NCBI GenBank assembly: GCA_946479515.1
Contig: CAMLGF010000010.1
Coordinates: forward strand, 20,274-84,273
DNA: 64,000 bases
Direction of reading: 5' to 3'
DNA from: an uncultured Pseudomonadota bacterium
GTDB taxonomy: Bacteria > Pseudomonadota > Gammaproteobacteria > Steroidobacterales > Steroidobacteraceae
The notes beneath the pieces were generated by a model that saw only the letters and a list, made by a program, of their open reading frames with translations, was not told where the DNA came from and searched no databases. This document shows positions 1 to 64,000 of the stretch, piece by piece. The position numbers were made by a program, and so were the translations under genes. How positions within the stretch are numbered: the stretch's first letter is position 1; each line of letters starts with the position of its first letter.

Positions 1-1203
1 GGCGACGGCACGACTGTCGAGGCCGAAGTGGTCGGCTTCGCGGGTGACAAGCTCTATCTCATGCCCACGGGCGAAGTGCACGGTCTTGCGCCGGCCGCGC
101 GCGTGGTGCCGCGCCAGCGTGCCGGGTCGGTGCGTGTCGGTCCCGGGCTGCTGGGCCGCGTCATCGACGGCAATGGCGCGCCGCTCGACGGGCTCGGACC
201 CATCCAGGGCGATGAACGGGTCAAACTACTGGGTACGTCGATCAATCCGCTGGCGCGCCATCCCATCGACACGCCGCTCGACGTGGGCGTGCGCTCCATC
301 AATTCCCTGCTGACGGTGGGTCGCGGTCAGCGCATCGGCCTGTTCGCGGGCTCGGGCGTGGGCAAGTCGGTGCTGCTCGGCATGATGGCGCGCTACACCT
401 CCGCCGACGTGATCGTGGTCGGGCTCATCGGCGAGCGTGGCCGCGAAGTGAAGGAGTTCGTCGAACGCATCCTCGGGCCCGAAGGGCGCAGGCGCTCGGT
501 GGTGGTGGCATCGCCCGCCGACAACCCCCCGTTGATCCGCCTGCACGGGGCATGGCTCGCGACCTCGATCGCCGAGTATTTCCGCGAGCGCGGGCTGTCC
601 GTTCTGCTGATCATGGATTCGCTGACGCGCTTCGCGCAGGCACAGCGCGAAATCGGCCTGGCCATCGGCGAAGCGCCGGCCACCAAGGGTTATCCACCCT
701 CGGTGTTCGCGCGCCTGCCGGCGCTGGTGGAGCGCGCCGGCAACGGCGCCAAGGGCAAGGGATCGATCACGGCGTTCTACACCGTGCTCACCGAGGGCGA
801 CGACCAGCAGGACCCTATCGCCGATTCTGCCCGCGCCATTCTCGACGGCCATGTGGTGCTGTCGCGGCGCATCGCGGAGGCGGGGCAGTACCCGGCCATC
901 GACGTGGAAGCGTCGGTGAGCCGCGTGATGCACGAGATCATCCCGCCGGAACACGCCGAGCTGGCGCGCCGCTTCCGCCAGACGCTGTCCATCTACCAGC
1001 AGCATCGGGACCTCATCTCGATCGGCGCCTACCAGCGCGGCAGCGATCCGCGCATCGACGCCGCCATCGACCTGTGGCCCGCCATGCAGAAATTCCTCGC
1101 GCAGCAGATCCATGAACGCGTCGGCCACGCCGAGGCGGTGAATGCGCTGCGCCAATTGTTCGCCGCCGTGCCCGCCAGTGGCGCGATGCCGCCCGGGAGA
1201 TAA
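1..1203 (+). CDS. fliI: Flagellar export ATPase FliI (5' truncated by window edge)
   Basis: FliI is the ATPase that energises the flagellar type III export apparatus, acting as a hexamer with FliH and FliJ at the cytoplasmic face of the export gate. The reading frame is open to base 1, so the first ~50-60 residues of a usual ~450 are outside the window; 400 are visible. Walker A GSGVGKS and the Walker B segment [12 protein letters not shown] are present. The block [15 protein letters not shown] that follows is typical of FliI/type III ATPases rather than F1 beta. An internal GTG at 28 is only an in-frame codon and not the true start. The TAA lies 3 bases before fliJ, so the genes are co-transcribed. 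Confidence 0.95.
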
Positions 1204-1206
1204 GCC

Positions 1207-1659
1207 ATGAACAAGCGCTCCGAACGTCTCGACGTCGTCCAGCAGGCCGCCTCGCGCACCGAGCGCGAACGCGCGGAACGCGTGGCGCTGGCCGAAAAGC
1301 ACCTGGTGGAGATGCAGCAGAAGCTCACGGCGCTGGAGAAATACCGTACGGAATACGAGGCGGGCTTCGCGGCCAAGGCCGGTGCCGGCTTCGGCGCGGC
1401 GGGCGTGCGCGATTTCCAGACGTTTCTGGCCCGGCTGGGCGAGGCGCTCGAGCAGCAGCGGGACCTGGTCGCCGCGGCGCGCCGCGCACTCGAGGCCGAG
1501 CGCGACAGCTGGCGCGAGGCCGCGCAGCGCGCGCACGTGGTGGAGACGCTGGCGGAACGCTGGCAGAGCGAGGAAGAACGTGCCGCCAGCCGCCGCGAGC
1601 AGAACATGAGCGACGAGCTGGCCCTGCAGCTGCTGCAGTCCCGCGGACGCGCGAAGTGA
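1207..1659 (+). CDS. fliJ: Flagellar export chaperone/stalk FliJ
   Basis: FliJ is a small coiled-coil protein that sits in the pore of the FliI ring, couples it to FlhA and escorts export chaperones. The 150-residue product is almost entirely charged, heptad-like helix rich in Glu, Arg, Ala and Gln with no hydrophobic core domain. Length and position directly after fliI fit FliJ (about 147 residues in enterics). Sequence conservation in this family is poor, so the call rests on composition, size and synteny. Its TGA overlaps the GTG start of the next gene by four bases (gtga), indicating translational coupling. Confidence 0.85.
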   Translation: MNKRSERLDVVQQAASRTERERAERVALAEKHLVEMQQKLTALEKYRTEYEAGFAAKAGAGFGAAGVRDFQTFLARLGEALEQQRDLVAAARRALEAERDSWREAAQRAHVVETLAERWQSEEERAASRREQNMSDELALQLLQSRGRAK

Positions 1660-2606
1660 TTCCCGCCGCCGCACCCGCCATCCTCGAGGCCGCTCCGCTC
1701 AGCGCGACCCCGGCCACCAGCGCCGCACCGCCCGCGGGCTTCGACGCCATCCTCTTGCTGCAGGGGCTTGCGGGCACCGCTGAAACCCTCGACACGACCG
1801 CGCTGGAAGCCGACGACATCACCGACTCGCTCGCCGCCGATGACGGCGCCGACGACGACAGCGATGATGACATCGAGGCGTCCCTGGCCTTTCTGGCCAA
1901 TCTGATCGCCGCCACGATACCCGCGGATTCCGCCGGCCAATTCCCGGCAGGCACTGGCGCGGGTACGCCGGACGACACCGGCGGAGCCTTGCCCGCGGGC
2001 CTGGACGCCGATGGCGGCTTCGCGCTCACGGCCGCTGCACTGACCACCGACGACGCGAAACCCGACACGCTGCTGGCGCTCGCACCCGCGAGTCCGGAAC
2101 CTTCCGACCCGCAATCGGCCAACGACGATGCCGCGCAGAACCTGGCGCGTGCCGCCGAGCTGCTGGCGCAGGCGCCGCGACCCGCTCCTGAGGCCGCCAG
2201 GGCAACCGTGGCCACCCACGTCCGGGATCCCCGCTGGGCCGACGACTTCGGCGCGCGGGTTTCCCTGATGGTGCGCGCCGGCGAATCGACGGCGTCGCTG
2301 CAATTGACGCCCGTGGATCTCGGGCCCGTGGAAGTGAGCGTGTCGGTGAAAGACTCGCAGGCCACCATTCATTTCGGCGCCAGCCAGGCCGACACGCGCG
2401 CGCTCATCGAGGCCTCCCTGCCCAGGCTGCGCGAGCTGCTGGCCTCGCAGGGATTCAACCTGCTGGATGCCAGTGTGTCCTCGGGGTTTTCCCGGTCGAA
2501 GCAGCCGGCCTTCGCGGCCAACGACCGTGCGGGTAGTGAGGCCGAGGCCCCGGCCGCCGAGGTGCGCACCGTCCGCCAGATCGGCCTGCTCGATCTCTAC
2601 GCGTAG
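1656..2606 (+). CDS. fliK: Flagellar hook-length control protein FliK
   Basis: FliK is secreted during hook assembly, measures hook length and switches export specificity by contacting FlhB. The 316-residue product has a long low-complexity N-terminal half rich in Ala, Asp, Thr and Pro (residues ~1-190, strongly acidic around 50-70), which acts as the ruler. A conserved C-terminal hook-length domain follows (~200-300), with the family pattern LQLTPVDLGPVEVSVSV and RLRELLASQGF. It starts at a GTG overlapping fliJ. At 316 residues it is shorter than many FliK proteins (~400). It is the last gene before the sigma-54 promoter region that begins the fliL transcription unit. Confidence 0.88.
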   Translation: MIPAAAPAILEAAPLSATPATSAAPPAGFDAILLLQGLAGTAETLDTTALEADDITDSLAADDGADDDSDDDIEASLAFLANLIAATIPADSAGQFPAGTGAGTPDDTGGALPAGLDADGGFALTAAALTTDDAKPDTLLALAPASPEPSDPQSANDDAAQNLARAAELLAQAPRPAPEAARATVATHVRDPRWADDFGARVSLMVRAGESTASLQLTPVDLGPVEVSVSVKDSQATIHFGASQADTRALIEASLPRLRELLASQGFNLLDASVSSGFSRSKQPAFAANDRAGSEAEAPAAEVRTVRQIGLLDLYA

Positions 2607-2675
2607 CCGCCGACACCGCGCCAAAAAGCCGTCGCCATCCTGCCGCCGTTCGTGACGTGTCTCACGAAATCCGGG

Positions 2676-2691
2676 TGGCACGCGCGTTGCA
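2676..2691 (+). promoter_or_regulatory. Sigma-54 (RpoN) promoter for the fliL operon
   Basis: The sequence TGGCACG-CGCG-TTGCA matches the -24/-12 RpoN consensus (TGGCACG-N4-TTGCW) at every conserved position. It lies in the 128-base gap between fliK and fliL, 44 bases before the fliL start. In Pseudomonas and Vibrio the equivalent fliL operon is RpoN-dependent and activated by FleQ/FlrC-type enhancer-binding proteins. The activator is not encoded in this window. Confidence 0.88.
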
Positions 2692-2734
2692 CCTCTCCCG
2701 GTAGTCGTACGAACCACTGCCGAAGGAAGCGTGA

Positions 2735-3253
2735 ATGGCCACGGAGACCGAAGCTGTCGAGGGTGCCGAAGAGGGCGCGGAACCATCCGCCCCGGGGAGC
2801 AGAAAGCGCCTGATCATCATCGCCGCCGCGTTGCTGGTGCTCGGTGGCGGCGGCTTCGGCGCATGGCAGGCCTTCAGCGGCAAGGGCGCGGAGGGCAAGG
2901 ACGCGAAGAAGGTCGAGGAGAAGGAGATGCTGCCGCCGCGGTACATCACCCTCGATCCGCCCTTCGTGGTCAATTTCGAAGCCGAGGCCGCCGTGCGCTT
3001 CCTGCAGGTGACTGTCGGCGTCATGACCCGCGATCCGCACATCGAAACGCTGGTCAAGGACAACGACCCGCGCGTCCGCAACGACATGCTGATGATACTC
3101 AGCGGTCAGAACTACTCGACGGTGTCCACCACCGAGGGCAAGGAACAACTGCGCCAGAGGTGCCTCGACGCCGTGCGCGCCATCGTCCAGGAGATGCATG
3201 GCGAGCCCGAGAAGATCGAGGCGCTGTACTTCACTTCCTTCGTGATGCAGTGA
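2735..3253 (+). CDS. fliL: Flagellar basal-body protein FliL
   Basis: FliL is a single-pass inner-membrane protein of the flagellar basal body that surrounds or stabilises the stator units and supports torque. The product is 172 residues. It has a short cytoplasmic N-terminus rich in Glu, one membrane helix at about residues 27-47 (LIIIAAALLVLGGGGFG), a charged linker, and the periplasmic FliL domain beginning around ITLDPPFVVNF, which ends near ALYFTSFVMQ. It is the first gene downstream of the sigma-54 promoter and starts a tight fliLMNOPQR run; fliM follows after 7 bases. Confidence 0.94.
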   Translation: MATETEAVEGAEEGAEPSAPGSRKRLIIIAAALLVLGGGGFGAWQAFSGKGAEGKDAKKVEEKEMLPPRYITLDPPFVVNFEAEAAVRFLQVTVGVMTRDPHIETLVKDNDPRVRNDMLMILSGQNYSTVSTTEGKEQLRQRCLDAVRAIVQEMHGEPEKIEALYFTSFVMQ

Positions 3254-3260
3254 GCCGCCG

Positions 3261-4265
3261 ATGAGCACCCAGGAAGTCCTCAACCAGGACGAAATCGACG
3301 CGCTGCTCAACGGCGTCGACGCCGGCGTGGTCAACACCGAGGCGCCGCCCGACGACGGCAGCGCGCGCGCCTACGATTTCAGCCGCGAAATGCGCATCGT
3401 GCGCGGGCGCATGCCCACGCTGGAGATGGTCAACGAGCGTTTCGCGCGGCAGCTGCGCAACACCATGTACAACCTGCTGCGCAAGACGGTCGAGCTGTCC
3501 GTCGGGCAGGTGTCCATGAAGAAATTCAGCGAGTACACGCACTCGCTGCCGCTGCCCATCAACCTGAACCTCTGCAAGATCAATCCGCTGCGCGGCAGCG
3601 CACTGTTCGCGCTCGACCCGAAGCTGGTGTTCGCCATCGTCGACAACTTCTTCGGCGGCATCGGCCGGCACGCCAAGATCGAAGGCCGCGACTTCTCCAC
3701 CACCGAGATGCGCGTGGTGCACATGCTGTTGCGTGGCGCCTTCGCCGACATGAAGGAAGCCTGGACGCCGATCGCGCGCATCGACGTCGAGTACCTGAAC
3801 TCGGAAGTGAACCCGAATTTCGCCAGCATCGTCACGCCGTCCGAGGTCGTGGTGGTCTGCCCGTTCAACATCGAGCTCGACGGCGGCGGCGGCTTCCTGC
3901 ACATCGTGCTGCCGTACGCGATGATCGAGCCGCTGCGCGAAATCCTCGATTCCGGCGTGCAATCCGACCGCGCCGAGCAGGACGAGCGCTGGCTGGCCTC
4001 TCTCAAGGAAGGCCTGCAGGACGCCGAAGTGGAACTGACCACGCTGCTCGGCAACGGCAGCGTCACGCTGCAGAAGCTGGTCGATCTCAAGCCCGGCGAT
4101 GTTCTCCCGTGTGATTTCTCCGGCAAGGCCACGGTGCTCGCCGAGGGGGTGCCGCTGTTCCGCGGTGCCTTCGGCGTGTCGCGCGGCCAACAATGTGTTC
4201 GCTATGAGCAGCGCATCCGCCGTCCCGGCCAGGGACCCATGGATGCCGCGCTGCTGCGTCGTTGA
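3261..4265 (+). CDS. fliM: Flagellar motor switch protein FliM
   Basis: FliM forms the middle layer of the cytoplasmic C-ring and binds phosphorylated CheY to reverse rotation. The N-terminal peptide LNQDEIDALLNGVD (residues ~7-20) is the conserved CheY-P-binding segment. A CheC-like middle domain and a C-terminal SpoA domain (~255-330, LGNGSVTLQKLVDLKPGDVL) follow. Length 334 is normal (E. coli 334). The end of CheZ in this window carries a related DDIDALL peptide, consistent with both docking on CheY. fliN starts 11 bases after the stop. Confidence 0.97.
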   Translation: MSTQEVLNQDEIDALLNGVDAGVVNTEAPPDDGSARAYDFSREMRIVRGRMPTLEMVNERFARQLRNTMYNLLRKTVELSVGQVSMKKFSEYTHSLPLPINLNLCKINPLRGSALFALDPKLVFAIVDNFFGGIGRHAKIEGRDFSTTEMRVVHMLLRGAFADMKEAWTPIARIDVEYLNSEVNPNFASIVTPSEVVVVCPFNIELDGGGGFLHIVLPYAMIEPLREILDSGVQSDRAEQDERWLASLKEGLQDAEVELTTLLGNGSVTLQKLVDLKPGDVLPCDFSGKATVLAEGVPLFRGAFGVSRGQQCVRYEQRIRRPGQGPMDAALLRR

Positions 4266-4276
4266 AGGAAACAAAC

Positions 4277-4588
4277 ATGAATGCGAAGAGTGAAGCGGTT
4301 CAGCACGACAGCGCCGAGGGCGCGCAGGACGTCAACCTGGAAGTCATCCTCGACGTTCCCGTGACCCTGTCCATGGAAGTGGGGCGCACGCGCATCCCGA
4401 TCCGCAACCTGCTGCAACTGAACCAGGGCTCGGTGGTGGAACTGGATCGCGCGGCCGGCGAGCCGCTCGACGTGTTCGTCAACGGCACGCTGGTGGCGCA
4501 CGGCGAAGTGGTGGTGGTGAACGAGAAGTTCGGCATCCGCATCACCGACGTGGTCAGCCCGGCCGAACGCATCCGCAAGCTCAAGTAG
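4277..4588 (+). CDS. fliN: Flagellar motor switch protein FliN
   Basis: FliN is a SpoA-domain protein at the bottom of the C-ring and also docks FliH for export. The 103-residue product consists of a short acidic N-terminus followed by one SpoA domain ([44 protein letters not shown]). The ATG at 4277 is preferred over an in-frame TTG at 4262 because GAAGGA at 4265-4270 sits 6 bases before it. It is smaller than E. coli FliN (137) but typical of Pseudomonas-type short FliN. Confidence 0.95.
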
Positions 4589-4593
4589 GTCGC

Positions 4594-5007
4594 ATGGCGC
4601 AGGACACCTTGTTTGCCGCTCCGGACGTGGCGGCGCACGGCGCTGCCGCCGGCGGCGCGTGGTCGGTGACGCTGGCGCTGCTGCTGGTGGTGGGCATGAT
4701 CGCCGCGCTGGCCTGGTTCGCGCGTCGCGCGCGCGGCGGTCTGTTCCGCGGGCGCCAGGCGCGCATACAGGTGCTCGCCACGCAGGCGCTCGGCGTCAAG
4801 GAGAGCGCGGTGCTGGTGCGGGTGGGCGACACCGACATTCTCATCGGCGTGGCGCAGGGATCGGTGCGCCCGCTGCACGTATTCCCGATCGGTGCCAACA
4901 CCGAGGCGCCACCCGCGCCGCCGGCCGCCACCGAGGGCGGTGCCGGCACTGCGCCGAAATTCAAGGATCTGCTGATGAAATCGCTGGGGATGAGCCCGGA
5001 CAAATGA
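4594..5007 (+). CDS. fliO: Flagellar biosynthetic protein FliO
   Basis: FliO is a membrane chaperone needed for assembly of the FliP pentamer in the export gate. The 137-residue product has one hydrophobic helix at about residues 25-45 ([18 protein letters not shown]). A small cytoplasmic beta-rich domain follows, with [21 protein letters not shown] and [13 protein letters not shown]. Length and position between fliN and fliP match FliO. Its TGA overlaps the fliP ATG (atga at 5004), so translation is coupled. Confidence 0.92.
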
Positions 5008-5744
5008 AGAAGCTCGCGCTCACATTCCTGGGTCTCGCGACGCCGATGCTGACGCAAGCGGCGGCCGTGGGATTGCCCGCCGTCACGGTCACGACCAATC
5101 CGGACGGTGGTCAGACCTACTCGCTGACCCTGCAGATCCTGATCCTGATGACGGTGCTGACGCTGCTGCCCGCCATCCTGCTCATGATGACGGCGTTCAC
5201 CCGCATCATCATCGTGCTCGCCATTCTGCGGCAGGCGCTGGGGGCCGGGCAGACACCGCCCAACCAGGTGCTGGTGGGCCTCGCGCTGTTCCTGACGCTG
5301 TTCGTGATGGCGCCGGTGGTCGCACGCATCAACACCGAGGCGGCGCAACCCTATCTCGCGGGCACCATCGAGACCACGGTGGCGCTCGAGCGGGCCGTGG
5401 TGCCGCTCAAGGAATTCATGCTCGAACAGACGCGCGAGACCGACATCGCCACGTTCGTGCGCATCGCCGGCGGCAAGGGCTTCGCCAGGAAAGAGGACGT
5501 ACCGCTCAGCATCCTGGTGCCCTCGTTCATCACCAGCGAGCTCAAGACGGCGTTCCAGATCGGCTTCCTGCTGTTCATTCCCTTCGTGATCATCGACCTG
5601 GTGGTGGCGAGCGTGCTCATGTCGATGGGCATGATGATGCTCTCGCCGGTACTCATCTCGCTGCCGTTCAAGATCATGTTGTTCGTGCTGATCGACGGCT
5701 GGTCGCTGATCATGGGCACGCTGGCGCAGAGCTTCTTCAGGTAG
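5004..5744 (+). CDS. fliP: Flagellar export gate protein FliP
   Basis: FliP is the core subunit of the FliPQR export gate in the inner membrane. The 246-residue product (E. coli 245) begins with a cleavable signal-like segment ([18 protein letters not shown]) and has four further hydrophobic helices. The conserved FliP stretch [18 protein letters not shown] and the loop [18 protein letters not shown] are clear, with [15 protein letters not shown] near the C-terminus. The start at 5004 overlaps the fliO stop; the frame is open further upstream but there is no FliP similarity there. Confidence 0.97.
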
Positions 5745-5751
5745 GGATGCC

Positions 5752-6021
5752 ATGACTCCCGAAACCGTCGTCTCCATCGGCCGGCAAGCTCTCGAAATGA
5801 CGCTCATGCTGGCGGCGCCGTTGCTGCTGACCGCGCTCGCCGTGGGCCTGATCGTCGGCATCTTCCAGGCCGCGACGCAGATCAACGAGATGACCCTGTC
5901 GTTCATCCCGAAGCTGCTGGCCATGGCCGCGGTACTGGCGCTCACCGGCCCGTGGATGATCCGCCAGTTGGTCGAGTACGCGCGCGGCCTCATCGAAAGC
6001 ATCCCCGGGATGATTGGTTAG
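5752..6021 (+). CDS. fliQ: Flagellar export gate protein FliQ
   Basis: FliQ is a two-helix membrane protein, four copies of which wrap the FliP/FliR gate. The 89-residue product matches the usual 89. It has two hydrophobic hairpin helices (ALEMTLMLAAPLLLTALAVG and LLAMAAVLALTGPWMI) flanking the conserved QAATQINEMTLSFIPK turn. It starts 7 bases after fliP and is followed by fliR after 11 bases. Confidence 0.97.
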   Translation: MTPETVVSIGRQALEMTLMLAAPLLLTALAVGLIVGIFQAATQINEMTLSFIPKLLAMAAVLALTGPWMIRQLVEYARGLIESIPGMIG

Positions 6022-6032
6022 GGGGCTGCGGC

Positions 6033-6806
6033 ATGGCGCTGGAACTCACGACCGGACAGCTCGAAGGATGGGTGGCCCAGGCCTTCTTTCCGTTCGCGCG
6101 CATCGGCGCCTGCCTGATGGTGGCGCCGCTGTTCGGCGCGCGTTTCGTGCCGGCACGCACGCGCATCGTGCTGGCCGTGGCGCTGACCGCGCTGGTGGTG
6201 CCGCTGCTGCCTGCGCCCACGGTGACGCCGTTCTCCGGCCAGGGCTTCGTGGTCGTTGCCCAGCAGCTGCTCATCGGCGTCGCGCTGGGCTTCGCATTGC
6301 AGGTGGTGTTCGATGCGTTGGGCCTTGCCGGGCAGCTGCTGGCCAACAGCATGGGCCTGTCGTTCGCCTTCAACGTGGACCCGCTGCGCGGCAGCAGCAC
6401 CGCGGCGCTCGGCCAGTTGTACATCATCCTGGCAACGCTGGTGTTCCTGGCACTGGACGGGCATCTCGCGCTCGTCCAGGTGCTGGTGGACGGTTTCAAG
6501 CCCATGCCCATCGGCGCGGGGCTGTCGCACGACGCGCTCTGGGCCATCGTGATCTGGGGCGGCACGCTGTTCTCCGGCGCCATCTCCATCGCGCTGCCCG
6601 GCGTCACCGCGCTGCTGATCGTGAACCTCGCCTTCGGCGTGGTGTCGCGCGCGGCTCCCTCGCTCAACCTGTTCGCCGTCGGCTTCCCCATTTCGCTGGT
6701 CATCGGCCTGCTGGTCGTGCTCGCCGGCATGGGGCCGCTCATCGAGGGCATCGCGCAACTCATCGGCCAGGGACTCGCGTTCCTGCGCGAGCTGTCGGGA
6801 GTCTGA
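6033..6806 (+). CDS. fliR: Flagellar export gate protein FliR
   Basis: FliR is the single-copy subunit completing the FliPQR gate and contacts FlhB. The 257-residue product (E. coli 261) is polytopic with about six hydrophobic segments. FliR landmarks are visible: ARIGACLMVAPLFGARFVP near the N-terminus and the loop around GLSFAFNVDPLRGSSTAALGQ. The ATG at 6033 is chosen because similarity begins there (MALELTTGQLEGWV); the frame extends upstream only as a run-on through fliQ. The TGA is one base before the flhB GTG. Confidence 0.96.
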   Translation: MALELTTGQLEGWVAQAFFPFARIGACLMVAPLFGARFVPARTRIVLAVALTALVVPLLPAPTVTPFSGQGFVVVAQQLLIGVALGFALQVVFDALGLAGQLLANSMGLSFAFNVDPLRGSSTAALGQLYIILATLVFLALDGHLALVQVLVDGFKPMPIGAGLSHDALWAIVIWGGTLFSGAISIALPGVTALLIVNLAFGVVSRAAPSLNLFAVGFPISLVIGLLVVLAGMGPLIEGIAQLIGQGLAFLRELSGV

Positions 6807-6807
6807 C

Positions 6808-7941
6808 GTGGCGGAGAGCGGCCAGGAAAGAACCGAACAAGCGACTCCCAAGCGCCTCGAGGAGGCGCGCAAGAAGGGGCAGGTGCCGCGTTCCACCGAG
6901 CTGTCCACCGCGGCGGTGTGCATCGCGGCGGCGGTGGCCATCTACTCGCTCGGCCATCTGGCATCCGGGCAGTTCGCCGCCTTCATGCGCGACAGCCTGA
7001 GCATCGGCCCCGAGACCGCCATGGACACCGAGCGGCTGTGGCCGCAATTGATGAACGCCGGTGCCCGCTCGCTGCTGATCGTGCTGCCCATCATGGGCGC
7101 CACCTTCCTGGCCGCGCTGGCCGCGCCGCTGGCGATCGGCGGCTGGAATTTTTCGGGCCAGGCGTTGCTGCCGCAATTCTCGCGCATGAATCCGCTGTCG
7201 GGATTCGCGCGCATGTTCTCGGTGCGCGGGCTCATCGAACTCGTGAAGGGACTGGCCAAGGTGCTGGTGGTCGGCGTGATCGCCATCGTGGTGCTCAGGA
7301 GCCTGGCGCCGCAGTTAATGGGCCTGTCCGCCGAGCCGGTGAAGAACGCCATTGGCCACTCGGCATCGATGGCCTCGTATGCGCTGCTGATCTTCTGCAT
7401 GGGCCTGGCCATCATCGCGGCCATCGACGTGCCATACCAGCTCTGGAATTACGCCAAGGAGCTGAAGATGACGCGCGAGGAAGTGCGCGAGGAATACAAG
7501 GAGAGCGAGGGCTCGCCCGAGACGCGTGGCCGCATCCGCGAAGCGCAGCGCGCGCTCGCGCGCGGCCGCATGATGCAGGAAGTGCCGACGGCCGACGTGG
7601 TGGTCACCAACCCGACCCATTACGCCGTGGCGCTGCGCTACGACGAGAAGAAGAATCGCGCGCCCATCGTGGTAGCCAAGGGCGTCGAGCTGGTCGCGCT
7701 GCGCATCCGCGAGATCGCCGCCGAGCATGGCGTGCCGGTCATCGAGGCGCCGCCGCTGGCGCGCGCGTTGCACAAGTCCGTCGAGCTCAATCGCGAAGTA
7801 CCCGCGGCGCTGTACATCACCGTGGCGCAGGTGCTCACCTACGTTTACCAGCTCAAGAGCGCGCGCGAACGTGGAGTGGCGCCGCCCACGGCACCCAACT
7901 TCGGTTCCGTGCCGCCCGCACCGGGACCTGAGGTGCACTAG
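6808..7941 (+). CDS. flhB: Flagellar export switch protein FlhB
   Basis: FlhB is the export-gate protein whose self-cleavage lets FliK switch secretion from rod/hook to filament substrates. The 377-residue product (E. coli 382) has four membrane helices and a cytoplasmic C-terminal domain. The autocleavage motif NPTH is at residues 268-271, followed by YAVALRY and the IVVAKG segment. The N-terminus MAESGQERTEQATPKRLEEA is canonical. It starts at GTG one base after fliR and ends 2 bases before flhA, so fliR-flhB-flhA are coupled. Confidence 0.97.
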   Translation: MAESGQERTEQATPKRLEEARKKGQVPRSTELSTAAVCIAAAVAIYSLGHLASGQFAAFMRDSLSIGPETAMDTERLWPQLMNAGARSLLIVLPIMGATFLAALAAPLAIGGWNFSGQALLPQFSRMNPLSGFARMFSVRGLIELVKGLAKVLVVGVIAIVVLRSLAPQLMGLSAEPVKNAIGHSASMASYALLIFCMGLAIIAAIDVPYQLWNYAKELKMTREEVREEYKESEGSPETRGRIREAQRALARGRMMQEVPTADVVVTNPTHYAVALRYDEKKNRAPIVVAKGVELVALRIREIAAEHGVPVIEAPPLARALHKSVELNREVPAALYITVAQVLTYVYQLKSARERGVAPPTAPNFGSVPPAPGPEVH

Positions 7942-7943
7942 CC

Positions 7944-10028
7944 GTGGCCGCTGCCAGCCAGAAATCCGCGATGAGCACGATGCTGCGTTCCGGCATCGGC
8001 GTGCCCGTGGGCCTCATGGCCATCCTGGCCATGATGATCCTGCCGCTGCCGCCCATCGTGCTGGACGTGCTCTTCACGTTCAACATCGCGCTGTCGCTGG
8101 TGATCGTGATGGCCGTGTTCCAGGTGCGGCGACCGCTGGAATTCGCGATCTTTCCCACCGTGCTGTTGCTGGTGACCTTGCTGCGCCTGGCGCTCAACGT
8201 CGCCTCGACGCGCGTCGTGCTCATGCACGGACACGAGGGTTCGCACGCCGCCGGCAAGGTGATCGCAGCCTTCGGCGAATTCGTGATCGGCGGCAACTAC
8301 GCCGTCGGTGCCGTGGTGTTCATCATCCTCACCATCATCAACTTCGTCGTGGTGACCAAGGGCGCGGGCCGTGTCTCGGAAGTGAGCGCGCGCTTCGCAT
8401 TGGACGCCATGCCGGGCAAGCAGATGGCCATCGACGCCGATCTCAACGCCGGCATCATCACGCAGGAGCAGGCGCGTGAGCGCCGCGCCGAGGTGCGCGC
8501 CGAATCCGATTTCTATGGCTCCATGGACGGCGCCAGCAAGTTCGTGCGCGGCGACGCCGTCGCCGGCATCCTGATCATGATCATCAACCTGGTCGGTGGC
8601 CTGCTGATCGGCACGATGATGCACGACCTGCCGGCGGGCGAGGCCACCCGCAGCTACACGCTGCTGACCATCGGCGATGGCCTGGTGGCGCAGATCCCGG
8701 GACTGCTTCTGTCGGTCGCCGTGGCCATCATCGTCACGCGCATCTCGCGCGAGCAGGACGTGGGCGTCGAGCTGGGCAGGCAGCTGTTCGGCCAGCCCAA
8801 GGCGCTGGCCGTCGCCGCGGCGGTGCTCGGCGTGCTGGGTGTGGTGCCGGGAATGCCGAATCTCATGTTCCTGTCGTTCGCCGCGCTCGCCGGCTGGGGT
8901 GCATGGCGACTGCATCGCAAGCTCAATCAACCCGTGATCGAGGAGCAGCCACCCGAGCCCGAAACGCCGCCGCCGCCGCCCGAAGTGCAGGAGCTGTCGT
9001 GGGACGACGTGCGTCCGGTGGATGTCATCGGTCTGGAGGTGGGCTATCGACTGGTGCCGCTGGTCGACAAGACCAAGGGCGGCGATCTGCTGGCGCGCAT
9101 CCGCGGCATCCGCCGCAAGCTCACGCAGGAGCTCGGCTTCCTCGTGCAGGCCGTGCACATCCGCGACAACCTCGAGTTGGGACCCAACAGCTATCGCATC
9201 CGCCTCGCCGGCGTGGCCATCGGCGAAGCCGTGGTGCATCCGGAGCGCGAGCTCGCGATCAATCCGGGCCGCGTGTTCGGGCCGCTCAATGGCCTTGCCA
9301 CGCGCGACCCGGCCTTCGGCATGGAGGCCACCTGGATCGAGCCCGCGATGCGCGAGCATGCGCAATCGCTCGGCTACACGGTGGTGGACGCGGCCACCGT
9401 GATCGCCACGCATCTCTCGCATCTCATCCAGACGCATGCGCACGAGTTGTTCGGCCACGAAGAGGCGGAGCAGCTGCTGAAGTCACTGTCAAAGGCCGCG
9501 CCCAAGCTGGTGGAGGAACTGGTGCCCAAGGTGCTGCCGTTGGCCACAGTCGTTCGCGTCATGCAGGGCCTGCTGGCCGAGCGTGTGCCGATCCGCAACG
9601 TGCGCGCCATTGTCGAAGCGCTGGCGGAGGCGGGGCCGCGCTCCCAGGACACGCAGACGTTGATCGCGGCAGTCAGGGTTGCCCTGGGCCGGCAGATCGT
9701 CCAGGACATCGTCGGGCTCGCCGAAGAGTTGCCGGTCATCACACTTGAGCCCGATCTCGAGCGCCTACTGTCAAATGGCCTCGCAAATAACGGCTCGAGC
9801 CCCGGTCTCGAGCCCGGGCTGGCAGAGCGTTTGCAACGAGGTCTGCAGGACGCGGCCGCGCGTCAAGAACGTGGCGGTGAGCCGGCGGTGTTGCTGACAC
9901 CACCGAACCTCCGGGCGGCGTTGGCGAGGTTCTTCCGCGTGAGTGTTCCCGGCCTGCACGTGCTGGCCTGGAACGAGGTGCCGGACAACCGCCGCGTCCG
10001 CATGGTGACCGCGGTCGGCAGCCGGTAG
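7944..10028 (+). CDS. flhA: Flagellar export gate protein FlhA
   Basis: FlhA forms the nonameric ring of the export gate; its membrane part uses proton motive force and its cytoplasmic ring binds chaperone-substrate complexes. The 694-residue product (E. coli 692) has about eight hydrophobic helices in residues 1-330. The family signature DFYGSMDGASKFVRGD is followed by a proline-rich linker (~335-350) and the cytoplasmic domain to the C-terminus. It starts with GTG, as does flhB. flhF follows after 14 bases, with a short SD (ttggagaag). Confidence 0.97.
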   Translation: MAAASQKSAMSTMLRSGIGVPVGLMAILAMMILPLPPIVLDVLFTFNIALSLVIVMAVFQVRRPLEFAIFPTVLLLVTLLRLALNVASTRVVLMHGHEGSHAAGKVIAAFGEFVIGGNYAVGAVVFIILTIINFVVVTKGAGRVSEVSARFALDAMPGKQMAIDADLNAGIITQEQARERRAEVRAESDFYGSMDGASKFVRGDAVAGILIMIINLVGGLLIGTMMHDLPAGEATRSYTLLTIGDGLVAQIPGLLLSVAVAIIVTRISREQDVGVELGRQLFGQPKALAVAAAVLGVLGVVPGMPNLMFLSFAALAGWGAWRLHRKLNQPVIEEQPPEPETPPPPPEVQELSWDDVRPVDVIGLEVGYRLVPLVDKTKGGDLLARIRGIRRKLTQELGFLVQAVHIRDNLELGPNSYRIRLAGVAIGEAVVHPERELAINPGRVFGPLNGLATRDPAFGMEATWIEPAMREHAQSLGYTVVDAATVIATHLSHLIQTHAHELFGHEEAEQLLKSLSKAAPKLVEELVPKVLPLATVVRVMQGLLAERVPIRNVRAIVEALAEAGPRSQDTQTLIAAVRVALGRQIVQDIVGLAEELPVITLEPDLERLLSNGLANNGSSPGLEPGLAERLQRGLQDAAARQERGGEPAVLLTPPNLRAALARFFRVSVPGLHVLAWNEVPDNRRVRMVTAVGSR

Positions 10029-10042
10029 TTGGAGAAGACTGA

Positions 10043-11464
10043 ATGAAGATCCAGAGATACATGGCCAAGGACATGCGCAGCGCGCTCGCGCAGGTGCGTG
10101 CCGCCTTGGGTGAGGATGCCGTGATCCTCTCGTCCGGCCGTATCGGCGACGAGGTGGAAGTGGTCGCGGCCATGGACTTCGAGGCCGTGCAGCAAGTTGC
10201 GGCCCAGGCGATCGATGCGTCGGCGACGCATGCCGGGCACGGGCGAACGGCGAATCGCACGAGCACCGGCGGCGCCAGCCGCGCGCCGGCCACGCCGACC
10301 CACGCGGCCCGCAACGCCGTGCCGGACGAGCGGTTCGCCGCGCGTCCGGGCCGGATCGACGTGCGCGTCGACGACGATGACGCTGCCGCCCAGGCCGTTG
10401 CCGCCGATGCCCAAGCCCTCGATGCCCGGGGCGGGCGCGAACCGGCACGGGCGGCCGCGCGTCGCGCCTCGTCGCAGATTTCCGAGGATCTGTCGCCGGC
10501 CTTCGCCGCGCCGGAACCGCTGCCCTCGGGTTCCGAAGCGCAGGCCGCGCTGGCCAGCGAGATGAAAGACATGCGCCGACTGCTCGAGGCGCAGCTCGCG
10601 ACGCTCACCTGGAACGACTTCCAGCGCCGCTCGCCGGTGCAGGCCGCCATGCACAAGGAGCTGGCGCAGCTCGGCATGAGCAGCGACCTTTCGCACTCGC
10701 TGGTGCGCAAGATTCCCACCGGGCTCGGTTTCTCCGCGGCCCGCCGCTTCGCGCTCGCCACCATCGCGCGCACGGTGCAGGTCACCGGCGATCGCTGGCT
10801 GGAGAAGGGCGGCATCGTCGCCTTTGCCGGTCCCGCCGGCGCCGGCAAGACCACGCTGCTGGCCAAGCTCGCCGCGCGCTGGGTGATGCGCCACGGCCCG
10901 CGCCGCATCGCCATGATTTCGGCCGACTCGGTGCGCATTGGCGCGCACGAGCAGTTCCACACGCTCGGGCGACTGCTGGGCGTGACCACGCACAACGTGT
11001 TCGACGTCGCCGAACTACCCGAATTGCTTTACGAGCTGCGCAATTGCCAGTTCGTGATGATCGATACCGCGGGCACGAGTCCGCGCGACCCGGAGCTGGC
11101 GCGCCAGTTGCGGTTGCTCAGCCAGATGCAGGCCAGCATCGAGACCTCGCTGGTATTGCCGGCGAGCACGCAGGCCGGCGCCATCGACGAGGTGGTACAG
11201 CGCTTCGCGCTCGCGCGGCCGACCTCCTGCTGCATCACCAAGATCGATGAGGCCATGAATCTCGGTGGCATGTTGTCCGCGCTCATCCGCCACAAGCTCG
11301 CCGCCGCCTACGTGAGCGACGGCCAGCGGGTGCCCGAGGACCTCGCACCGGCGCGTGCGCACCAGCTGGTGAGCAAGGCCGTGGAGATCGCCAGCCACAA
11401 CGGCAACACCGCCGATGACGAAGTCATGCAGAGAAGGATTTCAGGAGCCAGGAATGGCCGCTAA
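10043..11464 (+). CDS. flhF: Flagellar biosynthesis GTPase FlhF (SRP family)
   Basis: FlhF is an SRP-type GTPase that places the flagellum at the cell pole and promotes early assembly. The 473-residue product starts with the FlhF N-domain (MKIQRYMAKDMRSALAQVR). A low-complexity Ala/Arg/Asp linker (~65-190) follows, then NG-type domains with the P-loop GPAGAGKTT at residues 263-271 and the DTAG motif at 341-344. Its presence together with flhG argues for polar flagellation. The C-terminal 11 bases overlap the flhG start. Confidence 0.95.
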   Translation: MKIQRYMAKDMRSALAQVRAALGEDAVILSSGRIGDEVEVVAAMDFEAVQQVAAQAIDASATHAGHGRTANRTSTGGASRAPATPTHAARNAVPDERFAARPGRIDVRVDDDDAAAQAVAADAQALDARGGREPARAAARRASSQISEDLSPAFAAPEPLPSGSEAQAALASEMKDMRRLLEAQLATLTWNDFQRRSPVQAAMHKELAQLGMSSDLSHSLVRKIPTGLGFSAARRFALATIARTVQVTGDRWLEKGGIVAFAGPAGAGKTTLLAKLAARWVMRHGPRRIAMISADSVRIGAHEQFHTLGRLLGVTTHNVFDVAELPELLYELRNCQFVMIDTAGTSPRDPELARQLRLLSQMQASIETSLVLPASTQAGAIDEVVQRFALARPTSCCITKIDEAMNLGGMLSALIRHKLAAAYVSDGQRVPEDLAPARAHQLVSKAVEIASHNGNTADDEVMQRRISGARNGR

Positions 11465-12335
11465 CCAGTCACCTTCCGGTACGTTCGAGCGATTCGGCGT
11501 GCACCCGAACCCGGTTCAGGTCATCGCCGTCACCGGCGGCAAGGGCGGCGTCGGCAAGACCACGGTGGCGGTGAATCTCGCCGCGTCGCTGGCCTCGCGC
11601 GGCAAGGAAGTGATGCTGCTCGACGGCGATCTCGGGCTCGCCAACGTGGACGTCTTCCTCGGCATCACGCCCCGACTGACCCTGGCCGACGTGCTCGCGG
11701 GCACCTGCTCGCTCGAGGAGGCCGTCATGGACACGCCGCAGGGCTTCAAGGTCGTGCCGGCGGCCTCGGGCATCGCGCAGCTCGCCGAGCTCGACACGAT
11801 GACCCATCTCGGCCTGGTGCGCGCCTTCGGCGACATCAGCACCCGCCTGGACGTCATGGTGGTGGACACCGCGCCCGGCATTGCCGGCTCCGTGCTGCAG
11901 TTCTCGCAGGCGGCGCAGCAGGTGCTGGTGGTGATCTGCGACGAGCCGGCTTCGCTCACCGATGCGTATGCGCTCATAAAGATCCTGAGCCGCGATCACG
12001 GCGTGAAGCAGTTCCGCGTGCTGGTGAACCAGGTGCGCGGGCGGGGCTTGGGCCAGGCGCTGTTCCAGCGCTTCGAGCGCGTGGTCAACCGCTTCCTGCA
12101 GGTCGAGCTGGATTATGTCGGCGAGATTCCCGAAGACCCGTTCTTGCGGCGCGCAATCCGTGAACAGCGTCCCGTTGTGACCGGTTACCCGACCTGCCCT
12201 TCGGCCGTGGCTCTCAAGACGCTCGCGCTGCGGGCCGATATGTGGCCAGTGGCGGAAGGGCCCAGAGGCAACGTGGAGTTTTTCGTAGAGCGCCTGATCA
12301 GGCGACCGTCGGTTCGCCTCGAGGTGGTCCGATGA
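11454..12335 (+). CDS. flhG: Flagellar number regulator FlhG/FleN (MinD-like ATPase)
   Basis: FlhG (FleN) is a MinD/ParA-type ATPase that limits flagellar number, antagonises the FleQ-type activator and works with FlhF. The 293-residue product has the deviant Walker A TGGKGGVGKT near residue 25, the Walker A' segment LLDGDLGLANVDVFLG and VVDTAPG. The start at 11454 is chosen over an in-frame ATG at 11415 because AGGAG lies 6 bases upstream and the extra residues lack family similarity. It overlaps flhF by 11 bases and fliA by four (atga). Confidence 0.95.
   Translation: MAANQSPSGTFERFGVHPNPVQVIAVTGGKGGVGKTTVAVNLAASLASRGKEVMLLDGDLGLANVDVFLGITPRLTLADVLAGTCSLEEAVMDTPQGFKVVPAASGIAQLAELDTMTHLGLVRAFGDISTRLDVMVVDTAPGIAGSVLQFSQAAQQVLVVICDEPASLTDAYALIKILSRDHGVKQFRVLVNQVRGRGLGQALFQRFERVVNRFLQVELDYVGEIPEDPFLRRAIREQRPVVTGYPTCPSAVALKTLALRADMWPVAEGPRGNVEFFVERLIRRPSVRLEVVR
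12214..12240 (+). promoter_or_regulatory. Possible FliA promoter inside flhG, upstream of fliA
   Basis: TCAAG, 15 bases, then GCCGATA resembles the FliA-dependent consensus described for Pseudomonas (TCAAG and GCCGATA boxes). It ends 91 bases before the fliA start. It lies inside flhG with GCC-GAT in reading frame, and that dicodon is common in this genome, so chance is a real alternative. Confidence 0.28.
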
Positions 12336-13051
12336 GCGGAGTCAGCGCCTACAGCCAGCGCGCCAGTGCCCGGGAAACCGAAGCGCTGGTCATGCGCCAT
12401 GCCGAACTGGTCAAGCGCATCGCCTACCACCTGGCCGGCAGGTTGCCGGCGTCGGTCGAGGTCGACGATCTGATCCAGGCCGGCATGCTCGGGCTGCTCG
12501 AAGCCGCGTCGAATTATTCCGCCGGTCGTGGGGCGAGTTTCGAAACCTACGCCGGCATCCGTATCCGTGGCGCCATGCTCGACGGCTTGCGGAAGCTCGA
12601 TTGGGCGCCGCGCTCGGTGCATCGCAAGGCGCGCGCCGTGGCCAATGCCATCCGCGAACTGGAGGCCGAGATCGGCCGCGAGGCGCGCGACATGGACGTG
12701 GCGCAGAAGATGGGTGTGTCGCTCGACGAGTATCACAAGATCGTCGAGGACGCGGCGGGTTGCCAGATCGCCAGCCTCACCACCGAGGAAGGCGAGATCA
12801 ATGCCACCGACCCGGAAGCGGATCCGTTCCGCGACGTGATGGACGAGAGGTTTCGCGAGGCGCTGACCGAGGCGATCTCCGGTCTTCCGGACCGTGAGCG
12901 CACCGTGATGTCGCTGTACTACGACGACGAGCTGAATCTCAAGGAGATCGGCGCGGTGCTCAAGGTGAGCGAATCGCGCATCTGCCAGATCCACGGCCAG
13001 GCGCTGTCGCGCCTGCAGGCGCGGCTCTCCGGCTGGCGCGAGAGACTCTAG
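12332..13051 (+). CDS. fliA: Flagellar sigma factor FliA (sigma-28)
   Basis: FliA is the sigma factor for late flagellar and chemotaxis genes, held by the anti-sigma factor FlgM until the hook is complete. The 239-residue product (E. coli 239) has region 2 ([51 protein letters not shown]). It also has region 3 around [12 protein letters not shown], and region 4 with [21 protein letters not shown] and the helix-turn-helix [14 protein letters not shown]. The ATG at 12332 overlaps the flhG stop. At least one plausible target promoter lies in this window, in front of the second HDOD gene. Confidence 0.97.
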
Positions 13052-13082
13052 AGGCAGAGTGGGTGAGAGGAGGAGTGACAAG

Positions 13083-13472
13083 ATGAGCAACAGCATGAAA
13101 TTCCTGGTCGTCGACGATTTCTCGACCATGCGCCGCATCGTGAAGAACTGCCTGCAGGAGCTCGGCTACACGGACATCACCGAGGCCGACGACGGCAACA
13201 CGGCGTTGCCGATGCTGAAGTCCGGCAACTTCGAGTTCCTGATCACCGACTGGAACATGCCCGGCATGCCGGGGCTCGAGCTGCTCAAGGCGGTGCGCGC
13301 CGATGCCAAGCTCGCCAAGCTGCCGGTGCTCATGCTCACGGCCGAGGCGAAGCGCGAGCAGATCATCGAGGCCGCGCAGGCGGGCGTGAGTGGCTACGTG
13401 ATCAAACCTTTCACGGCGGTCACGCTCAAGGAAAAAATCGACAAGATCCTCGCCGGCAAGGCCGCGGCCTGA
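13083..13472 (+). CDS. cheY: Chemotaxis response regulator CheY
   Basis: CheY is the single-domain receiver that, when phosphorylated by CheA, binds FliM and changes motor rotation. At 129 residues it equals E. coli CheY. It has the acidic pair D11-D12, phospho-acceptor D56, T86 and K108 at the canonical spacing. The ATG at 13083 is preferred over an in-frame GTG at 13059 because the strong SD GAGGAGG is placed for it. It sits directly after fliA and before cheZ. Confidence 0.96.
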
Positions 13473-13494
13473 GGGCCGCAGCCTCCCCACGCCC

Positions 13495-14262
13495 ATGGCG
13501 CCGGTCGACCTGTCCAACGCGCAAATGCGCGAAAAATACGGTGCGCTGGTCGCGGCCCTGCAGGGCGCCGTCGAAGCCGGCGACGAAGCCGCATTCCGTG
13601 GCGCCTTCGAGTTGCTGCGCGAACAGCTCAGTGTCGAATTCATGCCGGAGCTCAAGCGGCTGACGGCCTCGGCCGAGTCGGCGCTGGCGCGTTTCCGTGA
13701 GCGGGCGCGCATCGATGCGCTGGCCGACCAGGAAGTGCCGGATGCGCGCAAGCGCCTGGCGCACGTGGTCAAGCTCACCGATGAGGCCGCGCACCGCACG
13801 CTGGATCTCGTGGAGAAGTCCGGGCCGCTGGTCGAACAGACCGCGCGCGAGGCCGCCGAACTGCTCGAGGCGTGGAGCGCCTACGGCAGCCGCGATTGCG
13901 CCGGCAACTCGCTCTGGCCCGAGCGCACGCTGAGCTTCCTGGAGCGATCGCTCACCGACGCCGACCGGGTGCGTTCGCTGCTCTCGGAGATGCTGATGGC
14001 CCAGGGCTACCAGGACATCACCGGGCAGATCATCCGCAGCGTGATCGCGCTGGTGGGCGAAATCGAAATGGTGCTCGGCCAGCTGGTCGCGCTCTCCAAT
14101 GGCGAGGACACGCGCCGCATGCCGGCGCTCAAACTACCGTCGCCGAACGGATCGCTGCACTCGGGGCTCGGCCCGCAGGTGCCGGGCCTGAGTTCGGCGG
14201 GCGACGCGGTGGCCGGACAGGACGACATCGACGCGCTGCTGGCCAGCATGGGTGGCTCGTAA
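13495..14262 (+). CDS. cheZ: CheY-P phosphatase CheZ
   Basis: CheZ dephosphorylates CheY-P, resetting the motor signal. The 255-residue product is a long helical hairpin with the active-site block MAQGYQDITGQ. Within it D174 and Q178 occupy the D-x-x-x-Q positions that act on CheY in E. coli (D143, Q147). The extreme C-terminus QDDIDALLASMGGS is the CheY-docking helix, joined by a flexible Pro/Ser/Gly linker (~205-240). It starts 22 bases after cheY and ends 9 bases before motC. Confidence 0.95.
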   Translation: MAPVDLSNAQMREKYGALVAALQGAVEAGDEAAFRGAFELLREQLSVEFMPELKRLTASAESALARFRERARIDALADQEVPDARKRLAHVVKLTDEAAHRTLDLVEKSGPLVEQTAREAAELLEAWSAYGSRDCAGNSLWPERTLSFLERSLTDADRVRSLLSEMLMAQGYQDITGQIIRSVIALVGEIEMVLGQLVALSNGEDTRRMPALKLPSPNGSLHSGLGPQVPGLSSAGDAVAGQDDIDALLASMGGS

Positions 14263-14271
14263 GGAGCGCCC

Positions 14272-15012
14272 GTGGACATACTTTCCGCCATCGGCTTCAT
14301 CCTGGCCCTGGTCGCGGTGCTGGTGGGCGCCGTGCTCAAGGGGGCGGGCATCCATGCATTGCTGTCGGCCGCCGCGTTCATGATCGTGGTGGTGGGCACG
14401 GTGGCCGCGATCTTCATCCAGACGCCGCTGCCGGTGTTCAAGCACGCGATGAGCCGGTTCTCCTGGGTGATCAAGCCGCCACCGCTCAGGGGCGAAGAGC
14501 TCATCCGCAAGATAGTCGAGTGGAGCAACATCGCGCGCAAGCAGGGCCTGCTCGGTCTGGAGCCGCTGGCCGAGCGCGAAGAGGACCCGTTCGTACGCCG
14601 CGGGCTTCAGCTGGTGGTCGATGGCGGCGAGCCGGAGAACATCCGCGCCATTCTCGAAGTGGAGATGGACGTGCGCGAGCATGCCGACACGCGCGCGGCC
14701 AAGGTCTACGAGGGCATGGGCATCTATTCGCCCACGCTCGGCATCATCGGCGCGGTGCTCGGGCTCATGGCCGTGATGCAGAACCTGGCGGATCCCTCCA
14801 AGCTGGGCCATGGCATCGCGGCGGCGTTCACCGCCACCGTGTACGGCATCGGTCTCGCCAACCTGTTCTTCCTGCCGATCGCCGGCAAGCTCAAGGGCAT
14901 CGTCGCCGAGCAGACGCAGATGCGTGAGCTCGTCATCGAGGGCGTGGTGTCCATCGTGCTTGGCGAGAACCCACGCGCCATCGAATCCAAGCTGCACGGA
15001 TTCTTGCATTAA
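14272..15012 (+). CDS. motC: Flagellar stator subunit MotC (MotA family)
   Basis: This is the proton-channel stator subunit that pairs with MotD to drive the motor. The 246-residue product starts at GTG (MDILSAIGFILALVAVLVG). It has four membrane helices: two N-terminal, then a large cytoplasmic loop, then two near residues 150-205 (YSPTLGIIGAVLGLMAVM and ATVYGIGLANLFFLPIAGKL). The length and IYSPTLGIIGAVLGL signature fit the MotC branch of Pseudomonas-like bacteria. Its TAA is abutted immediately by a REP-like element that separates it from motD. Confidence 0.94.
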   Translation: MDILSAIGFILALVAVLVGAVLKGAGIHALLSAAAFMIVVVGTVAAIFIQTPLPVFKHAMSRFSWVIKPPPLRGEELIRKIVEWSNIARKQGLLGLEPLAEREEDPFVRRGLQLVVDGGEPENIRAILEVEMDVREHADTRAAKVYEGMGIYSPTLGIIGAVLGLMAVMQNLADPSKLGHGIAAAFTATVYGIGLANLFFLPIAGKLKGIVAEQTQMRELVIEGVVSIVLGENPRAIESKLHGFLH

Positions 15013-15117
15013 TGGGGACATTCCTGATTTGCAGCAAATGGGGACGCGCCTCAATCGGCACTGATGCGCTGCGAGGTCCGACCCCCTTTCCAGGAAATAG
15101 GGAGTGACCCCGATCTC
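15013..15117. repeat. Two REP-like palindromic modules filling the motC-motD gap
   Basis: The 105 bases between the motC stop and the motD start consist largely of two palindromic modules. Module 1 has the direct repeat TGGGGAC at 15013 and 15039 flanking the palindrome ATTTGC-A-GCAAAT (15027-15039). Module 2 (15075-15109) is an imperfect hairpin pairing GGTC...CCCCTTTCC with GGAAATAGGG...GACC. The shape (short GC-rich palindrome with a GGGGAC or GGGGTC edge) resembles extragenic palindromes mobilised by RAYT/TnpA-REP transposases. No such transposase is in the window. Confidence 0.6.
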
Positions 15118-16209
15118 ATGGGCCGCCGCAAGAAAAAGCACGAGGAGCATGCCAACCACGAGGCGTGGGCCATCCCGTACGGCGACCTGATCACGCTGCT
15201 GCTGGCGTTCTTCGTGGTGATGTACGCCATCTCGTCGATCAACGAAGGCAAGTTCCGCGTGCTCTCGGATTCGCTGAACGCGGCATTCCGCGGCAATCCC
15301 ACCACCTTCGAGCCGGTGCAGATCGGCGAGAAGGCGCGCGGCACCGGCGCGGACATGGAGATGTCCATCATGACGCCTTCGCAGATCTCCGGCCGGCCGC
15401 GCTCTCTCGTGGAGGCGGTGCGCATCGATGGCGTGGACGGCAGAGGCGCCGGCGCCTCGCCGCTGCCCGGCGCCGGCCAGACCGGTCATGCGCAGCCGCT
15501 GACGATCGAAGGCCACCCCATGGCCGCCCAGCTGGCGCAGGTCGCCGACGAGCTGCAGGACGCGCTGCAGACACTGGTCGATGCCGATCTGGTCGCCGTG
15601 CGCCGCCACCAGTTCTGGCTGGAAGTCGAAGTGCGCAGCGACATCCTCTTTCCGAGCGGCGTGGCCACGCTCTCCGACGAAGCCTATCCGGCGCTCGATG
15701 CGCTCGCGGCGACGCTCCTGAAGTATCCCAACCCGCTGCGAGTCGAAGGCCATACCGACGATCGACCGATCAACACGCGCTACTACCCGTCGAACTGGGA
15801 GCTGTCCGCTGCGCGCGCCGCGAGCGTGGTGCATCGCTTCCAGCGCGCCGGCATCGCCGCCTCGCGGCTGTCGGTGATCGGCTTCGGCGAATTCCGCCCT
15901 GCGGCGCCCAATGACACGCCGGCGGGCCGCAACGCCAATCGTCGCGTGGTGGTGGTCATCCTCTCGGGTGACGGCGCGCCCGCGCCGTCCGATGCCGCCG
16001 GCATGGCGGATGAGGCCAGCCGCGCCGCCCAGCCCACCGCGCTGCCGCCGCTGGCAGCCGGTGCGAGCGGCGTTGTCCAGAACGATTCCAGCGCGACGGA
16101 AGCCACCGCCGCCGCCGCACCGGACGCCGCCGCGAACGGCGTTGGCACGGAAACTGCTCCTCTACCCGTAACTGTGGGTACAGGCGGCGGAAATCCGTCG
16201 CGGGAGTAG
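15118..16209 (+). CDS. motD: Flagellar stator subunit MotD (MotB/OmpA family)
   Basis: MotD anchors the stator to peptidoglycan and completes the ion channel with MotC. The 363-residue product has a basic N-terminus (MGRRKKKHEE), one membrane helix at ~21-38 (GDLITLLLAFFVVMYAIS) whose Asp at the start is the probable proton-binding residue, and a periplasmic linker. An OmpA-like domain follows (~170-280: DILFPSGVATLSDEA, VEGHTDDRPI, LSAARAASVVHRF, NRRVVVVI), then a disordered Ala/Pro tail. The ATG at 15118 follows the REP-like element; an in-frame ATG at 15064 would add 18 residues encoded by the repeat and is less likely. No strong SD precedes 15118. Confidence 0.93.
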   Translation: MGRRKKKHEEHANHEAWAIPYGDLITLLLAFFVVMYAISSINEGKFRVLSDSLNAAFRGNPTTFEPVQIGEKARGTGADMEMSIMTPSQISGRPRSLVEAVRIDGVDGRGAGASPLPGAGQTGHAQPLTIEGHPMAAQLAQVADELQDALQTLVDADLVAVRRHQFWLEVEVRSDILFPSGVATLSDEAYPALDALAATLLKYPNPLRVEGHTDDRPINTRYYPSNWELSAARAASVVHRFQRAGIAASRLSVIGFGEFRPAAPNDTPAGRNANRRVVVVILSGDGAPAPSDAAGMADEASRAAQPTALPPLAAGASGVVQNDSSATEATAAAAPDAAANGVGTETAPLPVTVGTGGGNPSRE

Positions 16210-16211
16210 TC

Positions 16212-16664
16212 ATGACCGAGCAAACATTCGGGGTCCTGGAGATCCTTCTCCTGGGTCTGCGGGCCTTCGGCCTGTTCGCCGCCTTCGCGGGGTTCGCCTG
16301 GGCGCTGATGCGCATGCGGCGTGAACACGCCGAGCAGATGGAGAAGGTGGTCGAGTCGCAGCGCGCGCTGGCAACGCAGAACGAGGCCCTGTCGGAACGC
16401 GTGGCCGCGCTCGCGACGCTGGTCGCCTCACTACCGCGCCGCGCCGAACCCCTAAGCGAGATCCCGCCGCCGCCGCGCATGAGCGCGCCGCGCCGCGATT
16501 CCGGCGTGCGCAGCTACGAAACCGCCAAGCGTCTGGCGCGCTCCGGCGCCAGCGTCGAAGAAATCATCGCCTCGAGCGGCGTGGCCGGTTCGGAGGCACG
16601 ACTGCTCCGCCGCCTGCATGCCCACCCGGCAACCCATGACGCGCGCCGCGATGACGCTGCCTGA
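16212..16664 (+). CDS. DUF2802 membrane protein of chemotaxis loci
   Basis: The molecular function is unknown. The 150-residue product has one N-terminal membrane helix (~9-32), then a coiled-coil-like stretch (REHAEQMEKVVESQRALATQNEALSE, in part) and a Pro-rich linker. The C-terminal DUF2802 domain (~100-140: YETAKRLARSGASVEEII, followed by SEARLLRRLH) looks like a small helix-turn-helix fold. DUF2802 genes occur next to motCD/cheW in Pseudomonas-type polar flagellar clusters, and here it follows motD after 2 bases. A role in the chemotaxis array or stator complex is inference from location. Confidence 0.75.
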   Translation: MTEQTFGVLEILLLGLRAFGLFAAFAGFAWALMRMRREHAEQMEKVVESQRALATQNEALSERVAALATLVASLPRRAEPLSEIPPPPRMSAPRRDSGVRSYETAKRLARSGASVEEIIASSGVAGSEARLLRRLHAHPATHDARRDDAA

Positions 16665-16673
16665 GGCCAAACC

Positions 16674-17156
16674 ATGCCTGCAACTGTGAAGCGGGTCGCC
16701 AAGCGCCGCTCAAAGAAGAAGACCTCCCGGCCGACAACCAGAAGCGCGACCGCGAAGCGCACGATGGTTCCGGAGATTGTCGAATCCATGTCCGTTGCAG
16801 TGAGCGCCCCGGCCAGGCCCGCGGTCGCGCCGACCGCCAATCCGCTGGCGTCCGGCAAAGTCGTACTCGGTGCGTCGTGCACCATTCACGAAGCCGCGGC
16901 GCTGCGTTCGCACCTGCTCGCCCAGGCCGCTCATCCAGGCCCCTACGAGTTGGACGGCAGCGCCGTGCAGCAGATAGACACCGCCGGCCTGCAGCTGGTG
17001 GTCGCCTTCGCGCTCGATTGCCTGGAGAAGGGCGTGCACTACGTGTGGACCGGCCGCTCGCCGGCGCTCGAAGAGGCCATCCGCACGCTCGGCGTCGGCG
17101 CGCTGCTCGAGAGCCCGGGCGCCGCCACGAACTATTCCGCGCCGGGGGCCGCATGA
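16674..17156 (+). CDS. STAS-domain protein preceding cheA
   Basis: STAS-domain proteins act as phosphorylation-switched adaptors, as in anti-anti-sigma factors. The 160-residue product has an unusual ~33-residue N-terminal extension full of Lys and Arg (KRVAKRRSKKKTSR). The STAS domain (~60-150) contains the usual switch loop as QQIDTAGLQLVV. T103 follows D102 where SpoIIAA-type proteins carry the regulated Ser. It overlaps the cheA ATG by four bases, so it is translated with CheA. Its partner is not known; the basic tail could bind nucleic acid or membrane (inference). Confidence 0.78.
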   Translation: MPATVKRVAKRRSKKKTSRPTTRSATAKRTMVPEIVESMSVAVSAPARPAVAPTANPLASGKVVLGASCTIHEAAALRSHLLAQAAHPGPYELDGSAVQQIDTAGLQLVVAFALDCLEKGVHYVWTGRSPALEEAIRTLGVGALLESPGAATNYSAPGAA

Positions 17157-19264
17157 CCCTGGATCTGGCGCAGTTCCACGAGACCTTCTTCGAAGAGAGC
17201 TTCGAGGCGCTGGACTCCATGGAGGCCGCGCTGCTGAAGCTCTCCGCGGGCGAGGTCGACGCGGAGCTGATCAACACTATTTTTCGCGTGGCGCATTCCA
17301 TCAAGGGCGGCGCCGCCACCTTCGGCTTCAGCGACGTGGCCGGCTTCACGCACACGGCCGAGACGCTGCTCGACCAGATCCGCGCCGGCAAGCGCCCGGT
17401 GACCCCCGAACTCGTGGACCTGTTCCTGCGTTCCGGTGACCTGATGCGCGAGATGCTCGTGGCCACCAAGGACAAGCATCCTCTCGACAAGGCGCGGGTG
17501 GGAGCCGTGCATGCCGAGATCGAGGCCGCGCTGGCCGCGGCACCGGCGCCGGCTTCGGCATCGAATTCGACTGGGACACCGGAGGCATCGCCCGCGCAGC
17601 CGGCGCCGCCCGACGGCGCCGGCGACATCGCCATGTCCGGCCCCGCGAACGGGTCCGTGGGCTGGCGCATCCACTTCGTGCCGGGACCCAAACTACTGCA
17701 GCATGGCAACGATCCGCTGCGCATTCTGCGCGAGCTGCACAGCCTGGGCAGCTGCGTGGTGCGCGTGGACGCCATGAAGATTCCGCCGCTCGCCGATCTC
17801 GACGCCGAGGAATGCCGGATGTCGTGGAGCGTCGAGCTCAGCGGCGCCGTGGACGAGGCCGCGGTGCGGGCGGTGTTCGAATGGGTCGAAGGTGAATGCG
17901 ATCTCGCCATCGAGCCGCTGGCCGGGCGCAGCGCATCGATTGCCTGCACGGCGGGCGAGCCGGCCGCGCCCGCGGTGTCGTCGGGGGCGGCCGCCGCCGT
18001 CCCGGTCGCCGCGAATACTGCCGCGAAGGCGCCGGCCGGCAACGAGCACGCCGAGGCGCGCGCCGGCGAGGGCGGCTCGATTCGCGTCAGCATCGAGAAG
18101 ATAGACGAGCTGCTGAACTCCGTGGGCGAGCTCGTGATCACGCAGTCGGTGCTCAGCCAGCTGGCCGCGCCGCTCGAAGGCCGCGACGCCGATGAGCTGC
18201 GCAACGCGCTGGTCCAGCTCGAGCGTCACATGCGCTCCTTGCAGGAAAGCGTCATGCGCGTGCGCATGCTGCCCATCAGCTTCGTGTTCAACCGCTTCCC
18301 CCGCCTGGTGCGCGACCTTGGCCAGCGCCTCGGCAAGAAGATCGAACTGCGCATGACCGGTGACCAGACCGAGCTCGACAAGACCGTGCTCGAGAAGATC
18401 GGCGATCCGCTGGTGCACCTGGTGCGCAATGCCATCGACCATGGCATCGAGTCGCCCGAAGCACGCTGTGAGAAGGGCAAGAGCGCCACCGGCACCATCG
18501 AGCTCAACGCCTATCACAAGGGCGGCAGCGTGGTGGTCGAAGTCAGCGACGATGGCGGCGGCCTCAAGAAGGACAAGATTCTCGCCAAGGCGCGCGAGCG
18601 CGGCCTCGTGGCCGCGGAGGAGGAGCTGTCCGAGGACCGCATCTTCAATCTCATTTTCGCGCCGGGATTCTCCACCGCCGATGTGGTCAGCGACGTGTCT
18701 GGGCGCGGCGTGGGCATGGACGTGGTCAAGCGCAACATCAACGAGCTGGGCGGGCACGTGCAGATCTTCAGCACGCCCGAGAAGGGCAGCATGGTGCGCA
18801 TCCGGCTGCCGCTGACGCTCGCCATCCTCGACGGCCAGCTGGCGCGGGTGGGCAATGAAGTGTACGTGGTGCCCATCGTCTCGATCGTCGAGACCATGCA
18901 GGTGCGCAAGGAACTGGTGAATTCCATCGCCAACAAGGGCGAGGTATTCCGCCTGCGGGACGAATATCTGCCGATCGTCCGCCTGTACGAGTTGTTCGGC
19001 ATCCAGCCGGAGCACACCGAGCTGCTCGACGGGCTGCTGATGATCGTCGAAGCCGACGGCCAGCGTGTCGGCCTGTTCGTCGACGAGCTGATGTCGCAGC
19101 AGCAGGTGGTCATCAAGAGCCTGGAGACCAATTTCCGTCCGGTCACCGGCCTGGCGGGGGCCACCATGCTGGGTGACGGCCGCGTGGCGTTGATCCTCGA
19201 CATTCCGGGCGTGATCACCCGATTCCAGCAGGCGCGCCGCGATCCGGCGCAGAGGGCCGCATGA
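17153..19264 (+). CDS. cheA: Chemotaxis histidine kinase CheA
   Basis: CheA is the receptor-coupled kinase that phosphorylates CheY and CheB. The 703-residue product begins at the ATG overlapping the STAS gene. Domains: P1 Hpt (~1-105) with phospho-acceptor H48 in AHSIKGGAATFGF; an Ala/Pro linker; a P2-like domain (~165-270); P3 dimerisation (~308-370, RVSIEKIDELLNSVGELV); P4 ATPase (~375-550, N box HLVRNAIDHGIE, G boxes SDDGGGL and GRGVGMDVV); P5 CheW-like domain (~560-690, LARVGNEVYVVPI). All catalytic motifs are intact. Its TGA overlaps the cheW start. Confidence 0.97.
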   Translation: MTLDLAQFHETFFEESFEALDSMEAALLKLSAGEVDAELINTIFRVAHSIKGGAATFGFSDVAGFTHTAETLLDQIRAGKRPVTPELVDLFLRSGDLMREMLVATKDKHPLDKARVGAVHAEIEAALAAAPAPASASNSTGTPEASPAQPAPPDGAGDIAMSGPANGSVGWRIHFVPGPKLLQHGNDPLRILRELHSLGSCVVRVDAMKIPPLADLDAEECRMSWSVELSGAVDEAAVRAVFEWVEGECDLAIEPLAGRSASIACTAGEPAAPAVSSGAAAAVPVAANTAAKAPAGNEHAEARAGEGGSIRVSIEKIDELLNSVGELVITQSVLSQLAAPLEGRDADELRNALVQLERHMRSLQESVMRVRMLPISFVFNRFPRLVRDLGQRLGKKIELRMTGDQTELDKTVLEKIGDPLVHLVRNAIDHGIESPEARCEKGKSATGTIELNAYHKGGSVVVEVSDDGGGLKKDKILAKARERGLVAAEEELSEDRIFNLIFAPGFSTADVVSDVSGRGVGMDVVKRNINELGGHVQIFSTPEKGSMVRIRLPLTLAILDGQLARVGNEVYVVPIVSIVETMQVRKELVNSIANKGEVFRLRDEYLPIVRLYELFGIQPEHTELLDGLLMIVEADGQRVGLFVDELMSQQQVVIKSLETNFRPVTGLAGATMLGDGRVALILDIPGVITRFQQARRDPAQRAA

Positions 19265-19752
19265 GCGCGAGCTCCTCCGCTTCACCCGAGAGCACGGGGC
19301 GCGACACGCAGCAGTTCCTCACGTTCAGGCTCGCCAACGAGGAGTACGGCGTGGGCATCCTGTCGGTGCAGGAGATTCGCGGCTGGTCCGCGGTCACCGC
19401 CATTCCGCATTCGCCGCCCTGGCTGCTGGGCGTGATCAACCTGCGCGGGCAGGTGGTGCCGGTCATCGATCTGCGCGTGAAGTTCAACTACGCCACGGCC
19501 CACTACAACGAGTTCACGGTGGTGATCATCCTGAACCTGCGCGAGCGCGTGGTCGGCATCGTGGTCGACGGCGTCTCCGACGTGATCACGCTCGCCGCCG
19601 CCCAGATCAAGCCCGCGCCTTCGCTGGGCAGCCAGGCGGACACCGGCCACATCATCGGCTTCGGCACGCTCGATGAGCGCATGCGGATACTGATGGACGT
19701 GGAGAAACTCATGGCGAGCGCCGATCTCGGCGCCGTCAAGTCCTTGCAATGA
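19261..19752 (+). CDS. cheW: Chemotaxis coupling protein CheW (first copy)
   Basis: CheW links chemoreceptors to CheA. The 163-residue product is a single CheW domain with the family pattern [42 protein letters not shown] and [10 protein letters not shown] near the C-terminus. It starts in the cheA stop (atga) and is followed by the first chemoreceptor. A second, diverged cheW lies at 24261, so the cluster carries two couplers, one after cheA and one after the receptors. Confidence 0.96.
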
Positions 19753-19769
19753 TTCGCAGAGGAAGTCTC

Positions 19770-22370
19770 GTGAAGATCTCAGATATCAACGTTGGTACGC
19801 GCCTCGCGGCGGGATTCGGTGTGCTGCTGCTGGCCTGTGCCGCGGTGGGCTTCCTGGGCTGGCAGCGGCTGGGAGAACTCGACAGCGATCTGAGCCGCCT
19901 CGCCACCCGGGAGTGGAACAAGGCACGCGTCTCTCTCGAGATCGATGCCCGGCAGCGCGACAACTATGGCCGCAGTGGCGAACTGCTGCTCACCGACGAG
20001 GACAATCGCGAAGTCACGCTCATGGAGATCTCCAAGAACCGCGGCGAGATCACCGGCGGGTTCAACACCCTCGACGAGCTGGTGGACGATCCGCAGAGCA
20101 AGGCGCTGGTGGAAACCATGCGCGAGACGCGCGCGAACTATGTTGCGGCTCTGGGCAAGATAGCGGACGCGGTGAATGAAGATCAGCGCGCCAAGGCGAT
20201 CGAGATCTACGAAACTGAGCTGCTGGAGGCCCTCGATGCAGCGCTGCGGGCCAACGCAGCGATGGTGGAGCACCAGGACCAGGCCTTCGAAAAATCCTAC
20301 GCAGATTCGAGTGCGCATGTCGTGCGGGCGCGCGAGGTGATCGTCGCCGTGGTGCTGGCCGCCATCCTCGCGGGCATTGCATTTGCCGTGCTGCTGGCAC
20401 GAGGCATCACGCGGCCGCTGCGCGCCGCGATGAACGTGGCCGAGGCCATCGGCCGGGGCAAGCTCGACAACCAGATCGAAACCGGCGCCCGGGACGAAAC
20501 CGGCCGGCTGCTCGAATCGCTGGAACACATGCAGAGCTCGCTGCGCGCACGCGACGAGAAGGACGCGGACTATCGCGGCCAGATCGCCGCCATCAACCGC
20601 GCCCAGGCGATCGTCGAATTCGCCATGGATGGCACGGTGCGCGAAGTGAATGACAACTTCGAACAGCTCATGGGCTACTCCCGTGCGGAGGCCACCGGCA
20701 AGCATCACAGCCAGTTCGTCGAGCCCGCCCTGGCGGGCAGCGCCGACTATCGCGCGTTCTGGGACAAGCTCCAGCACGGACAGTACGAGGTGGGCACCTT
20801 CAAGCGCATCGCCAAGGGCGGGCGCGAGGTGTGGATCCAGGCGTCTTACAACCCGATTCCCGATCTCAGCGGCAGACCGTTCAAGGTGGTGAAGTACGCC
20901 ACCGACGTCACCGAGCAGATGGTCAGGAATGCCGACTTCGCCGGGCAGCTCGCCGCCATCGGCAAGTCGCAGGCGGTCGTCGAGTTCGACATGGACGGCA
21001 CGGTGCGCAAGATCAACGAGAACTTTGCGCGCACCCTGGGGTACGCGGCCGCGGAAATCGTCGGCAAGCACCACAGCCTGTTCACGGATGCCGCGATGAG
21101 CGGCAGCGCCGAGTACCGCGCCTTCTGGGCCAAACTCAATCGCGGTGAAGCCGACATCGGCACCTATCGATGCGTTGCCAAGGGTGGCCGCGAGGTGTGG
21201 CTGCAGGCGTCCTTCAATCCGATTCCCGATGCCAATGGCAAGCCGTTCAAAGTGGTCGAATACGCGAGCGACGTGACCGCCACCATGCAGGCGCAGAACC
21301 AGCTGCAGCTCGCGGTCCAGCAGACCCAGGAGACCGTGAAATCGGCCATCGGCGGCGATCTCACGCAGCGCGTTCCGCTCGACGGCAAGACCGGCGACCT
21401 CGAGGTGCTGTGCCGCGGAGTGAATTCGCTGCTCGAATCCACCGGCGATCTCGTGAAACGCGTGAAGGGCGCGGTCAGCGAAGTGCGTTCGGGAGCGGAG
21501 GAGATCTCCCGGGGCAATTCCAACCTCTCGCAACGTACGGAAGAACAGGCCTCGAGCCTCGAGGAGACGGCGTCCTCCATGGAAGAGATGACCTCCACCG
21601 TGCGTCAGACCGCGGACAACGCCGGCCAGGCCAACCAGCTGGCCATGGCCGCGCGCGTGCAGGCGGAGAAGGGCGGCGCGGTGGTCAGCTCGGCGGTCAC
21701 GGCGATGGCGGGCATCAACGAGGCCAGCAAGAAGATCGCCGACATCATCAGCGTCATCGACGAGATCGCCTTCCAGACCAACCTGCTGGCGCTGAATGCG
21801 GCCGTCGAAGCCGCGCGTGCCGGTGAACAGGGGCGCGGCTTCGCCGTGGTGGCCACCGAAGTGCGCAACCTGGCGGGACGTTCGGCGACCGCCGCCAAGG
21901 AAATCAAGGCGCTCATCGTCGACAGCGTCGCCAAGGTCGACGAGGGCAGCCGCCTGGTCGACGAATCGGGCAAGACGCTGGACGAGATCGTGAATTCCGT
22001 GAAGAAGGTGACCGACATCGTCGCCGAGATCGCCGCGGCCTCGCGTGAGCAGTCGAGCGGCATCGAGCAGGTGAACAAGGCGGTGATGCAGATGGACACC
22101 ACCACGCAGCAGAACGCCGCGCTGGTGGAACAGGCTGCCGCGGCGAGCCAGGCCATCGTCGAGCAGGCGCAGTCGCTGTCCGCCATGGTCGAGCACTACG
22201 ACGTTGGCGCGGACATCGCCGTGCGGGCGGGACAGTCCGCGGCGACGTCCGAGCGCCGCGGGAAGGACCGGCCCTGGGCGAATCCGGCCAGGACCGCGAA
22301 GCCGGTCGCCGCGCCGCCGGGCGCGATGCGCAAGGTGGCCAATGACGGCGCCGAGTGGAGCGAATTCTGA
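19770..22370 (+). CDS. Membrane chemoreceptor with two PAS domains
   Basis: A methyl-accepting chemotaxis protein that signals to CheA/CheW. The GTG at 19770 ([18 protein letters not shown] agaggaag) is preferred over the ATG at 19749, giving 866 residues. Layout: TM1 ~12-30; periplasmic four-helix-bundle sensor ~30-180; TM2 ~188-212; HAMP ~213-265; two very similar PAS domains (~275-390 and ~395-515); a second HAMP-like segment; and the signalling domain with hairpin tip [20 protein letters not shown]. No C-terminal CheR-tethering pentapeptide is evident. Repeated PAS domains suggest sensing of a cytoplasmic redox or ligand signal in addition to the periplasmic one. Confidence 0.92.
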
Positions 22371-22378
22371 GGAATGCG

Positions 22379-22450
22379 ATGAAAACGGCGCGCCGCAGCG
22401 TCGAACTACCCAGGTCACCCCACTTGCACGTGCACACGGAAACCAAATGA
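22379..22450 (+). CDS. Possible 23-residue leader peptide coupled to the next chemoreceptor
   Basis: A 23-codon frame fills the 76-base gap between the two receptor genes. It has an ATG at 22379, a good SD (GAGGAA, 4 bases upstream) and a TGA that overlaps the ATG of the following gene (atga at 22447). The peptide is basic and His-rich ([13 protein letters not shown] at its start). Codon use is less biased than in neighbours, with AAA, AGG, TCA and CTA present. It could be a translational-coupling leader or an accidental frame; no family is recognised. Confidence 0.33.
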
Positions 22451-24258
22451 TCCGCTTCTTCACTCGCGGCAAGGATTCAGCCGAGACCGCCACCCACCGT
22501 TCCGGCGCGGACGCAGACGCCCGCATCAGGGCCGCACTCGATCACGTCACGGCCAATGTGATGCTGGCGGATGCCGACCTCAACATCGTCTACCTGAACA
22601 AGACCGTGCAGGCCATGTTCCGCTCGGCCGAGACGGACATCCGCAAGGATCTGCCCAGTTTCAATGCGAACGCCCTGCTGGGTGCCAACATCGACGTGTT
22701 CCACAAACAGCCGGGTCACCAGCGCGCGCTATTGGCGGGGCTCACGCGAACGTTCGACTCGCGCCTGCAGCTCGGCGGCCGCACCTTCCGCATCATCGCC
22801 AACCCGGTGCATGACGAGCGGGGTGCTCGTGTCGGCACGGTGGTGGAGTGGGCCGACCTCACCGAGCAGATGCGTCGCGAAGCGGAGGAGCAGCAGCGCC
22901 GGGCGGCGGAGGCGCGCGCGGCCGCGGACAACCTGCGCATCAGGACGGCCCTGGATCACGTCACCAACAACGTGATGATGGCCGACGCACACAACAACAT
23001 CGTCTATGTGAACAAGGCGGTGATGAAGATGTTCCGGGAGGCCGCCGCGGAAATCCGCCGCGATCTGCCGGGCTTCGATGCCGAGCGCCTGCTCGGCGCG
23101 AACATCGACGTCTTCCATCGCAATCCGGCGCACCAGCATCGCGTGATCTCGGCGATGACGGACACCGTGAAGGCGCAGTTCAAGCTGGGCGGGCGCAGCT
23201 TTCGCTTCTACGCCAATCCCGTGGTCGACGGGCAGGGCCAGAGGCTCGGCACGGTGGTCGAATGGGTGGACCGCACGCAGGAAATGGCCGTCGAAGAAGA
23301 AGTGCAGAGCATCGTCGCCGCCGCGCAGGACGGCGACCTCACGCGCCGGATCGACGAACAGGGCAAACAGGAATTCTTCAAACGTCTCGCCATCGGCATC
23401 AACGGACTTCTGCAGGGCGTGGTCGCGCTCGTCGCTCAAATCAAGGGCGCGGTGGCGGAAGTACAGAATGGTGCCGAGGAGATCTCGCGCGGCAACGACA
23501 ACCTGTCGCAACGCACCGAGCAGCAGGCCGCCAGTCTGGAGGAAACGGCCTCGTCGATGGAAGAGATGACCTCCACGGTGAAGCAGACCGCCGACAATGC
23601 CGCCCAGGCCAATCAGCTGGCACTGGCCGCGCGCCAACAGGCGGAAAAGGGCGGGGCCGTGGTCGGCGCCGCCGTGAATGCCATGGCCGGAATCAACGAT
23701 GCGAGCCGCAAGATCGCCGACATCATCGGGGTGATCGACGAGATCGCGTTTCAGACCAACCTGCTGGCGCTGAATGCGGCAGTGGAAGCCGCGCGCGCCG
23801 GCGAGCAGGGTCGCGGCTTCGCCGTGGTGGCCACCGAAGTGCGCAACCTGGCGGGACGCTCGGCGACCGCCGCGAAGGAGATCAAGGCGCTCATCAACGA
23901 CAGCGTGACCAAGGTCGAGCAGGGCAGCCGCCTGGTCGACGAGTCGGGACGGATGCTCGAAGAGATCGTCGGCTCGGTCAAGAAGGTCACCGACATCGTG
24001 GCGGAGATCGCCGCGGCGTCGCGCGAGCAGTCGAGCGGCATCGAGCAGGTGAACAAGGCGGTGATGCAGATGGATTCGACCACGCAGGAGAATGCCGCGC
24101 TGGTCGAACAGGCCGCCGCGGCGAGCCAGGCCATCCGCGAGCAGGCGCAGCGGCTGAATGAGCTGGTGGCGATGTACGGCGTGGGCGACACCGATGCGCG
24201 CCGCGCCCCGGCGCGGCCGGCCGTGGGCGCGCGCCCGGCCGTACGGGCGAGGACCTGA
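22447..24258 (+). CDS. Cytoplasmic chemoreceptor with tandem PAS domains
   Basis: A soluble chemoreceptor: the 603-residue product has no membrane helix. Two closely related PAS domains (~25-140 and ~150-270) share the patterns [15 protein letters not shown] / [15 protein letters not shown] and [15 protein letters not shown]-like connector (~280-340) and a full signalling domain with the tip [20 protein letters not shown] follow. The signalling region is almost the same as in the preceding receptor, also at the DNA level, which suggests duplication or gene conversion. A cytoplasmic PAS receptor would sense internal redox, energy or ligand state (inference). A CheW gene follows after 2 bases. 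Confidence 0.92.
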
Positions 24259-24260
24259 AC

Positions 24261-24776
24261 ATGCAGTCAGCCGCAGTCGCAACCCGCATCGTCGACGAGG
24301 CCGACGCGGCGAGCTTCGCCCAGTTCCTCACCTTCGTCTGCGCCGGCGAGGAGTATGGCGTGGCCATCCTGTGCGTTCAGGAGATCAAGGGCTGGGACGG
24401 CGTGACGCGCGTGCCCTACGCGCCAAGTTACCTGCTGGGGGTGATGAACCTGCGTGGCGTGATCGTGCCGGTGATCGATCTGCGCACGCGCTTCGGCCTG
24501 CAGGCGCGCCCGCCGGACAGTTCGAGCGTGGTCATCGTGGTGCGCGTGCACACCGAGCACGGCGAGAAGACCGCCGGCATCGTGGTCGACGCGGTGTCCG
24601 AGGTGTACAGCGTGGCGCCCGATAACATCAAGCCGACGCCGGAGCTCGGCGCGACCGCCGAGCGTGCCTGCGTGCGCAACCTGGCCAGCATCGATGACAA
24701 GATGGTCATGCTGCTCGACATCGACCGACTCGTGGCCACGTGCATCGCGGCGCCGGAGGCGGCAGGAAACCGCTGA
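24261..24776 (+). CDS. cheW: Chemotaxis coupling protein CheW (second copy)
   Basis: A second CheW-type adaptor of 171 residues, with FLTFVCAGEEYGVAILCVQEIKGW, YAPSYLLGVMNLRGVIVPVID and MVMLLDIDRLV. It differs clearly from the cheW at 19261 and sits directly after the cytoplasmic receptor, which may mean a receptor-specific coupler. The TGA overlaps the cheR ATG by one base. Confidence 0.95.
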   Translation: MQSAAVATRIVDEADAASFAQFLTFVCAGEEYGVAILCVQEIKGWDGVTRVPYAPSYLLGVMNLRGVIVPVIDLRTRFGLQARPPDSSSVVIVVRVHTEHGEKTAGIVVDAVSEVYSVAPDNIKPTPELGATAERACVRNLASIDDKMVMLLDIDRLVATCIAAPEAAGNR

Positions 24777-25642
24777 TGCAGCCCCAGGGTCCCAGTCCGC
24801 TCGCGGCGATCACCGGCGACTTCCAGTTGTCGCAGGCGGAGTTCGAGCGCATCCGCGTGCTGGTGCGCGAGCACACGGGCATTGCGTTGTCGGATGCCAA
24901 GCGCCAGCTGGTGTACGGACGCCTGTCGCGCCGGCTGCGCGCGCTCAAGCTGGGCAGCTTCTCCGAGTACATCAAGCTGCTCGAAAGGGGCGAGCCTGCC
25001 GAGCTGGAGGAATTCACCAACGCCGTCACCACCAACCTGACGTCGTTTTTCCGCGAGCCGCATCACTTCGAATACCTGGGGCAGGAAGTGCTGCCCGAGG
25101 CGCTCAAGCGCAACGCCGCCCTGCGCCGGATGCGCATCTGGTGCTGCGCAGCCTCGACCGGCGAGGAACCCTATTCCATCGCCATGGTGCTGCGCGAGGC
25201 GCGCGAGAAGCTCGTGGGCTGGGATGTGAAGCTGCTGGCCACCGATCTCGATTCGAACGTGCTGGCACATGGCCGGCGCGGCCTGTACTCGCCGGATCGC
25301 TTCAGCGGCATGGCGCCGAAGCGCGTCAGCCGGTTCTTCACGGACGTCGCCGAGCGCGGCGAGCGCAAACTCGCCGCCGGCGACGAGCTGCGCAGCCTGA
25401 TCACCTTCAGGCAGCTCAATCTCATGCACGAATGGCCCATGAAGGGACCGTTCGACGCCATTTTCTGCCGCAACGTCATCATCTATTTCGACAAGGACAC
25501 GCAGCGCGTGTTGTTCGAGCGCATGGCGGCGCTGCAGCGCCCCGGCGATTACCTGTTTCTCGGCCATTCGGAGAGCCTGTACCGGGTATGCGACCGCTAC
25601 GAGCTCATCGGCCGAACCATCTACCGGCGGCTGCCGGACTGA
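24776..25642 (+). CDS. cheR: Chemoreceptor methyltransferase CheR
   Basis: CheR uses S-adenosylmethionine to methylate receptor glutamates for adaptation. The 288-residue product has the N-terminal helical domain (~1-85) and the methyltransferase domain. The latter carries the SAM-binding motif CCAASTGEEPYS, LLATDLDSNVL and the late block FDAIFCRNVIIYFD. The start at 24776 lies one base inside the cheW stop and has SD aggaaa; a longer in-frame start at 24740 would overlap cheW without added similarity. Confidence 0.96.
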   Translation: MQPQGPSPLAAITGDFQLSQAEFERIRVLVREHTGIALSDAKRQLVYGRLSRRLRALKLGSFSEYIKLLERGEPAELEEFTNAVTTNLTSFFREPHHFEYLGQEVLPEALKRNAALRRMRIWCCAASTGEEPYSIAMVLREAREKLVGWDVKLLATDLDSNVLAHGRRGLYSPDRFSGMAPKRVSRFFTDVAERGERKLAAGDELRSLITFRQLNLMHEWPMKGPFDAIFCRNVIIYFDKDTQRVLFERMAALQRPGDYLFLGHSESLYRVCDRYELIGRTIYRRLPD

Positions 25643-25654
25643 CGGAACCCGACC

Positions 25655-26785
25655 ATGGCCAGCAAGAAGATCAAGGTACTCGTGATCGACGACTCGGCGC
25701 TGGTGCGCCAGATCCTGGTGCAGATTCTCAAGAGTGCGCACGACATGGAAGTGGTCGGCACGGCCAGCGATCCGTTCGTCGCGCGTGAACGTATCAAGGA
25801 GACCAACCCGGACGTGCTGACGCTGGACGTGGAAATGCCGCGCATGGACGGCATCACCTTCCTGGCAAACCTCATGCGCCTGCGGCCCATGCCGGTGGTC
25901 ATGGTGTCCTCACTCACGGAACGCGGCGCGGAGATCACGCTCAAGGCGCTCGAGCTGGGCGCGGTGGATTTCGTCTCCAAGCCCAAGGTGGACGTGGCCG
26001 GTACGCTGGCGGATTTCAGCGAGGAGATCCTCACGAAGATCCGCACCGCCGCCGGCGCGCGCGTGCATGCACGCCCGGGCGCCGCGGCGACGGTGCCACC
26101 CCGGAATTCCGCGGACGCCATCCTGCCCGCGGCCGGTGCGGTGTCCGGCGGAGCCGGCGCGGCTGCGCGCAAGATGCTGCGGACCACGGACCGCATCATC
26201 GCGGTGGGCGCGTCGACCGGTGGCACCGAGGCGATCCGCGAATTCCTCATGGGACTGCCGGCGGACTGTCCGGCCGTGGTGATCGCGCAGCACATACCCG
26301 CGGCCTTCAGCGCGCCGTTCACGCGCCGCATGGATTCCGTGTGCCGGCTCAGCGTCTGCGAGCCGCACGACGGCCAGTACATCATGCCCGGCCACGTGTA
26401 CATCGCGCCGGGCGGCAGGCATCTGCTGGTGGAGCGCGACGGCACCCGCTATCGCTGCCGCCTCAACGACGGCCCGCCGGTCAATCGCCATTGTCCGAGC
26501 GTCGACGTGCTGTTCCGCTCGGTGGCGCAGAAGGTGGGACCGAATGCCGTGGGCGTGATCCTCACCGGCATGGGCGACGACGGCGCCCGGGGTCTGAAGG
26601 AGATGCGCGACGCGGGCGCGCCCACGATCGCACAGGACGAGGCGAGCAGCGTGGTCTGGGGCATGCCCGGCGCCGCGGTGAAGCTGGGGGCGGTGCAGGA
26701 AGTCCTGCCGCTCGGCAAGGTGGCCGAGGCCGTGATGCGCCTCGCCGAGACGGCAGGCGCGCAATCGGTCGCCGCCGCCAACTGA
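25655..26785 (+). CDS. cheB: Chemotaxis methylesterase/deamidase CheB
   Basis: CheB demethylates and deamidates receptors and is activated by CheA. The 376-residue product has a receiver domain (1-~120) with phospho-acceptor D58, an Ala/Gly-rich linker (~130-175), and the methylesterase domain with catalytic S187 ([11 protein letters not shown]), H213 (AQHIP) and D309 (GMGDDGARG). All three catalytic residues are present. It follows cheR after 12 bases. Confidence 0.97.
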
Positions 26786-26801
26786 TGCAAGGGAGAGGAC
26801 G

Positions 26802-27164
26802 ATGACGAGAACGATCATGACCGTGGACGACTCCACGTCGATGCGGCAGATGGTGAAGGCCACGCTGCAGTCGGCCGGATATGGAGTAGTGGAAGCGGCC
26901 GACGGACAGGAAGCGCTCGACTACGCGCGTGAGAACTCCGTCGACCTCGTGATCTCCGACGTGAACATGCCGCGCATGGATGGCATCACGCTGGTGCACG
27001 AGCTGCGTGCGCTCTCCACCTACCGCCTCACGCCATTGCTGCTGCTGACCACCGAGTCCAGCCAGGAGAAGAAGCTGGAAGGCAAGCGAGCCGGCGCGAC
27101 CGGCTGGATCGTCAAACCTTTCAATCCGCAGCAGCTGCTGGCCACCCTGCAGAAACTGCTCTGA
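26802..27164 (+). CDS. Second CheY-like single-domain response regulator
   Basis: A 120-residue stand-alone receiver with the acidic pair D9-D10, phospho-acceptor D53, the TT pair of LLLLTTESS and Lys in WIVKPFNPQQ. It is closer to the CheY-like regulators placed beside cheB/cheD in F7-type clusters than to the cheY after fliA. It may be the motor regulator, a phosphate sink, or the output for another target; the sequence alone does not decide. The SD is GGGAGAGG. The CheZ-like gene directly downstream is a natural candidate phosphatase for it (inference). Confidence 0.88.
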   Translation: MTRTIMTVDDSTSMRQMVKATLQSAGYGVVEAADGQEALDYARENSVDLVISDVNMPRMDGITLVHELRALSTYRLTPLLLLTTESSQEKKLEGKRAGATGWIVKPFNPQQLLATLQKLL

Positions 27165-27175
27165 AGCCCGGCCTC

Positions 27176-27661
27176 ATGGACGAACCCGCCAACCGCCCCC
27201 TGGACACGCTGCCGCTCGCCGCGGTGCTCGAGCTGGTCGCCATGCAGCTCGAGGTGGCCATGCAGAACGCTGCCGCGCAGGCCGAACGGCTGTCGCAGTC
27301 GGTGGCGCAGTTCGCCTCGGTGGGGGCGCGTCTCGGTGCGCACACGCGTGCGAGCGGCGACACCGCGCTGGCCGAGCATGCCCAGGCCATCGAGGACGAG
27401 GCGGCGCGCGCGATGATGGCCATGCAGTTTCACGACCAGCTCACGCAGCGCGTGACCCATGTACGCGACGCGCTGGGCGATCTGCACGACGAGCTGCTCG
27501 GCGGCGGCACGCCCGACTGGACCGCGCTCGCGGCCAAGATGCGCGCGCACTACACCATGGAGGACGAGCGACGCTTGTTCGACCTGGTGATGTGGGCCTT
27601 CCCCGGCGCCACCGAGCGGCGCGACGAAGAATCGCTGACCAGCAGCGTGGAGTTGTTCTGA
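27176..27661 (+). CDS. Small helical protein with CheZ-like active-site pattern
   Basis: A 161-residue, mostly helical protein of unassigned function. Residues 83-94 read MQFHDQLTQRVT. This places D87 and Q91 with the same D-x-x-x-Q spacing and neighbouring hydrophobic pattern as the CheZ active site (MAQGYQDITGQ in the bona fide CheZ of this window). The C-terminus ends in SSVELF, sharing VELF with the next gene product, CheD. Located between a CheY-like receiver and cheD, it may be a compact CheY-P phosphatase. Family assignment is inference; full CheZ length (~210-255) and the usual C-terminal CheY-docking helix are absent. Confidence 0.6.
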   Translation: MDEPANRPLDTLPLAAVLELVAMQLEVAMQNAAAQAERLSQSVAQFASVGARLGAHTRASGDTALAEHAQAIEDEAARAMMAMQFHDQLTQRVTHVRDALGDLHDELLGGGTPDWTALAAKMRAHYTMEDERRLFDLVMWAFPGATERRDEESLTSSVELF

Positions 27662-27663
27662 GT

Positions 27664-28359
27664 ATGACCCGGAAGGTGGTCAGCACCGGGATTACGGGGC
27701 GGCACGGCAAGCTCGGGCGCGTGGCGCCCAACGACGCGCAGCCGCAGCCGGCGCTGCCGCAGTTCGCGCACATTTCACGCTATTGGGATTCCGAACATTC
27801 GACCTTCACGGCGCGCCTGCTGCCCGGCGAGTACTACGTGACGCGCCATGCGGAGACGATCGCCACGGTGCTGGGGTCATGCGTCTCGGCGTGCATACGC
27901 GATGCGCGCCTGGGCTATGGCGGCATGAACCATTTCATGCTGCCCCTCGACGGCTCGCTCGGGCTCAGTGCCTGGGGCGCGGCCAACACCGCCGCCACGC
28001 GCTATGGCAACGTGGCCATGGAACGACTCATCAACGACATCCTCAAGCTCGGCGGCCGGCGCGAGAACCTCGAGATCAAGCTGGTGGGCGGCGGCCGCGT
28101 GCTCGCCGACATGGCCACCGACATCGGCGCGCGCAACATCGCCTTCGTGCGCGAGTACGTGGCGGCCGAGGGCTTCAAGGTGTTGGGCGAGGACCTGGGC
28201 GACATCTTTCCGCGCAAGGTGGTGTACTTTCCGCAGACCGGCCGCATCCGCGTGCGCAAGCTGTCCGCCGGGCGCGACGACGCGCTGGCGGCGCGCGAGC
28301 GGCAGTATCTGCAGCAGCTCGACACCAAGCCGGTCGAGAACGAAGTCGAGCTCTTCTGA
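27664..28359 (+). CDS. cheD: Chemoreceptor glutamine deamidase CheD
   Basis: CheD deamidates receptor glutamines and in some bacteria works with CheC-type phosphatases. The 231-residue product has catalytic C73 (VLGSCVSACI) and H90 (GGMNHFMLP), 17 residues apart as in characterised CheD, and the GGGRVL motif. It is longer than the minimal enzyme (~157-200) through an N-terminal extension of ~40 residues and a C-terminal tail ending ENEVELF. The ATG at 27664 lies 2 bases after the preceding stop; the frame is open upstream but unrelated. Confidence 0.94.
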   Translation: MTRKVVSTGITGRHGKLGRVAPNDAQPQPALPQFAHISRYWDSEHSTFTARLLPGEYYVTRHAETIATVLGSCVSACIRDARLGYGGMNHFMLPLDGSLGLSAWGAANTAATRYGNVAMERLINDILKLGGRRENLEIKLVGGGRVLADMATDIGARNIAFVREYVAAEGFKVLGEDLGDIFPRKVVYFPQTGRIRVRKLSAGRDDALAARERQYLQQLDTKPVENEVELF

Positions 28360-28373
28360 GCGGCGGAGGCGGC

Positions 28374-29249
28374 ATGGCGAACGCGGCACTATCGGACGAG
28401 ACACGAATCACGCAAGCAGTCGACGAAGTCACCCAGGTGCTCACCGCCGAGCTGGCTGGCGATGCGCTCGATCTGCCGAGCTTCCCGGAGGTCGCCATGC
28501 GCGTGCGCAAGGCGCTGGCCAACCCCGACATCGGCCTCGACGACGTGGTGCGCATGGTGAGCGCCGAGCCGTCGCTGGCGGTGCGGCTGCTGCAGCTGGC
28601 GAATTCGGCCGCCCTGAATCCCTCCGGTCAGCGCATCACCACGTTGCGCGTCGCCATCGCGCGCATCGGCTTCAACCTGGCGCGCAGCGCGACCATCGCA
28701 TTCGCCATGTCGCAGATGCGGCGCGCGGATGCCTGGCGCGGGCTGGAGACTCGATTTCGCGAGCTGTGGGAGCAGAGCGCCACGCTGGCCGCGGTCAGTC
28801 ACGCGGTCGCGAAACGCGCGCGGGGCGTCAACGCCGACCAGGCCTTGTTCGCCGGCATGTTGCATGCGGTGGGCAGGTTGTTCGTGCTCACCCGCGTCAG
28901 CCGGCATCCGGTGCTGCTGAATTCCCAGGCGTACCATGATCTGGAGCACCATTGGCAGGCGCGGGTGACGCGTGCGCTGCTCACGCGCTGGGACGTCGGC
29001 GCCGACATCATCGCGGCCGCCAGCGACTTCGCGTCGGCCACCGAGCCACGGACCGGGCCGGCTGACCTGCGCGACGTGTTGTTCGCCGCCCGCTGCATCG
29101 TCGACCGGCCGCCCGGGGCAATGCCGGAGCCGCACCTCTTCCTGTCGGCGCCTTTCCAGCGGCTGTCATTCGATCCGGCGGCCTGCGACGAGATCCTGCA
29201 TGCCTCCGCCACGGAGGTCGCCTCGCTGCGGGCCGCGCTGATCGACTGA
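28374..29249 (+). CDS. HDOD-domain signalling protein 1
   Basis: HDOD domains are HD-superfamily relatives without catalytic metal ligands that act as signalling scaffolds; in Xanthomonas and others they affect motility and stress regulation. The 291-residue product is essentially one HDOD domain (~25-225) with LPSFPEVAMRVRKAL and LQLANSAALNPSG. At the HD position it reads H164-A165 (GMLHAVGRLF), so no active HD pair remains. It starts 14 bases after cheD and is probably co-transcribed with the che genes. It is the first of four paralogues in a row. Confidence 0.88.
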   Translation: MANAALSDETRITQAVDEVTQVLTAELAGDALDLPSFPEVAMRVRKALANPDIGLDDVVRMVSAEPSLAVRLLQLANSAALNPSGQRITTLRVAIARIGFNLARSATIAFAMSQMRRADAWRGLETRFRELWEQSATLAAVSHAVAKRARGVNADQALFAGMLHAVGRLFVLTRVSRHPVLLNSQAYHDLEHHWQARVTRALLTRWDVGADIIAAASDFASATEPRTGPADLRDVLFAARCIVDRPPGAMPEPHLFLSAPFQRLSFDPAACDEILHASATEVASLRAALID

Positions 29250-29360
29250 GCGCTTTACATATCGCGGCCGCATCGCCACCGCTGTAGGGGAGAGCGGCAG
29301 GCGGGGGCGGCAATTTCCGGGCACTTCGCCGTGCCGCACTCACATTCGCATGGCACGGGT

Positions 29361-29387
29361 TAAATCCCCGCTGCGCGTGACCGATAA
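29361..29387 (+). promoter_or_regulatory. FliA (sigma-28) promoter for HDOD2-HDOD4-sensor operon
   Basis: TAAA, exactly 15 bases, then ACCGATAA (29380-29387) matches the FliA consensus TAAA-N15-GCCGATAA with one mismatch. It is intergenic, in the 146-base gap after HDOD1, and the FliA gene is in the same window. The predicted transcription start (about 7 bases after the -10 box) falls at or within a couple of bases of the ATG at 29396, implying an essentially leaderless message. No other ORF occupies 29250-29395. Confidence 0.72.
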
Positions 29388-29395
29388 CCCACATC

Positions 29396-30304
29396 ATGAG
29401 CTTCGATTTCGTCTCAGCGCCGGGAGGTTCCGCGGACTCCGCGAGGGTCGCCGCGCGCGCGGCGGAAGCGGCGCGCCTGGTCCAGGCCCTGACCGTGGAG
29501 CTGGCGGGCGAAAAGATCGACCTGCCGAGCTTCCCCGAGGTGGCGGCCCGCGCCCGCAAGGCGCTCGCCAACGAGTTCGTCGAGATCGAGGACGTGGTGC
29601 GCATCATCAGCGCCGAGCCGGCCCTGGCCGCGCGCCTGCTGCAGCTCGCGAATTCGGCGGCGCTCAATTCCAGCGGCCGGCGCATCGCCGACCTGCGCCA
29701 GGCGCTGTCACGCATCGGCTTCAACATGGCGCGCAGCGCCACCATCGCCTTCGCCATGTCGCAGCTGCGGCGCGCCGAGGCGTACCGCGGCCTCGAGCCG
29801 CTGCTCGACGAACTGTGGCAGAGTTCGGCCCACGTCGCCGCCGTCAGCCACGTGGTCGCCCGGCGCTTCACGCGTGTGAACCAGGACACGGCACTGCTCG
29901 CCGGCCTGCTGGGCGGCATCGGCAAGCTCTATCTATTGACGCGGGCCGCGCGCTTCCCGGCCGTGCTCGCCGACGCGGCCACCTACCAGCGAATCGTGGC
30001 CGAACTGCACGGGCGCGTCTGCCAGGCGATCCTGCGCAACTGGGACATTCCCGAGGAAGTGGTCGATGCCGTTCTGGCCTGCGAGAACCATGATCGCGAG
30101 CACGAGGGCGCGACCGATCTCACCGACGTGTTGACCGTGGGCGCGGCGCTGGCGTCACTGGGGCCGAGCCCGGTGGCCGAACAGATGCTGTTCCTGGGCA
30201 TCCCGGCGGCGCGCCGCATGAAACTGGATGCCGACGCCTGCGTGGCCGCACTGCAGGAATCACACGAGGAGATCGTCTCCCTGCGCGCGGCGCTCGGCGA
30301 CTGA
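29396..30304 (+). CDS. HDOD-domain signalling protein 2
   Basis: A 302-residue HDOD paralogue with LPSFPEVAARARKAL and LLQLANSAALNSSGRRIADLRQ. The HD pair is replaced by G173-G174 (GLLGGIGKLY), so it is certainly non-catalytic as an HD phosphohydrolase. It is the first gene after the FliA-type promoter; no Shine-Dalgarno precedes the ATG, consistent with a leaderless start. HDOD3 begins 5 bases after its stop. Its target is unknown; the regulation predicts expression with the filament and chemotaxis genes. Confidence 0.88.
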   Translation: MSFDFVSAPGGSADSARVAARAAEAARLVQALTVELAGEKIDLPSFPEVAARARKALANEFVEIEDVVRIISAEPALAARLLQLANSAALNSSGRRIADLRQALSRIGFNMARSATIAFAMSQLRRAEAYRGLEPLLDELWQSSAHVAAVSHVVARRFTRVNQDTALLAGLLGGIGKLYLLTRAARFPAVLADAATYQRIVAELHGRVCQAILRNWDIPEEVVDAVLACENHDREHEGATDLTDVLTVGAALASLGPSPVAEQMLFLGIPAARRMKLDADACVAALQESHEEIVSLRAALGD

Positions 30305-30309
30305 ATGCC

Positions 30310-31209
30310 ATGAGCGCCTCTCCGGAAACCAGCAGCACCTCGACGGTGGAAATGCGCGCGCTGCCGAACACCGTGGTGTTCGGCTTCGTGAAGTCGCTGG
30401 CCGTCGAGCTGTCCAAGGGCCAGGTCGAACTGCCGTCCGTTCCCGAGGTGGTCATCAAGCTGCAGCGCACGCTGGCCGACGAGAACGTCAGCAACGAGAC
30501 CGTGGTGACGGTGGTGGGCGCCGAGCCCATGCTGGCCGGCAAGCTCATGAACATGGCCAATTCCGCGGCCCTGAATGCGTCGGGCCGCAAGATCGCCGAC
30601 CTGCGCACGGCCGTCGCGCGCGTCGGCTTCAACATCGTGCGCTCCGCGGCGCTGACCTTCGCGGTCGAGCAGTTGCGCAAGGTGGAGGAATTCCAGCAAC
30701 TGCGCGGCCCGCTGGACGCGCTGTGGCAGAACAGCGTGCAGGTCGCGGCGCTCTGCCACGTGCTGGCCCGCCGCTTCACCTCGCTCAATGGCGACGCGGC
30801 GCTGCTCGCCGGGCTGATGCACAACGTGGGGCGCATCTACATCCTCACGCGCGCCAGCAGGAACCCGGCGCTGATCGCGGACCGGCTGACGTACAACTCC
30901 ATGGTGCGCGACTGGCACGCCAACGTCGGCAAGGCGGTGCTGGAGAACTGGCGTGTCGCCGACGAGATCGTCGAGGCGGTGACCAACTACGAGGACCTTG
31001 ACCGCGAGGCGCGCGGGCCCGTGACACTCATCGACGTGCTGTCGCTGGCGGTGCTGCTCGAGCAGAAGAGCACGCAGACCTCGCCCGAGCCGGACGGGAA
31101 TTTTCTGAAGGGACTGAAGCGGCTGCAGCTGCAGCCGGGCGATTGCAGCAGCGTGCTCGCGGAGTCGGCGGACGAGATCGCCGCGCTCAAGGCGGCGCTG
31201 GGTGGTTAA
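30310..31209 (+). CDS. HDOD-domain signalling protein 3
   Basis: A 299-residue HDOD paralogue with VELPSVPEVVIKLQRTLADE, MNMANSAALNASGRKIADLRT and H171-N172 at the HD position (GLMHNVGRIY). The N-terminal 25 residues differ from its neighbours, so the copies have diverged outside the core. It lies 5 bases after HDOD2 and 21 bases before HDOD4, which indicates one operon. No enzymatic residues are seen; a protein-protein switching role is the family expectation. Confidence 0.88.
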   Translation: MSASPETSSTSTVEMRALPNTVVFGFVKSLAVELSKGQVELPSVPEVVIKLQRTLADENVSNETVVTVVGAEPMLAGKLMNMANSAALNASGRKIADLRTAVARVGFNIVRSAALTFAVEQLRKVEEFQQLRGPLDALWQNSVQVAALCHVLARRFTSLNGDAALLAGLMHNVGRIYILTRASRNPALIADRLTYNSMVRDWHANVGKAVLENWRVADEIVEAVTNYEDLDREARGPVTLIDVLSLAVLLEQKSTQTSPEPDGNFLKGLKRLQLQPGDCSSVLAESADEIAALKAALGG

Positions 31210-31230
31210 GGAAGGGACGCGGAGGAAAGC

Positions 31231-32121
31231 ATGCCGTCCATGGCGTTAGGGACGACCACGATCGAGAACATCGTCGCGCACGACGCGGCCGCGCTGGAGA
31301 AGGACCTGGCATCGATCCGCATGGATTCGCAGGTCATGCTCCCCGGCGTGCCGCAGATCGTCACGCGCCTGCAGCAGATGCTGAGCGATCCGGACGTGGG
31401 CATTCCACAGCTGATTCCGGTGATCAACTACGAGCCCATTCTCGTGGGCCGCGTGCTGCAGATGGCCAATTCCGCGGCCCTCAATCCAACGCGCCGGCAG
31501 GTGACGGACGTGCGCACCGGCATCACGCGCGTCGGCTTCGACCTGCTGCGCTCGGCCACGCTGGCCTATGCCATGCGCCAGCTCTCGCAGGCGCACTCGG
31601 TCAAGGACATCCGCCCGCATTTGGAGGCGCTCTGGGAGCGCAGCGCCTGGACTGCGGCAGTCTCTTACGTGATCGCCCGGAAGTTCACCCGGGTCAACCG
31701 CGACGTGGCTTTCCTGGGCGGGCTCATGCACGGCGTGGGAAAACTCTTCGTACTCACCCGGGCGGCGCATTTCCCCTTCGTGTTGCGCGATCGCACCAAA
31801 TACGCAGGCATGCTGCGCAAGTGGCACGCGCCGTTCGCCAAGGCTATTCTCAATGGCTGGCGCATCAACGCCGAGGTCATCGAGGCGGTGGTGCAGTACG
31901 AGAATCTCAACCGCGAAGTGGTCGGCGACGAGCCCGACCTCACCGACATCCTGGCCACCAGCTATCTCGTGGTCGGCCACACGGGTCGCATGCAGGATCT
32001 CTCCATGACGGTCGAGAAGATTGCCGCGTTCTCCCGCCTGCGGCTGGACATCATGGCGGTGGAAGAGACATTGGAGCAGTCTCGCGAAGAGATCGAAGAT
32101 CTGCGGCTGGCCCTGCGCTAG
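31231..32121 (+). CDS. HDOD-domain signalling protein 4
   Basis: A 296-residue HDOD paralogue with VMLPGVPQIVTRLQQMLSDP, LQMANSAALNPTRRQVTDV and H167-G168 in place of HD (GLMHGVGKLF). The core helices align with the three preceding genes throughout. It is 21 bases upstream of the large sensor gene, which begins with GTG, and has SD ggaggaa. Three HDODs with one sensor in a FliA-type unit suggest they act together (inference). Confidence 0.88.
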   Translation: MPSMALGTTTIENIVAHDAAALEKDLASIRMDSQVMLPGVPQIVTRLQQMLSDPDVGIPQLIPVINYEPILVGRVLQMANSAALNPTRRQVTDVRTGITRVGFDLLRSATLAYAMRQLSQAHSVKDIRPHLEALWERSAWTAAVSYVIARKFTRVNRDVAFLGGLMHGVGKLFVLTRAAHFPFVLRDRTKYAGMLRKWHAPFAKAILNGWRINAEVIEAVVQYENLNREVVGDEPDLTDILATSYLVVGHTGRMQDLSMTVEKIAAFSRLRLDIMAVEETLEQSREEIEDLRLALR

Positions 32122-32142
32122 TCCGTCTTCCGCCACGCTTCC

Positions 32143-35100
32143 GTGACCAGGTACCTCGCGAACACAGCACTGCTGGCGGTTCTCTACTTCTTCGCCGGAA
32201 AGCTCGGGTTGATGCTGGCATTGCCGCCGGGCTATGCCACGGTCATCTGGCCTCCGTCCGGCATCGTGCTCGGCATGTTGTTGCTGCACGGGCGGGGCCT
32301 GGCGCCCGGCGCGTTCCTGGGCTCGTTCCTGCTGAATGCCATGGTCGGCCATGCACCGCACGACCTGCCCACGGCGCGCGAGCTGCTGCTGGCGGGCAGC
32401 ATCGCGGCCGGTTCGACGATGCAGGCGCTGCTGGGCCATGCGCTGATCGTGCGCTGGTTCGGCTCTCCGGTTCGTCTACGCGAACTCGCCGACGTGGTGC
32501 GATTGCTCGCGATGGCGGTGCCGATCGCCTGCCTGGTGTCGCCCACGGTTGGCGTGCTGTCGCTGTACGGCATGGCAGGATTGCAGGGCGACTACGCCGC
32601 CAACTGGCTCACGTGGTGGTCGGGCGACATGTTCGGTGTGCTGGTGTTCATGCCGCTGACGCTGGTCATGAGCCGCCGCACCGCGCTGATGTGGCGCGAT
32701 CGTCCCGTGCAGGGCGTGCATGCCGTCAGCCTGATGTTGCTGGTGCTGCCGCTCGGGCTCACCTTCATCGCCTGGAAATCCTTGTCGGAGACCAGCTACC
32801 GGCAGAGCCAGGCGCATTTCGAATCGCTCGCGCGGGAGAGTGAGCAGGCGCTGGCTACGCGGCTGGCGGCCTATGCCAGCGCGCTGCGCAGCGGGGCGGG
32901 CATCGTCCAGAGCTCGGTGTTCGTCTCGCGGGAGGAATGGCGCACGTTCATCGACGCGCTGCGACTGCGCGAGGACTATCCAGGCTTGCTCGGGTTGGGC
33001 TGGATCGAGCGCGAGCCTTCCGCCACCGCGCCGCGCGACGTGGTGAAGTACCTGGAGCCCGGCGCCGTCGGCGGGGCGGCCGTGAGCGAAGACGTGAATG
33101 CGCAGCCCCTGTTCCGCGACGCGGCGAGTCGCGCCGGCGCCTCCGGTCTGCCGGCGATGACGAAGTCGCTCAGGCTGGGCCACGACGAGGAATTCGCGCC
33201 AGGATTCCTGCTGCTGCAGCCGGTTTACCGCCCGGGAATGCCGCTGGCGGATGCGAAGCAGCGGCTGGCCGCCCTGCGCGGCTTCGTATTCGCGCCGTTT
33301 CAGGCTCGCGGTCTGCTGGCCGATCTCACACCGAGCCAGGGCCGTCGCCTGGACGTGACGCTGTCACGAGACGACGCGCCCTTGTTCAGCACGCGCGTGG
33401 GCGATCGAACCGCGCGCTTCAGCGTGCGGCGGGATTTTCCGGCCTTCGGCGTCACCTGGCAGCTGGAGTGGAGCAGCACGGTGGAGTTCGAACGCACCGA
33501 AAGCCGCGGCGGCGCGAACTTCGTGTTGTTCGGCGGGTTGCTGTTCACGGGCTTGTTCGCGGTTCTGCTGGTGGTGTTTGGCCGGCGCACGCCTGCCGTG
33601 GAGGCCAGCGGTCCGCTGGAACAGCCGTGGATACTGCCGCTCGCCACTTTCGCGCTGGTGGCCGGCGGCAGCCTGGCCGCCTGGGCGTTGCTGTCGAGCG
33701 CGGAGCGTGCGCACTTGAGCTCGCAGGTCGATGCCGAGACACGCCGGCTCGAGGCGGATCTCGAGCGCTCGGTGCGCGATCGCCTGCAGGTGGTGCGCCG
33801 CATGGCGCATCGCTGGTCGGCTGGCGGCGGCACGCCCTACGTCGTGTGGCGCAACGACGCGCGCGACCTGACGCGCCAGATCGTCGGCCTGGAGCAGCTG
33901 CAGTGGATAGGCCCTGACTACTACCTGCACTGGTCCGAGGGTGTGCGGCGACACGGCTGGTTTCAGGGCACCGACGTGCGCATCGATGCCGGGCGCGCGC
34001 GGCGGCTGGCGGCAAGCGCGGAGCGCGGCCTGACCTACCTGACCGAGCCGCGGGAGATCGCCCCCGGCGAGTCCGCGTTCATGGCCTTCGTGCCGGTGAC
34101 CCGCGACGGCCGGTTCGACGGCTTCATCGTCGCGACCTTCGCGCTGCGCGAGCTGTTCGGCGACGTGCTCGAATCGTCGGCCGGCGACGAGTTCGCATTT
34201 GCCGTGCAGTATGACGGCCATACCTATTTCGACGACGCCGGAACCGCGGCGGCGGATCGCACCTGGCAGCACGAGGGCGCCTTCAAGGTGGATGAGCGCC
34301 GCTGGACGTTCACCGTCAATCCGACACAGCGATTCGTCGACGAGCAGCAGAGCTGGCTGCCGCGAATCGTGGCTGTCACCGGCCTGCTGATCGCATTCCT
34401 GTCCGCGTTCCTGGTGCGCTATGTGCTCGCCTCGCGGCTCCGGGCGGTGCGGTTGCAGGCTTCGGCGCAGGCCCTGAGCGCCAGCGAAGAGCGCCATGAA
34501 CTTGCCATGCGCGGCATGAGCGTCGGCCTGTGGGATTGGGACGTGTGCACCAATGCCGTGTTCCTCTCGCCGCGCGCGCGCGCCATGATCGGCATGACCA
34601 CGCCCGATGTCGCGCCGAACTTCACGGGCTTCCTCGCGCGACTGCACCCCGACGATCGCGTGCGCGTCGAGCGCGCGCTGAACGGGCATCTCAAGCAGCA
34701 GAATCCATTCGACGTCGAGCTGCGCCTGCGTCGCGACGACGGCGAGTACCTCTGGGTGCACATCTGCGGCCAGGCGCAGTACGACGCCCAGGGTTTCGCG
34801 CTGCGCATGGCGGGGTCGATGCAGGACATCGCCGCCCGCAAGCGCCAGGAGCAGAAGCTAGAGCGCTCCGAGGCCCAGCTGCGCCTGCTGGTGGAGAACG
34901 CGCCCGCGGCGGTCGCGATGCTGGACAGGGACATGCGCTATCTGATGACCAGCCGGCGCTGGCTGCAGGACTATGGCCTGGAGAGCCGCGACATCATCGG
35001 CCTGAGTCACTACGACGTGTTCCCGGAGATCCGCGGCATGCCGCGATGGCTGGACATCCACCAGCGCGCGCTGCGGGGCGAGCGCTTCGACATGCGCGAA

Positions 35101-36309
35101 GATTCCTGGACGCGCGCGGATGGCCAGACGGAATGGAATCTCTGGGCCATCCATCCGTGGATCGGTGCGGACGGCGAAGTGGGTGGCATCGTCATGTTCA
35201 CGGAGGTGATCACCGCCCGCAAGCGCGCCGAGGAGGCTCTGCGCGCCACCGAGGCGATGAATCGCGCCGCCATCGACAAGGCACCCATCGGCAAGGCGCT
35301 GGTGTTGCCGGACGGAACCTTCCTGAGGGTGAACCTCGCGTTGTGCCAGCTGCTCGGTTACAGCGAGGACGAGATGTTGAGCCGCGACTTCCAGAGCATC
35401 ACCCATCCCGACGATCTGGCGAGCAACCTGGTCGAGATGCGCGCGCTCGTCGAGGGGCGCTCCACCAGCTACCGGACGGAGAAGCGCTACTTCCATCGCG
35501 ATGGCCGCGTGATCTGGGCGGTGCTCAGCGTGTCGCCGGTGCGGCGCGCGGATGGCAGCGTGGATTTCCTGGTGGCGCAGATCCAGGACATCACCGAGCG
35601 CAAGAACATCGAACGCATGACGGACGAGTTCGCCGCGGTGGTGGGCAGCGAATTGCGCGCGCCGCTGCTGTCGATCCGGGATGCGCTGGGCGAGATGGCC
35701 GCGTCGCGCGAGCTGGCGATGACCGCCCAGCTGCAGCGCCTGTTCGATACCTGCCGCGCCGGCTGCGAGCGCGTGAATGCACTGGTGGAGGAGATGGCGG
35801 ATCTCGAGAAGCTGGCCACCGGGCAGATGCGATTCGACTTCCGGGACGAAGCCATCGCGATCATCACGCGCCAGGCCGTGGCGGTGAACGAGGCGTTCGC
35901 GCGAATTGCCCTGGGCGACATCGATCCGTTGCTCATGGTCTACGTGGACCCGGCGCGTTACGGGCAGGCGCTGGCGAACCTGCTGTCCAACGCCGCCCGG
36001 TTCTCGCCTCCGGGCAGTCCCATCGAGGTGCGCGTCGAAGCGCGCGAGGACTGGGTGCGCGTCTCGGTGCGTGACCACGGGCAGGGCATTCCCGAGGAGT
36101 TTCGCGCGCGCATCTTCGGCAAGTTCGCGCACCCGGCTTCCGCCACCGGACGGCAGAAGGCAGGCGCCGGCCTCGGCCTGTATCTCACCCGGCAGTTGGT
36201 GGAGCAGATGCGCGGAACCATCGGCTTCGTCAGCCAGGCAGGAGCGGGCAGCACGTTCTGGATGGAATTCCCGCGGGTCTCTCGCGGCGTCCATCGGCTG
36301 TCGGCCTGA
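32143..36309 (+). CDS. MASE1-CHASE-PAS sensor with degenerate histidine-kinase core
   Basis: A 1388-residue membrane sensor. Layout: MASE1-type membrane domain (~1-185, TVIWPPSGIVLGMLL); CHASE-like periplasmic domain (~230-450); TMs near 460-480 and 496-520; a second periplasmic sensory domain (~530-735); TM ~739-762; three PAS domains (~781-905, 909-1035, 1040-1155); dimerisation/phospho-acceptor helix (~1159-1230); ATPase domain (~1265-1380). The H-box reads VVGSELRAPL, so Ser1169 replaces the phosphorylated His of SHELRTPL. The N box (LLSNAARFSPPG), G1 (DHGQGIPEE), F and G2 (GAGLGLYL) boxes are intact. It therefore looks like an ATP-binding pseudokinase. It starts at GTG, 21 bases after HDOD4. 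Confidence 0.9.
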   Translation: MTRYLANTALLAVLYFFAGKLGLMLALPPGYATVIWPPSGIVLGMLLLHGRGLAPGAFLGSFLLNAMVGHAPHDLPTARELLLAGSIAAGSTMQALLGHALIVRWFGSPVRLRELADVVRLLAMAVPIACLVSPTVGVLSLYGMAGLQGDYAANWLTWWSGDMFGVLVFMPLTLVMSRRTALMWRDRPVQGVHAVSLMLLVLPLGLTFIAWKSLSETSYRQSQAHFESLARESEQALATRLAAYASALRSGAGIVQSSVFVSREEWRTFIDALRLREDYPGLLGLGWIEREPSATAPRDVVKYLEPGAVGGAAVSEDVNAQPLFRDAASRAGASGLPAMTKSLRLGHDEEFAPGFLLLQPVYRPGMPLADAKQRLAALRGFVFAPFQARGLLADLTPSQGRRLDVTLSRDDAPLFSTRVGDRTARFSVRRDFPAFGVTWQLEWSSTVEFERTESRGGANFVLFGGLLFTGLFAVLLVVFGRRTPAVEASGPLEQPWILPLATFALVAGGSLAAWALLSSAERAHLSSQVDAETRRLEADLERSVRDRLQVVRRMAHRWSAGGGTPYVVWRNDARDLTRQIVGLEQLQWIGPDYYLHWSEGVRRHGWFQGTDVRIDAGRARRLAASAERGLTYLTEPREIAPGESAFMAFVPVTRDGRFDGFIVATFALRELFGDVLESSAGDEFAFAVQYDGHTYFDDAGTAAADRTWQHEGAFKVDERRWTFTVNPTQRFVDEQQSWLPRIVAVTGLLIAFLSAFLVRYVLASRLRAVRLQASAQALSASEERHELAMRGMSVGLWDWDVCTNAVFLSPRARAMIGMTTPDVAPNFTGFLARLHPDDRVRVERALNGHLKQQNPFDVELRLRRDDGEYLWVHICGQAQYDAQGFALRMAGSMQDIAARKRQEQKLERSEAQLRLLVENAPAAVAMLDRDMRYLMTSRRWLQDYGLESRDIIGLSHYDVFPEIRGMPRWLDIHQRALRGERFDMREDSWTRADGQTEWNLWAIHPWIGADGEVGGIVMFTEVITARKRAEEALRATEAMNRAAIDKAPIGKALVLPDGTFLRVNLALCQLLGYSEDEMLSRDFQSITHPDDLASNLVEMRALVEGRSTSYRTEKRYFHRDGRVIWAVLSVSPVRRADGSVDFLVAQIQDITERKNIERMTDEFAAVVGSELRAPLLSIRDALGEMAASRELAMTAQLQRLFDTCRAGCERVNALVEEMADLEKLATGQMRFDFRDEAIAIITRQAVAVNEAFARIALGDIDPLLMVYVDPARYGQALANLLSNAARFSPPGSPIEVRVEAREDWVRVSVRDHGQGIPEEFRARIFGKFAHPASATGRQKAGAGLGLYLTRQLVEQMRGTIGFVSQAGAGSTFWMEFPRVSRGVHRLSA

Positions 36310-36344
36310 GTCGGCCGAGCTCGGGGGCTGGCGAGCGGAATGCG

Positions 36345-36375
36345 TTAGGCCACATACTGGCGGGACACTTATATA
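36345..36375 (+). promoter_or_regulatory. Candidate promoter before the gamma-glutamyl pathway operon
   Basis: An AT-rich island, ACTTATATATA around 36366-36376, stands out in GC-rich surroundings, 15 bases before the ATG at 36391. A weak TTAGGC box lies 19 bases upstream of TATATA. Spacing is longer than ideal, so only the -10 is reasonably convincing. There is no obvious Shine-Dalgarno in the short leader. Confidence 0.3.
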
Positions 36376-36390
36376 TAGGGCCCGACTGGT

Positions 36391-37757
<1,367 letters not shown>

Positions 37758-37758
<1 letters not shown>

Positions 37759-39158
37759 TGACCGCATCCCGTATACAGAAGACCATCAGCCCGGTGGACG
37801 GCTCCGTCTACGTGGAACGGCCGCTGGCCGATGCCGGAGAGATAGACCGGACACTGAGCGCCGCGCGCCGTGCCTTCGCCGCCTGGCGCAACGTGCCGCT
37901 CGCGGAGCGCGCCGCAGTGCTCACCCGGTTCTGCGAGGAGTTCGAGAAGCGCGGCAGGCCGATCGCCGAAGAGCTCACCTGGCAGATGGGCCGGCCGAAG
38001 CGCTACGCTCCCAACGAAGTGCGCGGCACGCTCGAGCGCGCGCGGCACATGATCGCGATCGCGGCGCAGGCGCTGGCCGACATCGACGCCGGGCCGAAGG
38101 AGAATTTCCGGCGATTCGTGCGCCGCGAACCCGTGGGCGTGGTGTTCACGGTGGCGGCGTGGAACTACCCCTATCTAATCGCCGTGAACAGCGTGGTGCC
38201 CGCGCTCATGGCCGGCAACGTGGTGCTGCTCAAGCACTCGGCGCAGACGCCGCTGTGCGCGGAGCGCTTCGCGGAGTGTTTCGCGGCGGCGGGACTGCCC
38301 GAGGGCGCGTTCCAGGTGATCCATGCCTCGCACGAGGACACGGACCGGATCATCCGCGACCCGCGTGTGGACTTCGTGGCGTTCACGGGCTCGGTGGCCG
38401 GCGGCCACGCGGTGCAGCGCGCCGCGGCGGCGCGTTTCATCGGCGTGGGCCTGGAGCTCGGCGGTTGCGATCCGGTATACGTGCGCCATGACGCCAACAT
38501 CGAGCACGCCATCGAGAACATCGTCGATGGCGCGTATTTCAATTCGGGCCAGAGCTGCTGCGGCTTGCAGCGCGTGTACGTGCACCACGGCGTGTACCAG
38601 CGATTCACGTCCGGGTTCATCGAGCTCACGCGCCGCTACGCACTGGGTGATCCCACGGACGACCGCACCACGCTGGGTCCGCTGGTGCGAACCGCCGCCG
38701 CGGACACGGTGCGCGCGCAGATCGACGCCTCGATCGCCGCGGGCGCCCGGCCCGCCATCCCCGAAGCCTCGTTCGTGGAGAGTATCGCGGGCACGCCCTA
38801 CCTCGCGCCGCAGGTGCTGCTCGACGTGAACCACACCATGCCGGTGATGCGCGAGGAAATCTTCGGGCCCGTGGCCGGCATAATGAAAGTGAGCTCGGAC
38901 GAGGAGGCCGTGAATCTCATGAACGACAGCGAGTACGGGCTCACCGCCGCGGTGTGGACCGAAGACGCCGACGCCGCCCTGGCGCTCGGCCAGCGCGTCA
39001 ACACCGGCACCTGGTTCCAGAACCGCTGCGACTACCTGGACCCGGCGCTGGCGTGGGTGGGGGTCAAGGATTCGGGCCGGGGTTGCACGCTCTCGGTGGT
39101 CGGCTACGAACACCTCACGCGGCCCAAGTCTTTCCACCTGCGGGTGACGACCACATGA
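37758..39158 (+). CDS. NAD(P)-dependent aldehyde dehydrogenase
   Basis: ALDH-superfamily enzyme of 466 residues. The general base E233 (LELGGC) and catalytic nucleophile C267 (NSGQSCCGLQR) are 34 residues apart, as in the family. The substrate-channel motif TVAAWNYPYL, the cofactor motif FTGSVAGG and the late block EEIFGPV are present. The ATG shares one base with the ligase stop (tgatg). In the proposed pathway it would oxidise a gamma-glutamyl-aminoaldehyde to the acid, equivalent to PuuC. Other aldehydes cannot be excluded. Confidence 0.9.
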
Positions 39159-40318
39159 TTGCCATGACCGGCAACTGGAACTATCCCACGCGCATCTGGG
39201 CCGGGCCCGGCCGCATCGCCGAACTACCCAAGGCATGCGCGGAGCTCGGCATCGTGCGGCCATTGCTGGTGACGGATTCCGGTCTCCGGGATTCGCACAT
39301 GGTGCGTAACGCATTGCACCTGGCGCGCGGCGCGCGGCTGTTCGCCGACGTGCGGGGTAATCCCGTGGCCGCCAACGTGGCGGCCGGTCTCGAGGCTTAC
39401 GCGGCGGGCGCGCACGACGGCGTGATCGCCTTCGGCGGTGGTTCGGCGCTGGATACGGGCAAGGTCATCGCCTTCATGAGCGGCCAGACGCGGCCGCTCT
39501 GGGACTTCGAGGACATCGGCGACTGGTGGACGCGCGCCGATCCCAAGGGCATCGCGCCTGTTGTCGCGGTGCCCACCACAGCCGGCACCGGCAGCGAAGT
39601 GGGCCGTGCCGGCGTCATCCTCAACGAGGAAACCCACCAGAAGAAGATCATCTTCCATCCGAAGATGATGCCCGGCATCGTCATCGCGGACCCTGAGCTC
39701 ACCGTCGGCCTGCCGGCACACATCACCGCGGCCACGGGCTTCGACGCCTTCGTGCATTGCTTCGAGGCGTTCTGCGCGCCCGGTTTCCATCCGCTCGCCG
39801 ATGGCATCGCGCTCGAGGGAATGCGGCTGATCAAGATCTATCTACCTCGGGCCTGCCGGCACGGCGGGGACCTGGAAGCCCGCTCGCGCATGCTGGCAGC
39901 CGCCAGCATGGGTGCCACGGCCTTTCAGAAGGGTCTCGGCGCAGTGCATGCCATCGCGCATCCGGTGGGCTCGTTCTTCAATACGCACCACGGCCTCACC
40001 AATGCCGTGCTCACGCCCTATGTCATCGTGCACAACCGCGAGGCGATCGCCGAGCGGATGAAGGTGGTCGCCCGCGTGCTCGACCTGCCCAAGCCGGGCG
40101 TCGACGGCGTGCTCGACTGGGTGCTGGCATTCCGCAAGGAGCTCGGCATTCCGCACACGCTCGCCGAGATCAAGGTGACGCTCGACAATCCGGATCAGAT
40201 CGGCCACGAGGCCTCGATCGATCCGTCAGCCGCCGGCAATCCTGTTCCCGTGGACGCGGCGATTCTGGCGCGCATCTTCCGGTCGGCCGTGAAGGGCGAC
40301 CTGTCGCTCAAGAGTTAG
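39155..40318 (+). CDS. Iron-containing alcohol dehydrogenase
   Basis: Group III (Fe-type) ADH of 387 residues with the NAD-binding motif GGGSALDTGK, the TTAGTGSEVGRAGV block and metal-ligand region TGFDAFVHCFEAF...HPLAD, then HAIAHPVGSFFNTHHG. Its ATG overlaps the ALDH stop (atga). An alcohol dehydrogenase in the slot where the polyamine (Puu) pathway has an FAD amine oxidase suggests that the glutamylated substrate carries a free hydroxyl end, as ethanolamine would. That inference is the main clue to the pathway's substrate. Confidence 0.9.
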   Translation: MIAMTGNWNYPTRIWAGPGRIAELPKACAELGIVRPLLVTDSGLRDSHMVRNALHLARGARLFADVRGNPVAANVAAGLEAYAAGAHDGVIAFGGGSALDTGKVIAFMSGQTRPLWDFEDIGDWWTRADPKGIAPVVAVPTTAGTGSEVGRAGVILNEETHQKKIIFHPKMMPGIVIADPELTVGLPAHITAATGFDAFVHCFEAFCAPGFHPLADGIALEGMRLIKIYLPRACRHGGDLEARSRMLAAASMGATAFQKGLGAVHAIAHPVGSFFNTHHGLTNAVLTPYVIVHNREAIAERMKVVARVLDLPKPGVDGVLDWVLAFRKELGIPHTLAEIKVTLDNPDQIGHEASIDPSAAGNPVPVDAAILARIFRSAVKGDLSLKS

Positions 40319-40322
40319 GCGC

Positions 40323-41159
40323 ATGGCACGCATCCTGGTGGTCGACGGCAACGAGGCCGCCACGCGGGCGCGGCACGTGGCCGTGGGCGGCACGTCCTCG
40401 GGCGAGGGTTATGCCGCGACGCTGAAGCGGCTGAAACCCGAGGTCGACACCGACATCGTTCGTCCCGCGGACGAGGACCCCAAACTACCGGAAGGCGTCG
40501 CGCTGCGCGATTTCCAGGGAGCCGTGATCACCGGCTCGGCCTTGAACGTGTACTCACGCGAGCTGGCGGTGCAGCGGCAGATCGAGCTCGTCAAGGCGCT
40601 GTTCGACGCGCAGGTGCCGGTGTTCGGCTCCTGCTGGGGGCTGCAGGTGGGCGTGACGGCCGCCGGCGGCACGGTGGTGCGCAATCCGCGCGGCCGCGAG
40701 TTCGGCTTCGGACGGCGCATCGCGCTCACGGCGGCGGGCCGCGACCATGCCATGTTCCAGGGCAAGCCCGACGTCTTCGAGGCCCCCACCGTGCACGTGG
40801 ACACGGTGGAAAGCCTGCCGTCCAACGCCACGCCGCTGGCGCACAACGACATGGGGTTGCAGGCCGCGGAGATCCGTTTCAAGAACGGCGCGACGTTCTG
40901 GGGCGTGCAATACCACCCCGAGTACAGCGTCGCCGAGATCGCCGCCATGGCACGGCGTTATGCCGGCACGCTGATACGCGACGGCCTGGTCAAAGACCCG
41001 GTGGAGCTCGAGGCGCTGGCGGCGGACCTGGTGGCGCTGGACGAGAGTCCGGAGGACACGCGGCTCGCCTGGCGTTTCGGGGTGGGGCCGTCGGTGACCG
41101 ATCCCGGCCTGCGCCTCGCTGAATTACGCAACTGGCTGGAAAAGCAGGTACTCAGATAG
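40323..41159 (+). CDS. Class I glutamine amidotransferase-like gamma-glutamyl amidase
   Basis: A 278-residue class I amidotransferase-fold hydrolase. The catalytic triad is visible as C104 (GSCWGLQVG), H198 and E200 (VQYHPEY). A stand-alone domain with no synthetase partner, in this operon, would remove the gamma-glutamyl group at the end of the route, like PuuD. It is similar in outline to GMP-synthase-type amidotransferases and has a C-terminal helical extension (~220-278). It starts 4 bases after the ADH stop. Confidence 0.86.
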   Translation: MARILVVDGNEAATRARHVAVGGTSSGEGYAATLKRLKPEVDTDIVRPADEDPKLPEGVALRDFQGAVITGSALNVYSRELAVQRQIELVKALFDAQVPVFGSCWGLQVGVTAAGGTVVRNPRGREFGFGRRIALTAAGRDHAMFQGKPDVFEAPTVHVDTVESLPSNATPLAHNDMGLQAAEIRFKNGATFWGVQYHPEYSVAEIAAMARRYAGTLIRDGLVKDPVELEALAADLVALDESPEDTRLAWRFGVGPSVTDPGLRLAELRNWLEKQVLR

Positions 41160-41167
41160 GCCGCACG

Positions 41168-42232
41168 GTGAGGATCGCCGGTCGTCGAAGGAACACTGCC
41201 TGGCCGCGAGCCCTGCTCGTGGCGGCAGCGGCGTGCGCCGTGCTGCTCTCGACGGGCTGCGTCTCTTCGATACTGGCACGCAAGGTCGTCACCGCGCCGA
41301 ACAGAAGCGGCATCAAGGCGATGTTCGCCGATTCGCCCATCGTGCAGAACGCGCCGCGCGCCTTCGGCGCGGTGTGGACCGTGCATGCCGGTCCGCCGGC
41401 CGCGGACATCGTCGTCGCCAGCATCGAGCCCGGCGACTATGGCTTCGAATACGACGTGCGGCTGAGCTACGGGGCGGGCCGCGATCCGAGCATCGATCGC
41501 CTCAATGCCTTCTGGAAGCCGGCCACGGATCTCGCACGCCGAGCCGATCCGGCCAAAGGCACCTTGCTGTTCCTGCACGGCTACCTGGAGGACAAGCGTT
41601 TTCTCACACCCTGGGCCATCCGCCTGGCTCAGGAGGGCTATCGCTGCGTCGTGCTGGATCTGCGCGGCCACGGCGAGTCGACGGGGCGGTACATCTCCTT
41701 CGGCGCCCATGAATCGGCGGACGTGTCGGCGGTGATCGACGACCTCGCGCGGCGCGGCTGGGACGTGTCGCGAGTCGGTCTGTTTGGAGTGTCGTACGGC
41801 GCTTCGGTGGCGCTGCTGACCGCCGGCCGCGATCCGCGTGTGAAGGCGGTGGTGGCATTCGAACCGTTCTCCTCCGCAGAAAGAGCCGTGCCCGAGCTCA
41901 TGCGCGCGGCGTTCCGCGCCGAAGCGCGCGGCATCAGCGACCGCCAGTTCGTCATCGCGCACCGCAAGGAAGCGCAGATCGCCGGCTTCCGCTGGGAAGA
42001 CGCGGACATCCCGGCGGCGCTGGCGCGCTCGCGGGCGCCGGTGCTGTTCTTCCACGGCGAGGCCGACACCTGGCTGTCGCCCGAGCACAGCCGGGTACTT
42101 GCCGGTTACGCACCGCCCGGCAGTGTGCTGCGGCTGGTGCCACAGGACACCCACGTGACGCTGCCGTTGCAGATCGCGCCGTTCGAGCGCGAGGTCATCG
42201 GCTGGTTCGATGCGGCGTTCACGAATCCCTAA
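41168..42232 (+). CDS. Lipoprotein alpha/beta hydrolase
   Basis: A 354-residue alpha/beta hydrolase with a lipoprotein signal: basic start (MRIAGRRRN), hydrophobic stretch and lipobox LSTGC ending at about residue 35. The nucleophile elbow is G-V-S209-Y-G (LFGVSYGASV). An oxyanion/early block LLFLHGYLEDKRFLTPWA and a plausible terminal His (QDTHVTLPL) are present. It begins at GTG 8 bases after the amidotransferase, so it is probably in the same transcript. The substrate is unknown; a membrane-tethered esterase or lipase releasing amino-alcohol head groups is speculative. Confidence 0.78.
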   Translation: MRIAGRRRNTAWPRALLVAAAACAVLLSTGCVSSILARKVVTAPNRSGIKAMFADSPIVQNAPRAFGAVWTVHAGPPAADIVVASIEPGDYGFEYDVRLSYGAGRDPSIDRLNAFWKPATDLARRADPAKGTLLFLHGYLEDKRFLTPWAIRLAQEGYRCVVLDLRGHGESTGRYISFGAHESADVSAVIDDLARRGWDVSRVGLFGVSYGASVALLTAGRDPRVKAVVAFEPFSSAERAVPELMRAAFRAEARGISDRQFVIAHRKEAQIAGFRWEDADIPAALARSRAPVLFFHGEADTWLSPEHSRVLAGYAPPGSVLRLVPQDTHVTLPLQIAPFEREVIGWFDAAFTNP

Positions 42233-42264
42233 CCACATCGTCACCGGACTGCAACGGGGCTGCG

Positions 42265-43317
42265 GTGAACTACCGGCCCGTGAAAATCCTGATCGTGACC
42301 GACGCGTGGGAACCCCAGGTCAATGGGGTGGTGAGAACCCTCAAGACCACCGCGGGGGAGCTCGGCGCCATGGGCCACGAGGTGCGGTTCCTGACCCCGC
42401 TGCAATTCCGGACGCTGCCGTGTCCGACCTATCCCGAGATCCGGCTTTCGCTGTTCGCGCGGCGCGGCGTGCATCGCGCGATTCGCGAATTCGATCCGGA
42501 CGTGCTGCACATCGCCACCGAAGGGCCGCTCGGCCTGGCGGCGCGCCGCTTCGCGCTGCTGCACGATTTCCCGTTCACCACCGCCTACCACACGCGCTTT
42601 CCGGAATACGTGCACGCGCGCTTCCGGCTGCCGCTGTCGTGGAGCTATGCCTGGCTGCGGCGTTTCCATGGCGCGGCGCGGGCGGTGATGGCGCCCACGC
42701 AGGTGGTGGTCGACGATCTCGAAGCCAATGGCTTCCGCAACGTGCGCCTGTGGTCGCGCGGCGTGGACACGACGATCTTCCGGCCGCAGCCCAGCAGGAG
42801 ACTCGACAGCGCACCACCTATCTACCTGTACGTGGGGCGGGTGGCGGTCGAGAAGAACGTCGCGGCCTTCCTCGAGCTCGACCTGCCCGGATCGAAGTGG
42901 GTGGTGGGAACGGGCCCTGCCATCGACGGCCTGAAGGCGCGCTTCCCGCTCGTGAACTATCTCGGCCTGTTGGACCGCGAGGAACTCGCCCAGGTGTACG
43001 CGGCGGCGGATGTTTTCGTCTTCCCCAGCCGCACCGACACATTCGGACTGGTGCTGCTCGAGGCCATGGCCTGCGGCCTGCCGGTGGCGGCGTACCCGGT
43101 CACCGGGCCGCGCGACGTGATCGGCGACTCCCGGGCCGGCGTGCTGCACGAGGATCTGCGCACCGCCTGTCTCGAAGCGCTGAAGCTGCGTCGTGAGGAT
43201 GCCGTGGCCCGCGCGGCGTTGTTCTCCTGGCGGGCGGCCACCGAGCAATTCCTCAGCCACCTGCGCCCGCGCAGTCGTGGCGCGTCGGTCGCGATGCTCG
43301 CCGACGAGCCGGTCTGA
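42265..43317 (+). CDS. Glycosyltransferase family 4 (SqdX/MgtA-like)
   Basis: A 350-residue GT-B retaining glycosyltransferase. The N-terminal block KILIVTDAWEPQVNGVVRTL is typical of enzymes that glycosylate diacylglycerol or phosphatidylinositol-type lipids (SqdX, bacterial glucuronosyl-DAG synthases). The C-terminal nucleotide-sugar site reads FPSRTDTFGLVLLEAMACGLPV. It starts at GTG 42265, with a nearby GTG at 42280 as the alternative. The acceptor lipid is unknown. Its place between the catabolic enzymes and the permease may be incidental. Confidence 0.85.
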   Translation: MNYRPVKILIVTDAWEPQVNGVVRTLKTTAGELGAMGHEVRFLTPLQFRTLPCPTYPEIRLSLFARRGVHRAIREFDPDVLHIATEGPLGLAARRFALLHDFPFTTAYHTRFPEYVHARFRLPLSWSYAWLRRFHGAARAVMAPTQVVVDDLEANGFRNVRLWSRGVDTTIFRPQPSRRLDSAPPIYLYVGRVAVEKNVAAFLELDLPGSKWVVGTGPAIDGLKARFPLVNYLGLLDREELAQVYAAADVFVFPSRTDTFGLVLLEAMACGLPVAAYPVTGPRDVIGDSRAGVLHEDLRTACLEALKLRREDAVARAALFSWRAATEQFLSHLRPRSRGASVAMLADEPV

Positions 43318-43338
43318 CATTTTTCCGGCTTAACAAGC

Positions 43339-43402
43339 AGTTGCGCGCAGTCGCGCGACCAGTTGCGCGCAGTCGCGCGACCAGTTGCGTGCCGTCGCGT
43401 GG
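43339..43402. repeat. 22-bp tandem repeat, nearly three copies, each a small hairpin
   Basis: The unit AGTTGCGCGCAGTCGCGCGACC occurs exactly at 43339-43360 (described as AGTTGCGCGC plus AGTCGCGCGACC) and at 43361-43382. A third, diverged partial copy follows at 43383-43402. Each unit contains the inverted repeat CGCGC-AGTC-GCGCG. It lies just after the glycosyltransferase stop and ~60 bases before the candidate permease promoter. It could be an operator array or a variable repeat. Confidence 0.85.
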
Positions 43403-43465
43403 CGCCCCGATGCCGGTGTGCGCTGGCGCTGGCACTCCCGGCCTGCAAGGGCCAGCGCGTGGCAG

Positions 43466-43496
43466 TTGCCGGCCCTGTCGAACCTCGGCCTATACT
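43466..43496 (+). promoter_or_regulatory. Candidate sigma-70 promoter for the permease
   Basis: TATACT (43491-43496) is a good -10 box, with TTGCCG (43466-43471) 19 bases upstream. It lies in the 277-base gap before the permease, giving a leader of about 90 bases. The spacing is a little long. The rest of the gap holds the tandem repeat and nothing else recognisable. Confidence 0.42.
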
Positions 43497-43594
43497 GCGG
43501 GCAAGGGGCGGTCCTTGCGTCCCGGCGTCACAGTCATAGAAGAAGAACAAACAGCGAGGACGGGCACAGACCCGTTCCCGCAGGGGAGTTGCGC

Positions 43595-45124
43595 ATGAGT
43601 ACTGACGTATCTTCTGGATTGCCGTCCACACCTTCGGGCGGCGTCAGCTACAAACAGGTGGGCGCCGACTACTTCGAGAAGCGCGGATTGCGGCGCTACG
43701 CGAAGGTGTGGTCGTTGTGGGCGCTCGGAGTCGGCGCGGTGATCTCGGGTCACTACTCCGGCTGGAACTTCGGCCTGGCAAACGGCTTCGGTTCGATGCT
43801 GGTGGCGCTGTTCGTCATCGCCGCGATGTACTGGGGTCTCATCTTCAGTCTCGCCGAAATGTCACCGGCATTGCCGCACACCGGTGCGGCGTACTCGTTC
43901 GCGCGCAGCGCGATGGGGCCCTGGGGCGGAATGTTCACGGGGCTCGCCGAGAGCATCGAGTACATCCTCACGCCCGCGGTGATCGTGTTCTTCATCGGTT
44001 CGTACCTGGGGTCGATCTTCGAAACCACCGCCGCGATGCAACCACTGTGGTGGGCAGGGTCGTACGTCGTGTTCCTGGCGCTCAACCTGTTGGGCGTGGA
44101 ACTCTCGTTCCGCGTTTCGGTAATCGTCACGGTCGCCGCGCTGCTGATCCTCGCCGTGTTCTGGGTCAGCGCACTTCCACACATCGATTTCAGCCGCTGG
44201 GCGCTGAACATCGGCGTGGGCGCGGACGGCGCCAGGACCGAGCTCGCCGAGGGCGGCGGATCCTGGTTCCCGTTCGGCTGGAAGGGCGTGCTCGCGACGC
44301 TGCCCTTTGCGGTGTGGCTGTTCCTGGCCATCGAGCAGCTGCCACTGGCGGCGGAGGAATCCGCGGACCCGAAGAAGGACATGCCCAAGGGGCTGATCTC
44401 CGGAATGTTGACGCTGATGGTGTCGGCGCTGCTGATCACCTTCCTGAATTCCAGCATCGGCAAGGCCGACGGCATGCACGGCGCGTTCTCGCTGTCGAGT
44501 TCGGGCGAGCCGCTGCTCGACGGGTTCCGCGTGCTGTACGGCGACATGGCCGCCAAGACGCTGGCCTTCCTCGCGGTGGTGGGCCTGATCGCCAGCTTCC
44601 ACACCATCATCTACGCGTATGGGCGGCAGATCTATTCGCTGGCGCGCGCCGGCTACTACCTGCCGTTCATGTCGCTGACCAGCGCGAAGAAGATTCCGCA
44701 CATGGCGCTGTTCGCCGGCACCATCCTCGGCTTCGCCACGATGATGATCCTGTGGTACGTGCTGGGCTCGGAGAAGGGCGGTGCCATCATCGGCTCGACG
44801 CTGCTCAACATGGCGGTGTTCGGCGCGATGATTTCGTACGCCATGCAGGGCCTGTCGTTCATCGTCCTGCGCAACAAGATGCCTGACATCATTCGCCCGT
44901 ATCGCAGCCCCGTGGGCGTGCCGGGCGCGGTGGTGACCGTGGTCATCGCGCTGGTGACGCTCTGGTACCAGCTGCAGGACCCGGTGTACCAGAAGGCGGT
45001 GCTGGCGGTCGCCGCGTTCTATGCGCTGGGCATCCTCTATTTCGCGCTGTACGGGCGCAACCAGCTCATTCTCTCGCCCGAAGAGGAGTTCGCGGTCAGC
45101 AAGGGCGAGAAGGGCCACGCCTGA
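43595..45124 (+). CDS. APC-family amino-acid/ethanolamine permease
   Basis: A 509-residue inner-membrane transporter of the amino acid-polyamine-organocation superfamily with about 12 hydrophobic helices. The first-helix signature WALGVGAVISGHYSGWNFGL is characteristic of the ethanolamine permease (Eat) branch. The helix around LPFAVWLFLAIEQLPLAAEE is also typical. The ATG at 43595 has a GGGGAG SD; the upstream open frame is not similar. With the GS-like ligase, Fe-ADH, ALDH and amidase nearby, uptake of ethanolamine or a related amino-alcohol is the likely role (inference from family and context). Confidence 0.88.
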   Translation: MSTDVSSGLPSTPSGGVSYKQVGADYFEKRGLRRYAKVWSLWALGVGAVISGHYSGWNFGLANGFGSMLVALFVIAAMYWGLIFSLAEMSPALPHTGAAYSFARSAMGPWGGMFTGLAESIEYILTPAVIVFFIGSYLGSIFETTAAMQPLWWAGSYVVFLALNLLGVELSFRVSVIVTVAALLILAVFWVSALPHIDFSRWALNIGVGADGARTELAEGGGSWFPFGWKGVLATLPFAVWLFLAIEQLPLAAEESADPKKDMPKGLISGMLTLMVSALLITFLNSSIGKADGMHGAFSLSSSGEPLLDGFRVLYGDMAAKTLAFLAVVGLIASFHTIIYAYGRQIYSLARAGYYLPFMSLTSAKKIPHMALFAGTILGFATMMILWYVLGSEKGGAIIGSTLLNMAVFGAMISYAMQGLSFIVLRNKMPDIIRPYRSPVGVPGAVVTVVIALVTLWYQLQDPVYQKAVLAVAAFYALGILYFALYGRNQLILSPEEEFAVSKGEKGHA

Positions 45125-45137
45125 TCGCAGCCGACTC

Positions 45138-45184
45138 GCAAGCGCGGGGGCGCGTCGTGCCTGACGCGCCCCCGTGAAGCTTGC
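45138..45184. terminator. Bidirectional hairpin terminator between convergent genes
   Basis: An 11-bp perfect stem GGGGGCGCGTC (45146-45156) / GACGCGCCCCC (45163-45173) with a 6-base loop. An outer inverted repeat GCAAGC / GCTTGC extends it to 45138-45184. It lies between the permease stop and the convergent DUF3750 gene. No T-run follows, so termination strength is uncertain. Confidence 0.65.
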
Positions 45185-45190
45185 GCCCGC

Positions 45191-45988
45191 TCACCGCGCC
45201 GGGGCGGCTTCCAGCCGGGCCGGCGCCGGGTCGCGCGACGGGCCGAGCCTGCCGACGATGGGTAGTTTGATCGACAGGCTCTTCGGATCGACGCCGAAAG
45301 TGAGCCCGAGCACGTTCACCTCCAGGCCTTCCTCGACACCCGCGGCGACGCCGAGCACCCCGAACAGGCTCGCCTGTCCGCCGGTACCGCTCGGCGTGCG
45401 GTTCACCGAGCGCCAGCCTAGATAGTCTTTGCCGATGGCGGTGGGCGGCAGATCCACGCGCAGCTCGGGGACCTTGCGCAGCACGAATGCCGTGAAGGTG
45501 TTGGAGTTGGGCCCCGGCCAGACGTGATACGTGCTCGGGTACGGGTACTCCGTGACCGCCTTTTCGATGCGCGCGATGAGCTCATCGACGCCCGCGCCGC
45601 GCACGTCGGCCAGCAATTCCGGTCGATTGCCGTACCAGTAGCCGTCGGCCGGGCGATGGCGCGAGAGCAGCACCGTGCCCGTGCGCCGCAGCCGCCAGCC
45701 CATGACTTCGTGCACCGTGAACTCGCGGGCGTGGCTGGGCTTCACCGCGATCCAGGTGTGTACGCCGAACCAGCCGCGCCAGCTCACCGCGCGCGCCGAG
45801 TACACCTGCACCACGGCCTCCGGCGTGGTGGCCGGATCCGGCGCGAGGCCGGCGGGTTCGCGTGAGGCGCTGCGCCAGTCGCTGGCGGGAAGCTGGCCGC
45901 TGAACGCGAGATAGAGCACCGCGAGCGGCAGGTAGGAGAGCAGCAGGGCGAGACCGAAGCGGCGCCTGCGAGGAGCGGCTGAAATCAT
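45191..45988 (-). CDS. DUF3750 family membrane-anchored protein
   Basis: Function unknown. The 265-residue product has an N-terminal basic segment (APRRRRFG) and one membrane helix (~11-30, LALLLSYLPLAVLYLAFSG). A predicted periplasmic domain follows with conserved-looking blocks WFGVHTWIAVKP, YHVWPGPNSNTFTAFVLR and DYLGWRSVNRTPSG. The pattern of His/Trp and GPNSNTF resembles DUF3750 proteins. It is transcribed alone, opposite to its neighbours. Confidence 0.75.
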   Translation of the reverse strand: MISAAPRRRRFGLALLLSYLPLAVLYLAFSGQLPASDWRSASREPAGLAPDPATTPEAVVQVYSARAVSWRGWFGVHTWIAVKPSHAREFTVHEVMGWRLRRTGTVLLSRHRPADGYWYGNRPELLADVRGAGVDELIARIEKAVTEYPYPSTYHVWPGPNSNTFTAFVLRKVPELRVDLPPTAIGKDYLGWRSVNRTPSGTGGQASLFGVLGVAAGVEEGLEVNVLGLTFGVDPKSLSIKLPIVGRLGPSRDPAPARLEAAPAR

Positions 45989-46020
45989 GAGGAACAGACA
46001 CCGTCATTCGACCAGTAGTT

Positions 46021-46048
46021 CATCCGCCGGAGTTGCATCCGGCGGATG
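46021..46048. repeat. Perfect 10-bp inverted repeat between divergent genes
   Basis: CATCCGCCGG, 8 bases, CCGGCGGATG. It is centred in the gap between the DUF3750 start (45988, leftward) and the GNAT gene (rightward) and could be an operator for either. The upper arm contains an in-frame ATG at 46046 of the GNAT frame. Confidence 0.7.
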
Positions 46049-46081
46049 ACGGCGCCCCGCGCGCCCGATATTGTCCTGTCC

Positions 46082-46636
46082 ATGACAACCGACCTTGCGA
46101 ACCTGCAGCTCGAAACCGCGCGCCTGCTGCTGCGACCGCCGCGGCTCGAAGATTTCGATTCCTGGGCTGCATTCCAGGACGACGAAATCGCAACCCGGTT
46201 CGTGGGCGGCCGGCAGGCCCGCGGTCTCGCCTGGCGCACGTTCATGTGCATGTGTGGTGCCTGGCACATGACGGGCGTCGCCATGTTTTCCGTCATCGAG
46301 AAGGCGAGCGGGAAGTGGATAGGGCGGCTGGGCCCCTGGCATCCGGAGGGCTGGCCGGGCGACGAGGTCGGCTGGGGCATCGCCCGGGAATACTGGGGCA
46401 AGGGCTATGCCAGTGAGGGCGCGGCGGCGGCCATGGACTATGCCTTCGACGTGCTCGGCTGGCGCCGGGTGATCCACGTGATCGACCCTGAAAACCGGGC
46501 CTCGATCGGCGTCGCCCGAAAGCTGGGCTCGGCGCTGCTCGGCCGGGTGACGCTGCCCGCGCCCTTCGAGGCGTCCGTCGTCGACGCCTGGGGGCAGACG
46601 CGAGAGGAATGGCGGGGCCGCGGTCAGCCCACATGA
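46082..46636 (+). CDS. GNAT-family N-acetyltransferase (RimJ/RimL-like)
   Basis: An acetyl-CoA-dependent N-acetyltransferase of 184 residues. Strand 1 reads LETARLLLRPPRLEDFDSW; the acetyl-CoA loop is GWGIAREYWGKGYASEGAAAA; NRASIGVARKLG follows, a typical motif B. The ATG at 46082 is preferred because family similarity starts there. An in-frame ATG at 46046 lies inside an inverted repeat and adds 12 residues. No clear SD is seen. The substrate cannot be inferred. Confidence 0.85.
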   Translation: MTTDLANLQLETARLLLRPPRLEDFDSWAAFQDDEIATRFVGGRQARGLAWRTFMCMCGAWHMTGVAMFSVIEKASGKWIGRLGPWHPEGWPGDEVGWGIAREYWGKGYASEGAAAAMDYAFDVLGWRRVIHVIDPENRASIGVARKLGSALLGRVTLPAPFEASVVDAWGQTREEWRGRGQPT

Positions 46637-46793
46637 GGCCCGCTGCGCGTTGAAGCCGTGCCCGGGCAAGGCCTTGCCGCCGGGGTGACCCAGCGCACAG
46701 GGTGACGGGTCGGCGTCAAGAAACCGCCCCCGGGACCGCTACAGAAGGCGAGGAGGAGCGCCACCCGCTGGGTCAGGAGTGGCGCCATTCGCC

Positions 46794-47759
46794 ATGCTTC
46801 AGACGGTCGGGTCCCGGCTCAGCCGGGTGTTCAGGAAACGAAGGCGCGCCGAAGGCCTGCGTGCGGCGGTCGCGATTTCCGGCACGGAAATCGCGGTGGC
46901 GCTGGTGCGCAAGCTCGACGGGCAGCGCCCCAAGGTGCTGCGCATCGTCGTCGAGGAAGCGCCGCTGGGCTTCGCCGACCCCGTACTCAAGAAGATCACC
47001 TCCGACTTCGACCTGCGCCGCGTGCCGGTGAGCGCGGTCATCAATCCGCCTGACTACCAGATCGCGCAGGTGCAGTCCCCGGACGTGCCGCTGAACGAGC
47101 GGCGCGCGGCGGCGCGCTACAGCATGCGCGACGCCTTCGATTTTCCCATCGACACTTCCACGCTGGACATCTTCGACCTGCCCGAGCAGACCTCGCGCGG
47201 CGACAAGAAGCTGTGCTTCGCCATCGCCTCGCGCGGTGACGCCATCCAGAAAATGAGCGAGGTGTTCGAGCGCCATTTCCGCCGGTTCGACGTCATCGAC
47301 ATCCCGGAGCTGTGCCAGCGAAATCTCGCGGCCCTGCTGCCCCAGGACGCCAAGGGCGTGGCTTTTCTCCTGCTGCGCGACGATTTCGCGCAGCTGGTGC
47401 TGACCCGCCGCGGCATGCTCTACGTGACGCGCCGCTTCGATTTCCGCGAGCGTGGCGAGCTCAACGGCGAACCGGACGACGGGCTGCCGCTCGATCCGCA
47501 GCATCTCTCGCTCGAGCTGCAGCGCTCGCTCGACTACTACGAGAGCCATTTCGACGAGACCGCCATCAACGAGCTGTACATCGCGCCGGCCGGCATGCGG
47601 GCCAACCTGCTCGCCGCCGAGCTGGGCGTGACCACCGGGCTGCGCATCAGCATGTACAACATCCACGATCTCATCGACGTGTCGTTCAGCGCGGAGATAC
47701 CGGACGGCTGGCTGCCATGCATGGCCATCGGCGCGGCCCTGCGCCAGCGGAAGGGCTGA
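46794..47759 (+). CDS. mshI: MSHA pilus biogenesis protein MshI (PilM-like)
   Basis: The first gene of an MSHA-type type IV pilus locus. MshI corresponds to PilM/GspL-type inner-membrane platform proteins that link the ATPase to the alignment complex in the cytoplasm. The 321-residue product contains AAVAISGTEIAVALVRK near the N-terminus and YSMRDAFDFPIDTSTLDIFDL, then LELQRSLDYYESHF, as in MshI. The ATG at 46794 is used; a GTG at 46779 in frame is possible. A 7-bp inverted repeat (46758-46764 with 46779-46785) encloses the AGGAG upstream. Confidence 0.85.
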   Translation: MLQTVGSRLSRVFRKRRRAEGLRAAVAISGTEIAVALVRKLDGQRPKVLRIVVEEAPLGFADPVLKKITSDFDLRRVPVSAVINPPDYQIAQVQSPDVPLNERRAAARYSMRDAFDFPIDTSTLDIFDLPEQTSRGDKKLCFAIASRGDAIQKMSEVFERHFRRFDVIDIPELCQRNLAALLPQDAKGVAFLLLRDDFAQLVLTRRGMLYVTRRFDFRERGELNGEPDDGLPLDPQHLSLELQRSLDYYESHFDETAINELYIAPAGMRANLLAAELGVTTGLRISMYNIHDLIDVSFSAEIPDGWLPCMAIGAALRQRKG

Positions 47760-47762
47760 GCG

Positions 47763-48410
47763 ATGCAGGAAATCAACCTCTACCAACCCGTCTCCAAGGG
47801 AGTACGCGGCATCCTCAGCTCGCGCTCGACGGGCATGGTGTTCGGCATCGTCGGCGCCTCGCTGCTCGGCCTCTGGGGCTTCGCGTGGTGGCAGGTCGAC
47901 AAGCTGCGCGATGCCGCGCAGGTGGTGCGCAACCAGCAACAGGCGCAGGCGGCCATGGCCGCGGCGCAAGGGCCGCAACTCGACGGGCTGACGGACGAAG
48001 AGCTGGACGTGCTGCTCAAACAATTGAGCGCCTCCGTGGACAGCAAGTCGCGCGCGCTCGAGCTGCTGGCCAATGAATCGCGCGGTGGACTCTACGGCTT
48101 CTCCGCGCGCCTGCGGGCGTTCGGCACCCGTCACATCGACGGCATCTGGCTGGATCGCCTGATGCTCGGCGCCACCGCCGAGGCGGTCAGTGTCTCCGGC
48201 TCGACGCTCTCGCCCGATTCGGTGCCGCGCTATCTGCGCAGCCTGGCGCAGGATCCGGCGCTCAAGGGCGGCAAGATCGACGAGTTCGTCATCGCCAAGC
48301 CTCAGCGCAAGGACGCCGAAGGCAAAGCGGTCAGCGCCGCCGGGCGGCTGGAGTTCAGCGCCGGCCATCGCGGTCTCGCGGCGCCGGCAGCCGGCGAGGA
48401 GCGGTCGTGA
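47763..48410 (+). CDS. mshI2: MSHA alignment protein MshI2 (PilN-like)
   Basis: PilN-type inner-membrane protein of the pilus alignment complex. The 215-residue product starts with QEINLYQP (PilN proteins start INLLP). It has one membrane helix at ~25-45 (GMVFGIVGASLLGLWGFAWW), a coiled coil, and a small periplasmic domain that ends in a charged tail. It lies 3 bases after mshI and overlaps the next start. Confidence 0.8.
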   Translation: MQEINLYQPVSKGVRGILSSRSTGMVFGIVGASLLGLWGFAWWQVDKLRDAAQVVRNQQQAQAAMAAAQGPQLDGLTDEELDVLLKQLSASVDSKSRALELLANESRGGLYGFSARLRAFGTRHIDGIWLDRLMLGATAEAVSVSGSTLSPDSVPRYLRSLAQDPALKGGKIDEFVIAKPQRKDAEGKAVSAAGRLEFSAGHRGLAAPAAGEERS

Positions 48411-49075
48411 TGGCGGACAGCACGCTTGCCCGAAAATATGAATCCCTGAGCCTGCGCGAGCGGGCCCTGGTGGCGCTGGCGCTGCTCGGTGCGGCGATTT
48501 TCCTCTGGGACAGTCTGATGATGGCGCCGCTGCGCAGTGCCCGCGCCAGCCTGGACATGGAGCTGGCCGACGCCAGTGCCGCCGGCTTTCAGGCGCAGAG
48601 CGCCGATCTCAGCGATCCGCGCCAGGTCAATCTCAAGCAGGCTGCCGATCTGCAGACGCGCCTGCAGAGCCTCGATGCGCAGCTCACCGACAGCGCGCGC
48701 GGCTTCGTTTCCGCCGAGAAGATGGTGCAGGTGTTGAACGACGTGCTCGACCGGCAGGGACGTCTGGAACTGGTGAGCATCCGCAATCTGCCGGTGGTGA
48801 GTCTTGCGCCGCCGCGGCCGGCCGATCCCGCCGCCGAAGCGCCCGCGGACCCGGCGCTCGACACGGGCGCCGGCGAGGCGCCCTATGTTCACCCCATCGA
48901 ACTCGTGATCGACGGCCAGTACGCAGACGTGGTCGAGTACCTCGAGGCGCTGGAGAAGCTGCCCTACAAATTTCGCTGGAGTTCGCTCGAACTCGTGACC
49001 GCGGGTTACCCGCGCAACCGCGTGCGCATCGTGTTGTCCACGCTCAGCCTCGATTCCACGTGGTTGGGGGTCTGA
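48410..49075 (+). CDS. mshJ: MSHA biogenesis protein MshJ (PilO-like)
   Basis: PilO-type partner of the PilN-like protein. The 221-residue product has an N-terminal membrane helix (~17-36, ALVALALLGAAIFLWDSLM), a coiled-coil stretch (~40-95) and a C-terminal ferredoxin-like domain with VHPIELVIDGQYADVVEYLEAL. The ATG at 48410 shares a base with the preceding TGA; a GTG one codon upstream is equally possible. Confidence 0.82.
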   Translation: MADSTLARKYESLSLRERALVALALLGAAIFLWDSLMMAPLRSARASLDMELADASAAGFQAQSADLSDPRQVNLKQAADLQTRLQSLDAQLTDSARGFVSAEKMVQVLNDVLDRQGRLELVSIRNLPVVSLAPPRPADPAAEAPADPALDTGAGEAPYVHPIELVIDGQYADVVEYLEALEKLPYKFRWSSLELVTAGYPRNRVRIVLSTLSLDSTWLGV

Positions 49076-49077
49076 CC

Positions 49078-49455
49078 ATGAAGCCCGGTGTTCGCATGCT
49101 TGCCCTGTGCGCCCTGGTGGCATCCGCCGCCGGTATCGCGTCCGCGGGCGACCTGCGCGATCCCATGCGGCCCGTCGGCGTGTCCGCCGCGGCGCGTCCC
49201 GCGCCCGTGCAGGCGCTGAAGCTCGAAGGCGTGATCGCCGGTGAGACGCGCGTGGCCATCATCAATGGCCGACTGGTGCGCGCCGGAGACACGCTGGCGG
49301 CCGCGCGGATCATCGAGGTACTCGCCAACGGCGTGCGCTACGAACGCGCGGGCAAGGTTCACACATTGACGCTGGCGGTCGCGCCGGCGAATGCCATCGT
49401 GCGGGTCGCGCGTTCGCGGCCCGAGGAAGCCAGATCGAAGGAAGCTCGACCATGA
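49078..49455 (+). CDS. mshK: MSHA biogenesis protein MshK (PilP-like)
   Basis: A 125-residue exported protein with a Sec signal peptide (MKPGVRMLALCALVASAAG, cleavage after ASA). It then has DLRDPMRP, a motif shared by PilP/MshK/GspC-type proteins, and a small beta domain (LKLEGVIAGETRVAIINGRLV). It would link the inner-membrane platform to the secretin. It overlaps the secretin start by four bases. An in-frame GTG at 49060 would spoil the signal peptide. Confidence 0.82.
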   Translation: MKPGVRMLALCALVASAAGIASAGDLRDPMRPVGVSAAARPAPVQALKLEGVIAGETRVAIINGRLVRAGDTLAAARIIEVLANGVRYERAGKVHTLTLAVAPANAIVRVARSRPEEARSKEARP

Positions 49456-51074
49456 AACGCCTGATCCCCCTGCTTTGCGCCGCGCTGCCGCTGCTCACCG
49501 GGCCGGCCTTCGCCCAGGGCGCCAGTGTTCCGGACGACGCTCCGCGCTACGACGTGCACGTCGAGGATGCCCCCGCGCGCGCCTTCTTCGAGGGCCTGGT
49601 CGCCGATTCGCCGGTGAACCTGCTGGTGCACCCGGAGGTGAAGGGGCGCATCACCTTGTCGCTCAAGCAGGTGACGCTCGAGGAGGCGCTGGATGCGGTG
49701 CGCGAGATGTACGGCTTCGACTATCGTCCGTTGGGAGGCGGCTCGTCCGCCCGCGCCGGCACCCGGGGCTACATGATCCTGCCGGCCACGGTGCAGACGC
49801 GCGTGTTCCAGCTCAACTATCTGGATCTGGAACGGACCGGCATATCGCGCACGCGAGTGAGTTCGGGTCAGGTCACCCAGAACGCCAACAGCAGCACGGG
49901 CAGCGGCCAGGATCAGCAGGACGAGAAGACCCAGAGCGGCAGCACTACCGGCACGGCCGTGGTGACGCGCAATGAATCCGACTTCTGGAAGGAAGTGGAA
50001 GCGAACATCGGCATGCTGGTGAGCGGTGGTCTCAAGGAGGGCGCCGACGGCACCATCGTCAATCACAGCGTGGTCATCAATCGCCAGTCGGGCGTCATCG
50101 TCGTGCGAGGCCTGCCCGACGAGTTGCGCGCGGTCGCGGACTACCTCGCCAAGACGCAGTCCACCGTGACGCGCCAGGTGGTGCTCGAGGCCAAGGTGGT
50201 GGAGGTCGAACTCAACTCCGGCTTCCAGGCCGGAATCAACTGGTCGGCCATCGCGCGCGACGGCGCCAACAAGCACTACTTCTTCGGGCAGCGCGCGCCG
50301 GATGGCGGCTTCGATGCCAATCCGCTGACGCCGCCCGGCACCACCGACACGGTGACCCCCGGTCAGGGTGGCATCTTCGGCCAGACCATCGACTCCGTCG
50401 CGAACGCGTTCAGCTTCGCCTTCGATTCCACCGATTTCAGCGCGCTCATCCAATTGCTGGATGCGCAGGGCCGCACGCGCGTGCTGTCGAGCCCGCGCGT
50501 CTCGACGCTGCACAATCAGAAGGCCGTGATCAAGGCGGGCACCGACGAGTTCTTCGTCACCGGCATCAACAGCAACACCACCACCGGCCAGGCGACCACC
50601 ACCACGCTGGACGTGGAGCTGACGCCGTTCTTCTCGGGGGTGGCGCTGGACGTGACGCCACAGATCGGCGCGGACGGGACGGTGCTGCTGCACATTCATC
50701 CCACGGTCAGCGAAGTCACCGACCAGAGCAAGCACGTGTCCTTCGGCAGCGCCTCCAGCGATCTGCCGCTGGCCTCCAGCCAGATCCGTGAATCGGACAG
50801 CGTGGTGCGCGCCCGGTCCGGCCAGGTCATCGTGATCGGCGGCCTCATGCGCGAGACGCGCAAGCGTCACGATTACAAGACGCCGGGCCTGGGCAGCGTG
50901 CCGGTGCTCGGCAATCTGTTCAAGAGCAAGCGCGACGTGAGCTCGACGGTGGAACTGGTGCTGCTGCTGCGCCCCATCGTCGCCGACGATCAGACCATGG
51001 CGTCGCTGGTGGCCGAAGCCAGCGAGCGCACCTCGGCCATGGCCCGCAAGGGAAAAGTCGAGGGCACCAGATGA
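49452..51074 (+). CDS. mshL: MSHA pilus secretin MshL
   Basis: Outer-membrane secretin that lets the pilus exit. The 540-residue product has a Sec signal (cleavage after AFA, ~22), an N-terminal STN/N0-like domain (LLVHPEVKGRITLSLKQVTLEEALD) and a Ser/Gly/Gln-rich insert (~135-165). N1-type and secretin domains follow (VLEAKVVEVELNSGFQAGINW, RTRVLSSPRVSTLHNQKAVIK, VPVLGNLFKSK). The signal ends with AQG rather than a Cys lipobox. The stop overlaps mshE (atga). Confidence 0.92.
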   Translation: MKRLIPLLCAALPLLTGPAFAQGASVPDDAPRYDVHVEDAPARAFFEGLVADSPVNLLVHPEVKGRITLSLKQVTLEEALDAVREMYGFDYRPLGGGSSARAGTRGYMILPATVQTRVFQLNYLDLERTGISRTRVSSGQVTQNANSSTGSGQDQQDEKTQSGSTTGTAVVTRNESDFWKEVEANIGMLVSGGLKEGADGTIVNHSVVINRQSGVIVVRGLPDELRAVADYLAKTQSTVTRQVVLEAKVVEVELNSGFQAGINWSAIARDGANKHYFFGQRAPDGGFDANPLTPPGTTDTVTPGQGGIFGQTIDSVANAFSFAFDSTDFSALIQLLDAQGRTRVLSSPRVSTLHNQKAVIKAGTDEFFVTGINSNTTTGQATTTTLDVELTPFFSGVALDVTPQIGADGTVLLHIHPTVSEVTDQSKHVSFGSASSDLPLASSQIRESDSVVRARSGQVIVIGGLMRETRKRHDYKTPGLGSVPVLGNLFKSKRDVSSTVELVLLLRPIVADDQTMASLVAEASERTSAMARKGKVEGTR

Positions 51075-52873
51075 AGGTCGAGCGCCGCAAGAAGATCCGC
51101 CTCGGTGAGCTGCTCATCGAGCAGAAGGTCATCAACGAGGAGCAGCTATCCAAGGCGCTGGCCGAGCAGAAGCGCACCGGCCGCAAGCTGGGTCGGGTGC
51201 TGACCGATCTCGGCATCGTCGAGGAGCAGCAGCTCAATGACGCGCTGGCGCGCCACCTGAAGATCCCCTTCGTGGACCTGCGCCAGCTGTCGCTGGACCA
51301 GGCCGTGGTCCGCCTGCTGCCCGAAGCGCTGGCCCGGCGTTTCCGTGCGCTGGTGCTGCAGCAGGACAAGACCGGCCTCACGGTGGGCATGGCCGACCCC
51401 ACCGACCTGTTCGTGTACGACGAGCTGGTGGCGCGCCTCAAGCAGCCGCTGCGCATCGCGCTGGTGCGCGAGACGGAGCTGCTGCGCACGATGGACGTGG
51501 TGTATCGCCGCACGGAGCAGATCGCCTCGATCGCGCTGGAAGTGCGTGAAGAGCTGCGCAGCGACGACATCGATCTCATGCAGTTGGCGGTGGACGAGAG
51601 TTCCTCGGACGCACCGGTCATCCGCCTCATTCAGAACATCTTCCAGGACGCCGTGAACATGCGCGCCTCGGACGTGCACATCGAGCCGGGTGAGGGCCTG
51701 TTGCGCGTGCGCCAGCGCATCGACGGCGTGCTGCAGGAACAGACCATCGAAGGCCGCGGCGTCGCCAGCGCGCTGGTGACGCGTCTGAAGCTCATGAGCA
51801 GCCTGGACATCGCCGAGAAGCGCCTGCCGCAGGATGGACGGTTCTCGGTCAAGGTGCGCGGCCGGTCCATCGACGTGCGCCTGGCCACCATGCCCACCCA
51901 GTACGGCGAGAGCTGCGTGCTGCGCCTGCTGGATCAGTCCAGCAACCTCATGACGCTGGAGCAACTCGGCATGCCCGATGCCATGCTGGCGCGCTTCCGC
52001 GCGCTCATCGAGCGTCCGGCGGGCATGGTGCTGGTCACCGGTCCCACCGGCTCGGGCAAGACCACCACGCTGTACTCGGCTCTGAACTACCTCAATCGTT
52101 CCGACACCAAGATCCTCACCGCCGAAGATCCGATCGAGTACCGGCTCGACCGCATCAGCCAGGTGCAGATCAATGCCAAGATCGGTCTCGACTTCGCGCG
52201 CGTGCTCCGCACCATGCTGCGCGCCGACCCCGACGTGATCCTGGTCGGCGAAATGCGCGATCGCGAGACCTGCGAGATCGGCCTGCGCGCCGCCATCACC
52301 GGCCACCTGGTGTTCTCGACGCTGCATACGCTGTCGGCCTCGGCGACCGTGAGCCGTCTGCTCGACATGGGCGTGCAGGGCTTCATGATCGCCACCGCGC
52401 TGCACGGCATCGTCGCGCAGCGCCTGGTGCGCCAGGTGTGCCCGGACTGCGCGCAACCCACCGAGCCCGACGATCACCAGATGGCCTGGCTGCAGGCGCA
52501 GGCGGGTTCGCGGGCGGGCAGGATGAAATTCATGACCGGCGCCGGTTGCACGTACTGCAATCTGTCCGGGTATCGGGGCCGCGCCGCCATCTACGAGCTC
52601 ATCGAACTCGATCGCGCGCTCGGCGACTGTATCCGCCGCGGCAATACCCAGGCATTCGCCGACATCGCCCGCCAGCAGCAGGGGTACGTGTCGTTGACGT
52701 CGAGCGCCATCGATCTGGCCGCGGCGGGCAAGACGACTCTCTCCGAGGCCATCGCCACCACCAGCGGCCTCGACGATCCGCTCGAGGAGACGCGCAGCCT
52801 GCGGGCGCTGCAGCTGCCGCCGGATGGCGAGGCCGAGCTCGCCGACGGCCTGCTCAGCGGCGAGGCGCGGTAG
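51071..52873 (+). CDS. mshE: Pilus extension ATPase MshE with MshEN c-di-GMP-binding domain
   Basis: Hexameric ATPase driving pilus assembly. The 600-residue product has an N-terminal MshEN-type region with two tandem motifs, IRLGELLIEQKVINEEQL (from residue 9) and KLGRVLTDLGIVEEQQL (from ~41), as in the c-di-GMP-binding MshEN domain. An N2 domain and the GspE-type ATPase follow, with Walker A GPTGSGKT at 324-331, Asp box and Walker B (VILVGEMRDRET). Four Cys (VCPDC, CTYC) form a zinc-binding insert. No downstream mshM/mshN is interposed between it and mshL. Confidence 0.92.
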   Translation: MKVERRKKIRLGELLIEQKVINEEQLSKALAEQKRTGRKLGRVLTDLGIVEEQQLNDALARHLKIPFVDLRQLSLDQAVVRLLPEALARRFRALVLQQDKTGLTVGMADPTDLFVYDELVARLKQPLRIALVRETELLRTMDVVYRRTEQIASIALEVREELRSDDIDLMQLAVDESSSDAPVIRLIQNIFQDAVNMRASDVHIEPGEGLLRVRQRIDGVLQEQTIEGRGVASALVTRLKLMSSLDIAEKRLPQDGRFSVKVRGRSIDVRLATMPTQYGESCVLRLLDQSSNLMTLEQLGMPDAMLARFRALIERPAGMVLVTGPTGSGKTTTLYSALNYLNRSDTKILTAEDPIEYRLDRISQVQINAKIGLDFARVLRTMLRADPDVILVGEMRDRETCEIGLRAAITGHLVFSTLHTLSASATVSRLLDMGVQGFMIATALHGIVAQRLVRQVCPDCAQPTEPDDHQMAWLQAQAGSRAGRMKFMTGAGCTYCNLSGYRGRAAIYELIELDRALGDCIRRGNTQAFADIARQQQGYVSLTSSAIDLAAAGKTTLSEAIATTSGLDDPLEETRSLRALQLPPDGEAELADGLLSGEAR

Positions 52874-52880
52874 CTAGAGC

Positions 52881-54113
52881 GTGGCCACGTTCAGCTACAA
52901 GGGGCGCTCGGCCGACGGCAGGATGGTGCACGGCACCGCGCCCGGCGAGTCCATCGAGCAAGTGGCGCAGCGCCTGCTGGGCACGGGGGTCACGCCGCTT
53001 GAGATCACGCCGCAGGGCACGGTGGCGAGCAGCCTCGACCTGGAGAAACTGGGCCGCAAAATTGGCCTGGGCCGGGTGACCACCTCCGACCTCGTGATGT
53101 TCTCGCGGCAGATGTACACCATCACGCGCGCCGGCATTCCGCTGCTGCGCGGGCTGCGGGGGCTGGTCGGCTCGACGCACAACGCGCAGCTGCGCGAGAC
53201 TCTCGAGGACGTGCTCGGCAGCCTCGAAGGGGGGCGCGATCTCGCCGCCAGCTTCGCGCGTCATCCCGACATCTTCCCCAAGCTGTACGTGAGCATCGTC
53301 AGCGTGGGCGAGGCCACGGGAACGCTCGACAAGTCCTTCCAGCGGCTCACCGAGTACCTGGCCCAGGAGAAGGACATGCACGATCGGGTGAAAGGAGCGC
53401 TGCGCTACCCGACCATCGTGGTCATCACCATCGTGCTCGCGGCGATGTTCCTGTCGACGTTCGTGATCCCGAAGTTCGCGCCGGTGTTCGCGCAGCTGAA
53501 GGGCGAGCTGCCGCTGCCGACGAAGATCCTGCTGGGCTCGTCAGCGGTGTTCCGCGATTACTGGATGCATGCGATCGGCGTGATCGTGCTGGTTGTGTTC
53601 GGCGTGCGGCGCTGGCTGCGCACGCCGGACGGGCGCATGAAGTGGGACACGCTCAAGCTGCGCATGCCGGTGCTGGGCAAGCTCATGTACGAGGCGACGC
53701 TGTCGCGCATCAACCGCTCCATGGCCATCTCGCTGTCCGCGGGCCTGCCCATGACCCAGACCCTGGCGGTCATCGCGCGCTCGTCGGGCAACGTGTTCAT
53801 GTCGGAGCGCATCGGCATGCTGGCGGCGAACGTCGAGCGCGGCGAGTCGCTGCACCGCGCGGCATCGGCCAGCGGCCTGTTCTCGCCACTGGTGCTGCAG
53901 ATGATCTCCATCGGCGAAGAGACCGGTGCGCTGCCCGAACTACTCGACGAGGCGGCCGGCTACTACGAACGTGAAGTGGATCACTCGCTGAAGAACCTCA
54001 GTTCGTCCATCGAGCCCATCCTGATCGTCGGCGTCGGCGGCATGGTGCTGATTCTGGCGCTCGGCATCTTCATGCCGCTGTGGGAGGTCATCAGCAAGGC
54101 GGGGCAGGCCTAA
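52881..54113 (+). CDS. mshG: Pilus platform protein MshG (PilC/GspF family)
   Basis: Polytopic inner-membrane platform of the pilus motor. The 410-residue product has two repeats of the GspF domain, each starting near FSRQMYTITRAGIPLLRGL and TLSRINRSMAISLSAGLPM. Membrane helices lie around residues 170-190, 225-240 and 380-400. It starts at GTG 7 bases after mshE. It ends 126 bases before the major pilin gene. Confidence 0.93.
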   Translation: MATFSYKGRSADGRMVHGTAPGESIEQVAQRLLGTGVTPLEITPQGTVASSLDLEKLGRKIGLGRVTTSDLVMFSRQMYTITRAGIPLLRGLRGLVGSTHNAQLRETLEDVLGSLEGGRDLAASFARHPDIFPKLYVSIVSVGEATGTLDKSFQRLTEYLAQEKDMHDRVKGALRYPTIVVITIVLAAMFLSTFVIPKFAPVFAQLKGELPLPTKILLGSSAVFRDYWMHAIGVIVLVVFGVRRWLRTPDGRMKWDTLKLRMPVLGKLMYEATLSRINRSMAISLSAGLPMTQTLAVIARSSGNVFMSERIGMLAANVERGESLHRAASASGLFSPLVLQMISIGEETGALPELLDEAAGYYEREVDHSLKNLSSSIEPILIVGVGGMVLILALGIFMPLWEVISKAGQA

Positions 54114-54137
54114 GGCAGTGACCCCTTTATGTCAACC

Positions 54138-54152
54138 GACCCGGAACGGGTC
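54138..54152. promoter_or_regulatory. Small hairpin in the mshG-mshA gap
   Basis: GACCCG-GAA-CGGGTC, a 6-bp stem with a 3-base loop just after mshG. It could be an attenuating or mRNA-stabilising element ahead of the pilin message; there is no T-run. The rest of the 126-base gap holds only a weak FliA-like promoter and the pilin SD. Confidence 0.35.
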
Positions 54153-54172
54153 CACACATCTATATGCGGCGC

Positions 54173-54198
54173 TGAAGCCGGGTTTCCCTGGGCCGATA
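54173..54198 (+). promoter_or_regulatory. Possible FliA-like promoter before the pilin gene
   Basis: TGAA, 15 bases, then GCCGATAG resembles TAAA-N15-GCCGATAA with one mismatch in each box. It ends 41 bases before the pilin GTG and is intergenic. Given the genome's frequent GCCGAT, this is suggestive only. Confidence 0.28.
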
Positions 54199-54239
54199 GC
54201 ACCTCAGGTCAATCCCTTTTCCCGGGAGAGGAGTCAATC

Positions 54240-54731
54240 GTGAAGAAGAGAATGCAAGCCGGTTTCACGCTCGTGGAACTGATCGTGGTTATCGTCATCC
54301 TTGGCATCCTGGCCGCCGTGGCGCTGCCGAGGTTCATGGGTCTGGAGCGTGAAGCTCGCGTCGCGGCCGTGCGCAGCATGGGCGGCACGATGCTCAGCGC
54401 CGCCAACATGGCACATGGCGTATTCATGGCGCAGAACGGCACCAACGGTGGCGCCGGCATCAACATCGGTGGCAAGCAGATCATTTTCGCGAACGGCTAT
54501 CCGAACAACGCCAGCATCGACCTGCTGCTGCAGAGCTATGAAGGCTTCCGGCCGAACGCGGCGGGCAACCAGATGGTCAAGCTGGGCGGTACGAACAACA
54601 ACTGCTTCGTGCAGTACAACCAGCCGGCTGCTGCCGGCGCCGCGCCGCGCATCACCTACCAGGGCGGTCTCGAGATCACGGACAAGCCGTCCGAAGATCA
54701 GGTGCTGACCAACCTGCGCGCCGCCTGCTGA
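54240..54731 (+). CDS. mshA: Type IV major pilin, MshA-like
   Basis: Major structural pilin of the MSHA-type pilus. The 163-residue prepilin has a short basic leader (MKKRMQAG) and the prepilin-peptidase site G|FTLVE. The hydrophobic N-terminal helix (IVVIVILGILAAVALPRF) and a small globular domain with two Cys (CFVQ and the last residue) follow; these could form the D-region disulfide. The GTG at 54240 is chosen because of the strong SD GAGAGGAG 6 bases upstream. The leader is short, as in MshA. Confidence 0.9.
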   Translation: MKKRMQAGFTLVELIVVIVILGILAAVALPRFMGLEREARVAAVRSMGGTMLSAANMAHGVFMAQNGTNGGAGINIGGKQIIFANGYPNNASIDLLLQSYEGFRPNAAGNQMVKLGGTNNNCFVQYNQPAAAGAAPRITYQGGLEITDKPSEDQVLTNLRAAC

Positions 54732-54760
54732 CCTGACGCCGCGACAGCTCGAATGACACC

Positions 54761-55204
54761 ATGCGTGCGCGACACGCGTATCGTGGGTTCACGCTGATCG
54801 AGCTGATCGCGGTCATCACCATCCTGGCGATACTCGCCGCGGTCGCGCTGCCTCGCGTGACCGCGGCGGATTCTTTCGCGGAACGCGGCTACGCCGACGA
54901 GATCGCCGCGAATCTGCGCCGCGCGCGGGTACTGGCCATGACCACGGGCTGCGACGTCCAGTTCACCAGCAGTGCCGGCGGCTATGTCGCGCGACAGCGC
55001 GGCGCCGGGGCGAACAACCACTGCGCCATGGCGGGCGCCTGGGCCACGACGGTGTTCAGCGGTCCCCGGGCGCAGCATCTGCAGTCGCCCGCCACCCAGG
55101 TGGTGGTATTCGGCCACGATGGCACGGCGAACCCGGCCGCGACGTTCACGCTCGGCGCCCGCCAGGTGACCGTTGAGACTTCCGGGCTGGTGAGCGGCCC
55201 ATGA
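54761..55204 (+). CDS. mshC: Minor pseudopilin, MshC/GspH-like
   Basis: A 147-residue prepilin with leader MRARHAYRG and site G|FTLIE, hydrophobic helix AVITILAILAAVALPR and a GspH-type globular domain (NLRRARVLAMTTGCDVQF). Two Cys (in TTGCDV and NNHCAM) may pair. Minor pilins of this type prime pilus assembly. The TGA overlaps the next ATG. Confidence 0.85.
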   Translation: MRARHAYRGFTLIELIAVITILAILAAVALPRVTAADSFAERGYADEIAANLRRARVLAMTTGCDVQFTSSAGGYVARQRGAGANNHCAMAGAWATTVFSGPRAQHLQSPATQVVVFGHDGTANPAATFTLGARQVTVETSGLVSGP

Positions 55205-55650
55205 CGCCGCGCTCCCGGCAACGCGGCGTCACGCTGCTCGAACTGATCGTCACCATCACCGTGGTGGCCATGGCGGGTGCGGCGCTCGTGGGCACGCTGT
55301 CATATCTCGCGGGCACGAGCGGCACGCAGCTGCGCCGCGCGCAGGCGCAGTCGATCGCCACCGCCTATCTAGCCGAGATACGCGGCATGGGTTTCGCCGA
55401 TCCCGACGGCATCGCCGAAGGCGCGAACCGCCAGCTCTGGGACAACGTGACCGACTACAACGGCCTGAACACCCCGACCGCCAGCGACAAGCTCGGCAAT
55501 GCCGCAGGCAACTTTCCCGTGCGCGTCAACGTCAGCGCCGGGGGCCTGGGCACGCTGCCGGCGAATGCCGTCTGGCGGATCGACGTCACGGTCGACTACG
55601 ACACCAACGCCTTCGTGGTCGCCACCGGCTACCGGACCAATCACCCATGA
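55201..55650 (+). CDS. mshD: Minor pseudopilin, MshD-like
   Basis: A 149-residue prepilin with leader MTPRSRQRG and site G|VTLLE, hydrophobic helix (IVTITVVAMAGAALVGTL), then QSIATAYLAEIRGMGF as in GspI/MshD-type minor pilins. It overlaps its neighbours on both sides by four bases, so translation of the minor-pilin set is coupled. Confidence 0.82.
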   Translation: MTPRSRQRGVTLLELIVTITVVAMAGAALVGTLSYLAGTSGTQLRRAQAQSIATAYLAEIRGMGFADPDGIAEGANRQLWDNVTDYNGLNTPTASDKLGNAAGNFPVRVNVSAGGLGTLPANAVWRIDVTVDYDTNAFVVATGYRTNHP

Positions 55651-56456
55651 ACGCGCGGCGCGCCGCACGCGGCTTCACGCTGCTGGAGATGGTGGTCGCC
55701 ATCGTCATCAGCGGCATCATCCTGGTGTTCGTCGCGATGTTCATCATCGCGCCCATCGATGCCTATGCCGCCCATGGCGAGCGCGGCGTGCTCATTGCCA
55801 ACGCCTCCACGGCGTGGCCGCGCCTGCGGGAAGACCTGCGCTTGGCGCTGTCGAACTCCGTGCGCTGGCGGCGCAATGGCAATTACGTGGCGCTCGAGTT
55901 GCTGCGCACCTGCGGCTATGCGCGTTACTCGACGCCGCCGGGCGCGCTGTTCGACGCGGTCGGGACCCCCGCGGGCGTGTTCGGGAATTGCACGGTGTTC
56001 AGCAACGTGCATCTCGCGGTGAACAACGCCGGGCAGGAGGCTTACACGCAGACGCTGTCCATGTCACCGCCGCTGCAGCTCACGCTGATCGCCGGCGCCA
56101 CGCCGGGCGAGGCGCAGGTGCAGGCGGTGCCGGCGCCGGTCATCAATTCGAACTCGCCGCGCAGCCGCGTCTACCTGGTGGAAGCGGCTGTGACGTATCT
56201 GTGCGACGAGGGCCAGGGCACGATCACGCGCTATGCCGGTTATCCCATCGCGGCGCTGCAGGTCGCGCGCGACACGCCGGCGGAGCTGGCCGGCGCGTCT
56301 TCTTCGGAAGTGGTGGCGCGCGGCATCACCGCCTGCGCCTTCGGCGAACGCATCTCCGGCAATCTGCCGCAGGCCGTGGCGGCACACCTGACCACCACGC
56401 GCAACGCCGAGAGCGTGCACCTGCAGTTCGCCGCGGCCGTGGAGAACCTGCCATGA
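55647..56456 (+). CDS. mshO: Minor pseudopilin, MshO-like (PilW/GspJ type)
   Basis: A 269-residue prepilin with leader MNARRAARG and site G|FTLLE, hydrophobic helix (MVVAIVISGIILVFVAMFI) and a large globular domain with five Cys (CGYARY, NCTVF, LCDEG, ACAFG included). Size and order match MshO between MshD and MshP. The stop overlaps the mshP ATG. Confidence 0.84.
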   Translation: MNARRAARGFTLLEMVVAIVISGIILVFVAMFIIAPIDAYAAHGERGVLIANASTAWPRLREDLRLALSNSVRWRRNGNYVALELLRTCGYARYSTPPGALFDAVGTPAGVFGNCTVFSNVHLAVNNAGQEAYTQTLSMSPPLQLTLIAGATPGEAQVQAVPAPVINSNSPRSRVYLVEAAVTYLCDEGQGTITRYAGYPIAALQVARDTPAELAGASSSEVVARGITACAFGERISGNLPQAVAAHLTTTRNAESVHLQFAAAVENLP

Positions 56457-56836
56457 GGCGGCAGCGCGGCATGTCGGTGGTGGTGGCGATCTTCCTGGTG
56501 GTGGTCGTCGCCATCCTCGCGGCTTCGGCCGTGTCGGTGGGGCGCGCGAGCAGCGAGTCCTCCGCCGGTCTCCTGAACGCGGATCGCGCGCAGGCGGCCG
56601 CCGAGGCGGGATTGGAATGGGCCGCCTATCGGATCCAGGTGCAGGGCGTGCCCTGCGCCACGTTCAATCCGCAAGTGCTGCAGCTCAACCTCGGCGCCTT
56701 GCGGGGCTTGCGTGTGACGGTGACCTGCCAGCAGGCCGCCAGTGCGAACATCCGTGACATCACGGCCTTTGCCCAGCAGGGAAATTTCGGCCAGGCTAAC
56801 TACGCCTCGTACAGCGTCACGAAACGCTTCGACTGA
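56453..56836 (+). CDS. mshP: Pilus protein MshP-like (PilX type)
   Basis: A 127-residue protein with a short basic leader MRRQRG, hydrophobic helix SVVVAIFLVVVVAILAASA and QAAAEAGLEWAAYRIQ, matching MshP. The residue after the leader Gly is Met and Glu+5 is not present, as is usual for PilX/MshP-like proteins. It is the last gene of the locus; no MshQ adhesin follows. Confidence 0.82.
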   Translation: MRRQRGMSVVVAIFLVVVVAILAASAVSVGRASSESSAGLLNADRAQAAAEAGLEWAAYRIQVQGVPCATFNPQVLQLNLGALRGLRVTVTCQQAASANIRDITAFAQQGNFGQANYASYSVTKRFD

Positions 56837-56860
56837 CGCCGGCACCGGCCGCCGGCGTCA
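56834..56860. terminator. Hairpin terminator containing both convergent stop codons
   Basis: TGACGCCGGC (56834-56843) pairs perfectly with GCCGGCGTCA (56851-56860) across a 7-base loop. The left arm starts with the TGA of mshP and the right arm ends with the reverse-strand TGA of the convergent small gene. It probably serves both directions; there is no T-run. Confidence 0.6.
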
Positions 56861-57172
56861 ATCGCAGGTGGCGCAGCGTCCCGCCAACCCGGCATGCCCC
56901 GGCGGCAACGGTTCGTGCGGATCGTGCTCGTGCAGGGTGAGCAGTCGCCGCTCCGTGCCCCGGCGCACGAACACCATGCCGCCGCTCGCGCCTTCGCTCT
57001 GCCAGCCGTCGAGTTCCAGCGCCGCGAGGCCCTGGGCGAACGCGGACCGCAAGTCCGTGCCAGCCGGTAGTTCGGTGGAGTCGAGCACATTGTGGAACAT
57101 GTCGCGGAGCACGAGCCAGCGCGGGAGCCGGGACGTGGCCAGGGGGTCATATCGGCTGCGTCGGGTAGTCAT
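56858..57172 (-). CDS. Hypothetical 104-residue protein with C-terminal CxxC
   Basis: Not recognised. The product is soluble, basic at the start (MTTRRSRYDP) and contains WLVLRDMFHNVLDSTELPAG. It ends with a CxxC pair (GRCATCD). The ATG at 57172 is used; the frame runs on upstream without similarity or SD. It is convergent with the MSHA locus and shares the terminator hairpin. The 238 bases between it and the next rightward gene (57173-57410) contain nothing recognisable. Confidence 0.5.
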   Translation of the reverse strand: MTTRRSRYDPLATSRLPRWLVLRDMFHNVLDSTELPAGTDLRSAFAQGLAALELDGWQSEGASGGMVFVRRGTERRLLTLHEHDPHEPLPPGHAGLAGRCATCD

Positions 57173-57410
57173 GGAATTACCGTAGTCACGGTCGCCGACG
57201 GCGTCCAACCAGGCGCTGCACGGGTGCCGCGCTGTATGCCGCCGGAAACTCGCGCCGCTATCGGCACTTGGACGCGGCACGGCACACGGGCGCCATCCGG
57301 GAGAGGCGGCCGCCCGCACGCCTGTGGTAAGCCGCCGGGACTGGCGGGCCGGCATGCGCTTGGCTATCTTCCGCAGCACCGTGCCGGTCTCCCTAACTAA
57401 AAGGCCCTTC

Positions 57411-58007
57411 GTGCGCGTCGCGATCCTCCCGGCCGTGTTCGCGGCCCTTTTCTTCAGTGCGTCCGCGTGGCCGGCCAAGGAGGATGAGGAGCCGCCCGAG
57501 GTCCGCTATGCCGCCATGCTCGAGCGCGAATACGGACCGCTCGGCACCACCACGGAACAGATACTGGGACGGGAGGCCACGCATGAGCCGGTGACCATCG
57601 TGGGCGCGCTGGTGTATCGCCTGCGTGCCAAGCCGCTCGAACGGTTGTCGCTGGTCGAGAAGAAGCTGCTCGCGGTCTATGGCCTGAAAGAGGAGGTCGA
57701 CGACGGCGGCTTCGAGCAGTACTTCAGCGCCGCGGCGGGCGGCGCCGCGGTGCTCGCCCTGCAGGCGCTGCGGGAGATGCGCGCCAACCCGCTGGCGAAG
57801 TCCGTGCAGAAGGCGCTCGCGGTGTTCCCGGGCGCGCGACCGCCGCCCGATCCGGCGAAGCGCGCCCAGCTCGTCACGGGCCTGAAGCGCCGCGCCGCGG
57901 CGATCTGGGGCGCGTGCGACGACGAGTTCTATCTGCACGAGGATGACCTCGCCGCGCTCGCGTTCGCCTACGTGAAACAGAATCGCGCCCGGATCGTGCT
58001 GCCTTGA
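57411..58007 (+). CDS. Exported DMP19/DUF4375-like protein
   Basis: A 198-residue exported protein of unknown function. The GTG at 57411 gives a clean Sec signal (VRVAILPAVFAALFFSASAWPA, split as basic start and hydrophobic core) cleaved after WPA. Starts at 57354 or 57324 in frame would bury it. The block VDDGGFEQYFSAAAGGAA resembles the DMP19 (DUF4375) family, and the rest is helical and acidic. It is followed by a strong intrinsic terminator, so it is probably monocistronic. Confidence 0.62.
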   Translation: MRVAILPAVFAALFFSASAWPAKEDEEPPEVRYAAMLEREYGPLGTTTEQILGREATHEPVTIVGALVYRLRAKPLERLSLVEKKLLAVYGLKEEVDDGGFEQYFSAAAGGAAVLALQALREMRANPLAKSVQKALAVFPGARPPPDPAKRAQLVTGLKRRAAAIWGACDDEFYLHEDDLAALAFAYVKQNRARIVLP

Positions 58008-58056
58008 CCTTCGGCCGCTCGCGCGTACCCGCCTGTCGCGAGGGATTCGCGGCGCG

Positions 58057-58095
58057 CACAAAAGGAAGCCGCGTGAAAACGCGGCTTCCTTTGTG
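58057..58095. terminator. Strong intrinsic terminator
   Basis: A 14-bp perfect stem, AAAGGAAGCCGCGT (58061-58074) with ACGCGGCTTCCTTT (58079-58092), and a GAAA tetraloop. Flanking CACA / GTG pairing extends it. The A-tract 5' arm and T-tract 3' arm make it work in both directions. It lies 50 bases after the DMP19-like gene. Confidence 0.88.
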
Positions 58096-58171
58096 AGGTT
58101 TCAAGGTCGCATTCATAAGATGCTAGTTGCCTCACTGCAGGTTCACGTCGGTCAACCGGGAGGGTTGCGTC

Positions 58172-58378
58172 ATGAATCTACGGTGTCAGTATTTCCGAAA
58201 GCGCGGGGCATGCGAAGTCGCGTTGCTCCGAAGCTCCGGTCTCAAGGTTCCTACAGTGCAAGACCGATGCCGGGCGGGCATGGGTGCCGGAATCGTTATG
58301 GTGCGATCCAGATTCGCGTCGCGCGCGGCCGACCGGTTACATTCCCACGGCAGGAATCACCGGGGGGAGATCCAATGA
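58172..58378 (+). CDS. Possible 68-residue upstream ORF
   Basis: The 280 bases between the terminator and the TIM-barrel gene contain one frame with a strong SD (GGGAGGG, 7 bases before the ATG at 58172). Its TGA overlaps the next ATG (58375-58378, atga). The peptide is basic and Cys-containing (MNLRCQYFRKRGACEVALL at its start), without recognisable family or membrane segment. Codon use is less GC-biased than in real neighbours. It may be a coupled leader or a chance frame; no clear promoter is seen in this region. Confidence 0.22.
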   Translation: MNLRCQYFRKRGACEVALLRSSGLKVPTVQDRCRAGMGAGIVMVRSRFASRAADRLHSHGRNHRGEIQ

Positions 58379-59310
58379 CCGATCGTCGCTCGTTCATGGC
58401 GCAGTCCGCCGGGCTGGCCGTGGCCACCACGGCCGTGCTCGCCGGCACCGCCGCGCAGGCCGCGAAGGCGCGCAAGGCTTCGGCGCCACGTACGTTCCAG
58501 TGCCGCTACGCGCCTCATTTCGGCATGTTCAAGGAGTCCGCGGGCGCGGATCACGTCGCGCAGCTGGAGTTCATGGCCGCCCAGGGCTTCAAGGCGTTGG
58601 AAGACAACGATCTCATGAAGCGCCCGGTCGAGGTGCAGGCCCGCATCGGGGAGACCCTGGGGCGGTTGGGCATGACCATGGGCGTGTTCGTCATCGACGG
58701 CGGCGACAACTGGAAAACCTCGCTCACCACGGGCAAGGCGGAGTTCCGGGACAGGTTCCTGGAGACCTGCCGTACGGCGGTGGAGGTGGCGAAGCGCGTG
58801 AATGCGAAATGGGCCACGGTGGTCCCCGGTTACTTCGAGCGCAAGCTGCCCCTGGGCATCCAGACCGGCCATGTCATCGACATCCTGCGCGCCGGCGCCG
58901 AGATCCTCGAGCCCGCGAAGCTCACCATGGTGCTGGAACCGCTGTCCGACAATCCGGATCTCTTCCTGCGCACCTCGGATCAGGCCTATGCCATCTGCCG
59001 CGCGGTAGATAGTCCGTCGTGCAAGATCCTCTATGACATGTACCACATGCAGCGCAACGAGGGCGACATCGTCGCGCACATCGACCACGCCTGGAGCGAG
59101 ATCGCGTACTTCCAGATCGGCGACAACCCGGGACGCAAGGAACCCGGCACCGGCGAAATGAACTACCGGAACCTCTTCGCGCACATCCGCCGCAGGGGCT
59201 ACGACGGCGTGTTCGGCATGGAACACGGCAACTCGAAGCCCGGCAGGGAAGGCGAGCAGGCGCTCATCGACGCCTATGTGGCCGCGGACTCCTTCGAGCT
59301 CGGCGCATGA
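58375..59310 (+). CDS. Tat-exported TIM-barrel isomerase/epimerase family protein (hydroxypyruvate-isomerase-like)
   Basis: A 311-residue protein with a Tat signal (DRRSFMAQSAGLAVATTAVL, cleaved after AQA at ~28) and an AP-endonuclease-2-type TIM barrel. Metal-site-like residues are visible: Glu in VLEPLSDNP, Asp/His in YDMYHMQRNEGD, and the FQIGDNPGRKEPGTGEMNY block of hydroxypyruvate isomerases. Periplasmic export argues against a sugar-phosphate role. It overlaps the following dehydrogenase by four bases, so the two are probably partners in sugar or polyol oxidation (inference). SD is GGGGAGA. Confidence 0.82.
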   Translation: MTDRRSFMAQSAGLAVATTAVLAGTAAQAAKARKASAPRTFQCRYAPHFGMFKESAGADHVAQLEFMAAQGFKALEDNDLMKRPVEVQARIGETLGRLGMTMGVFVIDGGDNWKTSLTTGKAEFRDRFLETCRTAVEVAKRVNAKWATVVPGYFERKLPLGIQTGHVIDILRAGAEILEPAKLTMVLEPLSDNPDLFLRTSDQAYAICRAVDSPSCKILYDMYHMQRNEGDIVAHIDHAWSEIAYFQIGDNPGRKEPGTGEMNYRNLFAHIRRRGYDGVFGMEHGNSKPGREGEQALIDAYVAADSFELGA

Positions 59311-61994
59311 ACCGGCACGCAGTCTCCCGCGCAGCCGTGCTGCTGCTGGCCGCGAGCTCGGCAGTGCTGGCGCAATCGCCCGCGGACGCGCCCAGGCCCA
59401 CGCTCGTGCCACTGGACATCTTCACGGTGCCCAAGGATCTCGAAGTGACGCTGTGGGCGCAATCGCCCCTGCTCAGGAACCCCACCAACATGGATTTCGA
59501 CGCCGCCGGGCGACTGTGGGTCACCGAGGGCGTGAACTACCGGCGCCACAAGGATCGCGACGCCAAGGGCGACCGCGTGGTGATTCTCGAGGACACCGAC
59601 CGGGACGGCCGCGCCGACAAGTCGACGGTGTTCGTACAGGAGCCCATGCTGGTGGCGCCGCTCGGCATTGCGGTGATCGACAACCAGGTGATCGTCTCGA
59701 ACGCGCCCGACCTCATCGTCTACACCGACGTGAACCGGGATCTGCGCTTCGACCCGGCGGTGGACAGGCGCGAGGTGTTGCTCTCCGGCTTCGACGGCCG
59801 CAATCACGATCACGCGCTGCATTCGGTGACCTTCGGGCCGGATGGCCGCTGGTATTTCAGCCAGGGCAATGCTGGTGCGTTCTTCACCGACCGCGGCGGC
59901 CGAACGTTCCGCATCGGCAGCGCCTACGATCCGGTGCCGGATGGCGGCGCCCAGCCGGTGTTCGGCCCGCGCCCGCCGTCCTATGCGGGCGCGAGGAGCG
60001 ACGACGGCCACGTGTACGTGGGCGGCTTCTCCGCACGCATGCAGCCGGATGGCACGGGCGTGGAGATCCTCGGCTTCAACTTCCGCAACAGCTACGAGCA
60101 GACGGTCACGAGCTTCGGCGACATCTTCCACAACGACAATGACGACCCACCGGCCTGCCGCACGTCGTACCTGATGGAATACGGCAACTTCGGCTGGTTC
60201 TCGCGCGATGGCAGGCGCTTCTGGCAGGCCGATCGTCGGCCGGGCCAGAGCATTCCCACGGCCGAATGGCGCCAGGAGGATCCGGGCGTGATTCCGGCCG
60301 GTGACGTGTACGGCGGCGGTGCGCCGACCGGCATCGTGTTCAACGAGGGCGACGGGCTCGGCCGGAAGTATCGCGGTCTGCTGCTGTCGGCCGAAGCCGC
60401 ACGCAACACCATCTTCGGATACTTCCCGAAGGCGCAGGGCGCGGGCTACGAGCTCGCCCGCTTCGACTTCCTGACCAGCAACGCCGCGCAGCGCTTCGCG
60501 GGCACGGATTTCAAGGGCGGCAAGGTCAACAGCGAGATCCAGACGTTCTTCCGCCCCTCGGACGTCACGGTGGGTCCGGACGGCGCCGTCTACGTCGCCG
60601 ACTGGTTCGATCCGCGCGTGGGCGGCCACGACGACAAGGACGACAGCACGTCGGGCGCCATTTACCGGATCGCGCCCCGGGGATTCAAGGCGGTGGTTCC
60701 GGCCATCGATGCGACCACGCTCGCGGGGCAGCTCGCCGCGCTGCGCAGCCCGGCCGTGAACGTGCGCGCACTGGGTTTCAAGGGTCTGGCCGCGCGCGGC
60801 GCATCGGCCATCCCCGAGGTGGAGAAGCTGCTGGCGGACGAGAACCCGTTCCTGCGCGCTCGCGCGCTGTGGCTGCTGGCGCGGCTCGGGCCGGACGGTC
60901 TGGCGCGCGCTGTCAAACTACTCTCGGGCACCGATCCGGCGCTGCGCGTCACGGCCTATCGCGTGGCGCGCCAGGCCGGCACCTTCATGAACTACGCGGG
61001 TTCGCTGGCCCGGGATGCTTCTCCCGCGGTGCGCCGCGAAGTCGCCTTGTCGCTGCGCGACGTGCCGTTCGAACAGTCCGGCCATCTGCTGCTCGAACTC
61101 GCGAAGGGCTACGATGGCCAGGACCGCAGCTATCTCGAGGCCTGGGGCATCGGTGCCACGGGCAAGGAAGCGCAGCTGTATGACGCACTGGCCAGTGCGC
61201 AGAAGGAGCGGGACGCGAGTCGCTGGCCCGCCGCCTATGCGGACCTGGTCTGGCGGCTGACGCCCGCGGCAGGCGTCGCGGCGCTGGCACAGCGCGCGAA
61301 GGCAGCGACCTTGCCGGTGAGCGAGCGGACCAAGGCCATCACCGCGCTGGGCTTCATCCCCACGCGCGAGGCGGCCGCCGCCTTGCTCGACATCGCACAG
61401 ACGGGCGGCGGGGACCTGCGCAGCAATCCCGCCCTCTGGTGGCTGCTCAATTACAAGGATTCGCGCTGGGCGGAAGCCGGCGTGGACGCGGAGCTCAAGC
61501 GCCGCGGCCTGTTCGATCCGGACACGGTGCAGATCAGCGAAGTGACGGTGCCGGAAGCGCCGTCGGCCACGCTGCAGGTGGCAGACATCGTCAGGCTGCG
61601 GGGCGACGCCCGGCGCGGCGCGATCGCCGCGCAGGCCTGCCAGATGTGCCACCGCATCAACGGGCAGGGCACCGATTACGCTCCCGATCTCAGCGGATTC
61701 GCCAGCCGGCAGACGCGCGAGGTGGTCGCCACCGCCATCGTGACTCCGTCGAACGACATCGCGCATGGCTACGACGGCACCGAGATCACGCTGACCGACG
61801 GCCGCCGGATTCACGGTCTGGTGCTGAGCGGCGGGAATCCACTGATCGTGCAGAGCACCGGCGGCCTCACGCAGATGATTCCAGCGACGCTCGTCAAGCA
61901 GCGCAAGCGGCTGGGCAGATCCCTGATGTTGAGCGCAGACCAGCTGGGGCTATCCGCCCAGCAGGTCGCGGACATCGTCGCCTATTTGCGCTAG
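59307..61994 (+). CDS. PVC-type heme-binding membrane-bound dehydrogenase
   Basis: An 895-residue periplasmic protein. Layout: Sec signal (VLLLAASSAVLA); a beta-propeller dehydrogenase-like domain (~35-460, GRLWVTEGVNYRRHK, GRNHDHALHSVTFGPDG, SEIQTFFRPSDVTVGPDG); HEAT-like helical repeats (~465-730, with VRALGFKGLAARGASAIPEVE and VRREVALSLRDV); and a cytochrome c domain with heme motif C778-QM-C781-H782. The order propeller-HEAT-cytochrome matches the large paralogous dehydrogenases common in Planctomycetes and Verrucomicrobia. The substrate is unknown; the Tat TIM-barrel partner suggests a sugar or polyol. Confidence 0.86.
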   Translation: MNRHAVSRAAVLLLAASSAVLAQSPADAPRPTLVPLDIFTVPKDLEVTLWAQSPLLRNPTNMDFDAAGRLWVTEGVNYRRHKDRDAKGDRVVILEDTDRDGRADKSTVFVQEPMLVAPLGIAVIDNQVIVSNAPDLIVYTDVNRDLRFDPAVDRREVLLSGFDGRNHDHALHSVTFGPDGRWYFSQGNAGAFFTDRGGRTFRIGSAYDPVPDGGAQPVFGPRPPSYAGARSDDGHVYVGGFSARMQPDGTGVEILGFNFRNSYEQTVTSFGDIFHNDNDDPPACRTSYLMEYGNFGWFSRDGRRFWQADRRPGQSIPTAEWRQEDPGVIPAGDVYGGGAPTGIVFNEGDGLGRKYRGLLLSAEAARNTIFGYFPKAQGAGYELARFDFLTSNAAQRFAGTDFKGGKVNSEIQTFFRPSDVTVGPDGAVYVADWFDPRVGGHDDKDDSTSGAIYRIAPRGFKAVVPAIDATTLAGQLAALRSPAVNVRALGFKGLAARGASAIPEVEKLLADENPFLRARALWLLARLGPDGLARAVKLLSGTDPALRVTAYRVARQAGTFMNYAGSLARDASPAVRREVALSLRDVPFEQSGHLLLELAKGYDGQDRSYLEAWGIGATGKEAQLYDALASAQKERDASRWPAAYADLVWRLTPAAGVAALAQRAKAATLPVSERTKAITALGFIPTREAAAALLDIAQTGGGDLRSNPALWWLLNYKDSRWAEAGVDAELKRRGLFDPDTVQISEVTVPEAPSATLQVADIVRLRGDARRGAIAAQACQMCHRINGQGTDYAPDLSGFASRQTREVVATAIVTPSNDIAHGYDGTEITLTDGRRIHGLVLSGGNPLIVQSTGGLTQMIPATLVKQRKRLGRSLMLSADQLGLSAQQVADIVAYLR

Positions 61995-62135
61995 CGGCGT
62001 CGGCATCCCGGAAGCGCAATATCAGACTTTCCTGACTATCGGCGGCGCGCGGTCGATGCCACGGTGCGCGCGTTGAAACACGCGGCGGACAAACTACCGG
62101 GCGAGGAGGCGGCGAGCGGCGCCGGGCGGACGTGA
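61995..62135 (+). pseudogene. Coding-like remnant between dehydrogenase and transporter
   Basis: In the frame of the preceding gene, after its TAG, 46 sense codons remain open up to a TGA at 62133-62135. That TGA overlaps the next gene's GTG (gtga). The last half (RAVDATVRALKHAADKLPG) has codon use like real genes, including the AAA-CTA-CCG triplet seen in genuine ORFs here. No good start is present; GTG 62064 would give 23 residues. It could be a decayed C-terminus of a lost gene or a small coupled ORF. Confidence 0.3.
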
Positions 62136-63997
62136 GCTCGCAGCAGGCGCTGGCATTCGCCGTGCTCGGCGCGATGATGGCGATGTTCGTCTGGGGCCGC
62201 TACCGCTATGACCTGGTCGCGGGCCTGGGCCTGTTCGCGGCGGTACTGCTGGGCGTGGTGCCGATGGAGCGGGCGTTCAGCGGCTTCAGCAACGACATCC
62301 TGGTGGTGGTCGCCGCGGCGCTTCTGGTGAGCGCGGCCGTGACACGGGCGCGGGTCATCGAGGCGGTGCTGCAGCGGGTGGCGCCGCACATCCAGTCCGT
62401 GCACGCGCAGCTCATCCTGCTCGTATCGGTCACCACGGTGCTGTCCGCGTTCGTGAAGAACATCGGCGCGCTGGCGATGATGCTGCCGGTGGCTTTCCAG
62501 CTCGCCAGGCGTTCCGGCGTGACTCCCTCGATTTTCCTGATGCCGATGGCCTTCGGGTCGCTGCTCGGCGGACTGTGCACGCTGATCGGCACGTCTCCCA
62601 ACATCATCGTCTCCGGGCTGCGCCGGGAACTGGAGGGCGAGCCTTTCCGCATGTTCGACTTCGCGCCGGTCGGGATGGGGCTTGCACTGGTCGGCGTGGT
62701 ATTCCTCGTGCTGGCATACCGGTTGCTGCCCAAGGATCGGCGCGGTCCGGTGACCGTCGGGGAAGCCATGGAGATCGAGGACTACGTCACCGAGGCGCGC
62801 CTGGGCGAGAAATCGGCGCTGCGCGGCGAGACGCTGCGGGCACTGCGCGAAAAACTGGCCAAGGATGTCGAAGTCACCGCGCTCGTCCGCGACGGACGCA
62901 AGCTGCCGCTGGCATCGAACACCGTGCTCCAGGAGAACGATCGCGTCATCCTCAAGGGGGAACAGCAGGCACTGGGCGAGACGGTGAGCGTGGCGGGGCT
63001 GGAGCTGGCCGGCGAGAAGCGCGTGCCCCGCAAGGAGAAAGGCCCGGACACGGAAATTGCCAGCTTCGAGGCGGTGATCGCCGCGGGCTCGTTGCTGATC
63101 GGCAGGAGCGCCGGGCGACTGGCTCTGCACGAGCGATTCAACGTCAATCTGATCGCCGTCAGCCGCAGCGGCGTGCGACTCAAGGAGCGGCTGCGGGACA
63201 TCGAGTTGCGCGCGGGCGACGTGATCCTGTTGCAGGGCGAGATGAACGATATGCCTGAGGTGGTGCGCGAACTCGGCTGCCTGCCGCTGGCGACGCGCGA
63301 CGTGCGCCTGACCAGCGTGCGGCGCGGGCTGATTCCCATCGCGGTGCTGGTGGCGGCGATGAGTCTGGCCGCCACCGGTGCGCTGCCGGTGGGCATCGCG
63401 TTCTTCGGCGCCGGTCTCGCGGTGATCCTGCTGGGGGCGTTGACCTTGCGTGAGGCGTACGATTCGGTCGAATGGCCGCTGCTGATCATGCTGGGGGCAC
63501 TGATTCCGGTGAGCGAGGCGATCCGCACCAGCGGCGGGGCGGAGCTGATCGCCGGTGGCCTCGCACAGGTGGCGCAGGCATTGCCGCCCTTCGGGGCGCT
63601 GGCGCTCATCCTGATGGCGGCGATGGCGTTGACGCCATTCCTGAACAATGCGGCGACGGTGCTGGTGATGGCGCCGATTGCCGTGAGCTTCGCGCGCGAT
63701 CTCGGTTATCACCCCGAGGCCTTTCTCATGGCCGTGGCCGTGGGTGCGGGCTGCGACTTTCTCACGCCCATCGGGCATCAATGCAATCTGCTGGTGATGG
63801 GCCCGGGCGGCTACCGCTTCGGCGACTATGCCCGCCTGGGCGCGCCGTTGTCGGCGCTGATCGTGCTCGTAGCCGCGCCGCTTATTCTGGCGGTATGGCC
63901 GATCGGGAGCGGTGGGGGGGGGGGGGGGGTGTGGGTGGGGGCGGGGTGTGGGGGGGGGCGGGAGGCCAACGCAGGAACAAGAGCAAAAGCACAGTAA
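62132..63997 (+). CDS. SLC13/DASS-family transporter with two RCK_C domains (3' end unreliable)
   Basis: Inner-membrane ion or dicarboxylate transporter of the DASS/CitMHS type. It has N-terminal helices (~1-200), then two RCK_C (TrkA-C) domains (~225-300 and ~310-385) in the central loop, then further helices. The SNT-like loops LCTLIGTSPNIIVSG and CDFLTPIGHQCNLLVM are typical of SLC13 proteins with RCK_C insertions. The helix that normally ends the protein, LIVLVAAPLILAVWPI, closes near base 63905. The last ~30 codons come from a poly-G artefact, so the true C-terminus and stop are unknown. It starts at GTG with only a distant SD (gaggagg). Confidence 0.86.
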   Translation: MSSQQALAFAVLGAMMAMFVWGRYRYDLVAGLGLFAAVLLGVVPMERAFSGFSNDILVVVAAALLVSAAVTRARVIEAVLQRVAPHIQSVHAQLILLVSVTTVLSAFVKNIGALAMMLPVAFQLARRSGVTPSIFLMPMAFGSLLGGLCTLIGTSPNIIVSGLRRELEGEPFRMFDFAPVGMGLALVGVVFLVLAYRLLPKDRRGPVTVGEAMEIEDYVTEARLGEKSALRGETLRALREKLAKDVEVTALVRDGRKLPLASNTVLQENDRVILKGEQQALGETVSVAGLELAGEKRVPRKEKGPDTEIASFEAVIAAGSLLIGRSAGRLALHERFNVNLIAVSRSGVRLKERLRDIELRAGDVILLQGEMNDMPEVVRELGCLPLATRDVRLTSVRRGLIPIAVLVAAMSLAATGALPVGIAFFGAGLAVILLGALTLREAYDSVEWPLLIMLGALIPVSEAIRTSGGAELIAGGLAQVAQALPPFGALALILMAAMALTPFLNNAATVLVMAPIAVSFARDLGYHPEAFLMAVAVGAGCDFLTPIGHQCNLLVMGPGGYRFGDYARLGAPLSALIVLVAAPLILAVWPIGSGGGGGGVWVGAGCGGGREANAGTRAKAQ

Positions 63998-64000
63998 AGC
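63905..64000. other. Low-complexity G-rich tail, probable contig-end artefact
   Basis: A run of 16 G (63914-63929) is followed by G-rich sequence broken by single T and C, then an A-rich end (gaacaagagcaaaagcacag). This is unlike every other stretch of the window and begins where the transporter should stop. It looks like poly-G sequencing error at a contig edge rather than genome. Confidence 0.75.

Follow-up and report, generated by a model that had tools for sequence, protein, structure and literature searches.

We suggest that three tandem HDOD genes (HDOD2, HDOD3 and HDOD4) in the window, i.e., the whole 64-kb stretch of DNA analysed here, encode FliA-driven accessories of the chemotaxis and flagellar system, and that the sensor gene behind them is a repurposed lineage add-on that would signal by contact. 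We give this reading a probability of about 50%. It draws on gene content, promoter conservation, synteny and the loss of the phospho-acceptor His from a sensor whose ATP site is kept, all of which can be read from the sequence itself.

Organization of the locus

The row consists of HDOD2 (29396..30304, 302 residues), HDOD3 (30310..31209, 299 residues), HDOD4 (31231..32121, 296 residues) and a 1388-residue sensor (32143..36309), all on the forward strand and separated by 5, 21 and 21 bp. The preliminary description had placed these genes, with these gaps, behind one FliA-type promoter, and this is exact. Absent from it was a fourth HDOD gene, HDOD1 (28374..29249, forward strand, 291 residues), which lies upstream of the FliA-type site and 14 bp 3' of cheD. 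The HDODs are preceded by a chemotaxis block on the same strand (24740..28359) with cheR, cheB (named by position and first residues), a cheY-like gene, a gene for 161 residues with no Pfam match, and cheD. All four HDOD proteins match PF08668 in Pfam (E-values of 2e-33, 4.5e-34, 1.5e-34 and 6.4e-30 for HDOD1 to HDOD4; 104.6-119.6 bits against a cut-off of 22.9), and none has a Pfam match to a receiver domain. The HD position, placed by eye from the HD motif, reads HA, GG, HN and HG in HDOD1 to HDOD4, so the Asp is absent from all four and no catalytic pair is intact. The missing pair had been reported correctly, but it is a usual trait of the HDOD family and not a finding specific to this locus. 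A near-identity search of plasmids with 28000-36500 gave no match, and nothing in the window reached the Rfam gathering thresholds.

A conserved FliA-type promoter precedes HDOD2

The FliA (sigma-28)-type promoter TAAA-N15-ACCGATAA (29361..29387, forward strand) is the sole perfect match in the window, where the GC content is 67.7% and TAAA occurs four times on the forward strand. A single A-for-G substitution separates it from the FliA consensus, which we take to be TAAA-N15-GCCGATAA. With up to two mismatches allowed, the pattern has five matches in the window against 0.90 expected, and at least five were reached in none of 100 shuffles. The site is kept, with a changed spacer, in the related loci L001 and L036, and L002 has a degenerate TCAA form. 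A conserved box, TTTACATATCGC (29254..29265, forward strand), lies upstream. Its pattern, TTKACATAT, is found at or after the end of the preceding gene and before the FliA site in all four loci (the window, L001, L036 and L002) when counted by pattern, the boxes of L036 and L002 being left unaligned in the alignment of the upstream regions. The window also has a gene for a FliA-like sigma factor in a flagellar cluster (12242..13051, forward strand; the open reading frame as called, whose real start may be internal). The protein has sigma-70 regions 2, 3 and 4 and is 91% identical to the copy in L036, which is flanked there by matches to flhG and motC.

The ATG of HDOD2 lies 8 nt past the -10 box, with an in-frame stop just upstream, and thus FliA transcripts would be leaderless. 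In ten pieces of DNA from the family survey described below, 7-8 nt separate the end of the -10 box from an ATG, a gap that predicts leaderless sigma-28 mRNA. Over the first 30 codons of HDOD2, 13 of the 20 differences from L001 fall in third positions. No sigma-70-type promoter was found in 28000-37000, and this region has one terminator-like match against a shuffle mean of 3.7; neither the HDOD1/HDOD2 gap nor the HDOD4/sensor gap contains a convincing terminator.

The survey of the host's bacterial family, probably Steroidobacteraceae, used 103 pieces, i.e., the window and one piece for each of 102 genomes out of the 118 that had a match. The other 16 had no listed place, and 11 were fetched later and stand outside the 103. 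A FliA-like site (score of at least 10) precedes the first HDOD in 41 of the 103 pieces, which, as their genomes are related, do not count as independent. In the controls, such a site was present in 2 of 740 dinucleotide shuffles and 89 of 2060 random windows, and before 4 of the 56 HDODs that stand later in their pieces. The window, L001 and L002 supply three of these four, each with its second HDOD, and these three loci are counted among the 62 pieces with no site above the threshold before the first HDOD. Such sites occur before 11 of 29 HDODs with no che/mot-cluster gene within 1500 bp, versus 30 of 74 with one; the site is not bound to a che/mot neighbourhood. A seemingly conserved FliA pattern upstream of cheD (28 of 49 regions) was rejected as it is cheR coding sequence, and a lookalike conserved in this way means that the pattern by itself can mislead. 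FliA control, as proposed in the preliminary description, holds up as a prediction, since the site is conserved in relatives and enriched before the first HDODs of the family. From the conserved site we infer that transcription of the row would be FliA-dependent.

HDOD genes in chemotaxis loci of related genomes

In 72 of the 103 pieces the first HDOD follows a che/mot-cluster gene (a che, mot, receptor or DUF2802 gene) of the same strand by no more than 700 bp (cheB in 41), and 31 have none within this distance. Tandem HDODs are found in 49 pieces, 46 of which belong to the 72. Among the 11 pieces fetched later, seven show a che/mot-cluster gene no more than 700 bp upstream, and in five of nine pieces from eight genomes outside the 217 family genomes the HDOD and a cheY-cheA block are divergently oriented. 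Since HDODs right behind che/mot genes are a feature of the family, the most plausible view of HDOD2-4 is that of chemotaxis/motility components with a putative role in motility. This synteny also backs late-flagellar/chemotaxis membership, which the preliminary description had suggested by way of timing.

Three-HDOD arrays are present in five genomes (the window, G001, G085, G002 and G084); one scan of genome contigs yielded two loci only. In a tree of HDODs from 31 of the 103 pieces, with one translation of <230 residues omitted, HDOD1 and HDOD2 fall in one clade, HDOD3 belongs to one orthologue clade with L001, L036, L002 and L072, and HDOD4 to one orthologue clade in the five array genomes. 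HDOD4 is the best conserved of the set, with identities of 95, 86 and 83% in L001, L036 and L002. Between the window and L001, cheB is 90% and the cheY-like gene 98% identical, close to the value for HDOD4; HDOD1 is 68% and the pieces of the sensor are 66-68% identical.

The sensor lacks the phospho-acceptor His and retains its ATP site

In Pfam, the sensor has MASE1, CHASE, three PAS regions and HATPase_c, and HisKA is below threshold (19.6 against 26.9 bits). No convincing Pfam match was obtained for the segment after CHASE (33703-34392), the second one between hydrophobic stretches (judged by eye). The phospho-acceptor position of the DHp domain is Ser1169 in VVGSELRAPL, and the N, G1, F and G2 boxes of the ATP-binding domain are intact. 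The homologues analysed were the best 120 of 1689, of which the weakest 43 were left unaligned (the other homologue lists held the best 120 of 373 and the best 120 of 583). Among the matches listed, the His is replaced in 29 of the 45 members of the sensor clade (N in 10, Q in 9, S in 4, R in 3 and D in 3) and still present in 16, as well as in all 34 aligned relatives outside the clade. The Thr at His+4 is missing from 27 of the 29 His-less and 9 of the 16 His-bearing members listed. Eight ATP-site residues, i.e., the second N-box Asn, Asp/Gly/Gly of G1, both F-box Phe and both G2 Gly, are unchanged in all 45 listed members, and 41 keep the first N-box Asn. On a tree of 55 of the 79 aligned rows, the acceptor has changed at least seven times.

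Pairwise identity among the His-less members is 0.48 for DHp, the lowest of eight segments, and 0.69 for the ATP-binding domain, and at residues 1150-1267 no replacement His is conserved in >30% of them. With DHp the least conserved segment, a conserved docking face like that of DivL is not favoured. The repeated loss of the His, together with nearly untouched ATP motifs, suggests a sensor kinase that, much like DivL, has been put to a new use; it would bind ATP and signal non-catalytically. The earlier view that this sensor carries out no ordinary phosphotransfer is thus supported. Folding the sensor core from its sequence alone gave a mean pLDDT of 52, and this model was set aside.

Distribution of the sensor

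The sensor is found behind HDOD4 in two of the five array genomes, the window and G001. In G085 (L036) and G002 (L002), other genes lie between HDOD4 and a glutamine-synthetase-like gene, and the contig of G084 ends about 190 bp past HDOD4, so the slot is not visible there. At E<=1e-120 the sensor was detected in one of the 217 family genomes (G001; two candidates scored per genome), and G002 gave no match at 1e-50 with all 70 candidates scored. Of the HDOD-HDOD-HDOD-MASE1 order that the preliminary description proposed to look for in other genomes, the three-HDOD part recurs, but the sensor does not in G085 and G002, and the four-gene row as a fixed system is rejected. Its absence there suggests that the sensor is dispensable for the HDODs. 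Judged by sequence, it diverges fast and is different in kind from HDOD2-4, and it would be a lineage-restricted add-on, probably co-transcribed here with the HDODs. It starts with a GTG that has no clear Shine-Dalgarno sequence, and therefore may be poorly made.

Discussion

We propose that HDOD2-4 would be produced late in flagellar assembly via the FliA promoter, probably from leaderless transcripts. Having neither an HD catalytic pair nor a receiver domain, they most likely act by binding. The helical HDOD domain could dock on the CheA/CheW/receptor side, on CheB or on the switch, and so alter swimming, an effect that single HDOD proteins have elsewhere. The sensor would be a membrane receptor (MASE1, CHASE and PAS) with a repurposed histidine-kinase core. 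It should bind ATP, and with autophosphorylation at the usual site impossible it would signal via shape change and protein contact. The most economical targets would be the HDODs from the same transcript, and contact between the two is our guess. A broader idea, which we consider unlikely, is that chemotaxis in this family has a phosphotransfer-free second arm, in which leaderless late mRNAs would deliver non-catalytic HDOD adaptors with the flagella and the His-less receptor of one lineage would set their state by contact. If true, environmental input would reach the motor without a His-Asp phosphorelay.

It is quite possible, though not what we favour, that the HDODs work without the sensor, which would then be an unrelated accessory gene, inserted by chance between HDOD4 and the glutamine-synthetase-like operon and signalling elsewhere. 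Its rarity among the candidates scored in the family, the other genes in its slot in G085 and G002, the lack of a clear Shine-Dalgarno sequence and an identity to L001 below that of most neighbours (HDOD1 excepted) fit such a gene. However, the window and L001 share slot and strand right behind HDOD4, with no convincing terminator in between, and the sensor and HDOD4 clusters, among the matches listed, share three longest-contig sizes (10913, 7970 and 12486) and source labels, which suggests that the pair recurs in metagenomes. Read-through out of the cheR-cheB-cheD-HDOD1 operon could also account for most transcription of the row, with the FliA-like site weak or inactive. The closeness of HDOD1 to cheD on the same strand and the lack of a convincing terminator before HDOD2 agree with this, but it is quite unlikely, as the site persists in related loci within a 146-bp gap that has otherwise largely changed, and the HDOD2 ATG, with no Shine-Dalgarno sequence seen by eye, is better suited to leaderless mRNA.

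More doubtful than an unrelated sensor is one still engaged in phosphotransfer, whose ATP-binding domain would phosphorylate a partner kinase at its His within a heterodimer, or which would tune such a kinase. The unchanged ATP-site residues are consistent with this, and the accessible text of one report offers a precedent: native ChrS and HrrS form heterodimers, and a laboratory-evolved ChrS pseudokinase, in which the ATP-binding domain and not the His is broken, acts via the kinase HrrS (PMC9491836). Yet the Pfam-searched proteins here include no other HisKA-type kinase (CheA and CheY-like proteins are present). Moreover DivL, according to the accessible part of its description, has Tyr for His and keeps the other kinase boxes with no kinase or phosphatase activity and with weak ATP binding (PMC4211667), so that conserved boxes prove neither catalysis nor ATP binding by the sensor. 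Decay towards a pseudogene is very improbable. The acceptor His and the Thr at His+4 are repeatedly lost, but the open frame is full-length, the PAS2, PAS3 and ATP-binding domains are 0.69-0.72 pairwise identical among His-less members, and we rejected decay on the unchanged ATP-site residues.

The favoured reading, FliA-driven HDOD accessories with a repurposed sensor, has parallels in known systems, which we compare here as far as the accessible texts go. PSPTO_4229 of Pseudomonas syringae DC3000 is, like HDOD1-4, a stand-alone HDOD protein of similar length (273 residues, the last 80 of which are required for structure or function). Swimming is reduced by its deletion as well as by its over-expression, and its fitness profile resembles that of che genes; the accessible text mentions no array, sensor or FliA promoter, and 'FliA' is absent from the main text (PMC11813219). 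GsmR of Xanthomonas campestris resembles HDOD2-4 as an HDOD protein without active-site His or enzymatic activity that affects flagellar genes, but it is termed a response regulator (PMC4114195, PMC6543031), whereas HDOD1-4 have no receiver-domain match. SadB also contains an HDOD domain and acts on motility, as proposed for HDOD2-4, with reported c-di-GMP binding; it differs in its extra YbaK-like domain and as a negative motility regulator, with no FliA operon mentioned in the text accessible (PMC6543031). DivL of Caulobacter shares with the sensor a PAS and DHp-CA core in which the acceptor His is replaced and the other boxes are kept. DivL homologues have Tyr (one Ala) at the acceptor site, in contrast to N/Q/S/R/D, or H in 16 of 45 listed matches, in the sensor clade, and the MASE1 and CHASE input is a feature of the sensor, unlike DivL (PMC4211667). 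The likeness meant here is one of mode of working.

HDOD proteins recur in motility screens, and the accessible literature calls their function, mechanism or partner unknown. Titles and abstract openings showed no precedent for HDOD arrays or HDOD-sensor units at chemotaxis/flagellar loci, in a search that covered subscription journals sparsely. A family with recurrent chemotaxis-locus HDODs and FliA-like promoters is a place to seek the HDOD partner. The sensor clade is a natural H/N/Q/S/R/D acceptor series with the ATP pocket almost untouched, in which a kinase core without phosphotransfer can be tested. Relatives of HDOD3 with solved structures are 3i7a, 3hc1, 3m1t and MmoQ 3p3q/3ljx (E 5e-26 to 5e-6). 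These are known by their depositors' names, and 3ljx is named a response regulator.

The three-HDOD array belongs to a chemotaxis locus

The window covers flagellar and chemotaxis genes, probably from a Steroidobacteraceae bacterium, the name borne by close HDOD4 homologues (P0011, P0053). Its flagellar part (fliL and fliM through to flhA, flhF, flhG and fliA, the last a FliA-like sigma gene at 12242-13051) is followed by cheY, cheZ, motC, motD, a DUF2802 gene, cheA, cheW, two receptor genes, a further cheW, cheR and cheB. Then come a cheY-like gene, a 161-aa gene, cheD and, all on the + strand, HDOD1 (28374-29249), HDOD2 (29396-30304), HDOD3 (30310-31209), HDOD4 (31231-32121) and the sensor (32143-36309), with a glutamine-synthetase-like gene and an aldehyde dehydrogenase gene downstream. 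The names fliL, fliM, flhA, flhF, flhG, cheY, cheZ, motC, motD and cheB were assigned from position and first residues, without a family search. We checked the coordinates, gaps and promoter in the preliminary description, which had proposed HDOD2-4 and the sensor as a FliA-controlled module, and found them correct.

In a quick tree of 62 HDODs from 31 DNA pieces, which carried long-branch warnings, HDOD3 and HDOD4 each form one clade (SH-aLRT 99 and 99), with single copies in the related pieces L001, L036, L002 and L072. Therefore, a three-HDOD array is common to five genomes (that of the window, G001, G085, G002 and G084), and the HDOD-HDOD-HDOD order proposed earlier is indeed conserved in relatives. 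HDOD1 and HDOD2 fall within one clade (96); the first HDOD copy of L036 groups with HDOD2 (98) and that of L002 with HDOD1 (95). HDOD4 is the most constrained of the HDODs, its copies in L001, L036 and L002 being 95%, 86% and 83% identical to that of the window. In L002, HDOD2 is absent, and what remains, as judged by eye, is a stretch of 38 in-frame residues ending in an HDOD2-like tail (about 6063-6179), behind a degenerate FliA site.

A search with HDOD4 (E<=1e-40) gave matches in 118 of 217 genomes in the family of G001. The window and one piece from each of 102 of these genomes made up 103 pieces for analysis of gene order. A same-strand che, mot, receptor or DUF2802 gene ends within 700 bp upstream of the first HDOD in 72 of the 103, and cheB is a gene within this distance in 41. 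Tandem HDODs occur in 49 pieces, 46 of which are among the 72. The 31 remaining pieces include four with less than 900 bp of upstream sequence, as well as L047 and L072, where motD lies 890 and 791 bp upstream. From this gene order, HDOD2-4 appear to be members of the chemotaxis locus. Outside the searched family but within its order, 5/9 pieces (L156, L157, L158, L160 and L162) have one HDOD gene only, divergent from a cheY-cheA block.

A FliA-type promoter and a predicted leaderless start

The predicted promoter before HDOD2 (29361-29387), TAAA-N15-ACCGATAA, is kept in L001 and before the HDOD2 orthologue of L036, with differing spacers, and L002 has the variant TCAA-N15-ACCGATAA. As a prediction, the FliA control given in the preliminary description is supported by this conservation. 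In both the window and L001, HDOD1 is found before the site, towards cheD. With a simple score, a FliA-like site at or above threshold precedes the first HDOD in 41/103 pieces, compared with 2/740 shuffles (ten for each of the 74 regions that have a che/mot-cluster gene no more than 1500 bp upstream) and 89/2060 random windows from the same pieces. The Fisher values of 7e-39 and 7e-26, respectively, are too optimistic since the genomes are related. Later HDODs have such a site in 4/56 cases, three of them in the window, L001 and L002. Sites before the first HDOD are equally frequent whether such a gene is found within 1500 bp upstream (30/74) or not (11/29); therefore, the site tracks the HDOD and not the neighbourhood. 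The FliA pattern has to be read with caution, as 28/49 regions upstream of cheD also score, owing to a conserved cheR coding stretch.

Transcription would start about 6-8 nt past the -10 box. Between this box and the HDOD2 ATG (29387-29396 in the window), the sequences are CCCACATC-ATG in the window, CCAACATC-ATG in L001 and CCACTGC-ATG in L036; therefore, the HDOD2 mRNA would begin at or beside the ATG. A stop just upstream closes the frame in the window and L001, so that no ordinary start is possible before this ATG. Over the first 30 codons, these two copies differ at 3, 4 and 13 sites in codon positions 1, 2 and 3. An in-frame HDOD ATG lies 7-8 nt past the -10 box at 10/45 sites scoring >=10 (window, L001, L036, L102, L110, L118, L124, L128, L129 and L130), although the ten include similar sequences and so represent fewer independent cases, and in most of them the frame is open further upstream, making an earlier start possible. 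At 15/45 sites the first start is 24-26 nt past the box. We predict leaderless sigma-28 HDOD transcripts on this basis.

A TTKACATAT box lies at or beyond the end of the preceding gene and ahead of the FliA site in 4/4 related loci (window 29254-29265, L001 8043, L036 8254, L002 5981), whichever gene precedes. Elsewhere in the 123 pieces scanned, it occurs once in each of four other pieces.

A sensor with a replaced acceptor behind some of the arrays

In the sensor, MASE1 and CHASE are followed by a second segment that matches nothing in Pfam and by three PAS regions. Of its kinase core, the HisKA is degenerate and the HATPase intact, and Ser1169 stands in place of the phospho-acceptor His. 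We aligned 77 of the 120 homologues listed together with the window and L001 copies. In the 45-member clade around the window sensor, which includes two very close pairs (P0005/P0126 and P0133/L001), the acceptor His is present in 16 members and replaced in 29 (N 10, Q 9, S 4, R 3, D 3), bearing out the earlier claim of its loss; it is present in 34/34 aligned rows outside the clade. On the tree, the acceptor position must have switched between H and not-H at least 7 times. Assuming no reversion to H, a count by eye gives 12 distinct not-H groups, and merging unresolved forks would lower this number. No other conserved His was found near the acceptor position. To our knowledge, N, Q and R are unable to replace His as phosphate carriers. 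The Thr at acceptor +4, which we take to be the phosphatase position, is lost in 27/29 His-less and 9/16 His-bearing members. Every member (45/45) has the same G1, F and G2 residues and the second N-box Asn, and 41/45 have the first N-box Asn. With the acceptor replaced and the ATP-site residues kept, the need for phosphotransfer has been relaxed in this clade and the nucleotide site retained.

The preliminary description had joined the sensor to the array as one unit. This order is seen in the window, where the sensor lies 21 bp behind HDOD4, and in L001, where a 66-68% identical sensor fills the same slot, but in G085 and G002 different genes are found there. When the 217 family genomes were searched for the sensor (E<=1e-120, two candidates scored per genome), it was matched in G001 alone. 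The sensor and HDOD4 clusters have three longest-contig sizes in common (10913, 7970 and 12486), with matching source labels, and the acceptor residues of these sensors are N, N and H. This suggests that His-bearing and His-less sensors both occur near HDOD4. In our reading, the HDOD array is conserved and the sensor is an accessory layer added to it.

The GTG start of the sensor (32143-32200) has no clear Shine-Dalgarno sequence, unlike that of HDOD4 (GGAGGAAAGC-ATG), which hints at low or coupled translation.

Proposed mechanism

We suggest that the HDODs would bind without catalysis and target chemotaxis or the motor. Their synteny and their FliA-like promoter support this, as do the effects of individual HDOD proteins on swimming described in PMC11813219 and PMC11004494, the latter naming GsmR, CJ0248 and SadB. 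The sensor may be a repurposed kinase core like DivL, with the acceptor replaced and the other boxes kept. According to PMC4211667, DivL has Tyr at the acceptor site, keeps the other boxes, is without kinase or phosphatase activity and binds ATP weakly. A signalling step from sensor to HDODs is our guess, since co-transcription is likely, the HDODs have no receiver and the sensor has no donor His. Both pseudo-histidine kinases and HDOD proteins acting on motility have been described before. In titles and abstract openings, our literature search turned up neither FliA-driven HDOD arrays in chemotaxis loci nor HDOD-sensor units.

Neighbouring genes

The 161-aa gene (27176-27661), between the cheY-like gene and cheD, gave no Pfam or NCBIfam match and has relatives in the same block of L001, L002 and other family pieces. 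NCBIfam matches of the glutamine-synthetase-like gene, gamma-glutamylputrescine synthetase among them, are below cut-offs. Ahead of this gene, the stretches CACATACTGG and TATATATA are common to the window (36350-36400) and L001 (15090-15150).
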